Shown here: positions 1 to 59,147 of the stretch, piece by piece
How the letters are laid out: the number at the start of each line of letters is the position of its first letter
Position numbering within the stretch: the stretch's first letter is position 1
NCBI GenBank assembly: GCA_903907925.1
Contig: CAIVQB010000104.1
Location: forward strand, 1-59,147
Length of the DNA: 59,147 bases
Source: an uncultured Verrucomicrobiota bacterium
GTDB lineage: Bacteria > Verrucomicrobiota > Verrucomicrobiia > Limisphaerales > UBA9464
Direction of reading: 5' to 3'
Made by a program: the position numbers and the translations under genes
The notes under the pieces: generated by a model
What the model was told of the DNA's origin: nothing
Database searches by the model: none
What the model saw: the letters and a program-made list of their open reading frames with translations, nothing else

Positions 1-1
1 C

Positions 2-286
2 TACAGCCAGGGCGAAATCACCCAGACCAGCTTCGGACGTGACCATCATCCCCGCTGTTTCTCGCTCTGGATGGCCGGGGCAGGGGTCCGGGCGGGGTAT
101 GTCCACGGTGCGACCGACGATTTTGCCTACAATGTCGTCCGGGATCCGCTGTCGGTGCACGATTTCCACGCCACCTTCCTGCACCTGCTCGGAGTGGACC
201 ACAAACGGCTGACCTACCGGTTTGAAGGGCGGGATTACCGGTTGACCGACGTTCAGGGCGAGGTGGAGCGACGAATTCTTGCCTGA
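2..286 (+). CDS. DUF1501 family protein, C-terminal fragment
   Basis: This is the 3' end of a gene that begins before the window; 94 residues remain and the frame is open to the left edge. The motifs GRDHHPRCFSLW, GYVHGATDDF and HDFHATFLHLLG, followed by the end LTDVQGEVERRIL, are typical of the C-terminus of DUF1501 proteins, which have a sulfatase/alkaline-phosphatase-like fold. These are abundant in Planctomycetota and Verrucomicrobiota, are usually exported by Tat, and often sit beside a DUF1553 gene. The substrate is unknown. No terminator was seen between this stop and rpsL. Confidence 0.85.
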   Translation, partial: YSQGEITQTSFGRDHHPRCFSLWMAGAGVRAGYVHGATDDFAYNVVRDPLSVHDFHATFLHLLGVDHKRLTYRFEGRDYRLTDVQGEVERRILA

Positions 287-390
287 GCCGGATGGGGTGC
301 TTTTGACGGCGAAGAGGCCATTTCAGGCCCTATTGTGCTACAAGCCGGTTCCGTCACCGGGATGAGAACCGAAAATGTCCAAAAAACGTA

Positions 391-448
391 TTGCACTCAA
401 AATGCTGATTGATACTTTCTGCGCTCCCGTTGCCGTCCTTCGGTCGGC
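391..448 (+). promoter_or_regulatory. Putative promoter and leader hairpin of the rpsL unit
   Basis: TTGCAC (391-396) is followed after 16 bases by TACTTT (413-418), which resembles a sigma-70 -35/-10 pair. Downstream, 432-448 can fold into a short stem with one T-T mismatch and a TTC loop. A structured leader would fit ribosomal-protein feedback control, but no known S7 or S12 binding site was recognised. Pattern reading only. Confidence 0.35.
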
Positions 449-472
449 GTCACGCTAACACTTTAGGCTTCA

Positions 473-868
473 ATGCCCACGATTAATCAGTTGGTCCGCA
501 AGGGCCGGAACAAGCTCCGTTACAAGAGCAAGGCCCCCGCTTTGGAAAACGCCCCGTTTCGACGTGGTGTTTGCCTGCAGGTGATGACCCGCACCCCCAA
601 GAAACCCAACTCCGCGATGCGGAAGGTGGCCAAGGTTCGCCTGACGAACGGCTTCGAGGTGATTGCGTACATCCCCGACGAGGGCCACAACCTCCAGGAA
701 CACTCGATCGTCCTCGTCCGCGGTGGACGTGTGAAGGATCTTCCCGGTGTCCGCTATCACATCGTCCGTGGCACGTTGGATGCCGCCGGTGTCGAGAAGC
801 GCCGTGTCAGCCGTTCCAAGTACGGTGTCAAACGCCCGAAGGCCGCCAAGCCGGCCGCCGCCAAGTAA
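473..868 (+). CDS. rpsL: 30S ribosomal protein S12
   Basis: S12 is the decoding-centre protein of the small subunit. The 131-residue product is near normal length and carries [11 protein letters not shown] at the start, [11 protein letters not shown], the [12 protein letters not shown] loop and the [10 protein letters not shown] tail. The lysines at which classic streptomycin-resistance substitutions occur (in PKKPNS and GRVKDLPG) are wild type. The protein ends in a short Ala/Lys extension. The start ATG lacks an obvious Shine-Dalgarno. It is the first gene of the str cluster, 31 bases before rpsG. Identification is certain. Confidence 0.99.
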
Positions 869-887
869 TTTCCCGTTCTAGCTTAAT

Positions 888-902
888 CCTGTTCTTTGTA
901 TG
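888..902 (+). promoter_or_regulatory. Shared start-site motif before rpsG
   Basis: The bases CCTGTTCTTTGT directly abut the rpsG ATG, where no purine-rich Shine-Dalgarno is present. The same 12 bases plus ATG recur before rpsJ at 3673-3687. This may be a non-SD initiation element or a ribosomal-protein regulatory site; the function is inferred. Confidence 0.5.
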
Positions 903-1373
903 TCCCGTCGTCGTCAAGCGAGCAAGCGGTCCGTCACCGCGGATGCCAAGTTCAACAGCCAGCTGGTTGGCCGTCTGGTCAACGTGGTGATGCGTGGCGG
1001 CAACAAGAATGTTGCGCAGCGTATTGTCTACGGTGCCCTCGATGCGCTCGCCGAAAAGAATCCCGGCGTTAACTCGCTCGAGATCCTAACCCGGTCGATC
1101 GAAAACGCCAAGCCGCGCGTTGAAACCAAGGCCCGCCGCGTCGGTGGCGCCACCTACCAGGTTCCCCTGGAAATTCCGGCCGAACGCCAGACGGCGCTCG
1201 CCATGCGCTGGATCATCAATTTTGCCGATGCCCGCAAGGGTATGCCCATGAAGGAGGCGCTCGCCGCCGAATTGATGGAGGCCTTCCAGGGCCAGGGTAA
1301 TGCGATTCGCAAGCGGGATGACGTCCACAAGATGGCCCAGGCCAACAAGGCGTTCGCTCATTTCCGCTGGTAG
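900..1373 (+). CDS. rpsG: 30S ribosomal protein S7
   Basis: S7 nucleates assembly of the 30S head by binding 16S rRNA and is often the autogenous repressor of the str operon. The product is 157 residues, the usual size, with MSRRR at the start, the core motifs [20 protein letters not shown] and [10 protein letters not shown], and an end in AFAHFRW. The ATG sits immediately after CCTGTTCTTTGT rather than a purine-rich ribosome-binding site. A terminator-like hairpin follows the stop, before fusA. Confidence 0.99.
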
Positions 1374-1393
1374 TCATTACAAATCATTCTCTT

Positions 1394-1421
1394 CGCCCCG
1401 CGGGCAACCCGGGGCGTTTTT
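1394..1421 (+). terminator. Hairpin with T-tract between rpsG and fusA (attenuator?)
   Basis: CGCCCC (1394-1399) pairs with GGGGCG (1411-1416), and an inner GGG/CCC pairs around a CAA loop with a two-base bulge. Five T residues follow. This has the form of an intrinsic terminator, 34 bases before the fusA ATG, and could set the ratio of S12/S7 to downstream transcripts by partial termination. Confidence 0.6.
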
Positions 1422-1455
1422 GCTCTCCGCAACCGACGATCGATACGAGTCCACC

Positions 1456-3642
<2,187 letters not shown>

Positions 3643-3672
3643 TCACCCTTTTCACCGACACAATACTTACAA

Positions 3673-3684
3673 CCTGTTCTTTGT

Positions 3685-3687
<3 letters not shown>
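3673..3687 (+). promoter_or_regulatory. Shared start-site motif before rpsJ
   Basis: CCTGTTCTTTGT directly precedes the rpsJ ATG and is identical to the sequence before rpsG (888-902). The farther upstream bases are alike only in a loose CTTA stretch, so the conserved block is sharply bounded at the start codon. No Shine-Dalgarno is seen at either gene. Confidence 0.5.
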
Positions 3688-3993
<306 letters not shown>

Positions 3994-4005
3994 TCACTCA
4001 CGACC

Positions 4006-4752
4006 ATGCCTCTCGGAATCATTGGAAAGAAGCTGGGTCACACCCGCGTTTACGACGCGAATGGCGTGATGACCCCCGTCACCGTCGTCCTCGTCGGACC
4101 CAACCGCGTCCTTCAGGTCAAATCGAAGGACGGGAAGGATGGATACAACGCCGTCCAGTTGGGATTTGACGACCAGAAGGAACAGCGCCTGACCAAGGCC
4201 GTCCTCGGACACGTCAAGAAATTCAACGGCGTTGCCGTGAAGCGGATCCAGGAATTCCGCGATTTCTCCAAGGAAGTGAAGGCCGGTGATCTCATCGGCG
4301 CGGATCTCTTTGCGGTCGGCCAGTTCGTGGATTGCATCGGCACCACCAAGGGCCGTGGATTCGAGGGTGTTGTCAAACGTCACGGATTCCGCGGCGGTGA
4401 CATGACCCACGGTGCGAAGGGCTGGCATCGCCGATCCGGCGCCATCGGCCAGCGCCTCTTCCCCGGCACCGTCATGCGCGGCATGAAGATGCCCGGTCAC
4501 ATGGGCCAGGTCCGTCGCACCTCGCAGAACCTGGAGATCGTCCAGGTCCGCACGGTCGACAACGTGCTCCTCATCCGGGGCAATTTCCCGGGCAGCGAAG
4601 GCGATTATTGCGTCATTCGCGAGGCGAAGAAGATTTCCATCGGATCCGCCCGTTTGAAGCAGATCACCGACATGCGCCAGAAGGCCAAGGATGCGCTGGC
4701 CGGTGGTGCCGCCAAGAAGGAAGAGAAGAAGGCCGCCGCCAAGAAGAAGTGA
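4006..4752 (+). CDS. rplC: 50S ribosomal protein L3
   Basis: L3 binds near the 3' end of 23S rRNA and starts large-subunit assembly. The product is 248 residues. It begins MPLGIIGKKLGHTRVYD, has the family block GRGFEGVVKRHGFRGGDMTHG and the GTVMRGMKMPGHMG loop that reaches the peptidyl-transferase region, and ends in an Ala/Lys-rich tail of about 25 residues. The tail is longer than in E. coli L3 (209 residues). The gene sits between rpsJ and rplD in standard order. Confidence 0.98.
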   Translation: MPLGIIGKKLGHTRVYDANGVMTPVTVVLVGPNRVLQVKSKDGKDGYNAVQLGFDDQKEQRLTKAVLGHVKKFNGVAVKRIQEFRDFSKEVKAGDLIGADLFAVGQFVDCIGTTKGRGFEGVVKRHGFRGGDMTHGAKGWHRRSGAIGQRLFPGTVMRGMKMPGHMGQVRRTSQNLEIVQVRTVDNVLLIRGNFPGSEGDYCVIREAKKISIGSARLKQITDMRQKAKDALAGGAAKKEEKKAAAKKK

Positions 4753-4766
4753 GGAGTACCTGACTG

Positions 4767-5399
4767 ATGAAACTTCCCGTCCAATCCATTTCCGGAGCCG
4801 CCTCCGGCGAACTCGAAATCAAATTCGAGGTCATCGAAAACAAGAAGGGCCAACAGGCTCTCCACGACGCCGTGGTCGCCTACCGTGCCGGTAATCGCAG
4901 CGGAACCGCCGCGACCAAGACCATGGGCGACGTCAACGGCAGTGGCAAAAAGCCCTGGCGCCAGAAGGGCACCGGCCGCGCCCGCGCCGGCTCCTTCGCC
5001 AGCCCGCTCTGGCGGGGCGGCGGTGTCACCCACGGCCCGCAGCCGCGTGATTTCAGCAAGAAGATCAACATCAAGGTGAAGCGCCTCGCCCTTCGCAAGG
5101 CGATGAGCGAGCGTCTCAAGGCCGGTGATGTGATCATCATTGACGACATCCAGCTCGCCACGCCGAAGACCAAGGAGTTCTTCGTGGTGCTCCAGAAGCT
5201 GGACCTGACCGACAAGACCACGCTCTTCCTCACCGGTGGAGAAAACCGGAACGTTGAACTCGCGTTGCGGAATCTTCCGGGCGTCGCCATCAACACCGGG
5301 CATTCGGTCGTCAGCTACGACCTGCTCAAGTACGACAAACTGGTGTTTACCAAGGCTGGTTTCGAACAGATCGAAGCGCGGCTCGCAAAGGAGAACTGA
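4767..5399 (+). CDS. rplD: 50S ribosomal protein L4
   Basis: L4 lines the polypeptide exit tunnel and in E. coli represses its own S10 operon. The 210-residue product has the tunnel-loop signature KPWRQKGTGRARAGSFASPLWRGGG and the C-terminal block typical of the family. A clear purine-rich ribosome-binding site (GAGGAG, 4750-4755) precedes the ATG, unlike rpsG and rpsJ. It is followed five bases later by rplW. Confidence 0.98.
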   Translation: MKLPVQSISGAASGELEIKFEVIENKKGQQALHDAVVAYRAGNRSGTAATKTMGDVNGSGKKPWRQKGTGRARAGSFASPLWRGGGVTHGPQPRDFSKKINIKVKRLALRKAMSERLKAGDVIIIDDIQLATPKTKEFFVVLQKLDLTDKTTLFLTGGENRNVELALRNLPGVAINTGHSVVSYDLLKYDKLVFTKAGFEQIEARLAKEN

Positions 5400-5404
5400 C
5401 CGCC

Positions 5405-5692
5405 ATGAAACTGACTTCGTTCGACATCATCAAGACCGTCCGGATCACCGAGAAGGCCAACCTTCAGTCGGAGAAGAACAACAAGTATACTCTCGCCGCC
5501 GATCCCCGCGCCACCGCGCCGGAAATCAAGCTGGCCGTAGAGGAGTTGTTCAAGGTGAAGGTGGTCAAGGTCAACACCCTGAATGTCCGGGGCAAGGCCC
5601 GCCGCCAGCACACCAAGGCCGCCGGCTACACCAGCGACTGGAAGAAGGCGATCGTCACCCTGAAAAAGGGCGACAAGATCTCCCTGGCCTGA
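5405..5692 (+). CDS. rplW: 50S ribosomal protein L23
   Basis: L23 sits at the tunnel exit and is a docking point for trigger factor and SRP. The product is 95 residues, with IIKTVRITEKANLQSEKNNKYTL at the start and the VKVVKVNTLNVRGKARRQ segment. AAGGAG inside the end of rplD serves as ribosome-binding site. The next genes of a standard S10 operon (rplB, rpsS and onward) are absent: a strong terminator lies 31 bases after the stop. Confidence 0.97.
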   Translation: MKLTSFDIIKTVRITEKANLQSEKNNKYTLAADPRATAPEIKLAVEELFKVKVVKVNTLNVRGKARRQHTKAAGYTSDWKKAIVTLKKGDKISLA

Positions 5693-5721
5693 GACCCGGC
5701 TGAACCGGTTTCGATTTCAAG

Positions 5722-5751
5722 AAGGCGCGCGGTTCCTCCGCGCGCCTTTTC
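5722..5751 (+). terminator. Intrinsic terminator of the ribosomal-protein unit
   Basis: GGCGCGCGG (5724-5732) and CCGCGCGCC (5738-5746) form a perfect 9-bp stem around TTCCT. The stem can be extended by AA/TT, and TTTT, then C and four more T, follow. This is a textbook rho-independent terminator ending transcription after rplW. Confidence 0.92.
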
Positions 5752-5793
5752 TTTTCCACTCCTTCTTCCGGACGCCGCGGCTAGTCTGGTTCC

Positions 5794-6780
5794 GTGTCCG
5801 GCACTGCATTCGAGTCCACTTTCCCGGAAAGTCAGTCCGGCCGGGATGCCTGGATCCTTTCCCATCGCACCGATTTCGATGAACGGCGGCGCTCGCTTCC
5901 GCTGGATCGTCCGGGCGCCTGGATGTGGGAATCGGAACCGGGTGAACGGGCGGTGGAACGACCGGTGCTGACAGTCTTCCTGACCAACCGCGAATGCCCG
6001 TGGCGTTGCCTGATGTGCGATCTCTGGCAACAGACCCGCCTCGACCGCGTTCCGATCGGCGCCATTCCTCAGCAGATCGATTTCGCTCTGAACGCCGCGG
6101 GAACGGTTTCCAAGGGTGCAATGCTGAAACTCTACAACGCCGGGAGTTTCTTCGACTCGGGCGCGATTCCAGCCGCGGATCATGCGGCGATTGCCGAACG
6201 GTGCCGCGGATTTGAAACCGTGGTGATCGAATGCCATCCGTCCTTGATCGATGAACGGGTGGAACGATTTGCTGAACGCATCCGGCCGGCGCGATTGGAA
6301 GTCGCCATGGGATTGGAAACCGTCCATCCGCAGGTGCTGCAACGTTTGAACAAACGGATGACGCTCGATGACTTTGCCCGCGCGGCGGGGTGCCTCGTCG
6401 CGATGGGCATTTCCGTCCGCGCCTTCGTCTTAGTGCAGCCCCCGTTTCTTCCCGCGACAGAAGCCGTGACCTGGGCAGTGCGTTCCGCGGAATTCGCGTT
6501 TGCCTGTGGCGTCTCGGTCGTGGCGCTGATTCCAACGCGGGAAGGCAACGGCGCGCTCGAGGCGTTGCGGCGGTCGGGGGATTTCAGTCCGCCCACGCTG
6601 ACGTTGTTCGAGGATGCGGTGGATGCGGTCCATCGAAGCGGCGGCGGCCGGATTCTCGCGGACTTGTGGGATCTCGAACGGTTCTCGGACGATCCGACGA
6701 CCTTTGCTCGGCGACGTGATCGTCTCGACGCCATGAACCGGTGCCAAAAGATCCTTCCGCGGATTCCGCTCGGCGGCTGA
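5794..6780 (+). CDS. Radical SAM protein, archaeosine-synthase-beta (RaSEA)-like
   Basis: The 328-residue product has the radical-SAM cluster motif C68-X3-C72-X2-C75 within ECPWRCLMCDLW, then KLYNAGSFFD, a conserved glutamate in VIECHPSLI, and MGLETVHPQVLQRLNKRMT. This arrangement fits the elongator-type/TIGR01210 family that includes RaSEA, which in archaea finishes archaeosine in tRNA. A bacterial member has no such known tRNA product, so the substrate is open (perhaps a 7-deazaguanine or another modified base). The start is GTG. It begins 43 bases after the ribosomal terminator and converges with comB. Family confidence is good; function is not known. Confidence 0.7.
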   Translation: MSGTAFESTFPESQSGRDAWILSHRTDFDERRRSLPLDRPGAWMWESEPGERAVERPVLTVFLTNRECPWRCLMCDLWQQTRLDRVPIGAIPQQIDFALNAAGTVSKGAMLKLYNAGSFFDSGAIPAADHAAIAERCRGFETVVIECHPSLIDERVERFAERIRPARLEVAMGLETVHPQVLQRLNKRMTLDDFARAAGCLVAMGISVRAFVLVQPPFLPATEAVTWAVRSAEFAFACGVSVVALIPTREGNGALEALRRSGDFSPPTLTLFEDAVDAVHRSGGGRILADLWDLERFSDDPTTFARRRDRLDAMNRCQKILPRIPLGG

Positions 6781-6806
6781 CTGAGTGTGGTGAATTCAGC
6801 AGATGG

Positions 6807-7562
6807 TCACACGCGCTCGATCAGGCCGTCGGAGGTGAGTTGAGCCGCAAAGGAATGGCGGTCGAGTTCGAGGCACGCGGCGACATCCGCTGCCAGCGCC
6901 GGAATGGCCAGGAGGCGCCGGGCGTTCGACGCCTGTTGAACCGCTCCGAGCAGGTCGGCCCGTCCCGCCCGAAAGATCGCGCGAACCGCGTGGGCGGAAT
7001 CGCCGGCCTGAAGACGCGGGTGCCGTTCCAGGATCCGATCCACCAGAGCACCGGCACCGAGAAGATCCTCGTAGGCGGCCAGCTCGCCAGTTCCGGAACA
7101 AACCAGCAGCACCGATGGGGTCGGATCCTTCTCCAACCGTCGGGCGGTGGCTGCCACATTGGTGAGCGCCGTCACCCAGACATTGGCCGCCGCCGCGCAA
7201 GCGCGGAGTGCGCGGGTTCCGTTGGTGGTGGTCATCACGATCGTGCGGTCCTCGACGCGGGAACGCTCGAATTCCCGGGGCGAATTCCCGAAATCAAACG
7301 CAACGCCGCCCGCCTGCCGGGCATCGATGCGGAGACCGTTGCGTTCACCGGCCAGCAGAACGCTGGGATCATTTCGCCGCCATTCGAGGGCTTCTTCGAT
7401 CTCGGCCACCGGACGAATGGCCGTGGCCCCCTGGGCGAGCGCTTCCAGGATTGTCGAAGTGGCCCGGAGAACATCCAGCACGACACAACTGGTCTCGGAA
7501 AGATCGCGCTCGGGCAGTGGCAATTGCTCTGCGGGACTGAAGAGGACTTCGAGATGTTTCAT
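6807..7562 (-). CDS. comB: 2-phosphosulfolactate phosphatase (ComB family)
   Basis: ComB removes phosphate from 2-phosphosulfolactate, the second step of coenzyme M synthesis in methanogens; bacterial members are widespread with a less certain role. The 251-residue product shows VVLDVLRATSTI, AGERNGLRI, FDFGNSPREF and the TTTNGTRAL block that define the family. The ATG overlaps the stop of the DNA glycosylase gene (ATGA), so translation is probably coupled. No other coenzyme M or sulfolactate genes are in the window, so the physiological substrate remains an inference. Confidence 0.85.
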   Translation of the reverse strand: MKHLEVLFSPAEQLPLPERDLSETSCVVLDVLRATSTILEALAQGATAIRPVAEIEEALEWRRNDPSVLLAGERNGLRIDARQAGGVAFDFGNSPREFERSRVEDRTIVMTTTNGTRALRACAAAANVWVTALTNVAATARRLEKDPTPSVLLVCSGTGELAAYEDLLGAGALVDRILERHPRLQAGDSAHAVRAIFRAGRADLLGAVQQASNARRLLAIPALAADVAACLELDRHSFAAQLTSDGLIERV

Positions 7563-8536
7563 GAAGGAAATGAGTTGGAAGTGCGGCCGCGGCGGGCGGT
7601 GGGGATGAGCCTGCGGTTGGGTTTGGCGGGTTTCGGCGGCCGGGCCGCGGCTTTGCCGAGCGAGGAACCCAGGTGAACCCGCGCGTAGTGAAAGAGGTAT
7701 TGTTGCGCGTAACCGGCGTTCGGACCAAAATACGTGGCCACGAATCGCTGGAGTTTTTGTGGCGGGGGATTGCGTCCCGGAAAATAGAGCTGCCGCAGCG
7801 CCTTCAGGATCCAGACATCGGCGGGAAACGCATCCTGCCTGCCGTAGGCGAACAACAGCACACAGTCCGCGATTTTTCGCCCGACCCCGTGGAGCGTCAC
7901 CAACTGTTCGCGGGCGGCATCCGTCGGCAGATCCTCCAGCGCGCCCAAATCCAGGCGGCCGGAAGCAACGCTCCGTGCGGCCTGGAGCAGGTAGGGGGCA
8001 CGGAACCCCATCTTGCACCCACGGAGGACTGCTTCGTTGCTGGCCGCAACGACCGCCGCGCCGGGAAAGGAGAAGTGTGTTCCATCGGATGACCTGTGGA
8101 TCACCGGGGTGCCGAGGCGGCCGCAGAGCAGGTCAATGCACTGTTGAATCTGGATGATGCGCTTGGTGGAACTGAGGATGAAGCTGGCCAGGCATTCCCA
8201 GGGATCCTGGCGCAAAAGGCGGAGTCCACGGCAACCATCGACCGCGGCACTCAACGGGGCGTCCTTCGGAAACGTGGACACCACGTCGGACAATCGGATC
8301 CCGGACTGGAGATAGCCCTCGAGCCAGCGCCAGTCGGCCTGCGGCACTGCTGTTTCGGCGAGGATCGATTTTTCAGTGGATCGAAGACGGACCCAGCGAC
8401 CGTGCAGAACCGACTCCCAACCGCCGGCCGCCGGCCGCCAGCGGAACGCCTGACCACTGGTGAGCGTGGTCCCCAGATCGTAGTCCTCGACCTCGAACTC
8501 CGCCCGGGTGTTGCACGGTTTGTCAGAGCTTTCCAC
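7559..8536 (-). CDS. ogg: 8-oxoguanine DNA glycosylase/AP lyase, OGG1-type
   Basis: The 325-residue protein has an OGG N-terminal domain (DLGTTLTSGQAFRW near residues 20-33) and a helix-hairpin-helix GPD domain. LHGVGRKIADC carries the catalytic Lys221, and AFPADVWI carries Asp240. Eukaryote-style OGG1 enzymes excise 8-oxoguanine opposite C; scattered bacteria have them instead of MutM. A GTG at 8536, overlapping the preceding gene by 14 bases, is chosen because longer forms run deep into that gene. It is the middle gene of a three-gene minus-strand operon. Confidence 0.85.
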   Translation of the reverse strand: MESSDKPCNTRAEFEVEDYDLGTTLTSGQAFRWRPAAGGWESVLHGRWVRLRSTEKSILAETAVPQADWRWLEGYLQSGIRLSDVVSTFPKDAPLSAAVDGCRGLRLLRQDPWECLASFILSSTKRIIQIQQCIDLLCGRLGTPVIHRSSDGTHFSFPGAAVVAASNEAVLRGCKMGFRAPYLLQAARSVASGRLDLGALEDLPTDAAREQLVTLHGVGRKIADCVLLFAYGRQDAFPADVWILKALRQLYFPGRNPPPQKLQRFVATYFGPNAGYAQQYLFHYARVHLGSSLGKAAARPPKPAKPNRRLIPTARRGRTSNSFPS

Positions 8537-10700
8537 GGCAGACGAGGAGTTGGATCCGGTGGAGATGGCGCTGATGTTCGGTGATGTCGACGAGGCCGAG
8601 CGATTCGACCGAAGCAAATTCCGATTTGAGCCGTTCCGGAATTGCCTGCTCGGTGTTGACCTCCATGACGTACAGCGCGCTTGCACCCGTGCGGGTGGCG
8701 TACCGGTGTTCGGGCCAGAACCAGAACTGGTTTTCCGGAACATCACTCGAACGCACGGTGACCAACGGACGCTCCGTTCCCAGCGTGGCCCGGGCGGACG
8801 GCAGGTAAAAGCTCATCAAACCCGCGCGGCCGTAGTGATCGGAGATGATGAACACCGGTCGACCTTCTTTCTTCTCCAGCTCGAGTCGGCGTTTCTCGAC
8901 GGCTTGCGCCATGGCCCGGTGTCCGCGTACCCGACGGAGCGGGTCGACCTTTTCCGGGAGCGAGTAGCCGGTCAATTTTTCAAGAAGCGCGGTTTCATGG
9001 AGCAGGACGACCGCGGGAAGACCGATTGCCAGTCCGCCGGCCAGCAACCGGACCGGGACTCGGGTTCCAGAGCGGAATTGGTGATGCCACCAGACCGTCG
9101 CGAACAGGAACAGGGGTATGACCGCCGGTGCGATCCAGTTGGGTTGAACACGAGCCCGCAGGGTGTAAGCGAAGAACCAAAGGAAAACCGGTCCCCCGAG
9201 GCAGAGCAGATAGACGAGCAGGCCCGCCTGGGGAAGCGATCGGCGTTTCGATGACGAAAGAAACGCTGCCGCCGCCCAGACGGATGCGACGAAAAACACC
9301 GGATTCATTAAAGCCGGGACGGCGGCCAGGAAATCGAAAAGGAAGTTCAGAGTCGGGTGCCACGCGTTGTCCAGGCCGCCCCGCTCCGACAGATGGCGCA
9401 GGGTGATCCAACCGTGTTCCTGGTTCCACCACAGGACTGGGGCGGTGCAAAGGAGGCTGATGACCAGGGCCAACCAAGGGCCCGGCCGCCGCCATTGTGC
9501 CCGCGCCGGTGGCCAGACGAGCAGGAATAGTCCGAACGATGCCCAGAGAAACGGTGAACTGTATTTGCTCAGGAAAACTCCGCCGCACCAGAGTCCAGTC
9601 CAGAGCCAGTGCTTCGTGGAATCCTCCGAGATCGCCCGCCAACCGCTGAGCAATGCCGCCGTCCAGAACAGGACCAACAGGGGATCGATCGTGATGAGGA
9701 TGCTTCCCACCGCGAGCAACGGCGTCGCCGAAACCGCGACGAGGAACAGGACCGAAGTCCGCGCGCTGGTCCACCGGGCCAGCGGAGTGAGCAGCATCCA
9801 GCCGATGCCAAAGGCCATGACCGGCGACAGGAATCGCACGCCCAATTCGGTGTCGCCCCACAGGTGCGTACCGATCCACTGCGCCACGGCAATTCCCGGG
9901 GGCTTTGAGTAATAGGACAGCGCCAGATGTTTGGACCAGAGCCATTGATAGGCTTCGTCCTCGCTCAGTTCGATGACGCCCGCCGCCAGATAAACCAGGC
10001 GGAAAATCAGGAGGGCCCACAACAGGAGGCGTCCCAATCGGAGCCAGTGTTCCTCCAAAACCAGGGGAGGCGCGTCCGCGGTTGCCTCCGGAATGGCGAC
10101 CGGTGGGTCGATTCGCAGCGATGGACGGCGACGCCACCAGACCGGGAACCAGTTCTGTCCGATCCATTGCCAGGCTCCGTCGAGCCCGAAGGTGACTCCG
10201 ACGCCGCTCAGCGCACCGATGCTCCATCCCGCCAGCACGTCACTCGGATAGTGAACGCCGAGGTACGGACGCGAGAGCCCGACGCCAAGGGCGATGGGCA
10301 CGCCGTAACGCCAGCTCCGACGCCAGAAGAGAAAAGCGATCGTCGCCATCATGGCCGCGTTGCAGGCGTGACCGCTTGGAAACGACCGATATTCGCTGCC
10401 CCGGCCGACTCGAAGAACCGTTTCGGGATGCGTGACAAAGGGCCTTGGACGGGAGACGGATTTCTTGATGGAGTTGGTGATCAACGTATCGCTAACCAGC
10501 AATCCGACGATCAGGAAGGCGAGGAACATCCGACCGCGAAACCGCCCCCAAATCAGCAGACTGATCCAGAGACCGATGAGAAGGGCACGCGACAGGGCGG
10601 TGCCACTCAGAAACGGCATCAAGTGGTCGAAGACCGGGTTCGACCACGTCTGGTTCACCAGGCGGAAACCCGCGAGGTCGATTGAGGCAAGCCAATCCAT
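8523..10700 (-). CDS. PAP2 phosphatase fused to ArnT/PMT-like membrane glycosyltransferase
   Basis: The 725-residue multi-pass membrane protein has two parts. Residues about 1-185 are a PAP2-type lipid phosphatase with K79-X6-R86-P87, PSGH (108-111) and S143-R144-X5-H150-X3-D154. After a linker, residues about 220-725 form a GT-C fold transferase with SEDEAYQW (Asp248/Glu249) and YYSKPPG, as in ArnT and related lipid-linked sugar transferases. A plausible role is using and recycling a polyprenyl-phosphate sugar donor for envelope glycans. It heads the operon with ogg and comB. The domain call is strong; the substrate is unknown. Confidence 0.85.
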   Translation of the reverse strand: MDWLASIDLAGFRLVNQTWSNPVFDHLMPFLSGTALSRALLIGLWISLLIWGRFRGRMFLAFLIVGLLVSDTLITNSIKKSVSRPRPFVTHPETVLRVGRGSEYRSFPSGHACNAAMMATIAFLFWRRSWRYGVPIALGVGLSRPYLGVHYPSDVLAGWSIGALSGVGVTFGLDGAWQWIGQNWFPVWWRRRPSLRIDPPVAIPEATADAPPLVLEEHWLRLGRLLLWALLIFRLVYLAAGVIELSEDEAYQWLWSKHLALSYYSKPPGIAVAQWIGTHLWGDTELGVRFLSPVMAFGIGWMLLTPLARWTSARTSVLFLVAVSATPLLAVGSILITIDPLLVLFWTAALLSGWRAISEDSTKHWLWTGLWCGGVFLSKYSSPFLWASFGLFLLVWPPARAQWRRPGPWLALVISLLCTAPVLWWNQEHGWITLRHLSERGGLDNAWHPTLNFLFDFLAAVPALMNPVFFVASVWAAAAFLSSSKRRSLPQAGLLVYLLCLGGPVFLWFFAYTLRARVQPNWIAPAVIPLFLFATVWWHHQFRSGTRVPVRLLAGGLAIGLPAVVLLHETALLEKLTGYSLPEKVDPLRRVRGHRAMAQAVEKRRLELEKKEGRPVFIISDHYGRAGLMSFYLPSARATLGTERPLVTVRSSDVPENQFWFWPEHRYATRTGASALYVMEVNTEQAIPERLKSEFASVESLGLVDITEHQRHLHRIQLLVCRGKL

Positions 10701-10802
10701 TCGACGTTCGAGAATAAGGTGTCGATAGAAACGAGGCAGCCCGAATCGGAAGAATCCTTTGGACAGGTTCTGATTCGAAGCGATTCAGAGGCGGCCGAAT
10801 TT

Positions 10803-10923
10803 GGACACGGATTTCACGGATTCACACAGATTCCTGACGCACCAGTCCCATCCGGTTCATTCCGTTGATCCTGTCTGATTCTCTTTCCGTCTCAATCCGT
10901 GCGAATTCGTGAAATCCGTGTCC
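10803..10923. repeat. Dispersed inverted-end repeat, copy A (121 bp)
   Basis: The element starts GGACACGGATTTCACGGAT and ends with GTGAAATCCGTGTCC, nearly the reverse complement. It fills most of the 254-bp gap between the PAP2/glycosyltransferase gene and pabC. Similar copies occur at 20004, 42779 and 46875, with partial copies at 37029 and 54053. It is not an IS and has no open reading frame of note. Confidence 0.9.
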
Positions 10924-10954
10924 TCTTCTGAAGCGTCCCGGCTCGGACGTGCGA

Positions 10955-11815
10955 TCAACCCAATTGTTGCACGAAGTCCCGATACGCGCGGTGCAGCGTG
11001 GTGATTCGGGGGGATTGCTTCAACGGCGCTCCGTCGAGATCCGTGGCGGGAACGATTTCGAAGGAGCTCGAAGTTAGAAAAACCCCGCTCGCCTGCTGGA
11101 GTTGCCAGATCCTGCAGCTCCGCTCCACAACCGACCAGCCGAGTCCGCGGGCGAGTTCGAGCACGAAGTCCCGCGTCACTCCGGCGAGGAGCCCCTCGGC
11201 CAGAGGCGTGGTGCAAAGGACCTCGTTCTCCAGCCAGAAGAGATTGCTGCTGGCCGCCTCTGCAAACCGGCCGTCGGTGTTGAGGAGCAGCGCCTCGTCC
11301 GCCCCCCGCTGTTCTGCTTCGGTGCGGGCCAGGATTTGCGCCAGCTTGTTGTTGGTCTTGAAGGTGGCCAGACGATCACCGGAGGGAATTCGGTTTGATG
11401 CGGTCACCAGTTTCCACCGCATCGGATCCTCGGGATCATGGGCGCGCGCCGGATGAAGGGTCAGCACGATCATCGGTCGGTCGGCGCCGCGTGTGGAATA
11501 TCCACGGAGTCCAATGCCTCGTGAAACGGTGATTCGGAGCAGCGATTCCGGAAGGTCATTCCGTTGCACCAGACGGGTGGCGGCGGCGGCCAGCGCATCG
11601 CCATTCCACGGCAGCCGGATTCCCAGGAACGCGGCACCAGCATGGAGTCGTGCGATATGCTGGTTCCAGCGAAAGGGAATCCCGTTGTAAACACGCACGG
11701 TTTCAAACAGACCGTCGCCGTAGAGGAAGGAACGGTCGAACACCGAAACCGTCGCCTCAGCTTCCGGAAGGAAGGTCCCATTGATCCAGGCGAGGGGTGT
11801 GGGGACGGCGTTCAT
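10955..11815 (-). CDS. pabC: Aminodeoxychorismate lyase / class IV aminotransferase
   Basis: This fold-type IV PLP enzyme has 286 residues, with DRSFLYGDGLFETVRV near the N-terminus, the PLP lysine at K153 in TFKTNNKLAQ, and E186 in FAEAASSNLFW. Branched-chain aminotransferases and D-amino acid transaminases share the fold. The ATGA overlap with pabB, and the pabB type of that neighbour, argue for 4-amino-4-deoxychorismate lyase, which yields p-aminobenzoate for folate. Biochemical specificity is inferred from context. Confidence 0.82.
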   Translation of the reverse strand: MNAVPTPLAWINGTFLPEAEATVSVFDRSFLYGDGLFETVRVYNGIPFRWNQHIARLHAGAAFLGIRLPWNGDALAAAATRLVQRNDLPESLLRITVSRGIGLRGYSTRGADRPMIVLTLHPARAHDPEDPMRWKLVTASNRIPSGDRLATFKTNNKLAQILARTEAEQRGADEALLLNTDGRFAEAASSNLFWLENEVLCTTPLAEGLLAGVTRDFVLELARGLGWSVVERSCRIWQLQQASGVFLTSSSFEIVPATDLDGAPLKQSPRITTLHRAYRDFVQQLG

Positions 11816-13311
11816 GGGAGCGTAGATGGGACGGGAACGGTTCTCGGGATTTCCGATGGCGACGAGGGATGGGTCCAGGCGGGGTCGAGGGCGGCGAGGA
11901 GTCCGGCGGCCTTGGCCTCGGTCTCGGCGAATTCATCCGCGGCGATCGAATCCGCCACGATGCCCGCGCCGGTGTGGATCCACGCCCATCCGTCGCGCAG
12001 GACCGCGGTGCGGATGGTGATGCTGAGCTGGCTTTCCTGGTTGAAGCCCAGATAACCGTGGCAACCGCAATACGGACCACGGGCGACCGGTTCCAGTTCA
12101 TCGATGATCTCCATCGCGCGGATCTTCGGCGCCCCGGTGACGCTTCCGCCGGGGAAGCACGCGGCCAGCGCGTCGAGATGGGTGAGTTCGGGTCGCAACG
12201 ATCCCTCGACCGTCGAAACGAGATGCTGAACCTGCGCGAACCGTTCCAGGCGCATCAGGTCGGGGACGCGGACGGAACCATAATCGCTGATCCGGCCGAT
12301 GTCGTTGCGGAGGAGATCGGTGATCATCAATAGTTCCGCGTTTTCCTTGGGACTCTGCTGAAGTTCCCAGGCGAGTTGCGCGTCGCGTACCGAGTCGGTA
12401 TGGCGCGGCCGGGTTCCCTTGATCGGCCGCGTGATGAGGTGCCTCCCGCTCATCCGCAGAAACAATTCGGGCGACGAAGAGGCCACGGAGAATTCACCGC
12501 AATCGAGGTAGGCGGCAAACGGGGATGGGGACACGGAGGCGAGGCGTTCGAAGGCCTTCCAGGGATCCGCAGGGCAGGGTACGCCGAGACGACGGGCGAG
12601 GTTGACCTGATAGATGTCCCCGGCGCGGATGTAGGCGAGCGCCCGGGCGACGGCGTCGAGGAATCCATCGCGATCCAGTGATGCCGATCGGGTGATCGAG
12701 GCGGACTCCGTCGATCGCGGAAGAGGAGTTGCAGCGTCTGCCGGTGATTCGGAACGGATCGGATCCGGATCGCGACTGAGCCTTTCCCGCCAGGTCCGCA
12801 ACTGTTCGCGAGCCCGCGATTCCGAACGGTTGCCGCCGGCATCCAGACCGGTGGCGACCACCCATACTGTATCCCGCGCGTGATCGAAGACCACCAGGCT
12901 GGCAAAAAAACCGAGATGACAATCCGGCAACAGGAGGTCGTTGACCGCCCGGTGGGTGACACGGGGTTCGACGAATTGCTTGAGATCATAGCCCCAGTAT
13001 CCGAAGCAACCCCCGAGGGGAAACGGAACGTCGACCTCATCCAGGAGTTCGAACCGGGCCATTAACGGGGCGAGATGCTGCCACGGATTGCCGAATTGCA
13101 GGATCGGAGTTTCCCCGGGCCGCCGGGTTTCGCAGGCGGAACCGTTCGAACGGAACGTCAGCATCGGATCGATCGCCACCAATGAATAACGGGCGTGCGG
13201 TACGTCGAAACTGCCGGTGCGCAACACCACCAGCCCCGTCCGATCCCGCAGCCGTTCCGCCAGGGTCTCCGGGGTGTGATGGGTGGCGATGGATTCGATC
13301 AAAACGCGCAT
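11812..13311 (-). CDS. pabB: Aminodeoxychorismate synthase component I
   Basis: PabB aminates chorismate to 4-amino-4-deoxychorismate with ammonia from PabA. The 499-residue product has the chorismate-binding domain in its C-terminal half, with AYIRAGDIYQVNLARR, FPGGSVTGAPK and HTGAGIVADS. It has PIKGTRPR, with the lysine used by PabB where TrpE has alanine (PIAGT). An extended linker at about 170-215 is low in conservation. Its glutaminase partner is not adjacent; a candidate lies at 28192-28764. The stop overlaps the pabC ATG. Confidence 0.9.
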   Translation of the reverse strand: MRVLIESIATHHTPETLAERLRDRTGLVVLRTGSFDVPHARYSLVAIDPMLTFRSNGSACETRRPGETPILQFGNPWQHLAPLMARFELLDEVDVPFPLGGCFGYWGYDLKQFVEPRVTHRAVNDLLLPDCHLGFFASLVVFDHARDTVWVVATGLDAGGNRSESRAREQLRTWRERLSRDPDPIRSESPADAATPLPRSTESASITRSASLDRDGFLDAVARALAYIRAGDIYQVNLARRLGVPCPADPWKAFERLASVSPSPFAAYLDCGEFSVASSSPELFLRMSGRHLITRPIKGTRPRHTDSVRDAQLAWELQQSPKENAELLMITDLLRNDIGRISDYGSVRVPDLMRLERFAQVQHLVSTVEGSLRPELTHLDALAACFPGGSVTGAPKIRAMEIIDELEPVARGPYCGCHGYLGFNQESQLSITIRTAVLRDGWAWIHTGAGIVADSIAADEFAETEAKAAGLLAALDPAWTHPSSPSEIPRTVPVPSTLP

Positions 13312-13455
13312 CAGAACAGATCCGCCGACGCTGCCCGGCGCTGCAGGAACGTCAATCCCGGAGCCGGACGGGGAACGACACCGGGATGTCGCCGATTTCC
13401 ACCGGGGATTGCACCGGCCCGCCCCGAGGCCGTACGCTGGCCCTTTCTAAAACGC

Positions 13456-14262
13456 ATGAACTTGTTTGATCTTTCCGGCGACGTCGCGGTGGTGATTGGC
13501 GGAACGGGAGTGCTGGGTGGCGCCCTCGCCGAAGGGTTGGCCGGCGCCGGCGCCGCTGTAGCGATTGTTGGACGCAATGCCGAGCGCGGACTCGCCCGTG
13601 TCGAGGTGATCCGCAAGGCGGGTGGCCGGGCGTTTTTCGCCGCCGCCGATGCGATCGATCGCGACCAACTAAAGGCGGCGCATGCGGCGATCCGCGATAC
13701 CTTGGGCGCGCCAACGATTCTGGTGAATGCCGCCGGTGGCAACGATCCGAAGGCCACGGTGACGGATGCCCTGAAGTTTGAAGATCTCTCGCTGGAAGCG
13801 TGGCGCGGCACCTTCGATTTGAACCTCGTCGGCGGTGTTCTGTTGCCCTGCCAGGAATTCGGACCGGCCCTCTGCTCCGCCGGACGCGGCAGCATCATCA
13901 ACATCGCCAGCGTGTCGGCCCATCTTCCCCTGTCGCGGGTGGTCACCTATTCGGCGGCCAAGGCGGCGGTGTTGAATCTGACCCAGTTTCTCGCGCGCGA
14001 ATGGGCGCCGCGCGGGGTGCGGGTGAATTCATTGACACCGGGTTTCTTCCCCGCGGAACAGAATCGCAAACTGTTGTTCAACGAGGATGGTTCCCCGACC
14101 GCACGCACCCGCTCCATCTGGGGTCATACCCCGATGGGTCGCTTTGGATCGTCCGAAGAATTGATCGGCGCCGCGGTGTTCCTCGCCAGCTCCCGGGCCA
14201 GCTCGTTCGTGACCGGGACCGACATCCGCGTCGATGGCGGCTTCCTCTCGCAGACCATTTGA
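13456..14262 (+). CDS. SDR oxidoreductase, D-mannonate oxidoreductase-like
   Basis: The 268-residue short-chain dehydrogenase has the Rossmann glycine motif GGTGVLGGALAEGL, the active-site YSAAK and the C-terminal VRVNSLTPGFFPAEQNR and GTDIRVDGGF. The closest remembered relatives are SDRs annotated as D-mannonate/fructuronate oxidoreductases, which interconvert mannonate and fructuronate in hexuronate catabolism. The ATG at 13456 gives the natural N-terminus MNLFDLSGDVAVV. Its stop overlaps the next ATG by one base (TGATG), so it is probably co-translated with the LarA-like gene. Specificity is inferred. Confidence 0.8.
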   Translation: MNLFDLSGDVAVVIGGTGVLGGALAEGLAGAGAAVAIVGRNAERGLARVEVIRKAGGRAFFAAADAIDRDQLKAAHAAIRDTLGAPTILVNAAGGNDPKATVTDALKFEDLSLEAWRGTFDLNLVGGVLLPCQEFGPALCSAGRGSIINIASVSAHLPLSRVVTYSAAKAAVLNLTQFLAREWAPRGVRVNSLTPGFFPAEQNRKLLFNEDGSPTARTRSIWGHTPMGRFGSSEELIGAAVFLASSRASSFVTGTDIRVDGGFLSQTI

Positions 14263-15569
14263 TGAATCTTCAACCCCAATCGAAGATGACCCACCACCAC
14301 GACGTTTTTCACTGCCTGGCCACTCCGGGGAATCTGATCTCTCCCGCCGAAGTCGCCCAGTTGGTGGCCCGTGCCTGCCCGGCCGCCGACTACCGCGGGA
14401 AGAAGGTGTTGTTGATCGTTCCCGACGGGACCCGCACCGCGCCGATCGGAATGATGTTCAAGGCGCTCTTCGCCGAAATCGGTGCGATCACCAGCGCCTT
14501 CGATATTCTGGTGGCGTTGGGAACGCATCCTCCAATGCCGGATGCGGCGATCTGCCAGCGGCTGGAAATCACCCTGGACGAATGGTGCGCCCGGTATTCC
14601 AAGGTCCGTTTCTTCAATCATGAATGGGACAATCCGTCCGCGTTGCGACGCCTGGGAGTCATCCCGGCTGAAGAAATCCAGCAACTGTCCGGCGGCCTGT
14701 TCGCCATGGACGTGCCGGTCGATGTGAACGCGCGGGTGTTCGACTATGATGAGGTGATCATTGTCGGACCGGTGTTTCCGCACGAGGTGGTCGGCATGAG
14801 CGGTGGGAACAAGTACCTGTTCCCTGGCGTGGGCGGTGCCGACATCCTGAACTTCTTCCACTGGCTGGGCGCGGTGGTCACCAACCTGGGCATCATCGGG
14901 AACCCACACACGCCCGTCCGGGCGGTGGTGGATCGTGCCGGCGCGATGGTCAATGTCCCCAAGAAATGCTTCGCCCTCGTGGCCAAGGACGGCGGGGCGG
15001 TCGCGATCATTGCGGGAACGCCCGAGGACGCCTGGGCCGGTGCGGCGGCGATCTCGGCGGAGCATCACATCGTCTGGAAGGAGCGTTCCTACCACACCAT
15101 TCTGTCGTGCGCGTCGCCGATGTATGACGAGCTGTGGGTTGGTGCGAAGGCGATGTACAAGCTCGAACCGGTTCTGGCCGAGGGTGGGGAGCTGATCATT
15201 TACGCGCCGCAGATCCATGAGGTCAGCGTGGTGCACGGCCGTTTCATCCGGCAGGTCGGGTACCATTGCCGCGACTATTTTCTCAAGCAATGGGAGCAGT
15301 TCCGGCATCTGCCCTGGGGCACGCTGGCGCATTGCACGCATGTCTACGGTGCTGGAACGTATGAGAACGGAATCGAGACGCCGCGAGCCCGGCTGACATT
15401 GGCGACCGGCATTCCGGAGGATGTCTGCCGCGAGATCAACCTCGGCTATCGCGACTGGCGATCCATCCGTCCGGAAGACTATGCCGGACGTGAAGACGAA
15501 GGCGTGCTGCTGGTTCCCAAGGCTGGAGAGCAATTGTACAAGCTCCGCGCCGGTTCGGGTCGCGGATGA
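14262..15569 (+). CDS. LarA-family nickel-pincer hydroxyacid racemase/epimerase
   Basis: The 435-residue protein matches the LarA superfamily, whose members use a nickel pincer nucleotide to racemise or epimerise 2-hydroxyacids. The key residues are visible: PDGTR (R58), GTHPPM (H89), and H174, K184 and H200 with the same 10- and 16-residue spacings as the NPN-anchoring and catalytic residues of lactate racemase. Coupling to a uronate-type SDR favours a sugar-acid substrate rather than lactate. The cofactor genes larB, larC and larE are not in the window. The start at 14262 is chosen for the one-base overlap; ATG 14286 is the alternative. Confidence 0.85.
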   Translation: MNLQPQSKMTHHHDVFHCLATPGNLISPAEVAQLVARACPAADYRGKKVLLIVPDGTRTAPIGMMFKALFAEIGAITSAFDILVALGTHPPMPDAAICQRLEITLDEWCARYSKVRFFNHEWDNPSALRRLGVIPAEEIQQLSGGLFAMDVPVDVNARVFDYDEVIIVGPVFPHEVVGMSGGNKYLFPGVGGADILNFFHWLGAVVTNLGIIGNPHTPVRAVVDRAGAMVNVPKKCFALVAKDGGAVAIIAGTPEDAWAGAAAISAEHHIVWKERSYHTILSCASPMYDELWVGAKAMYKLEPVLAEGGELIIYAPQIHEVSVVHGRFIRQVGYHCRDYFLKQWEQFRHLPWGTLAHCTHVYGAGTYENGIETPRARLTLATGIPEDVCREINLGYRDWRSIRPEDYAGREDEGVLLVPKAGEQLYKLRAGSGRG

Positions 15570-15639
15570 TTGACAAACCGCAGGAAGCGACCCGAGATTG
15601 AAATCCGGTCCGCCGCCGCGCGGGGACCTCCACCCATCC

Positions 15640-16389
15640 ATGGCCGAAATCGGGAAGCAGTATTCAACCTTCAAAGACGCGTATTGTGCCGTTCACCGGT
15701 GTGCCCCGGAACGGTTTGAGCAGCACGTCTTCTGGAAGTGTGTCTATCGCCAGACGTTGCCGCTGGTCTGGGTGTTTTACCTGACGAAACGGGACCTGTT
15801 CCATCCGGACTTTGAGGCGGTCGAAGCGATTGGTGCGGCCTCTTCATTGGGAGAACTCCAGCTCCTGATCGATGAGTTCGAAAACCGGCATCTCGTCGAA
15901 CGCAGCCTGCGACGCCGGATTCTGCGGGTTCGGATCTCGTCGTTCCGTCTGGATCGAGCCTTCCGGTCCCTTGCCGCGTCGTTGCGTCCACCGGAACCCG
16001 TGCCGGTACAGTTGCCGAGGGCTCGTCCGGAGGCTCCACGTCCCGCGACTCCCCGCCTTGCCGGAGGGGTTTCGACCGGAGAGCCGGCGTCCGAGCCGCG
16101 GGAGGTTCGCGACGGTGGACCCCTGATCGTCCGTCGCCTTCGACGGCTTCACGCCGAGGTCGTTGCGGGCAGGCCGGTGGAGCAGGCGTCGATCAATGCC
16201 GGAATTCCGCCCGCGGAATTGAAGGCGGCCCTGGCCGAGAACAAGGCCGGATTTTCTGATCTTATCTGGCTCGACGAGCATCTGAGTCTCCGCGAGGAAG
16301 TGCTCCGGTTGCGCGTGGAAAACGATCGCCTCAACCGGGTGACCGCCGATCTTTCGACCCGGCTCCTCGCCGCGACCGGCCGTGTTTGA
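15640..16389 (+). CDS. Unknown protein, tandem paralogue 1
   Basis: The 249-residue protein is not recognised. It has an N-terminal domain with FKDAYC, RCAPERFE, a hydrophobic stretch (LPLVWVFYL), and EFENRHLVERSLRRRILRVRIS. A Pro/Arg-rich linker of about 60 residues follows, then a C-terminal helical region ending in a coiled-coil-like segment (SLREEVLRLRVENDRLN). The same layout recurs in the next gene, so the pair arose by duplication. ATG 15640 is preferred to an upstream TTG because it aligns with the paralogue. There is no signal peptide. Function is unknown. Confidence 0.75.
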   Translation: MAEIGKQYSTFKDAYCAVHRCAPERFEQHVFWKCVYRQTLPLVWVFYLTKRDLFHPDFEAVEAIGAASSLGELQLLIDEFENRHLVERSLRRRILRVRISSFRLDRAFRSLAASLRPPEPVPVQLPRARPEAPRPATPRLAGGVSTGEPASEPREVRDGGPLIVRRLRRLHAEVVAGRPVEQASINAGIPPAELKAALAENKAGFSDLIWLDEHLSLREEVLRLRVENDRLNRVTADLSTRLLAATGRV

Positions 16390-16479
16390 TGCCCCGGAGG
16401 ATTCGATGAACCTGTTCCTGTCCCTTCCCAGCCGACTCCGGTGCGCCACCTCGGGCGCCTTGGAATCCCATTTCGCGTC

Positions 16480-17196
16480 ATGAGTGAGGCTCCTGCCAAC
16501 CCGCGGTTCACGAATTTCAAGGACGCGTTCTGTCATGTCTACCGGTGCAAGCCGGATCGATACGAGCGCCGACTGTTCTTCGCCTCGCTCCATACGTTCC
16601 GGACGCTGTTTGCCCTTCCGATCTGGTGGTTTAACCGACCCCTGTTTGCAGTCGATTTGGATGCGATCATCAACGTCGGCCGCACTGCGTCCATAGACGA
16701 CTTCAACAACGCCCTGAGCGATTTCGAGAACGCCAATCACATTGAACGGAGCATCCGGCGCGGGTTGTTTCGCATTCGGATCTCCGGGCCCAAACTGAGT
16801 CTGATCCGGGAGAACCTCGACCACCTGATCGACGTCCCGGTGGTGGTCAATGTGCTCGAAGGTGCCAAGGTCACCGTCGACGCCGGGCCGGGAATGCCGG
16901 GGCGTGCCGGGACGGGCAGTCCGCGACGGTTGCGCGAGGTACACCGCGATCTGACGTCCGGGAAACCGCTCGCCGAGGTTCTGCTCCAGGCCAAGGTGAC
17001 CGAAGAGGAGCTCATTCGGGAATTGGAAGAGGCCGGTCGTGGCACGCCCGAAATGCTCTGGCTCCGGGATTATCTCCTCCAATTGCAACGGCTGCGGACG
17101 GCGGACCAGGAACTGTCTGATCTGCGCCGGGTCCTGTCCGCCCAGGCGCATGAGCTGCTGGAACTCAGGTCCGGTGGTTCGACGCCGGGAAACTAG
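16480..17196 (+). CDS. Unknown protein, tandem paralogue 2
   Basis: The 238-residue protein shares with its upstream neighbour FKDAFC, RCKPDRYE, a hydrophobic segment (LFALPIWWF), DFENANHIERSIRRG followed by RIRIS, and the C-terminal block RRLREVHRDLTSGKPLAEV with a leucine-rich coiled-coil end. The linker differs completely. The paired cysteines in FKDAxC and YRC/HRC are kept in both copies. A GTG at 16441 would add 13 residues that have no match in the paralogue, so ATG 16480 is used. It precedes a Gfo/Idh/MocA gene. Function is unknown. Confidence 0.75.
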   Translation: MSEAPANPRFTNFKDAFCHVYRCKPDRYERRLFFASLHTFRTLFALPIWWFNRPLFAVDLDAIINVGRTASIDDFNNALSDFENANHIERSIRRGLFRIRISGPKLSLIRENLDHLIDVPVVVNVLEGAKVTVDAGPGMPGRAGTGSPRRLREVHRDLTSGKPLAEVLLQAKVTEEELIRELEEAGRGTPEMLWLRDYLLQLQRLRTADQELSDLRRVLSAQAHELLELRSGGSTPGN

Positions 17197-17281
17197 CGGC
17201 TCGATTCGAATACCGCGCGGTGCCCGCAATCAGTTGCCCGCTTGCGCCGGTCCGGTCCCGCAGGGCATCGTGGACTCCTTC

Positions 17282-18406
17282 ATGAGCAAGAGCATGCGTG
17301 TTGGAATCATCGGTGGCGGCTTGATGGGACGTGAGGCGGCGAGTGCCTTCGGTCGCTGGTTCGCCCTGGAAAACTTTCCGGTGAAGGCCGAGTTGGTCGC
17401 GGTCTGCGACCTTCAGGACAAGTTGCTGGAATGGTTTCGCCAGGTTCCCTCGGTGAAACTCCTCACCAAGGACCACAAGGAACTTCTCGCCTCGCCCGAT
17501 GTCGACGTGGTCTACGTCGCGGTGCCGCACAATCTTCACGAGCGGCTGTATCTCGACGTGCTGGCAGCCGGCAAAGATCTGCTGGCGGAGAAACCGTTCG
17601 GAATCGATCTCGTCGCCGCGCGAACGATTCGGGACGCGGCGGCCGCCTCGGGCCGGTTTGTCCGCTGCTCCAGTGAGTTTCCGTTCCTGCCGGGTGCCCA
17701 ACGGGTGATCCAGGCCTTTCGCGCCGGCGGCATGGGAAAGCTGCTCGAGATCCATTCCTGCTTCTGGCACGCGAGCGATCTCGATCCCACCAAACCGGTC
17801 AATTGGAAGCGCCAGGTCCGGACCTGCGGCGAAATCGGCGTCATGGGCGACCTCGGCATGCACGTGGTTCACGTGCCCTTCCGCCTCGGCCTGAAACCGT
17901 CCCGGGTTTATGCCCAGTTGCAGAAGATCCACACCCAGAGGCCCGACGGAAAAGGTGGAATGGCCGAATGCGATACCTGGGACAACGCCATGCTCCATTG
18001 CGACGTGCCGGTGGACGGACGCGATGTGCCGATGCGCCTGGAGATGAAACGGATGGCCCCGGGTGCGACCAACACCTGGTGGGTCGAGATTCTTGGGACC
18101 GACGGTGGTGTTCGCTATTCGACCGCCGAACCCAAGACGCTTTGGATCTTTGAACGGCAAAAGGAACAGCGCTGGGTCCGGGTGGATCTCGGTTTCCAAA
18201 CCCCGTTCCCGACCATCACCGGTGGCATCTTCGAGCCCGGGTTTCCGGATTGTTTCGTGCAGATGTGGGCCGCGTTTGCCGCCGAACGCGCCGGCCTGTT
18301 GGGCGATAAATTCGGCTGCGTCACGCCGGACGAAGCCGTCGCCAGCCACGAGCTGTTCGCCGCGGCGTTGGAATCCCACCAGACACGCGCGGCCGTGGCG
18401 CTTTAA
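17282..18406 (+). CDS. Gfo/Idh/MocA-family oxidoreductase
   Basis: The 374-residue NAD(P)-dependent oxidoreductase has the N-terminal Rossmann motif VGIIGGGLMGREAA, DVVYVAVPHNLHERL and the family hallmark EKPFG, with MGDLGMHVVHVPFRL in the C-terminal substrate domain. Members act on sugars, inositols, sugar acids or glycosides. No signal peptide is present, unlike the relative at 30620. It lies near other carbohydrate oxidoreductase genes, which suits sugar catabolism, but the substrate cannot be read from the sequence. Confidence 0.88.
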   Translation: MSKSMRVGIIGGGLMGREAASAFGRWFALENFPVKAELVAVCDLQDKLLEWFRQVPSVKLLTKDHKELLASPDVDVVYVAVPHNLHERLYLDVLAAGKDLLAEKPFGIDLVAARTIRDAAAASGRFVRCSSEFPFLPGAQRVIQAFRAGGMGKLLEIHSCFWHASDLDPTKPVNWKRQVRTCGEIGVMGDLGMHVVHVPFRLGLKPSRVYAQLQKIHTQRPDGKGGMAECDTWDNAMLHCDVPVDGRDVPMRLEMKRMAPGATNTWWVEILGTDGGVRYSTAEPKTLWIFERQKEQRWVRVDLGFQTPFPTITGGIFEPGFPDCFVQMWAAFAAERAGLLGDKFGCVTPDEAVASHELFAAALESHQTRAAVAL

Positions 18407-18680
18407 CTCAGGATCGGGCCACCGGGAATCCCGCATCAGCGGAGGTCAGTTGAATGGCGCAACATCGAACATACTCCGAAGATGCCAGCCGGATTCCCAG
18501 CGGCCGATGGGTTTGAAAAGCCGGAACGATGCCAGCCCGGTGATTTCTTACGTCTGAGAATCCGGATCGAATGTGGGGGTATGGACCCACCGGGAGCCGT
18601 GAGGACGAGAGCCATTCCACCGATAGCCAGCCGCCTTTTTCAAGATTTGGCCCCGACAGGATTTCCGTTAGTCTGCCCGG
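18407..18680. other. 274-bp intergenic region, nothing recognised
   Basis: The gap between the oxidoreductase gene and proA contains no plausible gene, no strong terminator and no copy of the dispersed repeat. A short phrase resembling GATGCCAGCC occurs twice (around 18480 and 18528) but is too short to call a repeat. Confidence 0.5.
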
Positions 18681-19970
18681 GTGACTGTGATGGAACAGAT
18701 GGAGATCCTGGCGCGCGACGCCCGGGAATCCTCGCGCCTGCTGGCCCGATTGACCTCTGCCGAAAAGGACCGGGCACTCCTGGCCATGGCCGATGGATTG
18801 GAACGGTCGGTCGATACGTTGGTGACGGCCAATCTCAAGGATTTGGAAGTGGGCCGCTCCCTAAAGTTGTCGGGCGCGATGCTGGACCGACTGGCCTTGG
18901 ATCCGGCCCGGATCCGCGCCATGGCCTCGGGCCTGCGCGAGGTGGCGGCGCTTCCCGATCCGGTCGGCCGGACCCTGGCAGAACGCACCCGTCCGAACGG
19001 CCTCCATCTGCGCAAAATCGCCACTCCGATCGGGGTGGTGGTGATCATCTACGAATCACGTCCCAACGTGACCGCCGACGCCGCCAGCCTTTGCTTCAAG
19101 ACCGGCAACGCGACCATTCTGCGCGGCGGCAAGGAGGCCTTGAATTCCAACCGCCTGATCGCCGAGATCCTGGTGACCGCCGGACGAAGCGTCCTGGGTG
19201 ACCGGTTTCCCGAGCATGCGATCCAGGTGGTGCCCATCGCCGATCGGGAAGCCATTCCCGCACTCCTGTCGTTGACCCGCTATGTCGATCTTTGCATGCC
19301 GCGCGGCGGCGAGGGATTGATCCGTGCGGTCTCCGAGTGTTCCAAGGTGCCGGTGATCAAACATTTCAAGGGTGTTTGCCATGTGTACGTGGATCGCGAC
19401 GCCGATCTGGGTATGGCCGAGAACATCTTGTTCAACGCCAAGTGCCAGCGGCCTTCGACCTGCAATGCGGCTGAGACACTTTTGGTGGACCGGCCGGTTG
19501 CTGAACAGTTTCTGCCCGGCGCAGCGCTGCGGTTGCTGGGGAAGAACGTCGAATTTCATGCCGCCGCCGAATCGCTGCCGCTGCTGAAAAAGGGCGTGGG
19601 CGATCGGTCGGCAGTGATGCGGTTGGCAACCGACACCGACTACGACACCGAGTACAACGACTACGTGATCAACGTGCGGATCGTGGACGGCGTGGAAGAG
19701 GCCATGAATCATATCGCGCAGCACGGATCTGCTCACAGCGATACCATCATCACGGGAAACGAGGCGACGGCCCGGCGATTCCTGGCCGAAGTCGATTCCG
19801 CGGCAGTGTATTGGAATGCCTCCACCCGGTTCACCGACGGCGGCGAGTTTGGATTGGGAGCCGAGATCGGAATCAGCACCGACAAACTCCACGCCCGCGG
19901 GCCGATGGGCCTTGAGGAATTGTGCAGCTACAAATGGATCGGCGTGGGCAACGGGCAAATCCGCGGCTGA
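18681..19970 (+). CDS. proA: Gamma-glutamyl phosphate reductase
   Basis: ProA reduces gamma-glutamyl phosphate to glutamate semialdehyde in proline synthesis. The 429-residue product has IYESRPNVTADAAS, the glycine-rich KTGNATILRGGKEA, the catalytic cysteine in QRPSTCNAAETLLV, and a C-terminus with DGGEFGLGAEIGIST and ARGPMGLEEL. The start is a GTG at 18681; an ATG at 18690 is a near-equal alternative. Its partner proB is not nearby. The protein has the usual size (E. coli 417). Confidence 0.96.
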   Translation: MTVMEQMEILARDARESSRLLARLTSAEKDRALLAMADGLERSVDTLVTANLKDLEVGRSLKLSGAMLDRLALDPARIRAMASGLREVAALPDPVGRTLAERTRPNGLHLRKIATPIGVVVIIYESRPNVTADAASLCFKTGNATILRGGKEALNSNRLIAEILVTAGRSVLGDRFPEHAIQVVPIADREAIPALLSLTRYVDLCMPRGGEGLIRAVSECSKVPVIKHFKGVCHVYVDRDADLGMAENILFNAKCQRPSTCNAAETLLVDRPVAEQFLPGAALRLLGKNVEFHAAAESLPLLKKGVGDRSAVMRLATDTDYDTEYNDYVINVRIVDGVEEAMNHIAQHGSAHSDTIITGNEATARRFLAEVDSAAVYWNASTRFTDGGEFGLGAEIGISTDKLHARGPMGLEELCSYKWIGVGNGQIRG

Positions 19971-20003
19971 CTCTGACGGGGCGTATCGTTGACGGAGGAA
20001 TGT

Positions 20004-20122
20004 GGACACGGATTTCACGGATTCACACGAATTTGGAACCCCGAAGAGCCGCGCCGCCAAGGTTGTGATTCCCCTGAATTTTTTCCCTTCCGAATTCGTG
20101 AAAATCCGTGAAATCCGTGTCC
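20004..20122. repeat. Dispersed inverted-end repeat, copy B (119 bp)
   Basis: It begins GGACACGGATTTCACGGAT and ends GTGAAATCCGTGTCC. The ends match copy A closely, while the middle is unrelated to that of copies A and C, so in this copy the ends are conserved and the core has been replaced. It lies in the 280-bp gap between proA and the alcohol dehydrogenase gene. Confidence 0.9.
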
Positions 20123-20250
20123 TCCTCCTTTCCGCGCCCCCCGCATTTGGGGCGTGCAGCGGTCGGCCGGCCTCCGCATGCTTTTGAGATTCCGGGTTCC
20201 ACGAAGGAGTCCGGTGCCGTCCCGGGCATGCCGGGCGCTCCATTGTTCGC

Positions 20251-21279
20251 GTGAAGGCACTCCAACTCGAAAAGCCGCAATCGTTCCGATTCATCGACGT
20301 TCCCAGCCCGGGATCCCCGGGACCCGGCGACGCCCTGGTTCGCATCCAACGGGTCGGCATCTGCGGAACCGACTACAGCGGTTTTCTAGGGAAGATGCCG
20401 TTCTTCAGCTATCCACGGATTCCCGGTCATGAGCTGGGCGTGGAGGTGCTCGAAGTCGGTGAGGGAGTTTCCAACGTGAAACCGGGCGACCGGTGCTCGG
20501 TGGAGCCGTACATCAATTGCCAGAAGTGTTCGTCCTGCCGTCGCGGTCTGACCAATTGCTGCGAAAGTCACCGAACCTTGGGAGTGATGATGGACGGCGG
20601 GTTGTGCGAGCGGATGATTCTGCCGGCGCGCAAGCTTCACCCGGCGAACCGGTTGACCCTCGATCAGGCGGCGTTGGTGGAGACCTTGGCGATCGGTTGC
20701 CACGCGGTGAACCGCAGCGGGTTGATTGCCGGTGAAACCGCGCTGGTGATCGGTGCGGGTCCCATCGGGTTGTCGGCCATCGAATTCACCAAAGTCGCCG
20801 GGGCGCGGACGATCGTCATGGACATGAACGAGCAACGACTGGCGTTCGTTCGGAATCAAATGGGCGTTCCGGATACGATTCTTGCCCGCGGCGATGGATC
20901 GGAGCTGGAACAGTTGGACGCGATGACCGGCGGTGAGCGGGCACACGTGGTGATCGATGCCACGGGCTCGAACAAGTCGATGAGCGCGGCCCTGAACTAC
21001 TGCGCATATGGCGGCCGCCTGGTGTATGTGGGCATCACCCAGTCCGAGGTCTCCTTCCTGCATGCCCCGGTGATGCACCGCCGAGAAATCACGGTGATGG
21101 CGAGTCGCAACGCCTTGTCACCGGATTTCCCACGGATCATTTCGTTGATTGAATCGGGTACGATCGACACCGGTCCGTGGATCACCCATCACGCGGCGTT
21201 TGATGTGATGATTGAAGCGTTTCCCGGCTGGCTTCGTCCGGAATCGGGAGTCATCAAGGCCGTCATCCACATGGAATAA
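20251..21279 (+). CDS. Zinc-dependent medium-chain alcohol dehydrogenase
   Basis: The 342-residue MDR dehydrogenase has the catalytic zinc region [10 protein letters not shown] and PGHELGVEV, the structural-zinc cysteines in [15 protein letters not shown], and the nucleotide-binding [14 protein letters not shown]. It resembles sugar-type MDRs such as L-galactonate or L-fucose/L-threonine-like dehydrogenases. A fuconolactonase-like gene two genes downstream suggests a deoxysugar pathway, but that link is an inference. The start is GTG (MKALQLEKP). No signal peptide is present. Confidence 0.85.
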
Positions 21280-21320
21280 GCCGGATGCCGTCCGTTGTTC
21301 CGCCGTCCACCGCCCAGATT

Positions 21321-22112
21321 ATGCGTCGCTCCGCCTTCACTTTGATCGAATTGCTGGTGGTGATCGCGATCATCGCCATCCTCGCCGGGCTGCTGCTGCC
21401 CGCTCTCAGCCGGGCCAAGAGCCGCGCGCAGAGTGCTCTATGCCTGAGCAACCTCAAGCAACTGCACCTGGGTTGGCAGGTGTATGCCGATGACCATGCC
21501 GGCAGGCTGGTCTCGAATCACGGCGTCGGCGAGACGCGCGCCAAGCGTCAGAATTGGGTGAACCACGTCCTCAATTGGGAGGACTCCGAGGAAAACACCA
21601 ACACCATCTACCTGACCGAAGCCAAACTGGGTTCGTATGTCGGGCGTTCAGTGCCGGTATTCAAGTGTCCCTCCGATGCGTCCCGATCCCTTGTCGGGCC
21701 CCGTACGCGGAGTTACTCGATGAATTCGTTGGTCGGCGATCCCGGCGAACTGACCAACAAGTTTAATCCCTCCTACATCCAGTGTTTCAAGGAGGCTGAT
21801 GCCACCGCTCCTTCGAACCTGTTCGTCTTTCTCGATGAACATCCCGACACCATCAACGACGGGTTCTTCATGAACCGCCTCGAGGAAGCGCCGAAATGGG
21901 GCAATCTCCCGGCGAGCTATCACAACGGGTCCGGGAATTTGTCGTACGGGGACGGTCATTCGGAGGCCCACCGATGGGTCGTCACCACCGGCACCGGTGC
22001 CACCGTGCGGCCGAATGTGAAGGGTGGGGCGGGGGGGATTTATGCCGCCGATCCGACGACGGATTGGGACTGGCTCAGGGATCGGTCCGGATTGAAACGG
22101 GCTCAGCCCTGA
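21321..22112 (+). CDS. Type II/IV pseudopilin-like protein (DUF1559/H-X9-DG type)
   Basis: The product begins MRRSA followed by [22 protein letters not shown], a prepilin N-terminus with Glu at +5 and a single hydrophobic helix; the residue before the cleavage site is Ala rather than the usual Gly. The rest (total 263 residues) has [23 protein letters not shown] and a C-terminal [13 protein letters not shown] stretch. Such proteins are hugely expanded in Planctomycetota and Verrucomicrobiota; most have no known role. ATG 21285 would place 12 residues before the leader and is rejected. It lies between two catabolic genes. Confidence 0.88.
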
Positions 22113-22148
22113 CTTGTCGGCGAGGGGGGGGATCCGCTACCCATCGGG

Positions 22149-22985
22149 ATGCGTCTCGATTCCCACCAGCACTTCTGGAACTACTCCGCCGAAGCGTATC
22201 CCTGGATTCCACCGGGTTCCGCGTTGCAGCGCGACTGGCTCCCGGCCGATCTGGACCGGATTCAAGCACCCCTCGGTCTGGATGGTTCGATTGCGGTGCA
22301 GGCGCGGCAATCGTTGGAAGAATCGAGTTGGCTTCTGAGCCTGGCCGATTCCAACCCGCGCATTCGTGGCGTCGTCGGCTGGGTGGATCTCCGTTCTGAA
22401 CGCGTGGTGGATCAACTAGCCGCCTTCGCACCGCATCCCCGATTCGTTGGAGTCCGGCACGTGGTGCAGGACGAACCGGATGATCAGTTCATGGTTCGGC
22501 CGGAATTCCTGCGCGGAATTGGCGAACTGCAGCAGTTCGACCTCACCTACGACATCCTCATCTTTCCCCGCCAACTGCCGGCAGCGATCGAATTGGTCCG
22601 ACGATTTCCCGATCAACCGTTCGTTCTCGATCACATCGCCAAGCCCTTCATCAAGGCCGGCACGTTGTCGCCGTGGCAGGAACAGATCTGGGAGTTGGCG
22701 GCGTTCCCCAACCTGATGTGCAAGGTGTCGGGAATGGTGACCGAGGCCGATCATCGGAATTGGAAGGAAGACGATTTCCGGCCTTACCTCGACGTGGTGT
22801 TCGAAGCGTTTGGTCCCGAACGGTTGATGTTCGGATCCGACTGGCCGGTTTGCCTGCTGGCCGCAGGCTATGAACAGGCGTTTTCGCTGATTCGCGACTA
22901 TGTCCTGAGCGTTGCTCCCGGTTTTGAAGCGGCCGTCTTCGGCGGCAATGCCGAACGATTCTATCTGAATCGACGGCCCGCCTGA
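22149..22985 (+). CDS. Amidohydrolase-family lactonase, L-fuconolactonase-like
   Basis: The 278-residue TIM-barrel hydrolase begins MRLDSHQHFWNY and contains VRHVVQDEPDDQFM, VLDHIAKPFIK, and MFGSDWPVC near the end, the pattern of COG3618 enzymes. Characterised members hydrolyse L-fucono-1,5-lactone or related sugar lactones. With the zinc dehydrogenase at 20251 it could carry out sugar oxidation followed by lactone opening. Dehydratase and aldolase genes to complete a pathway are not adjacent. The family is sure, the exact sugar is not. Confidence 0.85.
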   Translation: MRLDSHQHFWNYSAEAYPWIPPGSALQRDWLPADLDRIQAPLGLDGSIAVQARQSLEESSWLLSLADSNPRIRGVVGWVDLRSERVVDQLAAFAPHPRFVGVRHVVQDEPDDQFMVRPEFLRGIGELQQFDLTYDILIFPRQLPAAIELVRRFPDQPFVLDHIAKPFIKAGTLSPWQEQIWELAAFPNLMCKVSGMVTEADHRNWKEDDFRPYLDVVFEAFGPERLMFGSDWPVCLLAAGYEQAFSLIRDYVLSVAPGFEAAVFGGNAERFYLNRRPA

Positions 22986-23002
22986 CAAAAAGGGCGTCGA
23001 CC

Positions 23003-23039
23003 AAAAAAAGATCCCCCACCGGGAAACCGGCAGGGGATC
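23003..23039 (-). terminator. Intrinsic terminator for the outer-membrane protein gene
   Basis: GATCCCC and GGGGATC enclose CCGG/CCGG arms with a GAAA loop and a small internal mismatch. Read on the minus strand the stem is followed by seven T residues. It therefore terminates the minus-strand gene at 23074-24243 and separates it from the convergent lactonase gene. Confidence 0.85.
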
Positions 23040-23073
23040 ACGCACACGACTAATTTCGCACTGAAAGGATCAA

Positions 23074-24243
23074 TCAGAAGCGGACGGCCAGGCTTGCGGT
23101 CACGACGTAGTCCGCGAAGGCGGCGTCGCCGTGGACATCCTTGCCGGCGACCGCCGCAGCTGCCTGATCGGCGACACTGCGTTCGCGATTGCGATACAGG
23201 GCAAACGGAACCGCCAGATTGAAGGTGTAGCGGCCTTTCATCACCTGGATGCCGGGTTCGACGGCGACGGCAAAGCCGGGGCGGCGGAATCCGTCGCTGC
23301 TCCCGATGAGATCCTCGACCGGAACGCCTTCAATACGCCCGGCCAGGCTGACCGAAAGACCCCACTTGGGCACCACGGTGTAGGCCAATCCACCGCGGGC
23401 GAAGTATTGGTCCGGGATCGACATGAAGTGTTCGTAGTACGCGGCCTGGCTGGTGGTGGAGGTGACTTTTCCAGGGGTCAGCGAGTTGTTGTCGCGCCAG
23501 GTCAGGGTGTCGTTCTGGTTCTGCGGATTGAACAGGTAGGACAGTTGGAGGAAGGCCTCGGTGTGGGCCAGGATTTCACGGTAGGCGGTCAATTCGATGG
23601 CGAAACCCCAGCCGCCGTCGCCGGGTTGAATGGATTGATCGACCGGATGCACCACCGGGCCGTTCGCGGTGAGGAAGGTGTCGGTGACGCCCGATTCACC
23701 GGTCGGAACCTTGATGCCGAGCCCGAGCTGGATGTTGCCCTTCAGTCCGGGTTTCGTCGGGTCCCACAGCCAAGCATACCCGGTGAGCCGTGCATCGCCG
23801 ATGCCGGTGGAATGGGTGTAGTAGCGGATGCTGGCGAAGTTGGTGGGGGCGAGCGAGGAACGGTCCGAGGAGACAAACGGAAGCGTCAACGCGGCACTGT
23901 AGCGCGGGCTGAACGCGTACTGGAGGCCGAGGTCGATAAAGTTCGAATGGTTGATGACCTGATTGGCCTTGTCCTGCCGTGAGGTCTGTTCGGCGTCACC
24001 CACGAAGTGACGGGTCGAATGGAGCCAGCGGTACGCCAGGGAACCGACCCAGTCGCCGGTGGCGAGTTCGGCATCATCCGGGTGCGAACTGTCCACGGGA
24101 TGCGAAACGCTCATGCTCGTTCCGCGAACCGCGACGCAGCCCTGGGCCTGGGCTTGGGTTCCGGTTTGGGTCAATGCAAGAGCAAGGGTGATTGCTCCGG
24201 TGGTGCCGCCAATGGACGCGGCTGTGCGTGTGAGTTTTTTCAT
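23074..24243 (-). CDS. Outer-membrane beta-barrel protein (transporter-like)
   Basis: The 389-residue product has a clear signal peptide (MKKLTRTAAS, then a small-residue hydrophobic stretch ending near AQAQG). The mature part is dominated by alternating polar/hydrophobic strands and ends in the terminal-Phe signal LAVRF typical of BAM-inserted barrels. It resembles phenol-degradation MetA-like/transporter outer-membrane proteins of unknown cargo. Start ATG 24243 is chosen over a longer form because it gives a proper signal peptide. It has its own terminator downstream and a 48-bp perfect hairpin upstream. Confidence 0.8.
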   Translation of the reverse strand: MKKLTRTAASIGGTTGAITLALALTQTGTQAQAQGCVAVRGTSMSVSHPVDSSHPDDAELATGDWVGSLAYRWLHSTRHFVGDAEQTSRQDKANQVINHSNFIDLGLQYAFSPRYSAALTLPFVSSDRSSLAPTNFASIRYYTHSTGIGDARLTGYAWLWDPTKPGLKGNIQLGLGIKVPTGESGVTDTFLTANGPVVHPVDQSIQPGDGGWGFAIELTAYREILAHTEAFLQLSYLFNPQNQNDTLTWRDNNSLTPGKVTSTTSQAAYYEHFMSIPDQYFARGGLAYTVVPKWGLSVSLAGRIEGVPVEDLIGSSDGFRRPGFAVAVEPGIQVMKGRYTFNLAVPFALYRNRERSVADQAAAAVAGKDVHGDAAFADYVVTASLAVRF

Positions 24244-24367
24244 GGGACGCACAAACGGGTACCTCGTGTCCCGCTTTTTGACCTCGGAGTGGGGATCGAC
24301 CGCTCCGATTCCGTGGCGAAATGCCGGATTCGTGGGGAGAACGTTCAATCTCCACCCCTGGATCCTT

Positions 24368-24415
24368 AGAGCGCGTCTGAAAATGAGGACCCTTCCTCAT
24401 TTTCAGACGCGCTCT
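24368..24415. terminator. Perfect 22-bp inverted repeat (hairpin)
   Basis: The 22-base arm at 24368-24389 is the exact reverse complement of 24394-24415, with a CCCT loop. No T-tract follows on either strand. It stands between the stop of the ABC ATPase gene and the upstream region of the outer-membrane protein gene, so it may end the former transcript, protect an mRNA end, or be a palindromic repeat unit; function is uncertain. Confidence 0.55.
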
Positions 24416-24425
24416 TAGAACGGCT

Positions 24426-25229
24426 CTACAACGCCTTGAGTGAACGGGACAGCACTTCGAGCCGGAAACGTCCCCGCTGCCGGGTGGCTCGCACCCGCGC
24501 CTTGAAGACCCGGCCGAGGTTCTCGGAGGTCAGGGTCGAGCGGACGGGCCCCGCCGCGATCACGCGCCCTTCCCGCAGCAGGAGGGCGTCGGAAAAGCAG
24601 GCGGTGATTTCCTCGACGTGATGGGTGATCAGCAACATCGACGGTGCCGCGGGTTGTCGCGACAGACGGCCCATGAATTGGAGGAAGTGTTCGCGAGCGA
24701 CCGGATCCAAACCGGCGCAGGGCTCGTCGAAAATCAGCAGTCGGGGCCGGGTCATCAACGCCCGAGCGATCAGGACGCGTTGACGTTCGCCCTGACTCAG
24801 AACGCCCCACGGACGCTCGGCGAGATGGCCTGCCTCCACCCGGTCCAGGAGCACCGCGGCGGCCCGCTTCTCCGACGCGGACGGATCGCCCCAGTAATCA
24901 ATCATCGCGTGCCGCCCGCCGGCCACCGTGTACAGCGCCGGTTCGGTATCCGCCATCAATTGTCGCACCGAGGAACTGACGATGCCGATTCGCGTTCGAA
25001 GTTCCCTCCAATCGCTTTCACCATAACGCTGACCCAAGAGCAGAATTTCTCCGCGCGTAGGCATGAGATAACCGGTCAATGCGGCGATCAGGGAGGTCTT
25101 GCCGGAACCGTTGGCACCCAGAATGACCCAGTGATGGCCGCGCTTCACCGTCCACGAAACGCGGTCGAGAATGACCGTTCCGTCCCGGACCAGGGTGAGG
25201 TCGTCGACCTGGAGAATGGGTGCGGTCAC
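24426..25229 (-). CDS. ABC transporter ATP-binding protein (ModF/YlmA-like)
   Basis: The 267-residue ATPase has Walker A GANGSGKTS, the signature LSQGERQRVLIARAL, Walker B LLIFDEPCAGLD and the His loop TTHH-like LLITHH. The arrangement TEPALYTVAGGRHAMIDYWG and the single-domain form resemble the COG1119 group (YlmA/ModF), whose transport role is unclear. No permease is adjacent. The GTG start overlaps the stop of the nucleotidyltransferase gene by the sequence GTGA, so the two are likely translated together. Confidence 0.85.
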   Translation of the reverse strand: MTAPILQVDDLTLVRDGTVILDRVSWTVKRGHHWVILGANGSGKTSLIAALTGYLMPTRGEILLLGQRYGESDWRELRTRIGIVSSSVRQLMADTEPALYTVAGGRHAMIDYWGDPSASEKRAAAVLLDRVEAGHLAERPWGVLSQGERQRVLIARALMTRPRLLIFDEPCAGLDPVAREHFLQFMGRLSRQPAAPSMLLITHHVEEITACFSDALLLREGRVIAAGPVRSTLTSENLGRVFKARVRATRQRGRFRLEVLSRSLKAL

Positions 25230-25972
25230 CGCTTGCCGAAGATGCGGTTCGCCTCGTCGAGGGTTTCCTTCGAACCGATGTCGTACCAGATCCCGGGAAC
25301 GTTCCACGCCAACACAGGCTGGCGCGGACACAACCACTGGATCAACCGGCCGGGTTGATCGGGATTATTGCCCTCGGCGACGTATTGGCGGATCAGCGGC
25401 AACGTGGCGCGCGGATAGTAATACAGCGCGACGCCGACCAGCGTGGAGGTCGGCTTCTCCGGTTTTTCGGTGAACGACAGGATGCGGCCGGTCCGGTCGA
25501 GATCCACCACGCCGTACTTCTTGGCGCGGTCGAGCGATCCGGCGTCATAGATCCCGAGCACCGGATTCTGATGCGCGCGACAGAATTCACCGAACGGCGC
25601 GAGCGACTGGCTGAAGAGATTGTCGCCGGCCACCACGATGATGTCGTCGTCGATCTTCTCCCGTTCGATGAGGAAATGCAGATCGCCGATAGCCCCCAGC
25701 TTGTCGTCATCCGACGTCGAATCGTCGTTGACGATGGTGAAGTTGAGGGGCGATTTGGTGGCGCGGTAATGGGCGGCCCAGCGCTCGAAATGGCCGAAGA
25801 AACGGGCGTTGGTGACGATGTAGACCTGGTCGATCGAGGGAATCGGCGCCAGATTATCCAGCACGTAGTCGATCATCGGCTTGCCGGCGACCGGCAGCAG
25901 CGGTTTTGGCTGTGTGAGCGTGAGTGGATGCAGTCGGGTGGCATACCCGGCGGCGAGAACGAGAACTTTCAT
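25226..25972 (-). CDS. Sugar-phosphate nucleotidyltransferase
   Basis: The 248-residue protein starts MKVLVLAAGYATRLHPLT, the glycine-rich nucleotide-binding loop with the conserved Arg, followed by KPLLPVAGKPMIDYVL, AGDNLFSQ and FTEKPEKP. It belongs to the RmlA/GlmU-N/GalU-like transferases that make NDP-sugars from sugar-1-phosphates; it lacks any C-terminal acetyltransferase repeat. Which sugar and which nucleotide are not readable. It is the first of two overlapping minus-strand genes and may supply envelope glycan synthesis. Confidence 0.87.
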   Translation of the reverse strand: MKVLVLAAGYATRLHPLTLTQPKPLLPVAGKPMIDYVLDNLAPIPSIDQVYIVTNARFFGHFERWAAHYRATKSPLNFTIVNDDSTSDDDKLGAIGDLHFLIEREKIDDDIIVVAGDNLFSQSLAPFGEFCRAHQNPVLGIYDAGSLDRAKKYGVVDLDRTGRILSFTEKPEKPTSTLVGVALYYYPRATLPLIRQYVAEGNNPDQPGRLIQWLCPRQPVLAWNVPGIWYDIGSKETLDEANRIFGKR

Positions 25973-26045
25973 GGGTTCGTGTTCAAAACGTTTCCGATTC
26001 AGCATCTTCCCGGCGCGCGCAGATTTCAATCCCGCCGATGGCGTC

Positions 26046-27833
26046 TCACTTCAGTCCGGCCGGCCGGCTCCCCTCAAACAATTCCGGAGCCACCGAACGG
26101 GCCAGGTCCTGCGACTGGCGAAGGATTTCGTCAGCCGATCCGCATTCCATCGCGCGTTTGACGAGATCGCGGGCCTCGCTGGTCTTCATCCGGCGCAGAA
26201 GGAATTTGGCCGCGGGAATCACCGCGGGAGTGGCGCTCAATTCATCCACTCCCAGCCCGACCAGCAGCGGAATGGTCGCGGGGTCACCGGCCATTTCACC
26301 GCAGACACCGACCCATCCGCCGCGGGCGTGGGCGGCGTCCACCGTCATCTGGATCAAGCGCAGCACCGCCGGATGCGTGGACGAGTGAAGATGAGCCACC
26401 CGCTCGTTCATGCGGTCCACGGCCAGGGTGTACTGCGTCAAATCATTGGTCCCGAGGCTGAAAAACTGAACGTGCGCGGCCAGGGCGGTGGCGATCAAGG
26501 CGGCCGACGGGATCTCGATCATCGCCCCCACTTCCATCTTGGGATCGAAGGGGATTCCCGCGGCCGTCAATTCATCGCGGCAGGATTGGAGGATCTGGTT
26601 GGCGGTGATCAATTCCTCGACCGAGGAAATCATCGGATACATCAACTTCACGCAGCCGTGGGCGCTGGCGCGAAGGATGGCGCGGAGTTGCAGTGAGAAT
26701 TGTGCGGGCTGGGACAGACTGATCCGGATGGCCCGCCACCCGAGGAACGGATTGGCCTCGACGTGTTGTCCCGGGAACAATTTGTCTCCACCGAGGTCGA
26801 GGGTACGGATGATCACCGGTGCCGGCGCGCAGGCGGCCGCCACCTCGCGATAGGCTTCGAACTGCTGTTCCTCATCCGGCGGCATCGCGCGACTGAGAAA
26901 GAGGAACTCGGTTCGGAAAAGTCCGACGCCTTCCGATCCCGAAGCCCGAACGGCCGGAATATCTCCGGGTTCTTCAATGTTTGAAGCCAGGATGAGCCGC
27001 GTGCCGTCCAGGGTGACCGCCGCCTGATCGCGGAGATCGCCGAGCCGGTGTTCCAGCGCGGCATGGCGTTCCCGGATCTGGCCGTATTGAAACAGGGTGG
27101 CGTCGGTGGGATTGACGATCAACGCGCCGCCGTGACCATCCACCAGCGCGTAATCGCCGGTCTGGACCCGGCGGCTGACATCCACCAGACCCGCGACCGC
27201 CGGAATGCGGAGCTTGCGCGCCATGATCGCCGTATGGCTGGTCCGCCCGCCGACATCGGTGGCGAAGCCGAGAACCTTGGTGCGGTCGATCAGCGCGGTC
27301 ATGCTTGGGGTGATGTCGTGCGCGACCACCACCACCGGCTCCCGCAGACGCGAAAGTTCGCTTTCACCCGCCAGGCCCAGCAGGTGATTGAGGACGCGGC
27401 TTGAAACATCCCGAAGATCGGCCGCCCGCTCGCGCAGGTATTCGTCATCGACCGCATCCAGGGCACTGGCGTATTTGCCCGCAACCCGATGAAACGCCGC
27501 CTCGGCATTCACGTGATGGTCACGGATCAACGCCTTTACCTGATCGAGCAGCGCCACATCCTCCAGGACCAGCAGGTGGGCGTCGAAAATGCCCGCCTCG
27601 TGCGCCCCCATGGCCACTGCCACCCGGCGCTGTACTTCCTGAATCTGGTGCCGGGTATCGACCAACGCCTGTTGGAACCGTCGGAGTTCGCCCTCGGTTT
27701 CATCGGGCACCAGCGTGCGATCGGGGATTTCAGGGGTTCCCTGACCGATCCGGAGGACGCGGGCATGGACCACCCCGCCCGCGAGCGCAATGCCGCGGTA
27801 AATCCGTTCCCCGGCTGGCTCTCGTTCCGGCAC
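26046..27833 (-). CDS. ptsI: Phosphoenolpyruvate-protein phosphotransferase (PTS enzyme I)
   Basis: Enzyme I takes phosphate from PEP and passes it to HPr. The 595-residue product contains the phosphohistidine H200 in GGRTSHTAIMARKL, the PEP-utilising C-terminal domain with GVGLFRTEFLF, PMISSVEELITANQ, IEIPSAALIA, SLGTNDLTQYTLAVDR and VGVCGEMAGDP (catalytic Cys). Its length is standard (E. coli 575). No HPr or sugar EII genes are in the window; EI in such bacteria may serve a regulatory phosphorelay. It is followed by a gene of another operon. Confidence 0.96.
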   Translation of the reverse strand: MPEREPAGERIYRGIALAGGVVHARVLRIGQGTPEIPDRTLVPDETEGELRRFQQALVDTRHQIQEVQRRVAVAMGAHEAGIFDAHLLVLEDVALLDQVKALIRDHHVNAEAAFHRVAGKYASALDAVDDEYLRERAADLRDVSSRVLNHLLGLAGESELSRLREPVVVVAHDITPSMTALIDRTKVLGFATDVGGRTSHTAIMARKLRIPAVAGLVDVSRRVQTGDYALVDGHGGALIVNPTDATLFQYGQIRERHAALEHRLGDLRDQAAVTLDGTRLILASNIEEPGDIPAVRASGSEGVGLFRTEFLFLSRAMPPDEEQQFEAYREVAAACAPAPVIIRTLDLGGDKLFPGQHVEANPFLGWRAIRISLSQPAQFSLQLRAILRASAHGCVKLMYPMISSVEELITANQILQSCRDELTAAGIPFDPKMEVGAMIEIPSAALIATALAAHVQFFSLGTNDLTQYTLAVDRMNERVAHLHSSTHPAVLRLIQMTVDAAHARGGWVGVCGEMAGDPATIPLLVGLGVDELSATPAVIPAAKFLLRRMKTSEARDLVKRAMECGSADEILRQSQDLARSVAPELFEGSRPAGLK

Positions 27834-28191
27834 GCCGGAGGATTACGGAACGCCGCCGGTGAAGGGAATGGCTTTTTCGGGCGAAAACAGTGGAGACCCC
27901 GGTCGGCTTTGGATGATGAAGACAGAATGGACGGAATGAACCGAATGGGCGGGATCGGATCGGCTCTTTGGGAATCGGCGACCACCGGTGCCGTCCGTGC
28001 TGCTTTCCCAATTCCGGGCCGGCGATGAGACGATGTCCGCGGGCAGGACTTACACCGGGTTGGGATGAATGGATCAGATTCGGTTCATTCAGTTCATTCC
28101 GTCTAAAAATGGGATTCACCCCTGCGTAGACGAAACACCCCGAGCTGAACCGGGTCTGGATTCGTACCTCTTCGACTGCAGGGCTCAGCGT
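27834..28191. other. 358-bp intergenic region with repeat-core fragments
   Basis: No gene was found. Two segments resemble the core of the dispersed element in opposite orientations: around 27925-27957 (GACGGAATGAACCGAATGGG) and around 28068-28106 (GATTCGGTTCATTCAGTTC). Neither has the conserved GGACACGGATTTCAC ends, so these are probably decayed copies. Confidence 0.45.
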
Positions 28192-28764
28192 TCAGCCGGG
28201 CAGCTTGAGGAAATTCGCCAGCAACTGCCGTCCGTTCTCGGTGAGGATGCTTTCCGGATGGAACTGGACGCCCCAGATCGGCAACGAACGGTGCCGCAGG
28301 CCCATCACCTCGTCTTCAGCGGTCCAGGCGGTGACTTCCAGCGTGTCGGGGATCGAATCGCGCCGTGCCACCAATGAATGGTAGCGGGTGGCGTTGAACG
28401 GATTCGGCATGCCTTCGAACAATTCCTGGCCGTTGTGAAGAATGGGCGACGTCTTGCCGTGCATCATCCGGTGATTGACCACCACCGCCGCGCCGAAGGT
28501 GTGAGCGATGCACTGGTGTCCGAGGCAAACTCCAAGGATGGGAACCCGCCGGTCGGCAAACGCGCGCACCAGATCATTGGAGAGTCCGGCTTCCTTCGGG
28601 GAACACGGGCCGGGCGAAATCAGCACCCGCTCCGGGTTGAGCGCGATCGCGCCTTCGACGGAAATCTGATCGTTCCGGTGCACCTGGAGATCGACACCCA
28701 TCTCGCCCAGATACTGGACGAGGTTGAAGGTGAACGAATCGTAGTTGTCGATGACCAGCAGCAT
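28192..28764 (-). CDS. pabA: Glutamine amidotransferase PabA/TrpG
   Basis: The 190-residue class I glutaminase has [19 protein letters not shown] at the start, the catalytic cysteine in GVCLGHQC, and the His-Glu pair in GVQFHPESI. It could serve aminodeoxychorismate synthase (pabB at 11812-13311) or anthranilate synthase; no trpE is in the window, and the pabB here lacks a neighbour glutaminase. Length fits PabA (187 in E. coli). The start is unambiguous because the N-terminal motif begins at the ATG. Confidence 0.9.
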
Positions 28765-28907
28765 GCGGGGACGACGATAGCGGCCCGGGGCCGGCCGGGG
28801 AAGTCCTGTCCTGCGTCCATCGGACGGTGGCCCAATGCGACCCCGCCCGCCCGTGGCCTCACATTCCGCTTTTCTCCTGCCGGGGTGGCTCGTATGACAG
28901 GGGCACC

Positions 28908-29843
28908 ATGATTCGTTCCAGTTCCGTCCGATCGGTCCGTCGGATTGTTTTCGGCCTCGGACTGCTGTTGAGTGCGGCCCGGATGTTCGCCGCCGATGCC
29001 GCCTGGAATCTGACCCTTCGCTCGCGCCCGACGCCCGTGGAGGCCAAGAGCGCGGCACCGGTCCAGGAGCGAAAAGTGACGTGGGATCCGCGGAAGACCG
29101 CCGTGATCGTCTGCGACATGTGGGACAATCATTGGTGCCAGGGTGCGGCCAGGCGAGTCGGCGAACTGGCGGGTCCGATGAACGAGGTGCTTCGCAAGGC
29201 CCGGGCCGATGGTGCGTTCATCATCCATTCGCCCAGCAGCGTGACCGCCTTTTATCAGGACACTCCCCAGCGGCGGGCCGCACGGACTGCTCCGTTCGCC
29301 ATGACGCCAATTCCTCTTTCGACCGCGGACCGTTGGGGCACGAAGTGGTGCTGGCCTGATCCGCTGCGGGAGCGGGATCTTCCGATCGACGATGCGGACA
29401 TGGGCTGTGATTGCGCGGTGAAATGCACGATTCGCGATGCCTGGAAGCGCCAGATCGCCACGTTGCAAATCGACCCGGCCGACGCGATCACCGACGATGG
29501 CCAGGAGACCTTCAATCTCCTTCAGTCGCACCACATCGACAACGTCGTCATGCTCGGGGTCCACCTCAACATGTGTGTCCTCGGACGCCCTTTTGGCATC
29601 CGACAGATGGTGAAACTGGGCAAGAACGTGGCCTTGATGCGTGATATGACCGACACCATGTACAATCACGAACGCCGGCCGCAGGTGAATCATTTCCGCG
29701 GCACTGACCTGGTGGTGGAACACGTCGAACAATTCTGGTGCCCGTCCTTCACCAGCAGCGATCTGACCGGACGCCCGGAATTCCGTTTTCATGAGGATCC
29801 CAAGGCGGTCGCCGTCGCCGACTCCGCTCGCGAACGCCGGTGA
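28908..29843 (+). CDS. Secreted isochorismatase-family cysteine hydrolase
   Basis: The 311-residue protein has an N-terminal signal peptide ([22 protein letters not shown]). A cysteine-hydrolase domain follows, with D70 in VIVCDMWD, K180 and the nucleophile C223 in [14 protein letters not shown]. Related secreted proteins are frequent in Planctomycetota and Verrucomicrobiota and remain uncharacterised; the family includes nicotinamidases. The stop overlaps the next GTG (GTGA). ATG 28908 gives the signal peptide directly. The substrate is unknown. Confidence 0.85.
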
Positions 29844-30523
29844 TCCCCTCGCAACCGTCAACACCGGTCGTCGGGACTCTCGGTTTGTTCCGTCGCCGGG
29901 AATGCTGGGTGCCGACCTGGAAGGGGACACTCCTGCTGCTGGTCCTGCTGACGCTGGTCGTCACTGCCGGGATCCGTGGGCTTCACCCGTTTCTGGCGGT
30001 GACCGATCGGGTCGAGACGCCGATTCTGGTGATGGAAGGCTGGACGCCCGACTTTGTAGCGCACGCGACTCTCGCCGAATTCTCCCGCGGACACTACGAG
30101 CGGGTCTGGGTAACCGGTGGGGCGATTGAGAAAGGGCTGCCGTTGGTAGAATGGAAGTCGTGGGCTGAAGTCGGCGGCGCGACGTTGGTTCGAATCGGGT
30201 TTCCCACCCACCGATTGACCGTGGTGCCCGGGCAGGCCGTGGATCGGGACCGGACGTTCAATTCGGCACTGGCGCTGCGGGACTTGTTTCGACGCGAAGG
30301 TCGAGTGCCATCGGCGATTCAAGTGGTCTCGGATGGGCCGCATGGTCGGCGGACGCGGCTGTTGTTTGAGGCGGCGTTTGGTCCAGCAACCCGAGTTGGA
30401 ATCCTCTCCATTCCCGATCCGCGTTACCCGCCAGATCATTGGTGGAGCACCAGCCTTGGATTCCGTGATGTGATTGGTGAGGCGGTGGCCTACGTGTACG
30501 GCCGGTTCCTCTTCCGGCCGTAG
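29840..30523 (+). CDS. YdcF/ElyC-like DUF218 membrane protein
   Basis: The 227-residue protein has one transmembrane helix near residues 28-50 (LLLLVLLTLVVTAGI) followed by ILVMEGWTPDFVAHATL and WVTGGAI, which mark the DUF218 (YdcF/SanA/ElyC) fold associated with envelope biogenesis. The C-terminal half, including QVVSDGPHGRRTRLLFEAAFG, is typical. The start GTG overlaps the stop of the isochorismatase gene. The precise role is unknown. Confidence 0.75.
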   Translation: MIPSQPSTPVVGTLGLFRRRECWVPTWKGTLLLLVLLTLVVTAGIRGLHPFLAVTDRVETPILVMEGWTPDFVAHATLAEFSRGHYERVWVTGGAIEKGLPLVEWKSWAEVGGATLVRIGFPTHRLTVVPGQAVDRDRTFNSALALRDLFRREGRVPSAIQVVSDGPHGRRTRLLFEAAFGPATRVGILSIPDPRYPPDHWWSTSLGFRDVIGEAVAYVYGRFLFRP

Positions 30524-30619
30524 TCCGACGTTTCCGTGACCCGATTCCGCACGAATCTTCGCGGAGTTGATCGACTGCAAAGTTGACAGTCCAGTGGCGC
30601 GGGGTTGAGCATTGCCCCG

Positions 30620-31999
30620 ATGAACCCCGCACAATCTTCCCTGATCACGTCCCGTCGTGACTTTATCAAAACGACGGGAACCTTCACTGCGGCCTCCGCC
30701 CTGGCAGGCATCGCTCTGCCTCACGTGCACGCCGCGGAAAACAGCACCATCCAGGTCGCGCTCGTCGGCTGCGGTGGGCGCGGCACCGGAGCCGCATCCA
30801 ACGCCCTGTCGGTCAAGAACGGCCCGACCAAGCTCGTTGCGATGGCGGACGTTTTCCCCGATCGCCTGAAGAGCAGCCTGGAGGGCCTGAAAGGGCCGCA
30901 TGCCGCCAACATGGACGTTCCGGAGGACCGGCAGTTCACTGGCTTCGATGCCTACAAGAAGGCGATGGATGTCCTGCGTCCGGGCGACGTAGTGATTCTC
31001 GCTACGCCTCCCGCGTTCCGCTGGGTTCACTTCACCTACGCCATCGAGAAGGGCCTGAATGTCTTCATGGAAAAGCCGGTGACGGTGGACGGTCCCGGCA
31101 GCCGCCGGATGTTTGAACTCGCTGAAAAGGCCAAGGCCAAGAATCTCAAGGTCGGTGTCGGCCTGATGTGCCGGCATTGCAAGACCCGGCAGGAGCTCCA
31201 CCAACGGATCCAGGACGGCGAGATCGGCGAGATCATCACCCTCCGCGCCTATCGCATGCACGGGCCGGTCGGCAGCGCCTTTTCCCAGCCGCGCGCCGAG
31301 GGTCAGAACGAGTTGGAATGGCAGATCCGCCGGTTCCACAGCTTCCTCTGGGCGAGCGGTGGCTGTTTCAACGATTTCTACATCCACAACATCGATGAAT
31401 GCTGCTGGATGAAAAACGCGTGGCCGGTCCAGGCGCAGGCCAGCGGCGGCCGGCATTATCGCGGCAGTGCCGTCGACCAGAACTTCGACAACTATTCGGT
31501 GGAATACACCTTCGCGGATGGCACGAAGCTCTTCCTCTACGGCCGGACGATGGCGGGTGTCCACGACGAGTTCGCCAGCTACGCCCACGGTAGCAAGAGC
31601 CTCGCCGTCATTTCTTCTGAAGGTCACTGGCCGTCCAAGGCCCGAATCTACAAGGGGCAGCGGCTCGACAACGCGGAGATCGCCTGGCGCGCGCCCAAGG
31701 AAGGCGCCGAGCTGGATCCGTATCAGGTCGAGTGGACCGACCTCATCGACGCGATCAAGAACGACAAGCCCTACAACGAGGTCAAGCGCGGCGTCGAGGC
31801 CAGCATGACGGCATCCATGGGACGCATGGCGGCTCACACCGGGCAAATCGTCACCTGGGATGACCTTCTGAATTCAGAGCACGAGTTCGCCCCCGACATC
31901 GCCAAGTTCAACGCGGATTCCGCGGCACCGGTGTTGGCCAACGCCAACGGGATCTATCCAATTCCCGAGCCCGGCAAGAAGCAGCTCCGCGAGTATTGA
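30620..31999 (+). CDS. Tat-exported Gfo/Idh/MocA-family oxidoreductase
   Basis: The 459-residue product carries a twin-arginine signal (SRRDFIKTTGTF) and cleavage near HVHAAE. The Rossmann region has VALVGCGGRGTG, VILATPPAFRW and the EKPVTVDG motif, with a family-typical C-terminal domain (RRFHSFLWASGGCFNDF). The cofactor is presumably pre-bound before export, as is known for Tat glycoside oxidoreductases. Many such proteins act on extracellular sugars or glycosides. ATG 30620 is used; an upstream TTG at 30605 would add five residues. A strong terminator follows. Confidence 0.9.
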   Translation: MNPAQSSLITSRRDFIKTTGTFTAASALAGIALPHVHAAENSTIQVALVGCGGRGTGAASNALSVKNGPTKLVAMADVFPDRLKSSLEGLKGPHAANMDVPEDRQFTGFDAYKKAMDVLRPGDVVILATPPAFRWVHFTYAIEKGLNVFMEKPVTVDGPGSRRMFELAEKAKAKNLKVGVGLMCRHCKTRQELHQRIQDGEIGEIITLRAYRMHGPVGSAFSQPRAEGQNELEWQIRRFHSFLWASGGCFNDFYIHNIDECCWMKNAWPVQAQASGGRHYRGSAVDQNFDNYSVEYTFADGTKLFLYGRTMAGVHDEFASYAHGSKSLAVISSEGHWPSKARIYKGQRLDNAEIAWRAPKEGAELDPYQVEWTDLIDAIKNDKPYNEVKRGVEASMTASMGRMAAHTGQIVTWDDLLNSEHEFAPDIAKFNADSAAPVLANANGIYPIPEPGKKQLREY

Positions 32000-32048
32000 G
32001 CGGGTGCGGTGCGGTCGATCCTGCCTAGTGCAGGGCGTTTTTCGAAGG

Positions 32049-32080
32049 CGGGCGGCGATTGCAAATCGCCGCCCGTTTTT
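32049..32080 (+). terminator. Intrinsic terminator after the Tat oxidoreductase gene
   Basis: CGGGCGGCGATT (32049-32060) and AATCGCCGCCCG (32064-32075) form a perfect 12-bp stem around GCA, followed by TTTTT. It lies 49 bases after the stop at 31999. Confidence 0.95.
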
Positions 32081-32132
32081 GTTCGAAGAGGAGATCCGGC
32101 TTACCGCGGAATTCCAGAAAACGCTTGCCGTC

Positions 32133-32257
32133 ATGGAGTGCGGTGGCAAAGCGAAGCGCCGACACCGCTGTGGAGCGGGGCTCCGCCTGCCAGCCGCGGA
32201 TCCTTCCACCACGCCGGATTCGAGCTTGCACCCGTCCGGCAAAGCGGCGGCTCCGCC
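32133..32257. repeat. 125-bp repeat unit, copy 1
   Basis: This copy matches 32411-32535 over its full length with about six mismatches (about 95% identical). It contains GCGAAGCGCCGACACCGCT and a GC-rich palindrome GCGGCGGCTCCGCCGC at its end. No open reading frame is conserved between copies. Confidence 0.9.
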
Positions 32258-32410
32258 GCAGTCGACTCCGCGTCTTTGAATGACACCGCCGGTGCACCGC
32301 ACGCCCGATACGCCGGTTCGAAATTGACGCGCTGTGTTCGCGCTACCGGTTCCATAGCGGCGTGGCGCTACGCTTCCCGCCGCACTCCACAATTCACGTT
32401 TCGCCTAGAT

Positions 32411-32535
32411 TATGGACTGCGGTGGCAGAGCGAAGCGCCGACACCGCTGTGGAGCGGGGCTCCGCCGGCAAGCCGCGGATCCTTCCACCACACCGGCTTC
32501 GAGCTTGCACCCGTCCGGCAAAGCGGCGGCTCCGC
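32411..32535. repeat. 125-bp repeat unit, copy 2
   Basis: Direct repeat of 32133-32257, separated by about 150 bp of unrelated sequence, and ending 41 bp before the stop of the minus-strand propeller gene. It carries small changes (for example CCTGCCA in copy 1 versus CCGGCAA here). The surrounding 577-bp gap (32000-32576) contains a terminator and these repeats and no gene. Confidence 0.9.
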
Positions 32536-32576
32536 TCCGCTTCGCCGCACGCGGTCCAGGACGCTGTCGCGCCTTC

Positions 32577-33881
32577 TTACCGTAGCTTCCACGCCGTCAA
32601 TTCCCGGCTGTCGCGGACGTAGAGGATGCCGTTGGCGTAGGCGGGATGGCTGAAGGTCTTGCCGCAGACCTGGGTTCGTCCGAGCTCCTCGTAACGTTCC
32701 GGGTTGGCGGCGAGCAGCAGCGCTTCGCCGCCGTCGGTCAGTGCCAGCAAGCGGTCGCCGGCGGCCAGGGTCGAGGTGACGGCACCGAATCCAGGCTGGT
32801 TCCATTTCAATTGCCCGGTCGCCGCGTCCACGCAGACGAAATTCCTGTTCTCGCCGTGTCCGTACAAAAAGCCCTTCACCGCAACCGGGGTGGCGAGGTT
32901 GATCTTGATCTGGCGGTTGAACCAGGCGGTCTCCGCCTTGAGGGCCGGGGAATCGACGCCCGCGGCGGAAATGCGCTGGCATTGAAGTCCGGTGGTGTGA
33001 CTCGCGAAAATGACGGTGTCCGCGCCGAGGATTGGCGTCAGGACATTCCGATTCGCCCCGGTCTTGAAGGGTACCCGCCATAGGACCGCCCCGTCGCCGG
33101 GCGAAACCGCGAGGAGTCCGTCGCAGGTGGCGCTGACCAGATGACGCCGGCCCGCGAGGGTTCCGATCATCAGCGAGGAATAGGTGGTGAGATCGTTCTG
33201 CGATTTCCACAACAGGCGGCCGGTGCGCTTGTCGAACGCGCCGAGGCAGGCGCCGTCGGCGCTGCCGATCTGAATGAAAATCCGGTCGCCATCGACGACA
33301 GCGGAACCGGAATTTCCACGCCGGCTGGCCGCACCCGGGCCGCCCGATTTGTCATCGATCCAGACCATCCCGTAGTCCTTGAAGTTGAACCGCCACTTCA
33401 AGGAACCGTCGGCCAGCGACAGGCATCGAAATTCGCCCCGGCAGGTTTGGAAAAAGACGAGATCACCGTCGATGAGCGGGGTGCAACGGGGGCCGGGTTC
33501 GAATTCGTCGGTGTAATTTTCACCGACGGCCACCGACCAGCGGGTCGTCCCGTCGGCGGGATTCAGGCAGCGCGCGGTTTCCTGGCCGTTCGCATCTTCG
33601 AAAACGAGGAGCCGGTCACCGGCAATCACCGGCGCCGCATAGCCGTGTCCCAACGCCTGATGCCACAGTGCAGCCGGCTGCGCGGGCAATCGGTCGGGCA
33701 ACGGATCACCGGCGATGCCATCGCGTGCGGGGCCGCGCCACTGGGGCCAGTCGGCGGCGGCGAGGCTGAACTCCGTGACGCAGCTGGCGACGAGGGCTAA
33801 TGCGGCGACTGCCCGGGAAATCGGTTGGAGAATCTGTTCGATCCGGCGACGGAGGTGGGCGAGCGGAGGGATGGATGTCAT
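32577..33881 (-). CDS. Secreted PQQ-like beta-propeller protein
   Basis: The 434-residue product has a signal region (AVAALALVASCV, cleaved near LAAADW) and then DWPQWRGPARDGI, the entry motif of Planctomycete/Verrucomicrobia propeller proteins. Repeated blades with DGDRIFI, LGAFDKRTGRLLWKS and VDAATGQLKWNQ follow. It resembles BamB/quinoprotein repeats but lacks evident enzyme residues; it may bind or display surface ligands. ATG 33881 is chosen because longer forms overlap the upstream gene. It lies 16 bases downstream of the lptE-like gene, in one unit with it and the bamD-like gene. Confidence 0.8.
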   Translation of the reverse strand: MTSIPPLAHLRRRIEQILQPISRAVAALALVASCVTEFSLAAADWPQWRGPARDGIAGDPLPDRLPAQPAALWHQALGHGYAAPVIAGDRLLVFEDANGQETARCLNPADGTTRWSVAVGENYTDEFEPGPRCTPLIDGDLVFFQTCRGEFRCLSLADGSLKWRFNFKDYGMVWIDDKSGGPGAASRRGNSGSAVVDGDRIFIQIGSADGACLGAFDKRTGRLLWKSQNDLTTYSSLMIGTLAGRRHLVSATCDGLLAVSPGDGAVLWRVPFKTGANRNVLTPILGADTVIFASHTTGLQCQRISAAGVDSPALKAETAWFNRQIKINLATPVAVKGFLYGHGENRNFVCVDAATGQLKWNQPGFGAVTSTLAAGDRLLALTDGGEALLLAANPERYEELGRTQVCGKTFSHPAYANGILYVRDSRELTAWKLR

Positions 33882-33897
33882 GGGAACCGCAGAGAGG

Positions 33898-34416
33898 TTA
33901 CCACGTTCCGTCCACGAGATAGCCGGTGATTTTTCGAGCGAGATCCTCGGCCACCAACGGGGCAATCTGGCGTTCGGCACTGGCAAGATCCGTCGTGTTC
34001 TGAACCGTCGACCGGCCGACGACGTCGCGGTCCATCAGGACCTTGCCGGTTCCACGATCCACAGCGTGGACGTGGGCGGTGAGTTTCACGTCGTAGTCGC
34101 GGGTGGTGATGATGTCGTTCGGCTTGAAGCTTACCGGCACCCGTTCGTAGCGGGTCAACTGGCCGGTGACCACAACATCGGCACCACCGCTGGTGGTCAG
34201 GTGGAAGGTGCCGTCCTGTTGCAGGCACTTGCGGAGGGCCTGGGCGACGGGCTCGGACAGCCGGGGCTCGAGCGTATGATTCGGAAACAGCGTGACTTCC
34301 ACCGACCGGGCACCCGCGGTGCTGCCGTTGGTCGGGCCGAGTCGATATCCGGCGCAACCAGACAACACGACGAGGCCGGCAACAGTGGCACCGACAATTC
34401 GAAGAGCCCGGATCAT
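33898..34416 (-). CDS. LPS assembly lipoprotein LptE-like
   Basis: The 172-residue product begins with a lipoprotein signal (VVLSGCAGYRLG: lipobox ending at Cys21), then FPNHTLEPRLSEPVAQALRKCLQ and a beta-rich remainder with a conserved YDVKLTAHV. This pattern fits LptE, the lipoprotein that plugs LptD in the outer membrane. Its ATG overlaps the stop of the bamD-like gene (ATGA), so the two are coupled. Assignment is by motif and length rather than by strong sequence identity. Confidence 0.7.
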   Translation of the reverse strand: MIRALRIVGATVAGLVVLSGCAGYRLGPTNGSTAGARSVEVTLFPNHTLEPRLSEPVAQALRKCLQQDGTFHLTTSGGADVVVTGQLTRYERVPVSFKPNDIITTRDYDVKLTAHVHAVDRGTGKVLMDRDVVGRSTVQNTTDLASAERQIAPLVAEDLARKITGYLVDGTW

Positions 34417-35486
34417 TTCCTTCGGCGAGGTTCGACCGGTGGTTCCGCGGCCGCGTCACGGGTGGCGGCGCGGAGCTTTTTCTCGTATTCCACCAGCTTC
34501 AAACGCTGGGCTTCAGCCCGCGGTTTAAGGAGCTCGATCCGCGCCCGGGCGGCTGCGGCAAAGGGGGATGAGGCGTCCTTGACTAGCACCTCATTGTAGT
34601 AGACCAGCGCGCCCTGCCAGCGCTTGTACCGTTCGTAAAAACGGGCGGTCTCGTAGGCACCACGGGCCTGTTCGGTGCGGAGTGAGGCGATGACCTTCAC
34701 GGTTTCCGGAATCCGTTTGTCGTCGGGATACAGCGCCGAAAGATCCTGGAAATTGTCGATGGCCGCCTTGGCGATGGATTGATCGTACTCGGCCCGTTTC
34801 GCCTGCTTTTCCCAGGCGCGGCCCGCTCGATAGAGGGCGTCCGCCGCCACCACCGGCTGGTCATGGTAACGGTCGGCCGCCTTTTCGTAGGCCTTCACCG
34901 CGAGCGGATAATTCTTCTGCTTCTCGCGGGCGGTGCCGATGTTCATCTGCGAGGTCGGCCCGGTGGGATTGAACGGGCCATTGCGGACGACCTGTTCAAA
35001 CAGGACGGCGGTGCGGTCCATGGACGGGAAGAATGGAATGTATCCCCACAGCTTGAACCACTGGCCGTTGAGAAAACGGCCGGCGATGGCGAACTGGCGC
35101 TGCATCACCTCGTCGTAATTGGGCAGCTTCGGATACTTGATGAGGGCGGTCTGGTATTCCTTGAAGGCGCGCTCGTCCATTTTGCGTTCCTCGAAGCAGC
35201 GACCGATGAGGTATTGGGCGGGGCCGGCGGAATCGGAGAATTTCCACACCTTGACCACCCGGCGGGCGGCCTTGAGGGCGATCCGGTATTGATGATGGTC
35301 GAAGGCTTCCTGGGCGACCTGCAACTGGTCCTTGGCACGTTTGCGGACCCACTTGGCGCCTTCGCTGCCGACCGGTTCATAGGTCCAGCCTTCACCCGGG
35401 CGATAAATGATGGGGGCCGGACACCGATCGGTGAACGCGATCAAACAGGCGAACAAGAGGGCAACGCGGAGCAACCGGCGATACAT
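34413..35486 (-). CDS. BamD-like TPR outer-membrane assembly protein
   Basis: The 357-residue exported protein (signal near LLRVALLFACLIAF) has TPR-like helical pairs: AQEAFDHHQYRIALKAARR, RAFKEYQTALIKYPKLPNY, and later AVKAYEKAADRYHDQPVVAADALY. This is the pattern of BamD/YfiO, the lipoprotein that helps BamA insert outer-membrane proteins. It is longer than BamD (about 245 residues) and its signal has only a loose lipobox (TDRC). The C-terminus is basic. It is the first gene of the unit with the lptE-like gene. Confidence 0.7.
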   Translation of the reverse strand: MYRRLLRVALLFACLIAFTDRCPAPIIYRPGEGWTYEPVGSEGAKWVRKRAKDQLQVAQEAFDHHQYRIALKAARRVVKVWKFSDSAGPAQYLIGRCFEERKMDERAFKEYQTALIKYPKLPNYDEVMQRQFAIAGRFLNGQWFKLWGYIPFFPSMDRTAVLFEQVVRNGPFNPTGPTSQMNIGTAREKQKNYPLAVKAYEKAADRYHDQPVVAADALYRAGRAWEKQAKRAEYDQSIAKAAIDNFQDLSALYPDDKRIPETVKVIASLRTEQARGAYETARFYERYKRWQGALVYYNEVLVKDASSPFAAAARARIELLKPRAEAQRLKLVEYEKKLRAATRDAAAEPPVEPRRRK

Positions 35487-35600
35487 GGGGGCCGAGCCTA
35501 GAGAGGAAGGGGTCCAAGTCAAGAAACGCGCCCCCGGGTTACCGAATCGGACACAGATTTTCCACGTGCGTTGGCGCCCGCCTCTGCGTAGTTTACAACC

Positions 35601-36998
35601 ATGTACCTCTGGTTGCTCCTGCTCGTCCTTGTCGGCGGCTTTGCTGCCCTCGGTTTTCAAACCGGCGCGATCCGGGCCAGTGTCTCGCTGATGGGCGCGA
35701 TTCTGGGCCTGATCCTGGCGACCACCGTCGGGACGTTGATCACCCCATTGTTCAATTCCGCCGGCCCCATCCTGCAGCAGGCGCTGCCGGCGGTGGTGGG
35801 ATTCGTGGTCGTCTGGCTGATCGGGTTCGGCCTCGGGTTCGCCGTCCATCGTCCGGTGGAACTCCACTTCAAGTACAAGGAGGACGACTCCACGCGGTCG
35901 GCGTTTGAGCGGATGAACAAGGCGCTCGGTTTGTTCGTGGGTTTGGTCACCGGCACGGTTCTGTTTCTCGCCGCGGGCAAGCCAATTTATTCCCGGGGCT
36001 ACCTGACCACCCAACTCGCCGCGGAAGCCGGCGAACCCGGACCGGTCGGCTACCTGAATTCGTTGCGTTCCGACATGACTCAGACTGGCTGGGACAAGGC
36101 CTTCGCTTCGCTCGATCGGACTCCGGCACAAGAGTACGCCATCGCCGACCTGCTCGGATTGATTCACGCGAATCCGCTGCTTCAGGGCCGGCTGCAAAGC
36201 TATCCGCCGTTCCTCGCCGTGGGTGAGCGCTCTGAGTTCGCCGATCTCGGTGCCGATGCGGATTTCCAGAAGTTGTGGCAGGAGAAATCTGGATTCACGG
36301 CGTTCTACGCCAACCCCAAGACGCAGGCCATTCTGCACAACGAGGAGTCGCGGTCAGTGCTGTTGAAGACGGATTTGGCGGATTTTCGGAAGTATTTGGA
36401 GACCGGAAAATCGCCGTTGTACGACGATGAGAAGATCCTCGGCCGCTGGCGTGCCGATGTGAATTCCATCATCACCGATGCGCGTCGCAAGCGGACCACG
36501 CTGCTGCCCGGTGAGCTCAAGGCATTGCGCTTTACGCTGAAAGCCATGTTGAGCCAGGCCACCTTGACGGCCTATCCCGAGGGAAACTATGTGGTGAAGG
36601 TGCCGGCTCCCGCCGCACCGGCCAAGCCCGCCGAAGCAGCCGACGCCGCGCCCGCGACCCCGCCGCCGAGTGCCGGCAATGCCGCATTGATCGCCCGATA
36701 TGGTGCCCGATTCGCCGCGCCGCCGCAGGGGGGCGCACCCGCCCCGCGCCCCGCCGCGCCGCAGGATCCGATGGCAGTCGCCAAGAAACTCTTCGCCGAC
36801 GCTTCGGGAAAGCCGGCGAAATCGCTGCCCGACCTGTCCTCCGAAGGCACCTGGGTTCGTTCCGCGGACAAATACGTGCTGACCTCGAAGAAGAGCGGTT
36901 CCGACGAAATCCACGAGGCGAGTCTTTCGGAGGCCGGCCGGTTGATGATCCCGCTGCCGGAGTTGAAGCTGACGCTCTTCTTCGTCCGGGCTATCTGA
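35601..36998 (+). CDS. CvpA-family membrane protein with long C-terminal domain
   Basis: The 465-residue protein has a CvpA-like N-terminus: four predicted membrane helices within about the first 130 residues (LLLLVLVGGFAALGFQTG, VVGFVVVWLIGFGLGF, LFVGLVTGTVLFL). A long soluble C-terminal domain follows, including a Pro/Ala-rich linker at about 335-390. CvpA in E. coli is needed for colicin V production and envelope integrity, but its role elsewhere is unclear. The long C-terminus is unlike E. coli CvpA (162 residues). It is divergently oriented from the bamD-like gene. Confidence 0.75.
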   Translation: MYLWLLLLVLVGGFAALGFQTGAIRASVSLMGAILGLILATTVGTLITPLFNSAGPILQQALPAVVGFVVVWLIGFGLGFAVHRPVELHFKYKEDDSTRSAFERMNKALGLFVGLVTGTVLFLAAGKPIYSRGYLTTQLAAEAGEPGPVGYLNSLRSDMTQTGWDKAFASLDRTPAQEYAIADLLGLIHANPLLQGRLQSYPPFLAVGERSEFADLGADADFQKLWQEKSGFTAFYANPKTQAILHNEESRSVLLKTDLADFRKYLETGKSPLYDDEKILGRWRADVNSIITDARRKRTTLLPGELKALRFTLKAMLSQATLTAYPEGNYVVKVPAPAAPAKPAEAADAAPATPPPSAGNAALIARYGARFAAPPQGGAPAPRPAAPQDPMAVAKKLFADASGKPAKSLPDLSSEGTWVRSADKYVLTSKKSGSDEIHEASLSEAGRLMIPLPELKLTLFFVRAI

Positions 36999-37339
36999 GC
37001 CGGGTGACCGGCGGGACGATTGCGGGATGTGACACTGATTTCACGGAAGACAGCGGGTTGAAGTGTTGAGAAGTTGAAGGGTTAAAGAGGGAGACGCGGT
37101 CCGTGGGTAGGGCCGAGGCTCTCGCTGAGCCGCGTGCGTGGTAGGACGAGGGATGTCACCGGGCGTGATTGGATCCGTCCGTTCATCCGACTCATCAGGA
37201 GATTTACCCCACCGGGTGGGGCGGACATGGAGACGCCGATTTCGCGGGCAGATTTGGAGCGAATGCGGTTTCGGTTGCCGAATCGAATCGACCGCAGCCC
37301 ACCCCCATTCGTCGTCCCAGACCCCAGATTCCACTCCGC
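36999..37339. other. 341-bp intergenic region with half repeat
   Basis: The gap between the convergent cvpA-like and possible anti-sigma genes starts with a truncated dispersed element: GACACTGATTTCACGGA at about 37031-37047. No matching right end is found. GGCTCTCGCTGAGCC (37116-37130) is an imperfect inverted repeat. No gene was found. Confidence 0.5.
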
Positions 37340-37921
37340 CTACTCTGTCGGGAAAACAAACCGTGGTTGGCCGGCTTGCAGTGTCTGGACGGATGGCGGA
37401 TTGAACAGGGACGCGGGCGTGAATCCGTCACCGGAAACCGAACTGTCGGCGGATGAGGAATAGGAGACGGGAAGGACGGCGGTGCCTCGTTCGCGGGAAT
37501 TGCCGGACACGGACGATCGGAAGGTCGGGTTCAACGCCGGGGTCAGAGCGGCGGCATACTCCAATGAACGATCGTTCGTCGGTGCCGAAGAAGGCGGGAG
37601 TTGAAGCGCCGCCCAAGTGACATTCTCCTCGTCCGGAGTGGACTGCAGCGCCTGGTACCCGGCGACGGCGGTAATGCCGATCCCGACGAAAAGCAGTGTG
37701 TTGGCGCCGGCGAGTCCCCGTTGCCAGCCGATGGGAGCGAGCAGGGCGTTCCACCAAGTGCCGGCCGCCCGTGCCCGATGGGAACCCAGTTGATCCGCCT
37801 CGATGCGGGCGATCACCTTGGCTGAAAATCCATTGAAGTATCCGGGCGGCGGCACCTCGTGCCGTTTCAAGCGCAGCACCTGGGTGACTTCTGAAAAAGA
37901 GGAATCAGGGAGTTCGCTCAT
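37340..37921 (-). CDS. Possible anti-sigma membrane protein
   Basis: The 193-residue protein has a soluble N-terminal part with LKRHEVPPPGYFNGFSAKVIARI, one transmembrane helix (TLLFVGIGITAVAGY, about residues 75-90), and a Ser/Pro-rich outer part. It is 68 bases downstream of an ECF sigma factor gene on the same strand, the usual place for an anti-sigma factor. It lacks a recognisable zinc-binding anti-sigma motif (HxxxCxxC), so the role is inferred from position and topology only. Confidence 0.55.
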   Translation of the reverse strand: MSELPDSSFSEVTQVLRLKRHEVPPPGYFNGFSAKVIARIEADQLGSHRARAAGTWWNALLAPIGWQRGLAGANTLLFVGIGITAVAGYQALQSTPDEENVTWAALQLPPSSAPTNDRSLEYAAALTPALNPTFRSSVSGNSRERGTAVLPVSYSSSADSSVSGDGFTPASLFNPPSVQTLQAGQPRFVFPTE

Positions 37922-37989
37922 GAATCAGTGATTTCGCTCGGCGAGCTTCAGGTCAGCTCTCAAGGATGGTTTCGAATGAGTGCTCAAAA

Positions 37990-38628
37990 TTATTTCAAAA
38001 AATCCGACAACCAAGCCTGCAACTGCTGCCGGGCATAAAACAGCCGCGATCGAACCGTACCCGGATTGCACCCGACGATCTTCGCAATCTCGTCGTGTGG
38101 CAAGCCTTCGACGTCATGCAGAACCACAACTGCTCTGTGTTCCTCCGACAGCTTGAGCAGGGCGGCGTTCAAACTTTTGTGAAGTTCGGCGAGGTCAATG
38201 TCCCGCCGAGGCGTCTTGCTGGAGATCAGGGCCACCAGGTCGGGGTCGTGTTCGGTCTGGAAGTCGAGATCGTTCAGGCTGAGGTGGGGCGTGCGGTTCC
38301 GGCGGGTCTTGAGGTGATTGAGGCAGGAATTGTAGGCCACCCGGTAGATCCAGGTGTAGAAACTGGAATCCCCCTTGAAGCTCGCCAGCGCCTTCCAACC
38401 CTTGATGAAGGCGTCCTGGGCCAGATCATTGGCGTCCTCGTGGTTCGACGTCAGATGATAGCAAAGTCCGTAGATCCGCTGTTGATGGCGCCGGATCAGT
38501 TCGTCGTAGGCGGAAAGGTCGCCCTGTTTGGCCCGCAGGACCCAGGGACGATCGTCCAGCTCTTCAGGAGTCGCGGCGGCGGCGTCCGGGCCGGAGGACG
38601 GAGGCGGTTCCTTCACGTGCCGTGTCAA
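37990..38628 (-). CDS. ECF-type RNA polymerase sigma factor (RpoE-like)
   Basis: The 212-residue protein has sigma region 2 (DANDLAQDAFIKGWKALASF, with FYTWIYRVAYN) and region 4 (LSEEHRAVVVLHDVEGLPHDEIAKIV, with GTVRSRLFYARQQL), with no region 3, as in the ECF family. It may direct an envelope-stress regulon. Its start overlaps the stop of the polyprenyl diphosphate synthase gene (ATGA), so it is translated after that enzyme. The possible anti-sigma gene follows. Confidence 0.92.
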   Translation of the reverse strand: MTRHVKEPPPSSGPDAAAATPEELDDRPWVLRAKQGDLSAYDELIRRHQQRIYGLCYHLTSNHEDANDLAQDAFIKGWKALASFKGDSSFYTWIYRVAYNSCLNHLKTRRNRTPHLSLNDLDFQTEHDPDLVALISSKTPRRDIDLAELHKSLNAALLKLSEEHRAVVVLHDVEGLPHDEIAKIVGCNPGTVRSRLFYARQQLQAWLSDFLK

Positions 38629-39662
38629 CCGCCGAGGGCGGCGGTCTGGTGTGACAGGAAGTTGGAGAGCGCCCCCAGCGCCTGGACTCCCGGACCCGCG
38701 GGCAGTCCGGCGAGTGATTGATGGGCGGTTGCCAGGAACCCGTCGATTACCGCCGCCGATTCGTTCAGGACATCATAGCGTTCCAGTACCGCCCGCACCG
38801 CGATGTAGTGCCCGGGCTGCCAGTCGTTGAGCCAGCCGAGCAGTTCGGCGCGGTCTTTCTCAGTCGCCCGTTCGAGGCAGACCAGCACCGGGAGGGTCAC
38901 CTTGCCGGTCGCAAGATCGGTTCCCAGCGATTTGCCCGCAGTTTGTTCGCTGCCGAAGACATCAAGGCAATCATCGAAGATTTGGTAGGCAGTTCCCAGG
39001 GCCAGTCCATGGCGGCGCAACGCCGCCTGTTCCACTGTTCCACCGCCGGCCATCCGGGCACCGAGACTGCACGCCAGCGCGAACAACTCGGCGGTTTTCA
39101 TCTCCAACACCTTGAAATAATCGGCGCGGGAGAGGGTCCACCGACGACGGCGGTGGCTCTGCAGAATCTCGCCACTGCAAACCGTCCCGGTGGATTCGGC
39201 GACCGCGCGGCACACATCGGTGGTCAGGAAATTGGCCGCCAGGCTGAGCGCATGGGCGAAGAGGCAGTCGCCGACCAGGACTGCCACCGAATTCCCCCAA
39301 CGGGCCGCGAGGGTGGGTTGGCGCCGGCGGACGGTCGCCGCGTCCATGACGTCGTCGTGCACCAGCGTCGCGAGGTGGATCATCTCGATGATGACCGCGA
39401 CATTCACCAGTTCGTCATTGAGCGGGCCCACGGATTCGCCGGCGAGCGCGACCAGGGCGGGGCGCAATTGCTTGCCCTGATTGTTCAGGGCGTAACGGGC
39501 GTAGCCGGCAATCTCCGGTTCAAAGGAGCTGACCTGATCGGAAAGACGCTCGGCCACCCGGCCGAGGAAGGGACGGACGGGCGCAACGATCTCCTCCCAA
39601 GCGTTGGGGGACGGCGCGTCAACGCGGCCGCCGTCGGCGAGAGTGGGTGCGGGAACGACCAT
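38625..39662 (-). CDS. ispB: Polyprenyl diphosphate synthase (IspB/HepT-like)
   Basis: The enzyme builds long prenyl diphosphates for quinone side chains. The 345-residue product carries the two aspartate-rich motifs HDDVMD (first) and FDDCLD (second), plus GKQLRPAL and GKSLGTDLATGKVTLPVL. The start is ATG 39662. It is the first gene of a minus-strand pair with the ECF sigma gene. Product length (C8 or longer) cannot be read from the sequence. No quinone biosynthesis gene is adjacent. Confidence 0.88.
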   Translation of the reverse strand: MVVPAPTLADGGRVDAPSPNAWEEIVAPVRPFLGRVAERLSDQVSSFEPEIAGYARYALNNQGKQLRPALVALAGESVGPLNDELVNVAVIIEMIHLATLVHDDVMDAATVRRRQPTLAARWGNSVAVLVGDCLFAHALSLAANFLTTDVCRAVAESTGTVCSGEILQSHRRRRWTLSRADYFKVLEMKTAELFALACSLGARMAGGGTVEQAALRRHGLALGTAYQIFDDCLDVFGSEQTAGKSLGTDLATGKVTLPVLVCLERATEKDRAELLGWLNDWQPGHYIAVRAVLERYDVLNESAAVIDGFLATAHQSLAGLPAGPGVQALGALSNFLSHQTAALGG

Positions 39663-39780
39663 CTATGGGCGACGACAGTAAGGTTGGTGTTCACGTGGGT
39701 CAACGGAAGGAAACGGGAACGACCGCCGCCCCTGCTTTCGCGATTCGACAGTCCAAGCCCCCCATCGTAGGCTTTGCCTT

Positions 39781-40602
39781 GTGTCAGTGGTCTCCGATCG
39801 ATTGTGCTTCACGCTCGCCGTTGTCGTGTACGGCGTGAGCGTGGTTTATTCCGTGCTCCTATGGCGGAAAGGCTTTCGTGAGGACAACCGCGTGCTGTAC
39901 GGGATTCTCGCCGCTGGAGCGGTGCTTCACACGCTGGCCATGATGCTCCGGGGGTTCTCGGTCGACCGGTGTCCGATCAACAACCTGTTTGAGGCCACGA
40001 TGTTCATCGAATGGACCATCGTCGCAACCTATCTGGTGGCCGGCCTGTTTCGCCGGTTGCGATTCCTCGGGGCCTTCGCTTCGCCGTTGCTCTTCGCGAC
40101 GGGGGTTTTCGCCCTGTTTCCAATTCTCGACCATCGCGGACCGAAGCCCGAGTTCGTCCATGGATGGGAGAGCCTTCACGCGGCGCTCATCCTTCTGGCC
40201 TACGGTGCCTTTGGTTTGAGCGCGGTGACCGCGCTGATGTACCTCTCGCAGGAACACGATCTGAAATTCAACAAATCCCGGGCGGTCCTCGCCCTGATGC
40301 CGCCCATTCAACGCCTGCAAAAAGTGACCACCGGCCTGCTGGCGGCCGGTTTTGTTTTGTTGACGGTCGGTCTGCTGGTGGGCGCGTGGTGGCTGCGCCG
40401 GGAACGGGGTTATATCCTGAGTGACGATCCCAAGATTCTCTGGAGCGTGGTGGTCTGGAGCGCGTATCTCGTCCTGTTGTTCTTCCGCGGCCGTTCTGGA
40501 TTGCAGGCGCGCCGTTTTGCCTGGGGTGTGATTGGAACCTTCGCCTTTGTGCTGCTGACTTTCTGGGGCACGAACCTGCCGTCCGCCATTCATCATCCCT
40601 GA
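39781..40602 (+). CDS. hemX: CcsA/HemX-family membrane protein
   Basis: The 273-residue protein has about eight membrane helices (YGVSVVYSVLLW, LLFATGVFALFPIL, LLAAGFVLLTVGLLVGAWW and others) and the haem-handling motif region WWLRRERGYILSDDPKILWS, which fits the CcsA/HemX (COG0755) superfamily. HemX is a regulator of HemA levels in Bacillus, while CcsA/ResC delivers haem to cytochrome c. Position immediately before hemA supports a HemX role. The start is GTG. Alternative: CcsA-like cytochrome c assembly protein. Confidence 0.75.
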   Translation: MSVVSDRLCFTLAVVVYGVSVVYSVLLWRKGFREDNRVLYGILAAGAVLHTLAMMLRGFSVDRCPINNLFEATMFIEWTIVATYLVAGLFRRLRFLGAFASPLLFATGVFALFPILDHRGPKPEFVHGWESLHAALILLAYGAFGLSAVTALMYLSQEHDLKFNKSRAVLALMPPIQRLQKVTTGLLAAGFVLLTVGLLVGAWWLRRERGYILSDDPKILWSVVVWSAYLVLLFFRGRSGLQARRFAWGVIGTFAFVLLTFWGTNLPSAIHHP

Positions 40603-40609
40603 TCCCGCG

Positions 40610-41689
40610 ATGAGCCTGGTTGTCATTGGTCTCAATCATCGATCGGCACCGGTCGACGTCCGCGAACGATTCGCCTACGCCGAGGCTCTGATCTGCCCGA
40701 CTCTGGCGCGGTTGAGGAGTGCTGGTCTGGTGGAGGAAGCGGTGTTGTTGAGCACCTGCAACCGGGTCGAGCTCTACGCTTCGGCGTCGGGCGAGGCCGC
40801 GAAGGTCGTTCCGGCCCTGGTGGACTTCCTGAACGCCGATCGAAATTGCCGGGGCAGCCTCGGAACTGAATTGTACGAACGTGCCGATCTGGTTGGCGTG
40901 GAACATCTGTTCAAGGTGGCCTGCGGACTCGATTCCCTGGTGCTGGGCGAGACCGAGATTCTGGGGCAGTTGAAAAAGGCCTATGAACTGGCCCTCGCCG
41001 GAGGTCATACCGGACGGTGCCTCAACAAGGTGTTTCAGAATGCCTTCAGCGTGGCCAAGAAGGTTCGCAGTGAGACCAGCATTCAACGGGGCAACACCAG
41101 TGTGGCTTCGGTGGCGGTCGATCTGGCGGAAAAGATTTTCGACGGACTTCAGGAACGGGACGTGATGGTGATCGGTGCCGGTGACACCAGTGAAAAGACC
41201 GCCCGGGCCTTGCTGAGCCGCGGTGCCCGCAGTTTGTTCGTAAGCAACCGCTCGTTCGACCGGGCCGCCGAACTCGCCGCCGAACTGGGCGGACGCGCCA
41301 TTCATTTCGACGAATGGGAGCGGGAGTTCGCCCGCATCGACATCATCATCAGCAGCACCAGCGCGCCGCATTATGTCGTGGACCGACCCCGGCTGGCGGC
41401 GCTTCTGCAACGCCGCCCCACCCGTCCGCTGCTGCTGATCGACATCGCCGTCCCCCGTGACATCGATCCCGAGGTGCGCGATCTCGATGGCGTTTATCTC
41501 GCCAACGTCGACGACCTCCAATCCATCGCCGACGAACACCTCCGCACCCGTCGGGTGGAAATCGTCCGCTGCGAAACGATCATCCGGGATCGTGCGCGCG
41601 GGTTGCAGTCTCTGTTGAATCCCGGTGCCGCCGCGCCCGGCCGGGCCTTTCCCGCTGCCGGCTCCGAAGTTGTTCCTTCCCGATCGTGA
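40610..41689 (+). CDS. hemA: Glutamyl-tRNA reductase
   Basis: HemA makes glutamate-1-semialdehyde from Glu-tRNA, the first committed step of C5-pathway tetrapyrrole synthesis. The 359-residue product has GLNHRSAPVDVRERFAY, the nucleophile Cys50 in LSTCNRVELYA, LVLGETEILGQLKKAY, and the NADPH loop VIGAGDTSEKTARAL, where the usual first motif residue variations are minor. It is somewhat shorter at the C-terminus than E. coli HemA (418), with a reduced dimerisation helix. It begins seven bases after hemX and overlaps hemC by GTGA. Confidence 0.95.
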   Translation: MSLVVIGLNHRSAPVDVRERFAYAEALICPTLARLRSAGLVEEAVLLSTCNRVELYASASGEAAKVVPALVDFLNADRNCRGSLGTELYERADLVGVEHLFKVACGLDSLVLGETEILGQLKKAYELALAGGHTGRCLNKVFQNAFSVAKKVRSETSIQRGNTSVASVAVDLAEKIFDGLQERDVMVIGAGDTSEKTARALLSRGARSLFVSNRSFDRAAELAAELGGRAIHFDEWEREFARIDIIISSTSAPHYVVDRPRLAALLQRRPTRPLLLIDIAVPRDIDPEVRDLDGVYLANVDDLQSIADEHLRTRRVEIVRCETIIRDRARGLQSLLNPGAAAPGRAFPAAGSEVVPSRS

Positions 41690-42735
41690 GTTCCAAAACA
41701 TCCTTCATCGTCTGCACGCGCGGATCCGCGCTGGCATTGGCCCAATCTCGTCGCGTCCAGCAGGACCTGGCCCTTCTGTTTCCCGGGTTTTCCTTCGAAC
41801 TGAAGATTCTCAAGACGACCGGTGACAAGCTGCAAACGGCCTCTCTGGCGAACCCCGACGCGTCATTGCCCAAGGGGCTCTTCACCAAGGAACTCGAAGT
41901 GGCGTTGCTGGAAAACCAGGCGGACATCGCGGTCCACAGTCTCAAGGATCTTCCCACCGAACTGCCCGAGGGGCTCGTCCTCGGCGCGGTGACGTCCCGC
42001 GCGGATGTTCGTGATGTGTTGATTTATCGCAGCACGACGATGGCGCCGCCGGTTGGAACCGCCGTCGACTGGAGTCCGGGCGCCCGGATTCCGTTTCGCG
42101 GGAAACCGTTGTGCCGTCTCGCCGGCCTTCCGGCAGGTGCAGTCGTGGCCACCAGCAGCACCCGACGCGCGGCCCAGGTCGCGTTTGCCCGGCCCGATCT
42201 CCGCATCGTGCCGATCCGCGGCAATGTCGGAACCCGGCTCCAAAAAATCGCGGAATCACCGGAGATCGACGCGACCCTTCTTGCCGCGGCGGGATTGGTT
42301 CGTTTGAACCTGGACATCAGTCCGCAGGGTTTCCTGCGTGTGGATCCGAGGCTCACGAAGGACGAGCGCGCGGGAGTCACCGCTCCGCCGCCGCACCTGC
42401 TGGCGACGTTGATCGATCCGGAAGAGATGCTCCCGGCGGTGGGGCAAGGTGCGGTCGGGTTGGAGATTCGTTCCGGTGATCCGGAGGTGGCCGCGCTGTG
42501 TCAGGTGTTGAATCACCTTAACACCCATCATGCCGTGACGGCCGAACGCGCCTTCCTTCGCGCGATGGGCGGTGGATGCCAGAGCCCGGTGGCGGCCTAT
42601 GCCCGGGTGCTGGGACATCAAGTGGAACTCAGGGCGGCGAGCTTCCGGGATGGCACGGGCAAACGGGCGGAGGGACGTCGCCCCGTCCGCGAAGCGACCG
42701 CGCTGGGTGAAAGCCTGGCCGCGCAACTGCGGTGA
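41686..42735 (+). CDS. hemC: Hydroxymethylbilane synthase (porphobilinogen deaminase)
   Basis: HemC polymerises four porphobilinogens. The 349-residue protein begins near TRGSALALAQ, has SLKDLPTELPEGL and STRRAAQVAFARPDL, and the dipyrromethane-binding Cys in MGGGCQSPVAAYA. It is longer than E. coli HemC (313), with a 25-30-residue insertion between DVLIYR and VATSSTRR. The start is GTG, overlapping hemA's stop. A dispersed repeat copy begins 43 bases after the stop. Confidence 0.95.
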   Translation: MSSKTSFIVCTRGSALALAQSRRVQQDLALLFPGFSFELKILKTTGDKLQTASLANPDASLPKGLFTKELEVALLENQADIAVHSLKDLPTELPEGLVLGAVTSRADVRDVLIYRSTTMAPPVGTAVDWSPGARIPFRGKPLCRLAGLPAGAVVATSSTRRAAQVAFARPDLRIVPIRGNVGTRLQKIAESPEIDATLLAAAGLVRLNLDISPQGFLRVDPRLTKDERAGVTAPPPHLLATLIDPEEMLPAVGQGAVGLEIRSGDPEVAALCQVLNHLNTHHAVTAERAFLRAMGGGCQSPVAAYARVLGHQVELRAASFRDGTGKRAEGRRPVREATALGESLAAQLR

Positions 42736-42778
42736 GCCCGGCGTCCGCTCGGACGCAACGATTCAGAAGAAGTATAAA

Positions 42779-42889
42779 GGACACTGATTTCACGGATCGA
42801 CACGGATTCCTGAAGTGCTGATCGGATTCGGTTCATTCCGTCGAGCCTGTCCCATTCTCATTCCGTGAGAATTCGTGAAATCAGTGTCC
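42779..42889. repeat. Dispersed inverted-end repeat, copy C (111 bp)
   Basis: It begins GGACACTGATTTCACGGAT and ends GTGAAATCAGTGTCC. Relative to copies A and B, a G in the left end is T here and the facing C in the right end is A, so base pairing between the ends is kept. The middle resembles the core of copy A. It fills the gap between hemC and the convergent HAD gene. Confidence 0.92.
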
Positions 42890-42913
42890 TCTTTGCGTTT
42901 TCGTCCGAATCAC

Positions 42914-43555
42914 TCAAATCAGGGCGGCTTCGATTTCGGAATAAGATCCGACCACACGATCGGCAGCGCCGAGGCGTTCGGCAGGGAGGGAATTGGTGAT
43001 GGCCACCACCCGCATTCCCGCTGCCTTGGCCGCCGCAACACCGGCGGCGGAATCCTCGATCACCACGCATTCGGCGGCCCGAACACCCAGCCGTTCCGCG
43101 GCGTGCAGAAAAACATCGGGCGCGGGTTTTGGAAACTTCACGTCCTGCACGCTGGACACCGTCTTGAAGAACGGCCGGAGTCCGCGCAGGGCGAGGACCG
43201 CTTCAATCATCGCGTGGACGGATCCGGAGGCGAGGGCCAACGGCGTGACCGGTGCCAGCCGGCGGATGAGTTGTTCAGCCCCCGGGTAGATCGGGCGGGT
43301 CGCCTCCAGGAGTTCCAGGTACCGGTTCTCCTTCAATGCGGTCAATGCCTCCAGCGATTGGGTCGGCCGATGCGCAGCAATAAAATCGTCCCACACGACC
43401 CGGTCAGATCGGCCGAAGTAATCCGGGAAATGGATCCCGTGGCGGTCGCCGCAGCCCAACTGTTCGAAGACTTCTTCGAACGCCCGCACGTGCAGCGGTT
43501 CACTGTCCACGATCACGCCGTCCATGTCGAAGATCACCGCCGAATACGGCTTCAT
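42914..43555 (-). CDS. HAD-superfamily phosphatase (beta-phosphoglucomutase/phosphonatase-like)
   Basis: The 213-residue protein has the nucleophile and acid aspartates in IFDMDGVIVDSEPLH (D10, D12), a small helical cap, LALASGSVHAMIE (motif II) and the C-terminal KPAPDVFLHAAERLG and VIEDSAAGVAAAKAAGM. Members dephosphorylate small sugar phosphates or isomerise beta-glucose-1-phosphate. The ATG overlaps the VOC gene stop (ATGA). Confidence 0.88.
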   Translation of the reverse strand: MKPYSAVIFDMDGVIVDSEPLHVRAFEEVFEQLGCGDRHGIHFPDYFGRSDRVVWDDFIAAHRPTQSLEALTALKENRYLELLEATRPIYPGAEQLIRRLAPVTPLALASGSVHAMIEAVLALRGLRPFFKTVSSVQDVKFPKPAPDVFLHAAERLGVRAAECVVIEDSAAGVAAAKAAGMRVVAITNSLPAERLGAADRVVGSYSEIEAALI

Positions 43556-43959
43556 CGAATTCCTCCGACATCCGACGGACGTTCGACGAGATGAAGGAGA
43601 TTGCCCTCGGGGTCGGTGAAGAAGAGCACCCGGCCGCCACCGCCGGCGGGCTTCACCGGGTCGGTGAACACGACCCCCGCGGCTTCGAGGTGGGCACGGG
43701 CGGTTTCTATCGAAGACACTTTGAGCGCGAGGTGGCGAAGTCCCTGGCGGCCGTTGGGGGCGTGTTCCATCACCGGTTCGGTTGAAGGATAAACCTCAAT
43801 GACGCCACCGCCGGGCAATGCCAGGAGAAACGCCGGCGGGTTGGCATCGTTGGTCCAGGCGGTGGAGGCACCGAGGGTGGAGCGGTACCAATCCGCGAGA
43901 GCGCGACTGTCACGTGCGGCCACGCCGACGTGTTCGAGTGAGAATGCAGGTCCGTTCAC
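43552..43959 (-). CDS. VOC-family (glyoxalase/dioxygenase fold) protein
   Basis: The 135-residue single-domain protein has LEHVGVAARDSRALADWY near the N-terminus and LRHLALKVSSIETARAHLEAAGV, with VLFFTDPEGNLLHLVERP at the C-terminus: the two beta-alpha-beta modules and metal ligands of the vicinal oxygen chelate fold. Function varies (isomerase, glyoxalase, resistance, or regulator). It is coupled to the HAD gene. Confidence 0.82.
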   Translation of the reverse strand: MNGPAFSLEHVGVAARDSRALADWYRSTLGASTAWTNDANPPAFLLALPGGGVIEVYPSTEPVMEHAPNGRQGLRHLALKVSSIETARAHLEAAGVVFTDPVKPAGGGGRVLFFTDPEGNLLHLVERPSDVGGIR

Positions 43960-44065
43960 GGGCGGCGAATTGGCGGGTGACCGTGATCGGGTGGCAAGTC
44001 GGGATTTCCGGTTGTCGGTTCCCGCTTTGCCTTTTTCGCGGTGCCAGCAGCTTCACCTCGAGAGG

Positions 44066-44968
44066 TCAGCCCGCGTCATTGCCTCCGCCCACAAGCGTCG
44101 CGGCGTGCTCGCGCAAAACGCCGCGCAGGGCCTCCACAACGGGCGTTGCCGGTGTCCGCCAGGCGGTGCCGATGACCAGCGGCGGTAGGTCGGTAATCGG
44201 AAGGGCGCGCAGTCCGGCCGCCGGTTTTTTTCCGGGCAGAGCCACCGTCAGTCCGATTCCGAAGCCGTTGGAAACGTAGGTGTCGATCAGGTCGAGCGCG
44301 GTCACCTCGATCGATGGAGGCCAGTCCATTCCGCGTTTGGAAAGGAGTTCGCGGAAGCGGCGCGGCAGGACTTCGTTCGCCGGGAGGGTGATCAAGGGCG
44401 AGCGTTCCGAACCGGCGGCCAATCCTTCGAGGACCTCCTCGGCCGTCTTCGCCCTGTGTCCTCGCGGAAGGAGAAGGCTGGCTCCCAGTTCGATCAGGGG
44501 TTCCGTTTGAATCGATCCGGTCGCGGGTCCTTCGATGACCGTGATGGCGCAGTCGATTTCCTGACGCTCCAACAGGGAGGTGATTTCCGGCTGGTGCCCG
44601 TCGCGGAGAGTCAGGCGCAACTGGGGAAAGCGGGAACGGATGTCGTGCAGGAGGCCGGGAAGATGTTCGCGCAGGGCGAAGACCGGTGCGGCCAGCCGCA
44701 GGGTTTGCACGGTTCCGCCGCGGAGCTGTTCGCCGACCGCTTCGACCCGGGAGAAAAACGGCAGGACAAAGGCGTAGAGCTCCTGTCCGGCGGGCGTCAG
44801 CTCAAACGGCCGCCGGTTGAATAATTTGAGTCCGAGGTCGGCCTCCAGTTGCAGAATCTGACCGCTGACGGCGGGTTGTTGAATGCCATAGGGCATGTTC
44901 CGCACCGCCTCCATGATGCCGCCGTTGCGGGCCACGTGATAAAAAAGTTCCAGGTGGTGGATGTTCAC
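44066..44968 (-). CDS. LysR-family transcriptional regulator
   Basis: The 300-residue product has a winged helix-turn-helix at residues about 4-60 (HHLELFYHVARNGGIMEAV, with QQPAVSGQILQLEADLGLKLFNRRPFELTPAGQEL) and a periplasmic-binding-type effector domain. Its targets are not obvious: the nearest divergent gene is the FkbM methyltransferase at 45246, and LysR proteins often control a divergent neighbour. The effector ligand is unknown. Confidence 0.92.
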   Translation of the reverse strand: MNIHHLELFYHVARNGGIMEAVRNMPYGIQQPAVSGQILQLEADLGLKLFNRRPFELTPAGQELYAFVLPFFSRVEAVGEQLRGGTVQTLRLAAPVFALREHLPGLLHDIRSRFPQLRLTLRDGHQPEITSLLERQEIDCAITVIEGPATGSIQTEPLIELGASLLLPRGHRAKTAEEVLEGLAAGSERSPLITLPANEVLPRRFRELLSKRGMDWPPSIEVTALDLIDTYVSNGFGIGLTVALPGKKPAAGLRALPITDLPPLVIGTAWRTPATPVVEALRGVLREHAATLVGGGNDAG

Positions 44969-45245
44969 GGTGCGCCGATCCTCCCGGCCCTCCGGTAGAA
45001 ATCAACGGAGGAAGAGGACGCTCGTTCGGCGGGGAAAAAGAAGTGTCTTCGGACCCGGTGGAGGCGTAGGATTTGGGCGGTCGCGCGGATTGCCGAGATC
45101 CGATTGAAGACGGTTCCAATCATGGCGGCTCACGAGTGGTGAGCTCCGGTTGGGACTCGCGAATGACCTCGCGACCCGGCAGCGGAGTTGGGGGATGACG
45201 AACGGGACCACGCTCCGGTGATGGAATTCGGTCGCGGTCTTTTGT

Positions 45246-46139
45246 ATGCCCCTGACGATCGCCGGGCTCTTGAAGCCAGAGTACATGTCGCGCCCCTCGC
45301 AAATCCTGCGCAGGGCATGGCGTGGTGTGTGCAGGCCACCGGCGACGGCCCGTGTCCGTTTGCCCTGGGGCAGTATCCTCCAGATCAATCCCGGGGAAAC
45401 CATCGGCCGGTTGATCTATTTGACCGGCGTGTTCGACCTCGCGGTGACGGAAGCGCTCTGGCGACTCACGGATCCGGGGGACACGGCGATCGATGTCGGC
45501 GGGAACATCGGGTACACGGCCTGCCTCTTCGCCCGGCGGGTGGGCAACGCGGGAATGGTGCATGTCTTCGAGCCGCACCCTGAAGTCGTCCTTGAACTGA
45601 CCGCAAATTCGCGTCGATGGCGTACGCCGCTTCATGGTCGGGTCGTGATTCATGAGAAGGCGCTGGGGCGTCATTCTGGCGTTGCCGACCTCAACATTCC
45701 CTCGGATTTCCGGGACAATCACGGGCTCGCCTCCATTCGTCACGCCGGACCCAGGGCGAATTCGTTGAAAGTGGTGCTGGAGCAGATCGACGCGTTGGAC
45801 GAAGAGGTCACCCGGGCACGTATCGCCAAGATTGATGTGGAAGGTGCGGAAGTGGATGTCCTGATGGGGGCGACGCGGGTTCTTCAATCCGGAAACCTCC
45901 GGGATATCGTCTTCGAGGACAGCGGATCAATGCCGACCGAGGCGGCCCGGATCCTGTCGGCGCACGGGTACGCGGTCTTCTCGCTCCGGGTATCCGACGC
46001 CGGACCGGTTATTACTCCGATCGGCGAGCCTGAACCCGCGTTGCGACTGTGGGATTCACCGAGCTACCTGGCGACCCTGGATGTGCCCCGGATGCGTCAA
46101 CGCTACGAAAAACCGGGTTGGTCCTGTCTGGCGGGATGA
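45246..46139 (+). CDS. FkbM-family SAM-dependent methyltransferase
   Basis: The 297-residue protein has the SAM-binding motif DTAIDVGGNIGYTACLFARRVG, FEPHPEVVLEL, and KIDVEGAEVDVLMG, the signature of FkbM-type O-methyltransferases that act on glycans or secondary metabolites. The N-terminal 60 residues precede the domain and contain no signal peptide. It is divergent from the LysR regulator. The acceptor is unknown. Confidence 0.85.
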   Translation: MPLTIAGLLKPEYMSRPSQILRRAWRGVCRPPATARVRLPWGSILQINPGETIGRLIYLTGVFDLAVTEALWRLTDPGDTAIDVGGNIGYTACLFARRVGNAGMVHVFEPHPEVVLELTANSRRWRTPLHGRVVIHEKALGRHSGVADLNIPSDFRDNHGLASIRHAGPRANSLKVVLEQIDALDEEVTRARIAKIDVEGAEVDVLMGATRVLQSGNLRDIVFEDSGSMPTEAARILSAHGYAVFSLRVSDAGPVITPIGEPEPALRLWDSPSYLATLDVPRMRQRYEKPGWSCLAG

Positions 46140-46162
46140 TCTGCGCCGGGGCTGAACGGCGG

Positions 46163-46786
46163 TCAGTGCTGAGGCCGACCGGTGGCCCCATTGCACGCCG
46201 GGCATTCGTTTTTCAGGAGATAGCTGGAAATCACGCTTCCGGTGCCGGGTTTTGTGGTGTTTTTTCGATAGTCTTCCAATCGGTACATTCCCTCCTTCCG
46301 CATCGCCTCCAAACGATCGTGAAGTTCCTGTTTCTCCGCTGGACTGAGCCGCTGGAGTTCCATCCGGCGGGTGGTCCAATCCAGGACCAGTTTGTGGACC
46401 GCGGCGAACTGCGCCTCGGGGTCCGCTGAATTCAACTGCTGCCGGAGCGATTCCGGCAGACCCGGTCCGAAGGTGTTGGACGGAGATTTCAGGCTGCTGA
46501 AGTGCTGCGGTCGGGCCCGGTACGCCTCCAGTGCGTGAACCACCGGGGTGCAGACCGGACAGGCATAGACAAAATGGGTGAGACCGCCCTCATGAGGTTC
46601 CCGCCCGAGAAGCCTGCCAACGTCTGCGTCGGACAATCCGTCCTCGTAGCATCCCTCGAGAACGGCGTGAAAAAGAAACCGGTGCGCGGGATCGAACTCG
46701 GGTTTGACCGCCTCGGCCTGGGTCGAAAGGTGGGCGCAGAGCCAGCCGAGGACTGCGAAGGCCCGGACGGTGCGATAGGAAGGCAT
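46163..46786 (-). CDS. Secreted cysteine-rich protein of unknown function
   Basis: The 207-residue product has a signal peptide (AFAVLGWLCAHLSTQAEA) and keeps cysteines at 46 (EGCYEDG), C76/C79 (CPVC) and a C-terminal CPAC. The pattern of two CxxC motifs could bind a metal or form disulfides. The middle region is helical and charged (LSPAEKQELHDRLEAM). No family was recognised. Confidence 0.65.
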   Translation of the reverse strand: MPSYRTVRAFAVLGWLCAHLSTQAEAVKPEFDPAHRFLFHAVLEGCYEDGLSDADVGRLLGREPHEGGLTHFVYACPVCTPVVHALEAYRARPQHFSSLKSPSNTFGPGLPESLRQQLNSADPEAQFAAVHKLVLDWTTRRMELQRLSPAEKQELHDRLEAMRKEGMYRLEDYRKNTTKPGTGSVISSYLLKNECPACNGATGRPQH

Positions 46787-46874
46787 GCGGACTTCGACCG
46801 GAGAATGGAGATGCCGTTCAAACGGGTTGGCGGGAATTCGATCTCAGCCGGGAACGATTCACAAGAGGCAGAGC

Positions 46875-46970
46875 GGACACGAATTTCACCGATTGGCACG
46901 GATTCCTGAAGGGCGGATCGGACTCGGTTCATTCTGTCATATTCCGTGTCAATTCGTGCAATCAGTGTCC
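46875..46970. repeat. Dispersed inverted-end repeat, copy D (96 bp)
   Basis: It begins GGACACGAATTTCACCGAT and ends GTGCAATCAGTGTCC, so ends match the other copies with several differences and a shorter core. It lies in the 322-bp gap between the Cys-rich protein gene and lplT. Nothing else coding was seen in that gap. Confidence 0.8.
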
Positions 46971-46996
46971 CGTCATCGGGATCACCGACGAGGCGG

Positions 46997-47008
46997 CCAC
47001 ACGTGTGG
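46997..47008. promoter_or_regulatory. 12-bp palindrome upstream of lplT
   Basis: CCACACGTGTGG is a perfect 12-bp palindrome, 101 bases before the lplT ATG and just beyond repeat copy D. It could be an operator; no regulator can be assigned. Confidence 0.3.
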
Positions 47009-47108
47009 TTTCATCGGAACATCGATTTTGAACGGTGCGAATCGTTCAATTTTCAATTCGGTCCGGATCGACGCGATGTGAGACATCTATTCCCGTCACA
47101 ACCCCATC

Positions 47109-48392
47109 ATGACTCCGCAACGACGCAACTACCCGCTGCTTCTCGCCAGCCAGTTCCTGGGCGCCTTTGGCGACAACGCCATTCTCGCCGTGATTGTCGG
47201 TCAATTGACGCTCCTGCAGAAGGCCGGACAACTGACCTCCGAGGAACTTCGGTCCCGCAATACGATCTACACCAGCATCCTGTTCATTCCCTATGTTCTC
47301 CTCGCACCGCTGGCCGGATTCCTGAACGACCGTTACTCCAAGACCCGATGGCTCCGGGGCGGCAACCTGATCAAAATTCTTGGCACGCTGATCTGCGCCC
47401 TCAGCATCTGGTTCGGCTACTCCTGGCAGGGGTTGGGCTACTTTGTGGTGGGCGTGGGATCGACCCTCTATGGACCCGCCAAATACGGAATCCTGCCGGA
47501 AATCCTTCCGCGCGAAAAACTCGTCCGCGCCAATGGTGCCGTCGAACTTCTAACACTCCTCGCCATCCTGAGCGGCGGAATCGCCGGCGCGGTGATCGTA
47601 GACCATCTCCCGCTCGAAGCCTGCTATGGGATTCTGCTGGCGATCTTTTCCGGATCGTTCCTGCTCAATCTGCTCATGGACGCCACCCCCTACGATCCCT
47701 CGGTTCGCCTGGCAGTCAGCGTCCACGAATTCACCCATCATTTCCGGGTGATGCTGTCCGGCGTCCGGTTGAGGCCGATCCTGGTCGGCACGACGCTGTT
47801 CTGGGTTTGCGGTGCGGCCATGAAGATCAATTTCCAGCCCTGGGGCCTCGATGTTCTGAAACTACCTGATAACACCCAGATCGCGCTGCTGGGACTGTGG
47901 CTGATGGTCGGCGTGATGATCGGCAGCGTGCTGGCGGGCCGGTTGTTCACGATCGGGGACCTTCGGCGGACCCGGTGGTTCGGGTTTTCGCTTGCCGTGG
48001 CGCTGGTGCTGATTTTCCTGGTTGGCCAGCTCGGCCTGGCGACCGTGGGACAGTCGCTGTGGACGGCCACCCAGGCCGATGGATCGGTTCACGTCCGCCT
48101 GGTGATCCTTCCGCTCGTGATGGTGTTGCTGATTGGTGCCGGCATTGCGTCGGGGCTGTTCCTGATTCCGCTGAACGCCGCCCTGCAATCGGAATCTGAT
48201 CCGCAGAAGCTGGGCAAGACCATCGCGGTGCAGAATTTCTGCGACAACTGCGGGATGATTCTTTCCGGCATCCTCGTGTATGGATGCGTGAAGGCCGGTC
48301 TGTCCGCATCGGCGGTGTTCATGGTGCTCGCCCTGCTGGTGGTGGGCGTCGTGACCTGGCTCCGGATCCCCCATCGCGCGACCGCGCCGTGA
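47109..48392 (+). CDS. lplT: Lysophospholipid transporter LplT-like (MFS)
   Basis: LplT flips lysophospholipids inward across the inner membrane for reacylation by Aas. The 427-residue MFS protein begins with the family motif LLASQFLGAFGDNAILAV, has LYGPAKYGILPEIL, and about 12 membrane helices, and a GIASGLFLIPLNAALQS loop. It heads an operon-like plus-strand cluster with lnt-like, aas and hydrolase genes. Family assignment is strong. Confidence 0.9.
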   Translation: MTPQRRNYPLLLASQFLGAFGDNAILAVIVGQLTLLQKAGQLTSEELRSRNTIYTSILFIPYVLLAPLAGFLNDRYSKTRWLRGGNLIKILGTLICALSIWFGYSWQGLGYFVVGVGSTLYGPAKYGILPEILPREKLVRANGAVELLTLLAILSGGIAGAVIVDHLPLEACYGILLAIFSGSFLLNLLMDATPYDPSVRLAVSVHEFTHHFRVMLSGVRLRPILVGTTLFWVCGAAMKINFQPWGLDVLKLPDNTQIALLGLWLMVGVMIGSVLAGRLFTIGDLRRTRWFGFSLAVALVLIFLVGQLGLATVGQSLWTATQADGSVHVRLVILPLVMVLLIGAGIASGLFLIPLNAALQSESDPQKLGKTIAVQNFCDNCGMILSGILVYGCVKAGLSASAVFMVLALLVVGVVTWLRIPHRATAP

Positions 48393-48416
48393 ATTGAAAG
48401 GCGTTGGAATCCTCAC

Positions 48417-49952
48417 ATGGCGACCGAGCTCAATTCCGTGCCTGACGTTGGCACTGCTCCCCCGGTGCCTGGGTTCCGATTGTTGTCGCTGCGGGGATTG
48501 GGAGTTTGCCTGTTGGCAGTCGTGGCTTTTCAACTGGCGCTCGAACACCCGTCGCTGGGCTCCGCGGTAATCATCTACCTAGGCTGCCTGTATGATCTTC
48601 GACTGGTTTCAACCGCCCGGCAGGCTTTCTACGCGGGGCTGCTGGTGGGGCTCGGTGTGTTTGTTCCCCAGATGACGTTTCTGTGGACCATCTTTGGTCC
48701 CGCGGCGATTCCGCTCTGGCTCGTACTCGCCTTTTTTCACGGCGTGTTTCTGCTGCTGCTCCATCGGGTGGAATATCGGTTTGGAACCCAATGGGCCCGG
48801 TGGATGGCACCGGTGCTGTGGTGCGGAATCGAGTATTTCCGAAGCGAAGTGTGGTGGTTGCGCTTCGCCTGGCTTACTGCCGGAAGTCCGCTCGTGGACG
48901 TCATGTGGTCGGGGTGGCTTTCACCTGGGATCTATGGGTTGGGATTCCTGACTTTCCTGCTGGTGAGTTTGGGGAATTTCCTGCCGCGAGCGGTGGTGCC
49001 TCGAACGATCATCTGCATCTCCCTTTTTTTGGTAACGCTGGTTCCATTGCGAGTCTTCAATTTTTGGGTCGGAGACCGTCCGCAAATTGTGAACCCACCG
49101 ACACTCCGGGTGGCCGGCGTTCAAATGGAGTTCCCCGGGCCGCCGGAGGTGCTTTTCGCGCTCAATCGACTGGCAAAGGCTCGTCCCGAGGCGCAGTTGC
49201 TGATGCTCAGCGAATACACCTTTGACGGTCCGGTCCCCGATTCGATCAGAGCCTGGTGCCGGCGGAATCAAAAATGGCTGGTGGCGGGTGGCAAGGCGGC
49301 CATCGAGTCCGACGTTCTCCCGACTGCGAATGCGGAATCGACGCCAACGCGATCCCTGCAACCAGGTACGACGTCTGCGGTCGATGCACGCTATTTCAAC
49401 ACGGCGTATGTCATCAGCACGAACGGCGAGGTCGTTTTCACCCAGGCGAAATCCCGGCCCATTCAATTCTTCAAGGACGGCGAGCCGGCGACACAGCAGC
49501 GGGTCTGGAATTCACCGTGGGGCAGGATCGGCATCGCCATTTGTTATGATGTGAGCTACCGGCGGGTGATGGATGAATTGGTTCGGCAGGGGGCCCAGGC
49601 GTTGCTGATCCCGACCATGGATGTGGAACAATGGGGCCGTCACGAACACGTCCTCAATGCGCGGATGGCACGACTTCGAGCCACCGAATACGGCCTGCCG
49701 GTTTTCCGAGTCGCCAGCTCCGGCATCTCACAACTCATCGATAGCAATGGGCGGGAAACGGCGATCGCCGGGTTTCCCGGATCGGGAGAAATCATCGCGG
49801 GTAATTTGATTCTCGACGCCGGAACCGAACCTCCGCGGTTGCCGTTCGACCGTTGGCTGGCCCCGATTTGTTCCGTCTGTACTGGAGCAACGTTGATTTG
49901 GCTCAGCGTTCTCGCGGTGTGGGAACGCTTTTCGAGAAAATCGGCCGTATGA
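48417..49952 (+). CDS. lnt: Apolipoprotein N-acyltransferase-like protein
   Basis: Lnt transfers an acyl chain from phospholipid to the N-terminal Cys of lipoproteins. The 511-residue protein has about six N-terminal membrane helices, a nitrilase domain with E266 (LSEYTF), K345 (TQAKSRPIQFF) and the nucleophile C376 (IAICYDVSY), and a last membrane helix near residues 483-502. The E. coli residue E343, needed for activity and eight after its Lys, corresponds here to K353, so this is either a divergent Lnt or a related acyltransferase. It lies between lplT and aas. Confidence 0.75.
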   Translation: MATELNSVPDVGTAPPVPGFRLLSLRGLGVCLLAVVAFQLALEHPSLGSAVIIYLGCLYDLRLVSTARQAFYAGLLVGLGVFVPQMTFLWTIFGPAAIPLWLVLAFFHGVFLLLLHRVEYRFGTQWARWMAPVLWCGIEYFRSEVWWLRFAWLTAGSPLVDVMWSGWLSPGIYGLGFLTFLLVSLGNFLPRAVVPRTIICISLFLVTLVPLRVFNFWVGDRPQIVNPPTLRVAGVQMEFPGPPEVLFALNRLAKARPEAQLLMLSEYTFDGPVPDSIRAWCRRNQKWLVAGGKAAIESDVLPTANAESTPTRSLQPGTTSAVDARYFNTAYVISTNGEVVFTQAKSRPIQFFKDGEPATQQRVWNSPWGRIGIAICYDVSYRRVMDELVRQGAQALLIPTMDVEQWGRHEHVLNARMARLRATEYGLPVFRVASSGISQLIDSNGRETAIAGFPGSGEIIAGNLILDAGTEPPRLPFDRWLAPICSVCTGATLIWLSVLAVWERFSRKSAV

Positions 49953-50019
49953 ACGCGTTCAATCCTCGTGGTGACCGGCTTCGACCGATTTCCTTCGTTT
50001 GCGTGGTGACTGAACCCTT

Positions 50020-52185
50020 ATGAAATCCATTCTCCGTTTGCTGGTCCGGGTTCTGTTTCGGTTCCAGGCCCACAATGTCGAGGTGTTGAATACCCCGGGG
50101 CCGGTGTTGCTGATTCCGAACCATACCTCGTGGCTGGATTGGTTGTTCGTGGTGGTCTGTCTGGAAGATGACTGGAAGTTCGTGACCTCCAGCACCACCG
50201 CCGAGGCCTCATGGTTTCATCGGAAGATGATGGTGAATTCGCGGACGTTTCCGGTCGACACCAACTCGCCGTACGCGGTCAAACGCATGGCCGAATATCT
50301 GGCGACAGGCGGGCGGTTGGTCCTGTTCGCCGAGGGGCGCATTTCACTGACCGGTTCGTTGATGAAGATCTACGACGGAACCGGATTCTTGATTCACAAA
50401 ACCGGGGCCAAGGTCATCACCGCCTATCTTCGCGGAGCCAACCGGGTTCATTGGGTCCGGCACAAGGGCTGGACCCAATGGTTTCCGCGGGTCTCCGCCC
50501 ATTTCAGCGCGGTGATGGAGCCACCGGTGCTTCCGGCGGGAACCCGCAACACGGTCGCCCGTCAGCGACGCACCACCTGGCTGCGGGATGCGATGGTGCG
50601 GCAACAGTTTGACACCGAGATGGCCTTCGGACCCCGGACGGTTCTCGCCGCGATTGCCGAGACGGCGGCAAACCGGCCGGGATTCGTGGTGCTCGAAGAT
50701 TATACCCTGACCGAGCTGACCTATCGCCGGCTGATGGTGGGAGTGGATGTTCTGGCCGGAGAATGGATCCGGCGTTGGGGCAGCAACGAGGGACGTGTGG
50801 GTGATCACGTGGGTGTGTTGCTGCCCAACATTAACGGCGCTCCAGTGACCGTGCTGAGTCTGTGGGCGGCCGGACGGATCCCGGCGTTGCTCAATTTTTC
50901 CACCGGCATTCCCATCATGCTCCAGTGCAGCCAGCTCGCCGGCCTGAAGCAGATCGTCACCTCGCGGGCGTTCGTGGAGAAAGCCAAGCTCCATCTCGAA
51001 CCGCTGCATGCTGCCGGCATCGAGATCGTTTATCTGGAGGATGTTCGCGCCGGCGTGTCCGCGATGACCCGGCTTTCCGCGCTGTTGAAACACACGCTGA
51101 ACTGTGGGGCGGCCTTCCGCACGATGGGTTCCCATCTTTCGGCGGCAAGCACGGACCCCGCGGTGATCCTCTTTACTTCAGGATCGGAAGGCATACCCAA
51201 GGGCGTGGTGCTGTCGCATCAGAACCTTCTCGCCAACGTTCGCCAGTTGATCGCCACCATGGATCTCACCGACGACGACCGGTTCTTCAATGCCATGCCG
51301 CTGTTCCACAGCTTTGGTCTGACCGGCTGCACGCTGTATCCGTTGATCCGCGGCGTGTACGTTTTCCTTTATCCCTCGCCGTTGCATTACCGCGTTGTGC
51401 CCGCTGCGGTCTATGACAAGGCCTGCACCATCATGCTGGGAACGAACACCTTCCTAAACGGCTACGCTAGACGCGCGAATCCGTATGATTTCAACTCGCT
51501 GAAGTATCTGGTGGCCGGCGCGGAAAAGGTTCAGGAGGCGACCGCCAATGTCTGGGCGCGCAAGTTTGGTGTCCGGCTGCTGGAAGGCTACGGAGCGACC
51601 GAATGCAGTCCGGCGATCTGCATCAATACCCGGGTCGATGTCCAATTCGGCTCGGTAGGCCGGTTTCTTCCCGGCATCGAATGGAAGCTCGAACCCGTCG
51701 AGGGCATTGCCGAAGGCGGGCGTCTCTTCGTTCGCGGACCCAACATCATGAAGGGGTATCTCAATCCGGAACCCGATGCGAAGTTCCAGGCGCTGGGAGG
51801 CTGGTACGACACCGGCGACATGGTGCGCGTGGACGAGGACAATTTCGCGTTCATCCTCGGCCGATTAAAGCGCTTCGCCAAGATCAGCGGCGAAATGGTG
51901 AGTCTGACCGCGGTGGAGGAGGCCTTTGCCGGCGCGTTTCCGCAGTTCGGTGCGCGCTGCGAGGTCGCGGTGATTGCCGTCCACGACGAGGACAAGGGTG
52001 AAAAACTGATCGCCATCAGCAATGAGGCGAAACTGACGCTCGATGATCTGCGCCAGGCCGTGAAAGCCAAAGGACTCACCAACCTCTGCGTGCCGCGGGA
52101 ACTGCGAGCGGTGAAGGAGATCCCGAAGCTCGGCACCGGCAAGGTGGATCACCGGGCGTTGCAGGCGTCACTTGTCGCGGCCTGA
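50020..52185 (+). CDS. aas: Acyltransferase/acyl-ACP ligase, Aas-type
   Basis: Aas reacylates lysophospholipids, mostly lyso-PE. The 721-residue protein has a PlsC-like domain at the N-terminus (NHTSWLDWL, the HX4D motif; LFAEGRISLTGSLMKIYDG) and an AMP-binding ligase domain with LFTSGSEGIPKGVVLSHQNLLANV, LLEGYGATECSP and WYDTGDMVR. The order and motifs match E. coli Aas (719 residues) closely. It follows the lnt-like gene after 67 bases. Confidence 0.95.
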   Translation: MKSILRLLVRVLFRFQAHNVEVLNTPGPVLLIPNHTSWLDWLFVVVCLEDDWKFVTSSTTAEASWFHRKMMVNSRTFPVDTNSPYAVKRMAEYLATGGRLVLFAEGRISLTGSLMKIYDGTGFLIHKTGAKVITAYLRGANRVHWVRHKGWTQWFPRVSAHFSAVMEPPVLPAGTRNTVARQRRTTWLRDAMVRQQFDTEMAFGPRTVLAAIAETAANRPGFVVLEDYTLTELTYRRLMVGVDVLAGEWIRRWGSNEGRVGDHVGVLLPNINGAPVTVLSLWAAGRIPALLNFSTGIPIMLQCSQLAGLKQIVTSRAFVEKAKLHLEPLHAAGIEIVYLEDVRAGVSAMTRLSALLKHTLNCGAAFRTMGSHLSAASTDPAVILFTSGSEGIPKGVVLSHQNLLANVRQLIATMDLTDDDRFFNAMPLFHSFGLTGCTLYPLIRGVYVFLYPSPLHYRVVPAAVYDKACTIMLGTNTFLNGYARRANPYDFNSLKYLVAGAEKVQEATANVWARKFGVRLLEGYGATECSPAICINTRVDVQFGSVGRFLPGIEWKLEPVEGIAEGGRLFVRGPNIMKGYLNPEPDAKFQALGGWYDTGDMVRVDEDNFAFILGRLKRFAKISGEMVSLTAVEEAFAGAFPQFGARCEVAVIAVHDEDKGEKLIAISNEAKLTLDDLRQAVKAKGLTNLCVPRELRAVKEIPKLGTGKVDHRALQASLVAA

Positions 52186-52221
52186 CGCCAGGTCTGGAAG
52201 TGTCGCGGTGCTCAAACGTTC

Positions 52222-53001
52222 ATGACACGCTCACTCCAGATTCGAATTCACGGCGCGGCGTCCCTGCCGGCGTTGATTTATCTGCCCGGAATCCATGGCG
52301 ATTGGACTCTGGTCACCTCGTTCCGAAGCGCGATTGCGGGAAGGCTTCGGTTCATCGAATTCATTTATCCGCCGACGACGGACGGTTCACTAACGGACTA
52401 TGCCGATGCGGTGATCCGCGCGCTCAAGGACGCCGGGATTCATCGGGGTTGGCTTCTCGCGGAATCGTTCGGATCGCAGGTGGCGTGGGCGATGATCCAA
52501 CGCGGATTTGCAGCGGATGGATTGATTCTCGCGGGGGGATTCGTCCGGTATCCGTTCCCGTGGGGTCTGCGACTCGCGCGAAAAATATGCGGTGGCCCGT
52601 CGTCGTGGCCCCTGGCGGTTCTGCTCTGGATCTATCCGCGGTATGCGCGCTTCCGCCACCGGCAGGCTCCGGAGACGCTTTCGGCGATCCAGGAATTCGT
52701 GAGGAATCGTGCGGCGCCCGGCGATCGTGCGGCGATGACCCACCGGTTGAGATTGATTGAAGGGTCGGATCCGCGGGAGATCGCCCGTGCGTTGAAGGTG
52801 CCGGTCTATTCCCTGGCGGGCTTCTGGGATCCGATCGTTTTCTGGAGACCGGTTCGACGCTGGCTAAAGAAGGAATGTCCCGCCTTCCAGGAGGCGCGCA
52901 TCCTGTTTTGGGCGGACCACAATGTCCTGTCGACCCAACCGCAGGCGGCGGTGCGACAGGTCCTCGACTGGATGGGCCGTCACGCCGAACGCATCAACTG
53001 A
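52222..53001 (+). CDS. Alpha/beta-hydrolase
   Basis: The 259-residue protein has a nucleophile elbow LLAESFGSQVA (A-E-S-F-G, a variant of G-X-S-X-G), an Asp in AGFWDPIVFW and a His in WADHNVLS, a complete Ser-Asp-His triad. It could be a lipase or lysophospholipase, given its place 36 bases after aas, but it could equally be another esterase. No signal peptide is present. Confidence 0.78.
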   Translation: MTRSLQIRIHGAASLPALIYLPGIHGDWTLVTSFRSAIAGRLRFIEFIYPPTTDGSLTDYADAVIRALKDAGIHRGWLLAESFGSQVAWAMIQRGFAADGLILAGGFVRYPFPWGLRLARKICGGPSSWPLAVLLWIYPRYARFRHRQAPETLSAIQEFVRNRAAPGDRAAMTHRLRLIEGSDPREIARALKVPVYSLAGFWDPIVFWRPVRRWLKKECPAFQEARILFWADHNVLSTQPQAAVRQVLDWMGRHAERIN

Positions 53002-53323
53002 CGGTCAGGGGTCCGCTGAATAAGGTGAGACTCACCACCTCGCTGCGGGCGACGTGAGGGCCGTGGCGTTCGCCTTTCGGCGCGGCGAAGCAGGTGCCGG
53101 GACCGTAAACGGTGCCGTCTTCATCCCATTCCCCGGACAGAACGTAGGCGGTTTCATCGGCCAATGGATGGATGTGGGCGGGAACCGTGGTGCCGGCCGC
53201 GAAACGGCGCAGCACAGTGACACCGCCGGTCGCTGGATTCCGATGCAAGATCTTGAGATCAACGCCGGGGTAGGGACCGGGTTGCCACGGAACAGCGTCG
53301 GAGTCGGTCACATGCTGGAACAT
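52994..53323 (-). CDS. Cupin-domain protein (ChrR-like)
   Basis: The 109-residue single-domain cupin has FAAGTTVPAHIHPLADETAYVLSGEWDEDG (motif 1 with metal-binding His) and GPGTCFAAPKGERHGPHV (motif 2). It resembles ChrR-type cupins. The ligand is unknown. It overlaps the hydrolase gene tail by a few bases, on the opposite strand. Confidence 0.8.
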   Translation of the reverse strand: MFQHVTDSDAVPWQPGPYPGVDLKILHRNPATGGVTVLRRFAAGTTVPAHIHPLADETAYVLSGEWDEDGTVYGPGTCFAAPKGERHGPHVARSEVVSLTLFSGPLTVS

Positions 53324-53450
53324 CGGACGATCGTAGTCCGGCCGGCCAGCCTGTCAGCGACAATGCCGGTCCGGTTTCGCCGGGGTGGTATCTTTGCCTT
53401 TTCACTTTTTCCTTTTTCCTTCCCCCATTTGCCTTTTGCCTTCGTCCCTC

Positions 53451-54023
53451 GTGCTGCTCTTCCGCGAAAAAATCCCCACCGACTGGCTGCCCAAGGTGCT
53501 TTCCAACCTGCCGGAGGTGTTGATCGATCATGCGCACCTGGAACGGAAAGCCGCCACGACCGCGCTCAATCTGGAGAAATTCCGACAACTGTTCGACCGC
53601 GTCCACGAACTGAACGCCATCGCCATCGAGGAACTGCAACACTTCGAGTTGGTCCTCCAGTTGTTGCGTCGACGGGGCATTCCCTTCGCCGAACCCCGGC
53701 CGAGCGGGTGGATCAAAGGGCTGATGCGCGCCGTTCGCGGTGGAATCCAGGGGCAGGTGATCGATCATTTGATCTGCTGCGCGCTGATCGAGGGACGGAG
53801 CTGTGAGAAATTTCAGGTGCTCGGCGAGGCGCTCCGGGAGATTGATCCCGAGCTAGCCGCCTTCTATCGGAGCCTGGTGGAATCGGAAGGGAACCACTAT
53901 GCGAGCTACCTGATCATGGCCCGCCACATCGATCTGGCGGAGACGGATCGTCGACTGGACTGGTTTCTCGATCTGGAGGCCGAATTGACCCGACAGCCGA
54001 ATGCAGAACCCATTCTCCACTGA
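53451..54023 (+). CDS. miaE: tRNA-2-methylthio-N6-isopentenyladenosine hydroxylase
   Basis: MiaE hydroxylates the isopentenyl group of ms2i6A37 in tRNAs using a di-iron centre. The 190-residue product has the ferritin-like ligand motifs HAHLERKAA, EELQHFE (ExxH), EGRSCEKF and ESEGNHY (ExxH). GTG 53451 is chosen because the preceding sequence is a polypyrimidine tract and in-frame extensions look non-coding. The gene is divergent from the cupin gene. MiaB and MiaA are not in the window. Confidence 0.85.
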   Translation: MLLFREKIPTDWLPKVLSNLPEVLIDHAHLERKAATTALNLEKFRQLFDRVHELNAIAIEELQHFELVLQLLRRRGIPFAEPRPSGWIKGLMRAVRGGIQGQVIDHLICCALIEGRSCEKFQVLGEALREIDPELAAFYRSLVESEGNHYASYLIMARHIDLAETDRRLDWFLDLEAELTRQPNAEPILH

Positions 54024-54052
54024 GCTGGAACGATTCGGAAGAAGCCGCTGAT

Positions 54053-54110
54053 GGACACCGATTTCACGGATGAACACGGATTCGGAGAGAATGAACCGGG
54101 CCCGATCGAG
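54053..54110. repeat. Dispersed element, half copy E
   Basis: GGACACCGATTTCACGGAT followed by a core piece (GAGAATGAACCGG) matches the left part of the dispersed repeat. No right end follows, so it is truncated, directly next to a gene end. Confidence 0.7.
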
Positions 54111-54124
54111 TCTTCGTGTGTCGC

Positions 54125-54583
54125 CTACCAAAGGAACGACTTGGATTCCGCGATAACACGGGTGCCGTCGCGGATGGTGGCGCGCCAGGCCTGAATGTCG
54201 CCGGCGGCACGGTAGGCCTCCGCGTCCAGTGTCAGCGGCGTCCATCCGCCGGTGGCCTTACCGGGCAACGGGCTTTCCAGAACGAGGACATCGGGTCCGG
54301 CATGACGGGAGGTGCGGACTTCGATTCGAAGGACCGGATGACTGCCGGTCGGTCGGGCCGCCTTCCAGTGAATGTTGAATTGCAGGGCGGAAATCCGGTC
54401 GGGATGTTTTCGCAGCTCGGCCTGGTAGGCATCGCGTTCGAACAAACTGGGCGAAAGCGCGTGACGGCCCTGGGCGTCGAGGAATTGCGGCAGCACCTTG
54501 GTGATCCGTCCGTCCGCAGCGGCGGCATCGAAGCCCGCCAGGATCACGAACAGCAGAACGGCGCGACAGCAGAGGAAACGCAT
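54125..54583 (-). CDS. Secreted protein of unknown function
   Basis: The 152-residue product has a signal peptide (RAVLLFVILAGFDAAAAD) and a beta-rich remainder with FDPxxx-free, Ser/Arg-rich strands such as ALQFNIHWKAARPTG, LRIEVRTSRHAGPDVLVLESPLPG and AWRATIRDGTRVIAESKSFLW. Verrucomicrobial secreted small proteins of this type are common and unnamed. It is translated before the long charged secreted protein gene's end on the same strand (30 bases apart). No function is assigned. Confidence 0.6.
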   Translation of the reverse strand: MRFLCCRAVLLFVILAGFDAAAADGRITKVLPQFLDAQGRHALSPSLFERDAYQAELRKHPDRISALQFNIHWKAARPTGSHPVLRIEVRTSRHAGPDVLVLESPLPGKATGGWTPLTLDAEAYRAAGDIQAWRATIRDGTRVIAESKSFLW

Positions 54584-54613
54584 GGGACGATGGGTCGAAG
54601 CAGGGAAGGCGGA

Positions 54614-55744
54614 TCAAAAACCCCGGGGCGGAAACGGCAGGATGCCCGGTTGGGGTTTGAGAGAAGGACTGGTGGGACGGGGGGCGGCCGGAGTGCTGAA
54701 CGCGGAGTTTCCGGGAAGTGAAAACGAGGGACTGGCACCGATGCCGCCGAATGCTCCGGGCCCTTGGCTGAACGGCTTCGGTGCGGCCTTGGGAGCGTCG
54801 AGAAGACCCGACCGTGCCGAGGCAGTGTTGTCGCCGCCGCCCAGGATGTCGTTGAATTGCTGGGCGTGGGTTTGATGCGGTCCGCCGAAATCGCTTAGGA
54901 AGCCGGCATCGGTTTTCGCTCCGGCCGGACCGGTTCGGTTCAGGAACCCATCATTTCGCTCGGATCCCGGGCGGGAAGAAAGCGAATCCGGACCGGCATT
55001 CCTGGGTCCGGTTGAGGTCAGGCCGGATGATTTGGAGGCATCCTCTGAATCCGCGCGGGCGGGTGTGAAGGGATCACTAAAGATGGCCTGTTGAAACGGG
55101 CGATTGTCACGATCGCGTTCGGTTTCCGAGCCCGCCTTTTTCTTCGAATCGCCGGCGGTTCGCGTGTCACCGTCCCCATCGGATTCCTGATCATCGCGAT
55201 CCTTCCGAGTGGGATCGGATTTCTTCCGGTCCTTGGTCTCCTGCTCTTCCTTGTCGGCTTTTTCCGACCGTGACTGGTCGTCTTCGCCGGCGATCCTTTT
55301 TTCCATCAAGCTCCGCTGGCGGCTGGATTCGAACTCAACCGACTTGTCCTCATCCTTCCTGCCGTCCGCAGATTTTCCCTTGGCGCGGTCGCCCGCTTTC
55401 GTGGTGGAGCCGGATGATTTGTCGTCGAACATCCAATTGCGACGACGGTCGAGATCCTGCAGCAAACGGCGGCGCGCCTTCGGATCGAGCGTCTGGCCGG
55501 GCGAGGAGGTCGACGGCGGCGGCAGGTCGATGCCGGTGATGCTGGATGAAGAGCGTCCTGGCAGGTGAAGGCCTTCCTCGCGCTCCGGGGCGGTGGCGGG
55601 AGCGATGGCGGCTTCCGAGCCTTCCTTGGAGCTGACCTTGGCCTTGTCCGCAGGCTCGGCGGCGAGGTTCAACGCGGCCGCGATTCCCACCATGGCGGCG
55701 GCATGCCGCAGGGTATTGGAAGAAAACGGCAACCCGAGGTTCAT
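54614..55744 (-). CDS. Secreted low-complexity charged protein
   Basis: The 376-residue product has a short hydrophobic N-terminus (RHAAAMVGIAAALNLAAEP) and a mature region strongly enriched in Lys, Asp, Glu, Ser and Arg around residues 85-240 (SEKADKEEQETKDRKK and similar), then a Gly/Pro/Ser-rich end (PQPGILPFPPRGF). It is presumably disordered. ATG 55744 gives the shorter N-terminus; a longer form adds 12 residues. Function is unknown. Confidence 0.6.
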   Translation of the reverse strand: MNLGLPFSSNTLRHAAAMVGIAAALNLAAEPADKAKVSSKEGSEAAIAPATAPEREEGLHLPGRSSSSITGIDLPPPSTSSPGQTLDPKARRRLLQDLDRRRNWMFDDKSSGSTTKAGDRAKGKSADGRKDEDKSVEFESSRQRSLMEKRIAGEDDQSRSEKADKEEQETKDRKKSDPTRKDRDDQESDGDGDTRTAGDSKKKAGSETERDRDNRPFQQAIFSDPFTPARADSEDASKSSGLTSTGPRNAGPDSLSSRPGSERNDGFLNRTGPAGAKTDAGFLSDFGGPHQTHAQQFNDILGGGDNTASARSGLLDAPKAAPKPFSQGPGAFGGIGASPSFSLPGNSAFSTPAAPRPTSPSLKPQPGILPFPPRGF

Positions 55745-55830
55745 GCCACCTTTCCTAGCCGAACCGGAGGGCGTCGTCAAAGATCCTTACGAGCTGTCCG
55801 CCGGGTGTTCGACCCGAAATTTAGCCCGGA

Positions 55831-56877
55831 TCAAGCCTGCAGGGTCTGCAGGATCCGGGCGATGTCGAGGAACGCCATGGCCGGCGCGGAGTTTGGCGCG
55901 GCGACCACCACCGGGATGCCATTGTCGCCGCCTTCGCGGATCGCAGTGAACAGCGGAACTTCGCCCAGAAAAGGAATGCCCTTGCGCTTCGCTTCGGCCT
56001 GTCCGCCGCCGTGGCCGAAGATCTCCACCCGCGAACCGTCGGGCGCGGTGAAGTAACTCATGTTCTCGATCAAACCTAGCAGAGGGACGTTCACTTTTTC
56101 AAACATCGCCACGCCCTTGCGGACGACGCCCAACGAGGCTTCCTGCGGGGTGGTGACGATCACCCCGCCGTCCAAGGGGACGGTCTGGCAGAGGGACAAT
56201 TGCGCGTCACCGGTTCCGGGCGGGAGGTCGACCAGAAGATAGTCCAGCGTTCCCCAATCCACCTGATGAATGAATTGTTGGATCGTTTTTTGAATCATCG
56301 GACCGCGCCAGATCACCGGCTGATCGCCTTCGATGAGGAATCCCATGCTCATCAGCTTCACGCCGTGGGCGACGGGCGGGATGAGCTTTTCTTCCGCGTT
56401 GACGGTCGGGCGCTGGTTCAAGCCCATCATCAACGGGATGCTCGGGCCGTAGATGTCACAATCGAGCAGGCCGACGGTGGCACCGAGTTGACGGAGGGCG
56501 CAGGCGAGGTTGACCGAGCAGGTGGATTTCCCGACGCCGCCTTTGCCCGAGGCGATGGCGATGATGCGGGTCAATCCGGGAATCCGGTTGCGGGCACCGG
56601 TGGACGGCGCGGCGGTCGCGGCCTGTTGCGCGGTGGGAACCCGGACCTGGACATGCGCATCGGTGAGGCCCTCGATTCTGTCGCGGAGGGCCAGGCGGGC
56701 GGCCTCGGCGATTTGATTGCCCAACTCTGGATTGGGAGTCGTCAGTTCGATCATCACGCCGACCGCATCGCCGTCGATCTGGATGTCCTTCACCAAACCG
56801 AAGGAGACGATGTCGCGGCTGTAGCCGGGGTATTTGACCGTCTTGAGGACGGCGAGAATGGCGTCGTGGGTGGTCAT
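55831..56877 (-). CDS. mrp: Mrp/NBP35-family Fe-S carrier ATPase (ApbC)
   Basis: The 348-residue protein has an N-terminal DUF59/MIP18 domain (DAILAVLKTVKYPGYSRDIVSFGLVKDI), then the P-loop ASGKGGVGKST, DCDIYGPSIPLMMG and PPGTGDAQLSL. It carries Fe-S clusters to target proteins. The cluster-binding CxxC found in E. coli Mrp (CSNC in the loop after ENMS) is replaced here by APDG, which also occurs in other bacterial Mrp proteins of this subgroup by recall. It lies downstream of the NifS-like gene on the same strand. Confidence 0.9.
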   Translation of the reverse strand: MTTHDAILAVLKTVKYPGYSRDIVSFGLVKDIQIDGDAVGVMIELTTPNPELGNQIAEAARLALRDRIEGLTDAHVQVRVPTAQQAATAAPSTGARNRIPGLTRIIAIASGKGGVGKSTCSVNLACALRQLGATVGLLDCDIYGPSIPLMMGLNQRPTVNAEEKLIPPVAHGVKLMSMGFLIEGDQPVIWRGPMIQKTIQQFIHQVDWGTLDYLLVDLPPGTGDAQLSLCQTVPLDGGVIVTTPQEASLGVVRKGVAMFEKVNVPLLGLIENMSYFTAPDGSRVEIFGHGGGQAEAKRKGIPFLGEVPLFTAIREGGDNGIPVVVAAPNSAPAMAFLDIARILQTLQA

Positions 56878-56962
56878 TGCGGGCAAAAAACTTAGTGCTT
56901 CAAATGGGAAGGCGCGGAGAGAAAAACGAAGCAATCAGTCTTCAGTGGTCGGAGAATGGTAC

Positions 56963-57343
56963 TCAGTCATGATCACTCTCTTTGAAAATATCCTCGGTTG
57001 AATGTCCAGCAAGCCGTGCTGCTGCGATGACGTGGCTTGGCACGTGAACCAAGAACATGTCGACCGCCGCCTTGATCTCCTCTGGCGTGAATCGCTCAGG
57101 GAAAAGATGCAACGCAACGACGAACGCTGCGTCGGAGCTCCAGTCGGAGAGGTGAAACGCTATTTGGTCGGCGTGGAGGATCTGCTCTTCGGTCGCGTCA
57201 GAGCCGGCAAGTGCCGTAGTAATTGTGGACGTGATCCCTGCTGGAAACGTGCCGCTGTCCAACATCTTCGTGCGGTCGCCAGCCATCTCTGAAAAGATGG
57301 TTTCTACCTTCCTTCTGACTGAATCGTGGGCGTCATCTGGCAT
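56963..57343 (-). CDS. Hypothetical protein, 126 residues
   Basis: The 126-residue protein (MPDDAHDSVRRKVETIFSE at the start, ALHLFPERFTPEEIKAAVDMF in the middle) is helical with no signal peptide and no recognised motif. It lies between the NifS-like gene (14 bases upstream) and mrp (85 bases downstream) on the same strand. Its AT content looks somewhat higher than its neighbours, so transfer is possible. It could be non-essential or specific to this lineage. Confidence 0.55.
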   Translation of the reverse strand: MPDDAHDSVRRKVETIFSEMAGDRTKMLDSGTFPAGITSTITTALAGSDATEEQILHADQIAFHLSDWSSDAAFVVALHLFPERFTPEEIKAAVDMFLVHVPSHVIAAARLAGHSTEDIFKESDHD

Positions 57344-57357
57344 GGGCGCGAAACTTT

Positions 57358-58623
57358 TCAGTGCGCCGCTTTTCCGGAAACATCCGCGGCGTGCTGCGAA
57401 AACGATTTCCCGCGGCCAGTTGGTGCGATCACCGAATCGATGATGCCGCGCTCGAATTCATCCCACATCGGCGACATGCCCCGGAGCTTGGTCGCGATCA
57501 TGGCGAAGGTCTCGATGGTGTAATCGACGTCCTCCTCGGTGTTCACCATTCCGAGGGTCATGATGATGTTGCCCTGGGCGAGGGCGTGATCGAGGCCGAT
57601 GGCACTGAGAACATGCGACACTTTCAACGACTTGCTCACGCAGCTCGAACCGCTGGCGACCGCGATGCCGTTGAGATCGCAGAGGAGCAACTGGCCCTCG
57701 CCCTCGATGAACTCGGTGGAGAGGTTCAGATTGGTCGAAATCCGTTTCGGGCCGGGTTCCGGACCGTTGAGCTTGATGTAGGGGATCCGGGTGCGGAGTC
57801 CCTCCCACAGCCGGTGCTGGAGCCGCGAGGTGTGGGCGGCGCGGCGGGGAAGTTCGGTCAGCGCGATCTCGGCGGCGACGCCACCGCCGACGATGGCCGG
57901 GACGTTTTCCGTGCCCGCGCGGCGTCCGCCCTCCTGAACTCCGCCGTGCATCATCGAGACGATGCGCGCCTTCTTGTTGCGATAGAGAATTCCGACGCCC
58001 TTGGGTCCGTAGAACCGGTGTGGTGAAAAGCTCACCAACGCGGCGCCGAATTCCTTCACATCGACAGGCAACCAACCGGCGCTGGCCTCGCAATCGACAT
58101 ACAGCGGCACGCCCGCCTCGGCGCAAATCCGGCCGGCTTCGCGCACCGGTTGGATCGTGCCGATGTCGTGGTTCACGTGATGAACGGCGACCAGGACCGT
58201 TTGCGGGGTGATCGCCGCGCGCAGGGCTTCGAGATCGATCACGCCTTCGCGATCAACGCCGATCCGGGTGCAGGTCCAGCCCTGTTTTTCGAGGAACTCG
58301 ACCGATTGAATGACACTGGGGTGTTCCGTGGCCGAGATCACCAGGTGCTTGCCCTTGCGCTCGTTGGCGTAGGCGACGCCCTTGATCGCGAGGTTGGCGG
58401 ACTCGGTGCCGTCGGAGGTGAAGAAGATCTCCTCCTCACTGTCGGCATTGATCAAGGCAGCGACCTGCTGGCGCGCCTTTTTCAAGGCATCGCGGACCCG
58501 GAGGCCGTGTTGATGGAGCGATGAAGCGTTTCCGAACGCTTCGGTGAAGAACGGCTTCATCGCGTCGAAAACTTCGGGCAGCACTGGTGTGCTGGACTGG
58601 TGATCGAGAAAAACGTGGCGCAT
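57358..58623 (-). CDS. NifS/IscS-like protein lacking the PLP lysine
   Basis: The 421-residue fold-type I protein aligns end to end with NifS/IscS cysteine desulfurases: H101, D177, GRRAGTEN and Cys328 in SGSSCVSKSLKVSHV are in place. But the invariant PLP lysine of HKxxGPKG is Arg (R203, in SPHRFYGPKGVG, codon CGG), Gln183 is Ala180, and the arginines equivalent to R354 and R359 are Ile and Met. So ordinary PLP Schiff-base chemistry is unlikely. Archaeoglobus IscS likewise lacks the lysine (Asp) and can act as a Fe-S ligand donor. A paralogous true desulfurase presumably exists elsewhere. Confidence 0.9.
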   Translation of the reverse strand: MRHVFLDHQSSTPVLPEVFDAMKPFFTEAFGNASSLHQHGLRVRDALKKARQQVAALINADSEEEIFFTSDGTESANLAIKGVAYANERKGKHLVISATEHPSVIQSVEFLEKQGWTCTRIGVDREGVIDLEALRAAITPQTVLVAVHHVNHDIGTIQPVREAGRICAEAGVPLYVDCEASAGWLPVDVKEFGAALVSFSPHRFYGPKGVGILYRNKKARIVSMMHGGVQEGGRRAGTENVPAIVGGGVAAEIALTELPRRAAHTSRLQHRLWEGLRTRIPYIKLNGPEPGPKRISTNLNLSTEFIEGEGQLLLCDLNGIAVASGSSCVSKSLKVSHVLSAIGLDHALAQGNIIMTLGMVNTEEDVDYTIETFAMIATKLRGMSPMWDEFERGIIDSVIAPTGRGKSFSQHAADVSGKAAH

Positions 58624-58647
58624 AGGTCGGGGAAAGGCGGGGCGGAA

Positions 58648-58971
58648 TCAGGCGTTGGGCAGGAAGTAGAATTTGAATCCCGTGTCGCGCAGGAGGACGT
58701 AGTTGCGGACCGTTTCATCGCCGAAGACCTCCTCGAGGATCCGCAGGTCGACGGATTTCAAATCCAGCGCGTGCCGGCCGAGTTCCATGGGGCCGACGCC
58801 GAATCCGTCGGCCAGCGCGTTGCTCTCATCGGAGTTGAGGGCGACGAAAACGTTGGAAACGATGGTGGCACCCTCGGGTACGTTGGCGTAATCGGATTCG
58901 GGGTATTCCAAGGCATCGACAATGCGTTGGGAATACGGGCCGATGGCGATGATTTGGGCGTCCAGACTCAT
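58648..58971 (-). CDS. Hypothetical protein, 107 residues, beside the NifS-like gene
   Basis: The small acidic protein starts MSLDAQIIAIGPYSQRIVDALEYPESDY and has TIVSNVFVALNSDESNALADGFG, with an end in GFKFYFLPNA. No motif was recognised. It is translated before the NifS-like gene (24 bases apart) and is likely in the same unit. A role as partner of the NifS-like protein is possible but only by location. Confidence 0.65.
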   Translation of the reverse strand: MSLDAQIIAIGPYSQRIVDALEYPESDYANVPEGATIVSNVFVALNSDESNALADGFGVGPMELGRHALDLKSVDLRILEEVFGDETVRNYVLLRDTGFKFYFLPNA

Positions 58972-59063
58972 GACTCAATTCGTTCCTGACCGAAGCGACA
59001 GAAAACCCGCGTCGCACGGCGTGAACCGTCCAGCCGCGGGAGGCGAAGGTTGCGATCCTGAAA

Positions 59064-59147
59064 TCAGGCGGTGACGGCTTCGGCCCGGGGCGACTTGGAG
59101 GCGGCCTCGGGGTGTCTCTTGACGTAATCTTCGAGGGCGGCCTTGAG
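59064..59147 (-). CDS. C-terminal fragment, possibly Fe-S scaffold (NifU/IscU-type)
   Basis: The last 27 residues of a minus-strand gene remain, with the stop at 59064; it reads LKAALEDYVKRHPEAASKS and a short Ala-rich end. The helix ALEDYVKR resembles the end of IscU/NifU-type scaffolds, and the neighbours are Fe-S-related, so that reading is plausible but far from proven. The rest lies outside the window. Confidence 0.35.
   Translation of the reverse strand, partial: LKAALEDYVKRHPEAASKSPRAEAVTA

Follow-up and report, generated by a model that had tools for sequence, protein, structure and literature searches.

Which function can be served by an IscS/NifS homolog that has lost the lysine for PLP, but has retained the cysteine of the mobile loop? 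This question is raised by a gene of an uncultured Verrucomicrobiota bacterium (Limisphaerales, UBA9464), which is called nifS* here to denote a Lys-less homolog of IscS/NifS. It is located in a stretch of 59,147 nucleotides, referred to as the window, which is the whole of contig C104. An original prediction, made from the sequence of the window, described its product as a degenerate NifS with a changed job, such as an Fe-S scaffold or a sulfur relay. Here, the gene was analyzed together with its relatives, its genomic neighborhood, and the other genes for sulfur mobilization of the genome.

A full-length IscS/NifS homolog with an altered active site

The gene is located on the minus strand and extends from an ATG at position 58623 to a TGA ending at position 57358. 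The frame is open throughout, and the product is full-length with 421 aa. A pairwise alignment with IscS of Escherichia coli (locus L199) was used to map its residues. The gene and selected codons are:

57358 to 58623, minus strand: nifS*, IscS/NifS homolog without the PLP lysine, 421 aa (open reading frame, profile, PDB matches, and predicted fold)
58168 to 58170, minus strand: codon of His152, E. coli Asn155 (alignment; place computed from the reading frame)
58084 to 58086, minus strand: codon of Ala180, E. coli Gln183 (alignment; place computed from the reading frame)
58015 to 58017, minus strand: codon CGG of Arg203, which stands where E. coli IscS has the PLP lysine, Lys206 (pairwise alignment)
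57640 to 57642, minus strand: codon of Cys328, the mobile-loop cysteine (alignment; place computed from the reading frame)
57562 to 57564, minus strand: codon of Ile354, E. coli Arg354 (alignments; place computed from the reading frame)

Four residues of the E. coli enzyme are replaced, i.e., Lys206 by Arg203, Gln183 by Ala180, Asn155 by His152, and Arg354 by Ile354. The equivalents of T76, H104, D180, S203, H205, T243, and C328 are retained as T73, H101, D177, S200, H202, T238, and C328, respectively. The mapping bears out the original prediction for Arg203, Ala180, and Ile354 as well as for the retained His101, Asp177, and Cys328, while the replacement of Asn155 by His152 had been missed. 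Met359 had also been listed as a lost substrate-binding arginine. This carries no weight, because column 359, an arginine in E. coli, varies in Lys-type homologs (Arg 51, Lys 25, and others 24 in the 100 control rows introduced below), and the intact NifS of the same genome has an isoleucine there.

The protein matches the Pfam family Aminotran_5 (PF00266) with 225 bits, and it stays below the cut-offs of both NCBIfam equivalogs (TIGR03402, NifS, 416.8 versus 530.75 bits; TIGR02006, 364.7 versus 643.2 bits). The low score with the NifS model is only a weak sign of inactivity, because the third copy of the genome, which is of the Lys type and encoded on contig C105, is also under the TIGR03402 cut-off (440 bits). 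An AlphaFold model, built from an alignment of 39 rows, has a pLDDT of 90.9, with low confidence at the C-terminus and at residues 329-332, which adjoin Cys328. The best PDB fold matches of the model are human NFS1 (in NFS1-ISCU complexes), E. coli IscS, and Archaeoglobus fulgidus IscS, with TM scores of about 0.85-0.91 by query length. NifS* is thus predicted to have the type I class V fold with a mobile-loop cysteine, and it lacks three residues that are characteristic for active NifS/IscS enzymes, namely, the PLP lysine, Gln183, and Arg354.

In a study of E. coli IscS, desulfurase activity is reported to be absent from the variants K206A, Q183E, and H104Q, some PLP is retained by K206A, and R354K is as active as the wild type (PMC9978102). 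PLP may still bind to NifS*, because the contacts to its phosphate and ring, i.e., the equivalents of T76, H104, D180, and T243, are mostly retained.

The best PDB matches by sequence are the entries 9wep, 9wer, 9wew, 9wfe, and 9wfy. They appear to represent a single desulfurase in several variants with altered active-site residues, and in one of them a leucine takes the position of the PLP lysine. The C-terminal tail of NifS* (window 57358-57423) ends with SGK.AH. This tail is found in 14 of the 14 near members displayed (with AR in L221), and it is missing in more distant members, including the iscU-linked loci L048 and L050.

Conservation and joint loss of catalytic residues

Conservation was counted in 78 loci of the nifS* family, some of them partial, with the gene of the window left out. 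An arginine is present at position 203 in 73 of the 77 relatives that have a residue there (the others are Lys in two, Gly in one, and Gln in one), and Cys328 is present in 77 of 77. Therefore, both residues for which an alignment of relatives had been proposed as a check are conserved. Ala is found at position 180 in 67/77 relatives, and either Ile or Leu at position 354 in 71/76. The equivalents of T76, H104, D180, S203, H205, and T243 are mostly retained, the last of these in 74/78. As a control, 100 rows of Lys-type homologs were used, which were thinned at 85% identity and all of which have the lysine by choice; Gln183, Arg354, and Cys328 are each found in 100/100 and Asn155 in 97/100 of these rows.

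The codons for Arg203 are CGN in 71 of the 73 relatives with arginine, and are thus at least two changes away from AAR, which excludes a sequencing error. In comparison with nine relatives, nifS* has a dN/dS of about 0.04-0.10 (dN 0.054-0.100, dS 0.74-1.68), similar to the values of 0.04-0.11 for the intact NifS paralog (six comparisons), and it is thereby shown to be under strong purifying selection. The word "degenerate" was therefore wrong in the sense of decay, whereas the earlier argument against a sequencing error holds. An erroneous sequence or a decaying pseudogene has nothing in its favor beyond the loss of the catalytic residues, and it is practically ruled out by the arginine in 73/77 relatives, the open frame, and the low dN/dS.

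Lys206, Gln183, and Arg354 are all replaced also in A. fulgidus IscS2 and in homologs from the loci L108 (Asp at the place of the lysine), L103 (Arg), and L125, L133, and L119 (Gln), and H104, D180, and C328 are retained in all of them. The loss of the trio with differing residues at the lysine place looks like a release from catalysis, with the cysteine being retained for another reason.

Two members of the nifS* family have a lysine at position 203, i.e., L041 (genome G059, AAG) and L053 (G060, AAA), and both are devoid of Gln183 and Arg354. L041 nests among members with arginine in the tree, which suggests that its lysine has been regained. An arginine at position 354 is present in L057 and L197. 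Position 354 alone says little, because of these two members and because of the full activity of the E. coli R354K variant.

Distribution and phylogeny

The search for nifS* included 96 related genomes, 50 from the family of the window and 46 others from the order. The gene was found in 49 of the 50 family genomes, in three of them only in pieces, and the exception is a genome with a completeness of 54% (G001). It was also found in 24 of the 46 other genomes, at identities of 40-86%. Among named records, LBMAG Verrucomicrobiota bin2 is the closest by sequence; a Limisphaerales MAG is also close, and its gene forms a pair in the 145-row tree with the gene of a genome from this order. The nifS* clade of the window comprises 38 rows in a 145-row tree (SH-aLRT 100), and it has a support of 100/100 in a 63-row tree that was built without four trait columns. 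L103 and the Gln rows (L125, L133, and L119) are on the same side as this clade of the split from the Lys-type rows (SH-aLRT 94 in the 145-row tree; 97/70, which is moderate, in the 63-row tree). A. fulgidus IscS2 and L108 form a pair (100/95) inside an archaeal Lys-type group (98/93) in the 63-row tree, and this placement suggests a second, separate loss of the lysine. A tree constrained to unite all Lys-less rows in one clade is 33.8 log-likelihood units worse, but it is not rejected (p-AU 0.116).

nifS* belongs to an isc gene cluster in relatives

The 107-aa ORF upstream of nifS* and two genes downstream of it are the following neighbors in the window:

58648 to 58971, minus strand: ORF of 107 aa just upstream of nifS*, without a match in Pfam or NCBIfam
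56963 to 57343, minus strand: ORF of 126 aa between nifS* and mrp
55831 to 56934, minus strand, same direction as nifS*: mrp, encoding a P-loop Fe-S carrier of the Mrp/ApbC type that has a FeS_assembly_P domain at its N-terminus (Pfam and NCBIfam)

The contig ends 176 bases past the 107-aa ORF, so that no iscR and iscU genes are visible in the window. The context becomes apparent in the relatives. In the loci of the window's family plus genome G081, iscU is located upstream of nifS* on the same strand and within 1.3 kb in 46/46 loci with a flank of at least 700 bp, and an iscR-like gene of the Rrf2 type is located upstream in 45/45 loci with a flank of at least 1.3 kb. In locus L205, for example, NCBIfam identifies the neighbors as an Rrf2 regulator and a scaffold of the NifU/IscU type. 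In these relatives nifS* is thus part of an ISC operon with iscU and iscR, and this gene context is the new part beyond the original prediction. In the genome of the window, contig C143 has iscR and iscU as the last genes at its very end, and only the initial 113 codons of iscU are present. Contigs C143 and C104 probably join here, so that nifS* would be linked to iscU also in its own genome, across a contig break. In six congeners that were analyzed, iscU is located 440-1229 bp upstream of nifS* in four, with a homolog of the 107-aa ORF in between in three (63-67% identity), and 133 and 165 bp upstream in the other two.

The motifs CGD, FGCG, and LPxxKxHCS are retained in 48 of 49 neighboring IscU proteins, four of which are from Lys-less relatives outside of the nifS* family (L103, L108, L125, and L133). 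In the SUF-bearing genome G067, the IscU beside nifS* (L048:1635-2024) reads AAAFGD, compared to CGD in the others displayed, and the first cluster-ligand cysteine is thus a phenylalanine.

Downstream of nifS*, the 126-aa ORF matched neither a Pfam nor an NCBIfam family, nor anything in the loci of relatives that were searched. An mrp gene follows nifS* within 100 bp in 9/46 loci of the family plus G081 and in 8/25 loci of other families; within 2 kb it is found in at least 30/46 (some flanks are only 1.5 kb long) and 10/25, respectively. Carriers of the ApbC type are expected to have a CxxC just behind the ENM motif. It is present in none of the 33 Mrp proteins of more than 250 aa with this motif from the window and the loci of relatives, and the protein of the window reads ENMSYFTAPDG. 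The window also contains a gene for a MiaE-type tRNA hydroxylase (53385-54023; PF06175, 150 bits).

nifS* in genomes with and without SUF

In the family of the window, 47 of 50 genomes lack genes for SufB/SufD, and the three genomes that have them (G018, G024, and G036) still have iscU in front of nifS*. Among all 96 genomes, nifS* is present in 55/57 without SufB/D, the two exceptions being 54% and 57% complete, versus 18/39 with SufB/D (Fisher p 1e-8, a value that ignores kinship).

Fifteen SUF-bearing genomes of other families also contain nifS*, at identities of 40-62%. Of these, 14 have a sufficiently long flank, and iscU precedes nifS* in only one of them (G067). For all members with less than 69% identity, the linkage is found in 2/19, i.e., in G067 and the SUF-less genome G080. 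In the SUF-less genome G069, iscU is located elsewhere on the contig with nifS*, and the SUF-bearing genome G065 carries nifS* and, at a completeness of 97%, has no match to NifU_N. Yet Cys328 is retained in every SUF-bearing or unlinked member that could be read. Therefore, docking to IscU is not the whole story in the SUF-bearing genomes of other families, and, among the present results, their weak linkage to iscU speaks most strongly against a role that is confined to IscU.

A Pfam scan of 20 flanking proteins of 15 loci with unlinked or outside Lys-less members did not reveal a common partner shared by many of them. DUF4013 was found in L225 and L227 and PAP2 in L227 and L228, and the only neighbors related to Fe-S clusters or sulfur were in L056 (FeS_assembly_P behind mrp) and L108 (TusA). 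In the latter, a record from Bathyarchaeota, the tusA gene (L108:5578-5985) is directly upstream of the gene for the Asp-type IscS relative, and iscU is located 0.9 kb downstream.

Sulfur supply in the genome of the window

A search for a second, intact desulfurase gene had been proposed, and it was successful. Contig C121 encodes a NifS-type paralog with 583.9 bits for TIGR03402, above the cut-off, which has 39% identity to NifS*. All 11 mapped active-site residues are kept in 30 of the 30 best-scoring intact NifS loci, including the one of this genome, from a search of 58 genomes. A close ortholog of the C121 NifS was detected in 32 of 35 searched genomes of the family; it is missing in G001 (54% complete), in G032 (70%), and in G017 (93%), which has only matches of 44-45%.

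The genome of the window encodes one NifU_N protein. SufB/SufD gave no match in it (14/14 control genomes were positive), and SUF was therefore rejected as its housekeeping system. Similarly, the lack of a match to TusA (11/14 controls positive) led to the rejection of TusA as a sulfur donor in this genome. HscB had no match either, with a weak control (1/14 genomes positive).

Comparison with known systems

The IscS of A. fulgidus has been named as a precedent, and it does share the set of losses with NifS*. It is reported to have an aspartate instead of the PLP lysine, to have no desulfurase activity, and to ligate the [2Fe-2S] cluster of its partner IscU with Cys321 (PMC7585200, PMC9769115). 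Structures are available as PDB entries 4EB5, 4EB7, and 4HVK, and 4R5F for the D199K mutant. Both proteins have the type I desulfurase fold, which is predicted for NifS*, both have lost Lys206, Gln183, and Arg354 (K206D, Q183A, and R354L in A. fulgidus IscS2), and both have kept the cysteine. Both also have a link to IscU, which is described as a partner for A. fulgidus (PMC9769115, PMC7585200) and is known for nifS* from the linkage to iscU in relatives. At the level of genes, nifS* thus appears to match a non-desulfurase IscS of the Archaeoglobus type. However, A. fulgidus IscS2 differs from NifS* in having Asp rather than Arg at the lysine place, in keeping Asn155, in having Asn for His205, and in its identity of only 41-43%, and it is placed among archaeal Lys-type rows in the trees, although one clade of all Lys-less rows is not rejected (p-AU 0.116).

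A further example has been described for Methanosarcina acetivorans, which contains three iscSU pairs. IscS1 (MA0808) is reported to have no catalytic lysine and to be encoded beside iscU1, while the IscS of the other two pairs keep the active-site residues (PMC7585200). Unlike NifS*, this protein is archaeal. L103 (Arg) and L125, L133, and L119 (Gln) have the same three losses as NifS* and a retained cysteine, and the three Gln loci belong to other phyla by record (Chloroflexota and Myxococcota); iscU is just downstream in L103, L125, and L133, and was not found near L119. The families of E. coli IscS and NifS (TIGR02006 and TIGR03402) have the fold, the Cys loop, and the iscR-iscU neighbors in common with nifS*, which in contrast to them has lost Lys206, Gln183, Arg354, and Asn155 and scores under both cut-offs.

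Thus, a Lys-less IscS beside IscU is already known from archaea. A counterpart that spans a bacterial order and occurs in SUF-less genomes was not found among the matches listed in the open-license literature searched, and the titles and openings of abstracts of these matches do not name a Lys-less IscS in Verrucomicrobiota or any other bacterium.

Proposed role of NifS* and alternatives

A changed job, as had been predicted, rather than an error is supported by the conserved residues, the intact NifS elsewhere in the genome, the iscR-iscU context in relatives, and the shared set of losses in A. fulgidus IscS. It is the inactivity of the E. coli IscS mutants together with the reports on A. fulgidus and M. 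acetivorans that leads us to read NifS* as a non-desulfurase partner of IscU. On balance, we lean toward the view that it is an IscS paralog that is still a partner of IscU and lends Cys328 to cluster assembly, with the sulfur coming from elsewhere. NifS* would dock on IscU as IscS does, and Cys328 would be offered as a transient ligand or thiol in the assembly of [2Fe-2S] clusters, as reported for Cys321 of A. fulgidus IscS. The sulfur would stem from the separate Lys-bearing C121 NifS or from sulfide, and the neighboring Mrp carrier may then hand the clusters on. In this bacterial order, two paralogs would thus divide between them the making of sulfur and the docking on IscU, for which E. 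coli uses a single protein.

Alternatively, Cys328 could be loaded with persulfide sulfur, either by the intact NifS or by a different donor, and pass it on to IscU, and NifS* would then be a rhodanese-like shuttle on an IscS fold. This would agree with the presence of Cys328 in all relatives despite the catalytic losses, also in members without a linked iscU, with the presence of an intact NifS, and with the TusA sulfur-carrier gene directly in front of the Asp-type relative in L108. However, no TusA is detected in the genome of the window, and the A. fulgidus precedent points to a ligand (PMC7585200), so that we regard a relay as rather unlikely. With regard to Cys328 itself, ligand and relay would both fit the present data. 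Desulfurases of this type form homodimers, and the phosphate of PLP is contacted by a residue from the other subunit (T243 in E. coli). NifS* might therefore pair with the intact NifS as a hetero-dimer or regulatory subunit, and activate it or place it on IscU. The retention of this threonine in 74/78 relatives and the co-occurrence of a close C121 NifS ortholog in 32/35 family genomes are compatible with this idea, but this role would not require Cys328, and with only 39% identity the two proteins should not have a dimer interface in common, which makes it improbable. Even a little less probable is a still active or new PLP enzyme, which would hold PLP or a PLP-substrate adduct non-covalently and continue some chemistry, perhaps with another substrate. 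The mostly retained equivalents of T76, H104, D180, S203, H205, and T243 and the residual PLP in E. coli K206A would allow for it, but Lys, Gln183, and Arg354 are all lost, and K206A and Q183E are reported to be inactive as desulfurases (PMC9978102).

The preferred reading, a non-desulfurase partner of IscU, can tentatively be extended to the whole order, in a possible though doubtful scheme. The ISC machine would be split between a separate NifS, which makes the sulfur, and an IscU-linked pseudoenzyme, which uses Cys328 for holding or relaying. In SUF-bearing relatives the pseudoenzyme would have left IscU, and it would work with Mrp or alone as a holder of clusters or sulfur.

If the preferred reading is true, IscU, on which the clusters are built in the SUF-less genomes of the order, has an operon partner that is unable to make sulfur. 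Two roles of IscS, the making of sulfur and the docking or cysteine ligation on IscU, would be parted here, which reside in one protein in E. coli, and the puzzle of the Archaeoglobus IscS would become a recurrent theme in bacteria and archaea. It would also be a warning for annotation, because homology alone would name such Lys-less proteins cysteine desulfurases. In addition, many natural variants (Arg, Gln, Asp, Gly, and Lys again) would be at hand for asking about the role of Cys328 in cluster assembly, and L041 and L053 represent natural tests of what the lysine alone restores. The Gly or Gln variants at position 203 are found in L172/L227 (G360) and L197/L228 (G137), which belong to another family of the class, and both have a PAP2 gene downstream.
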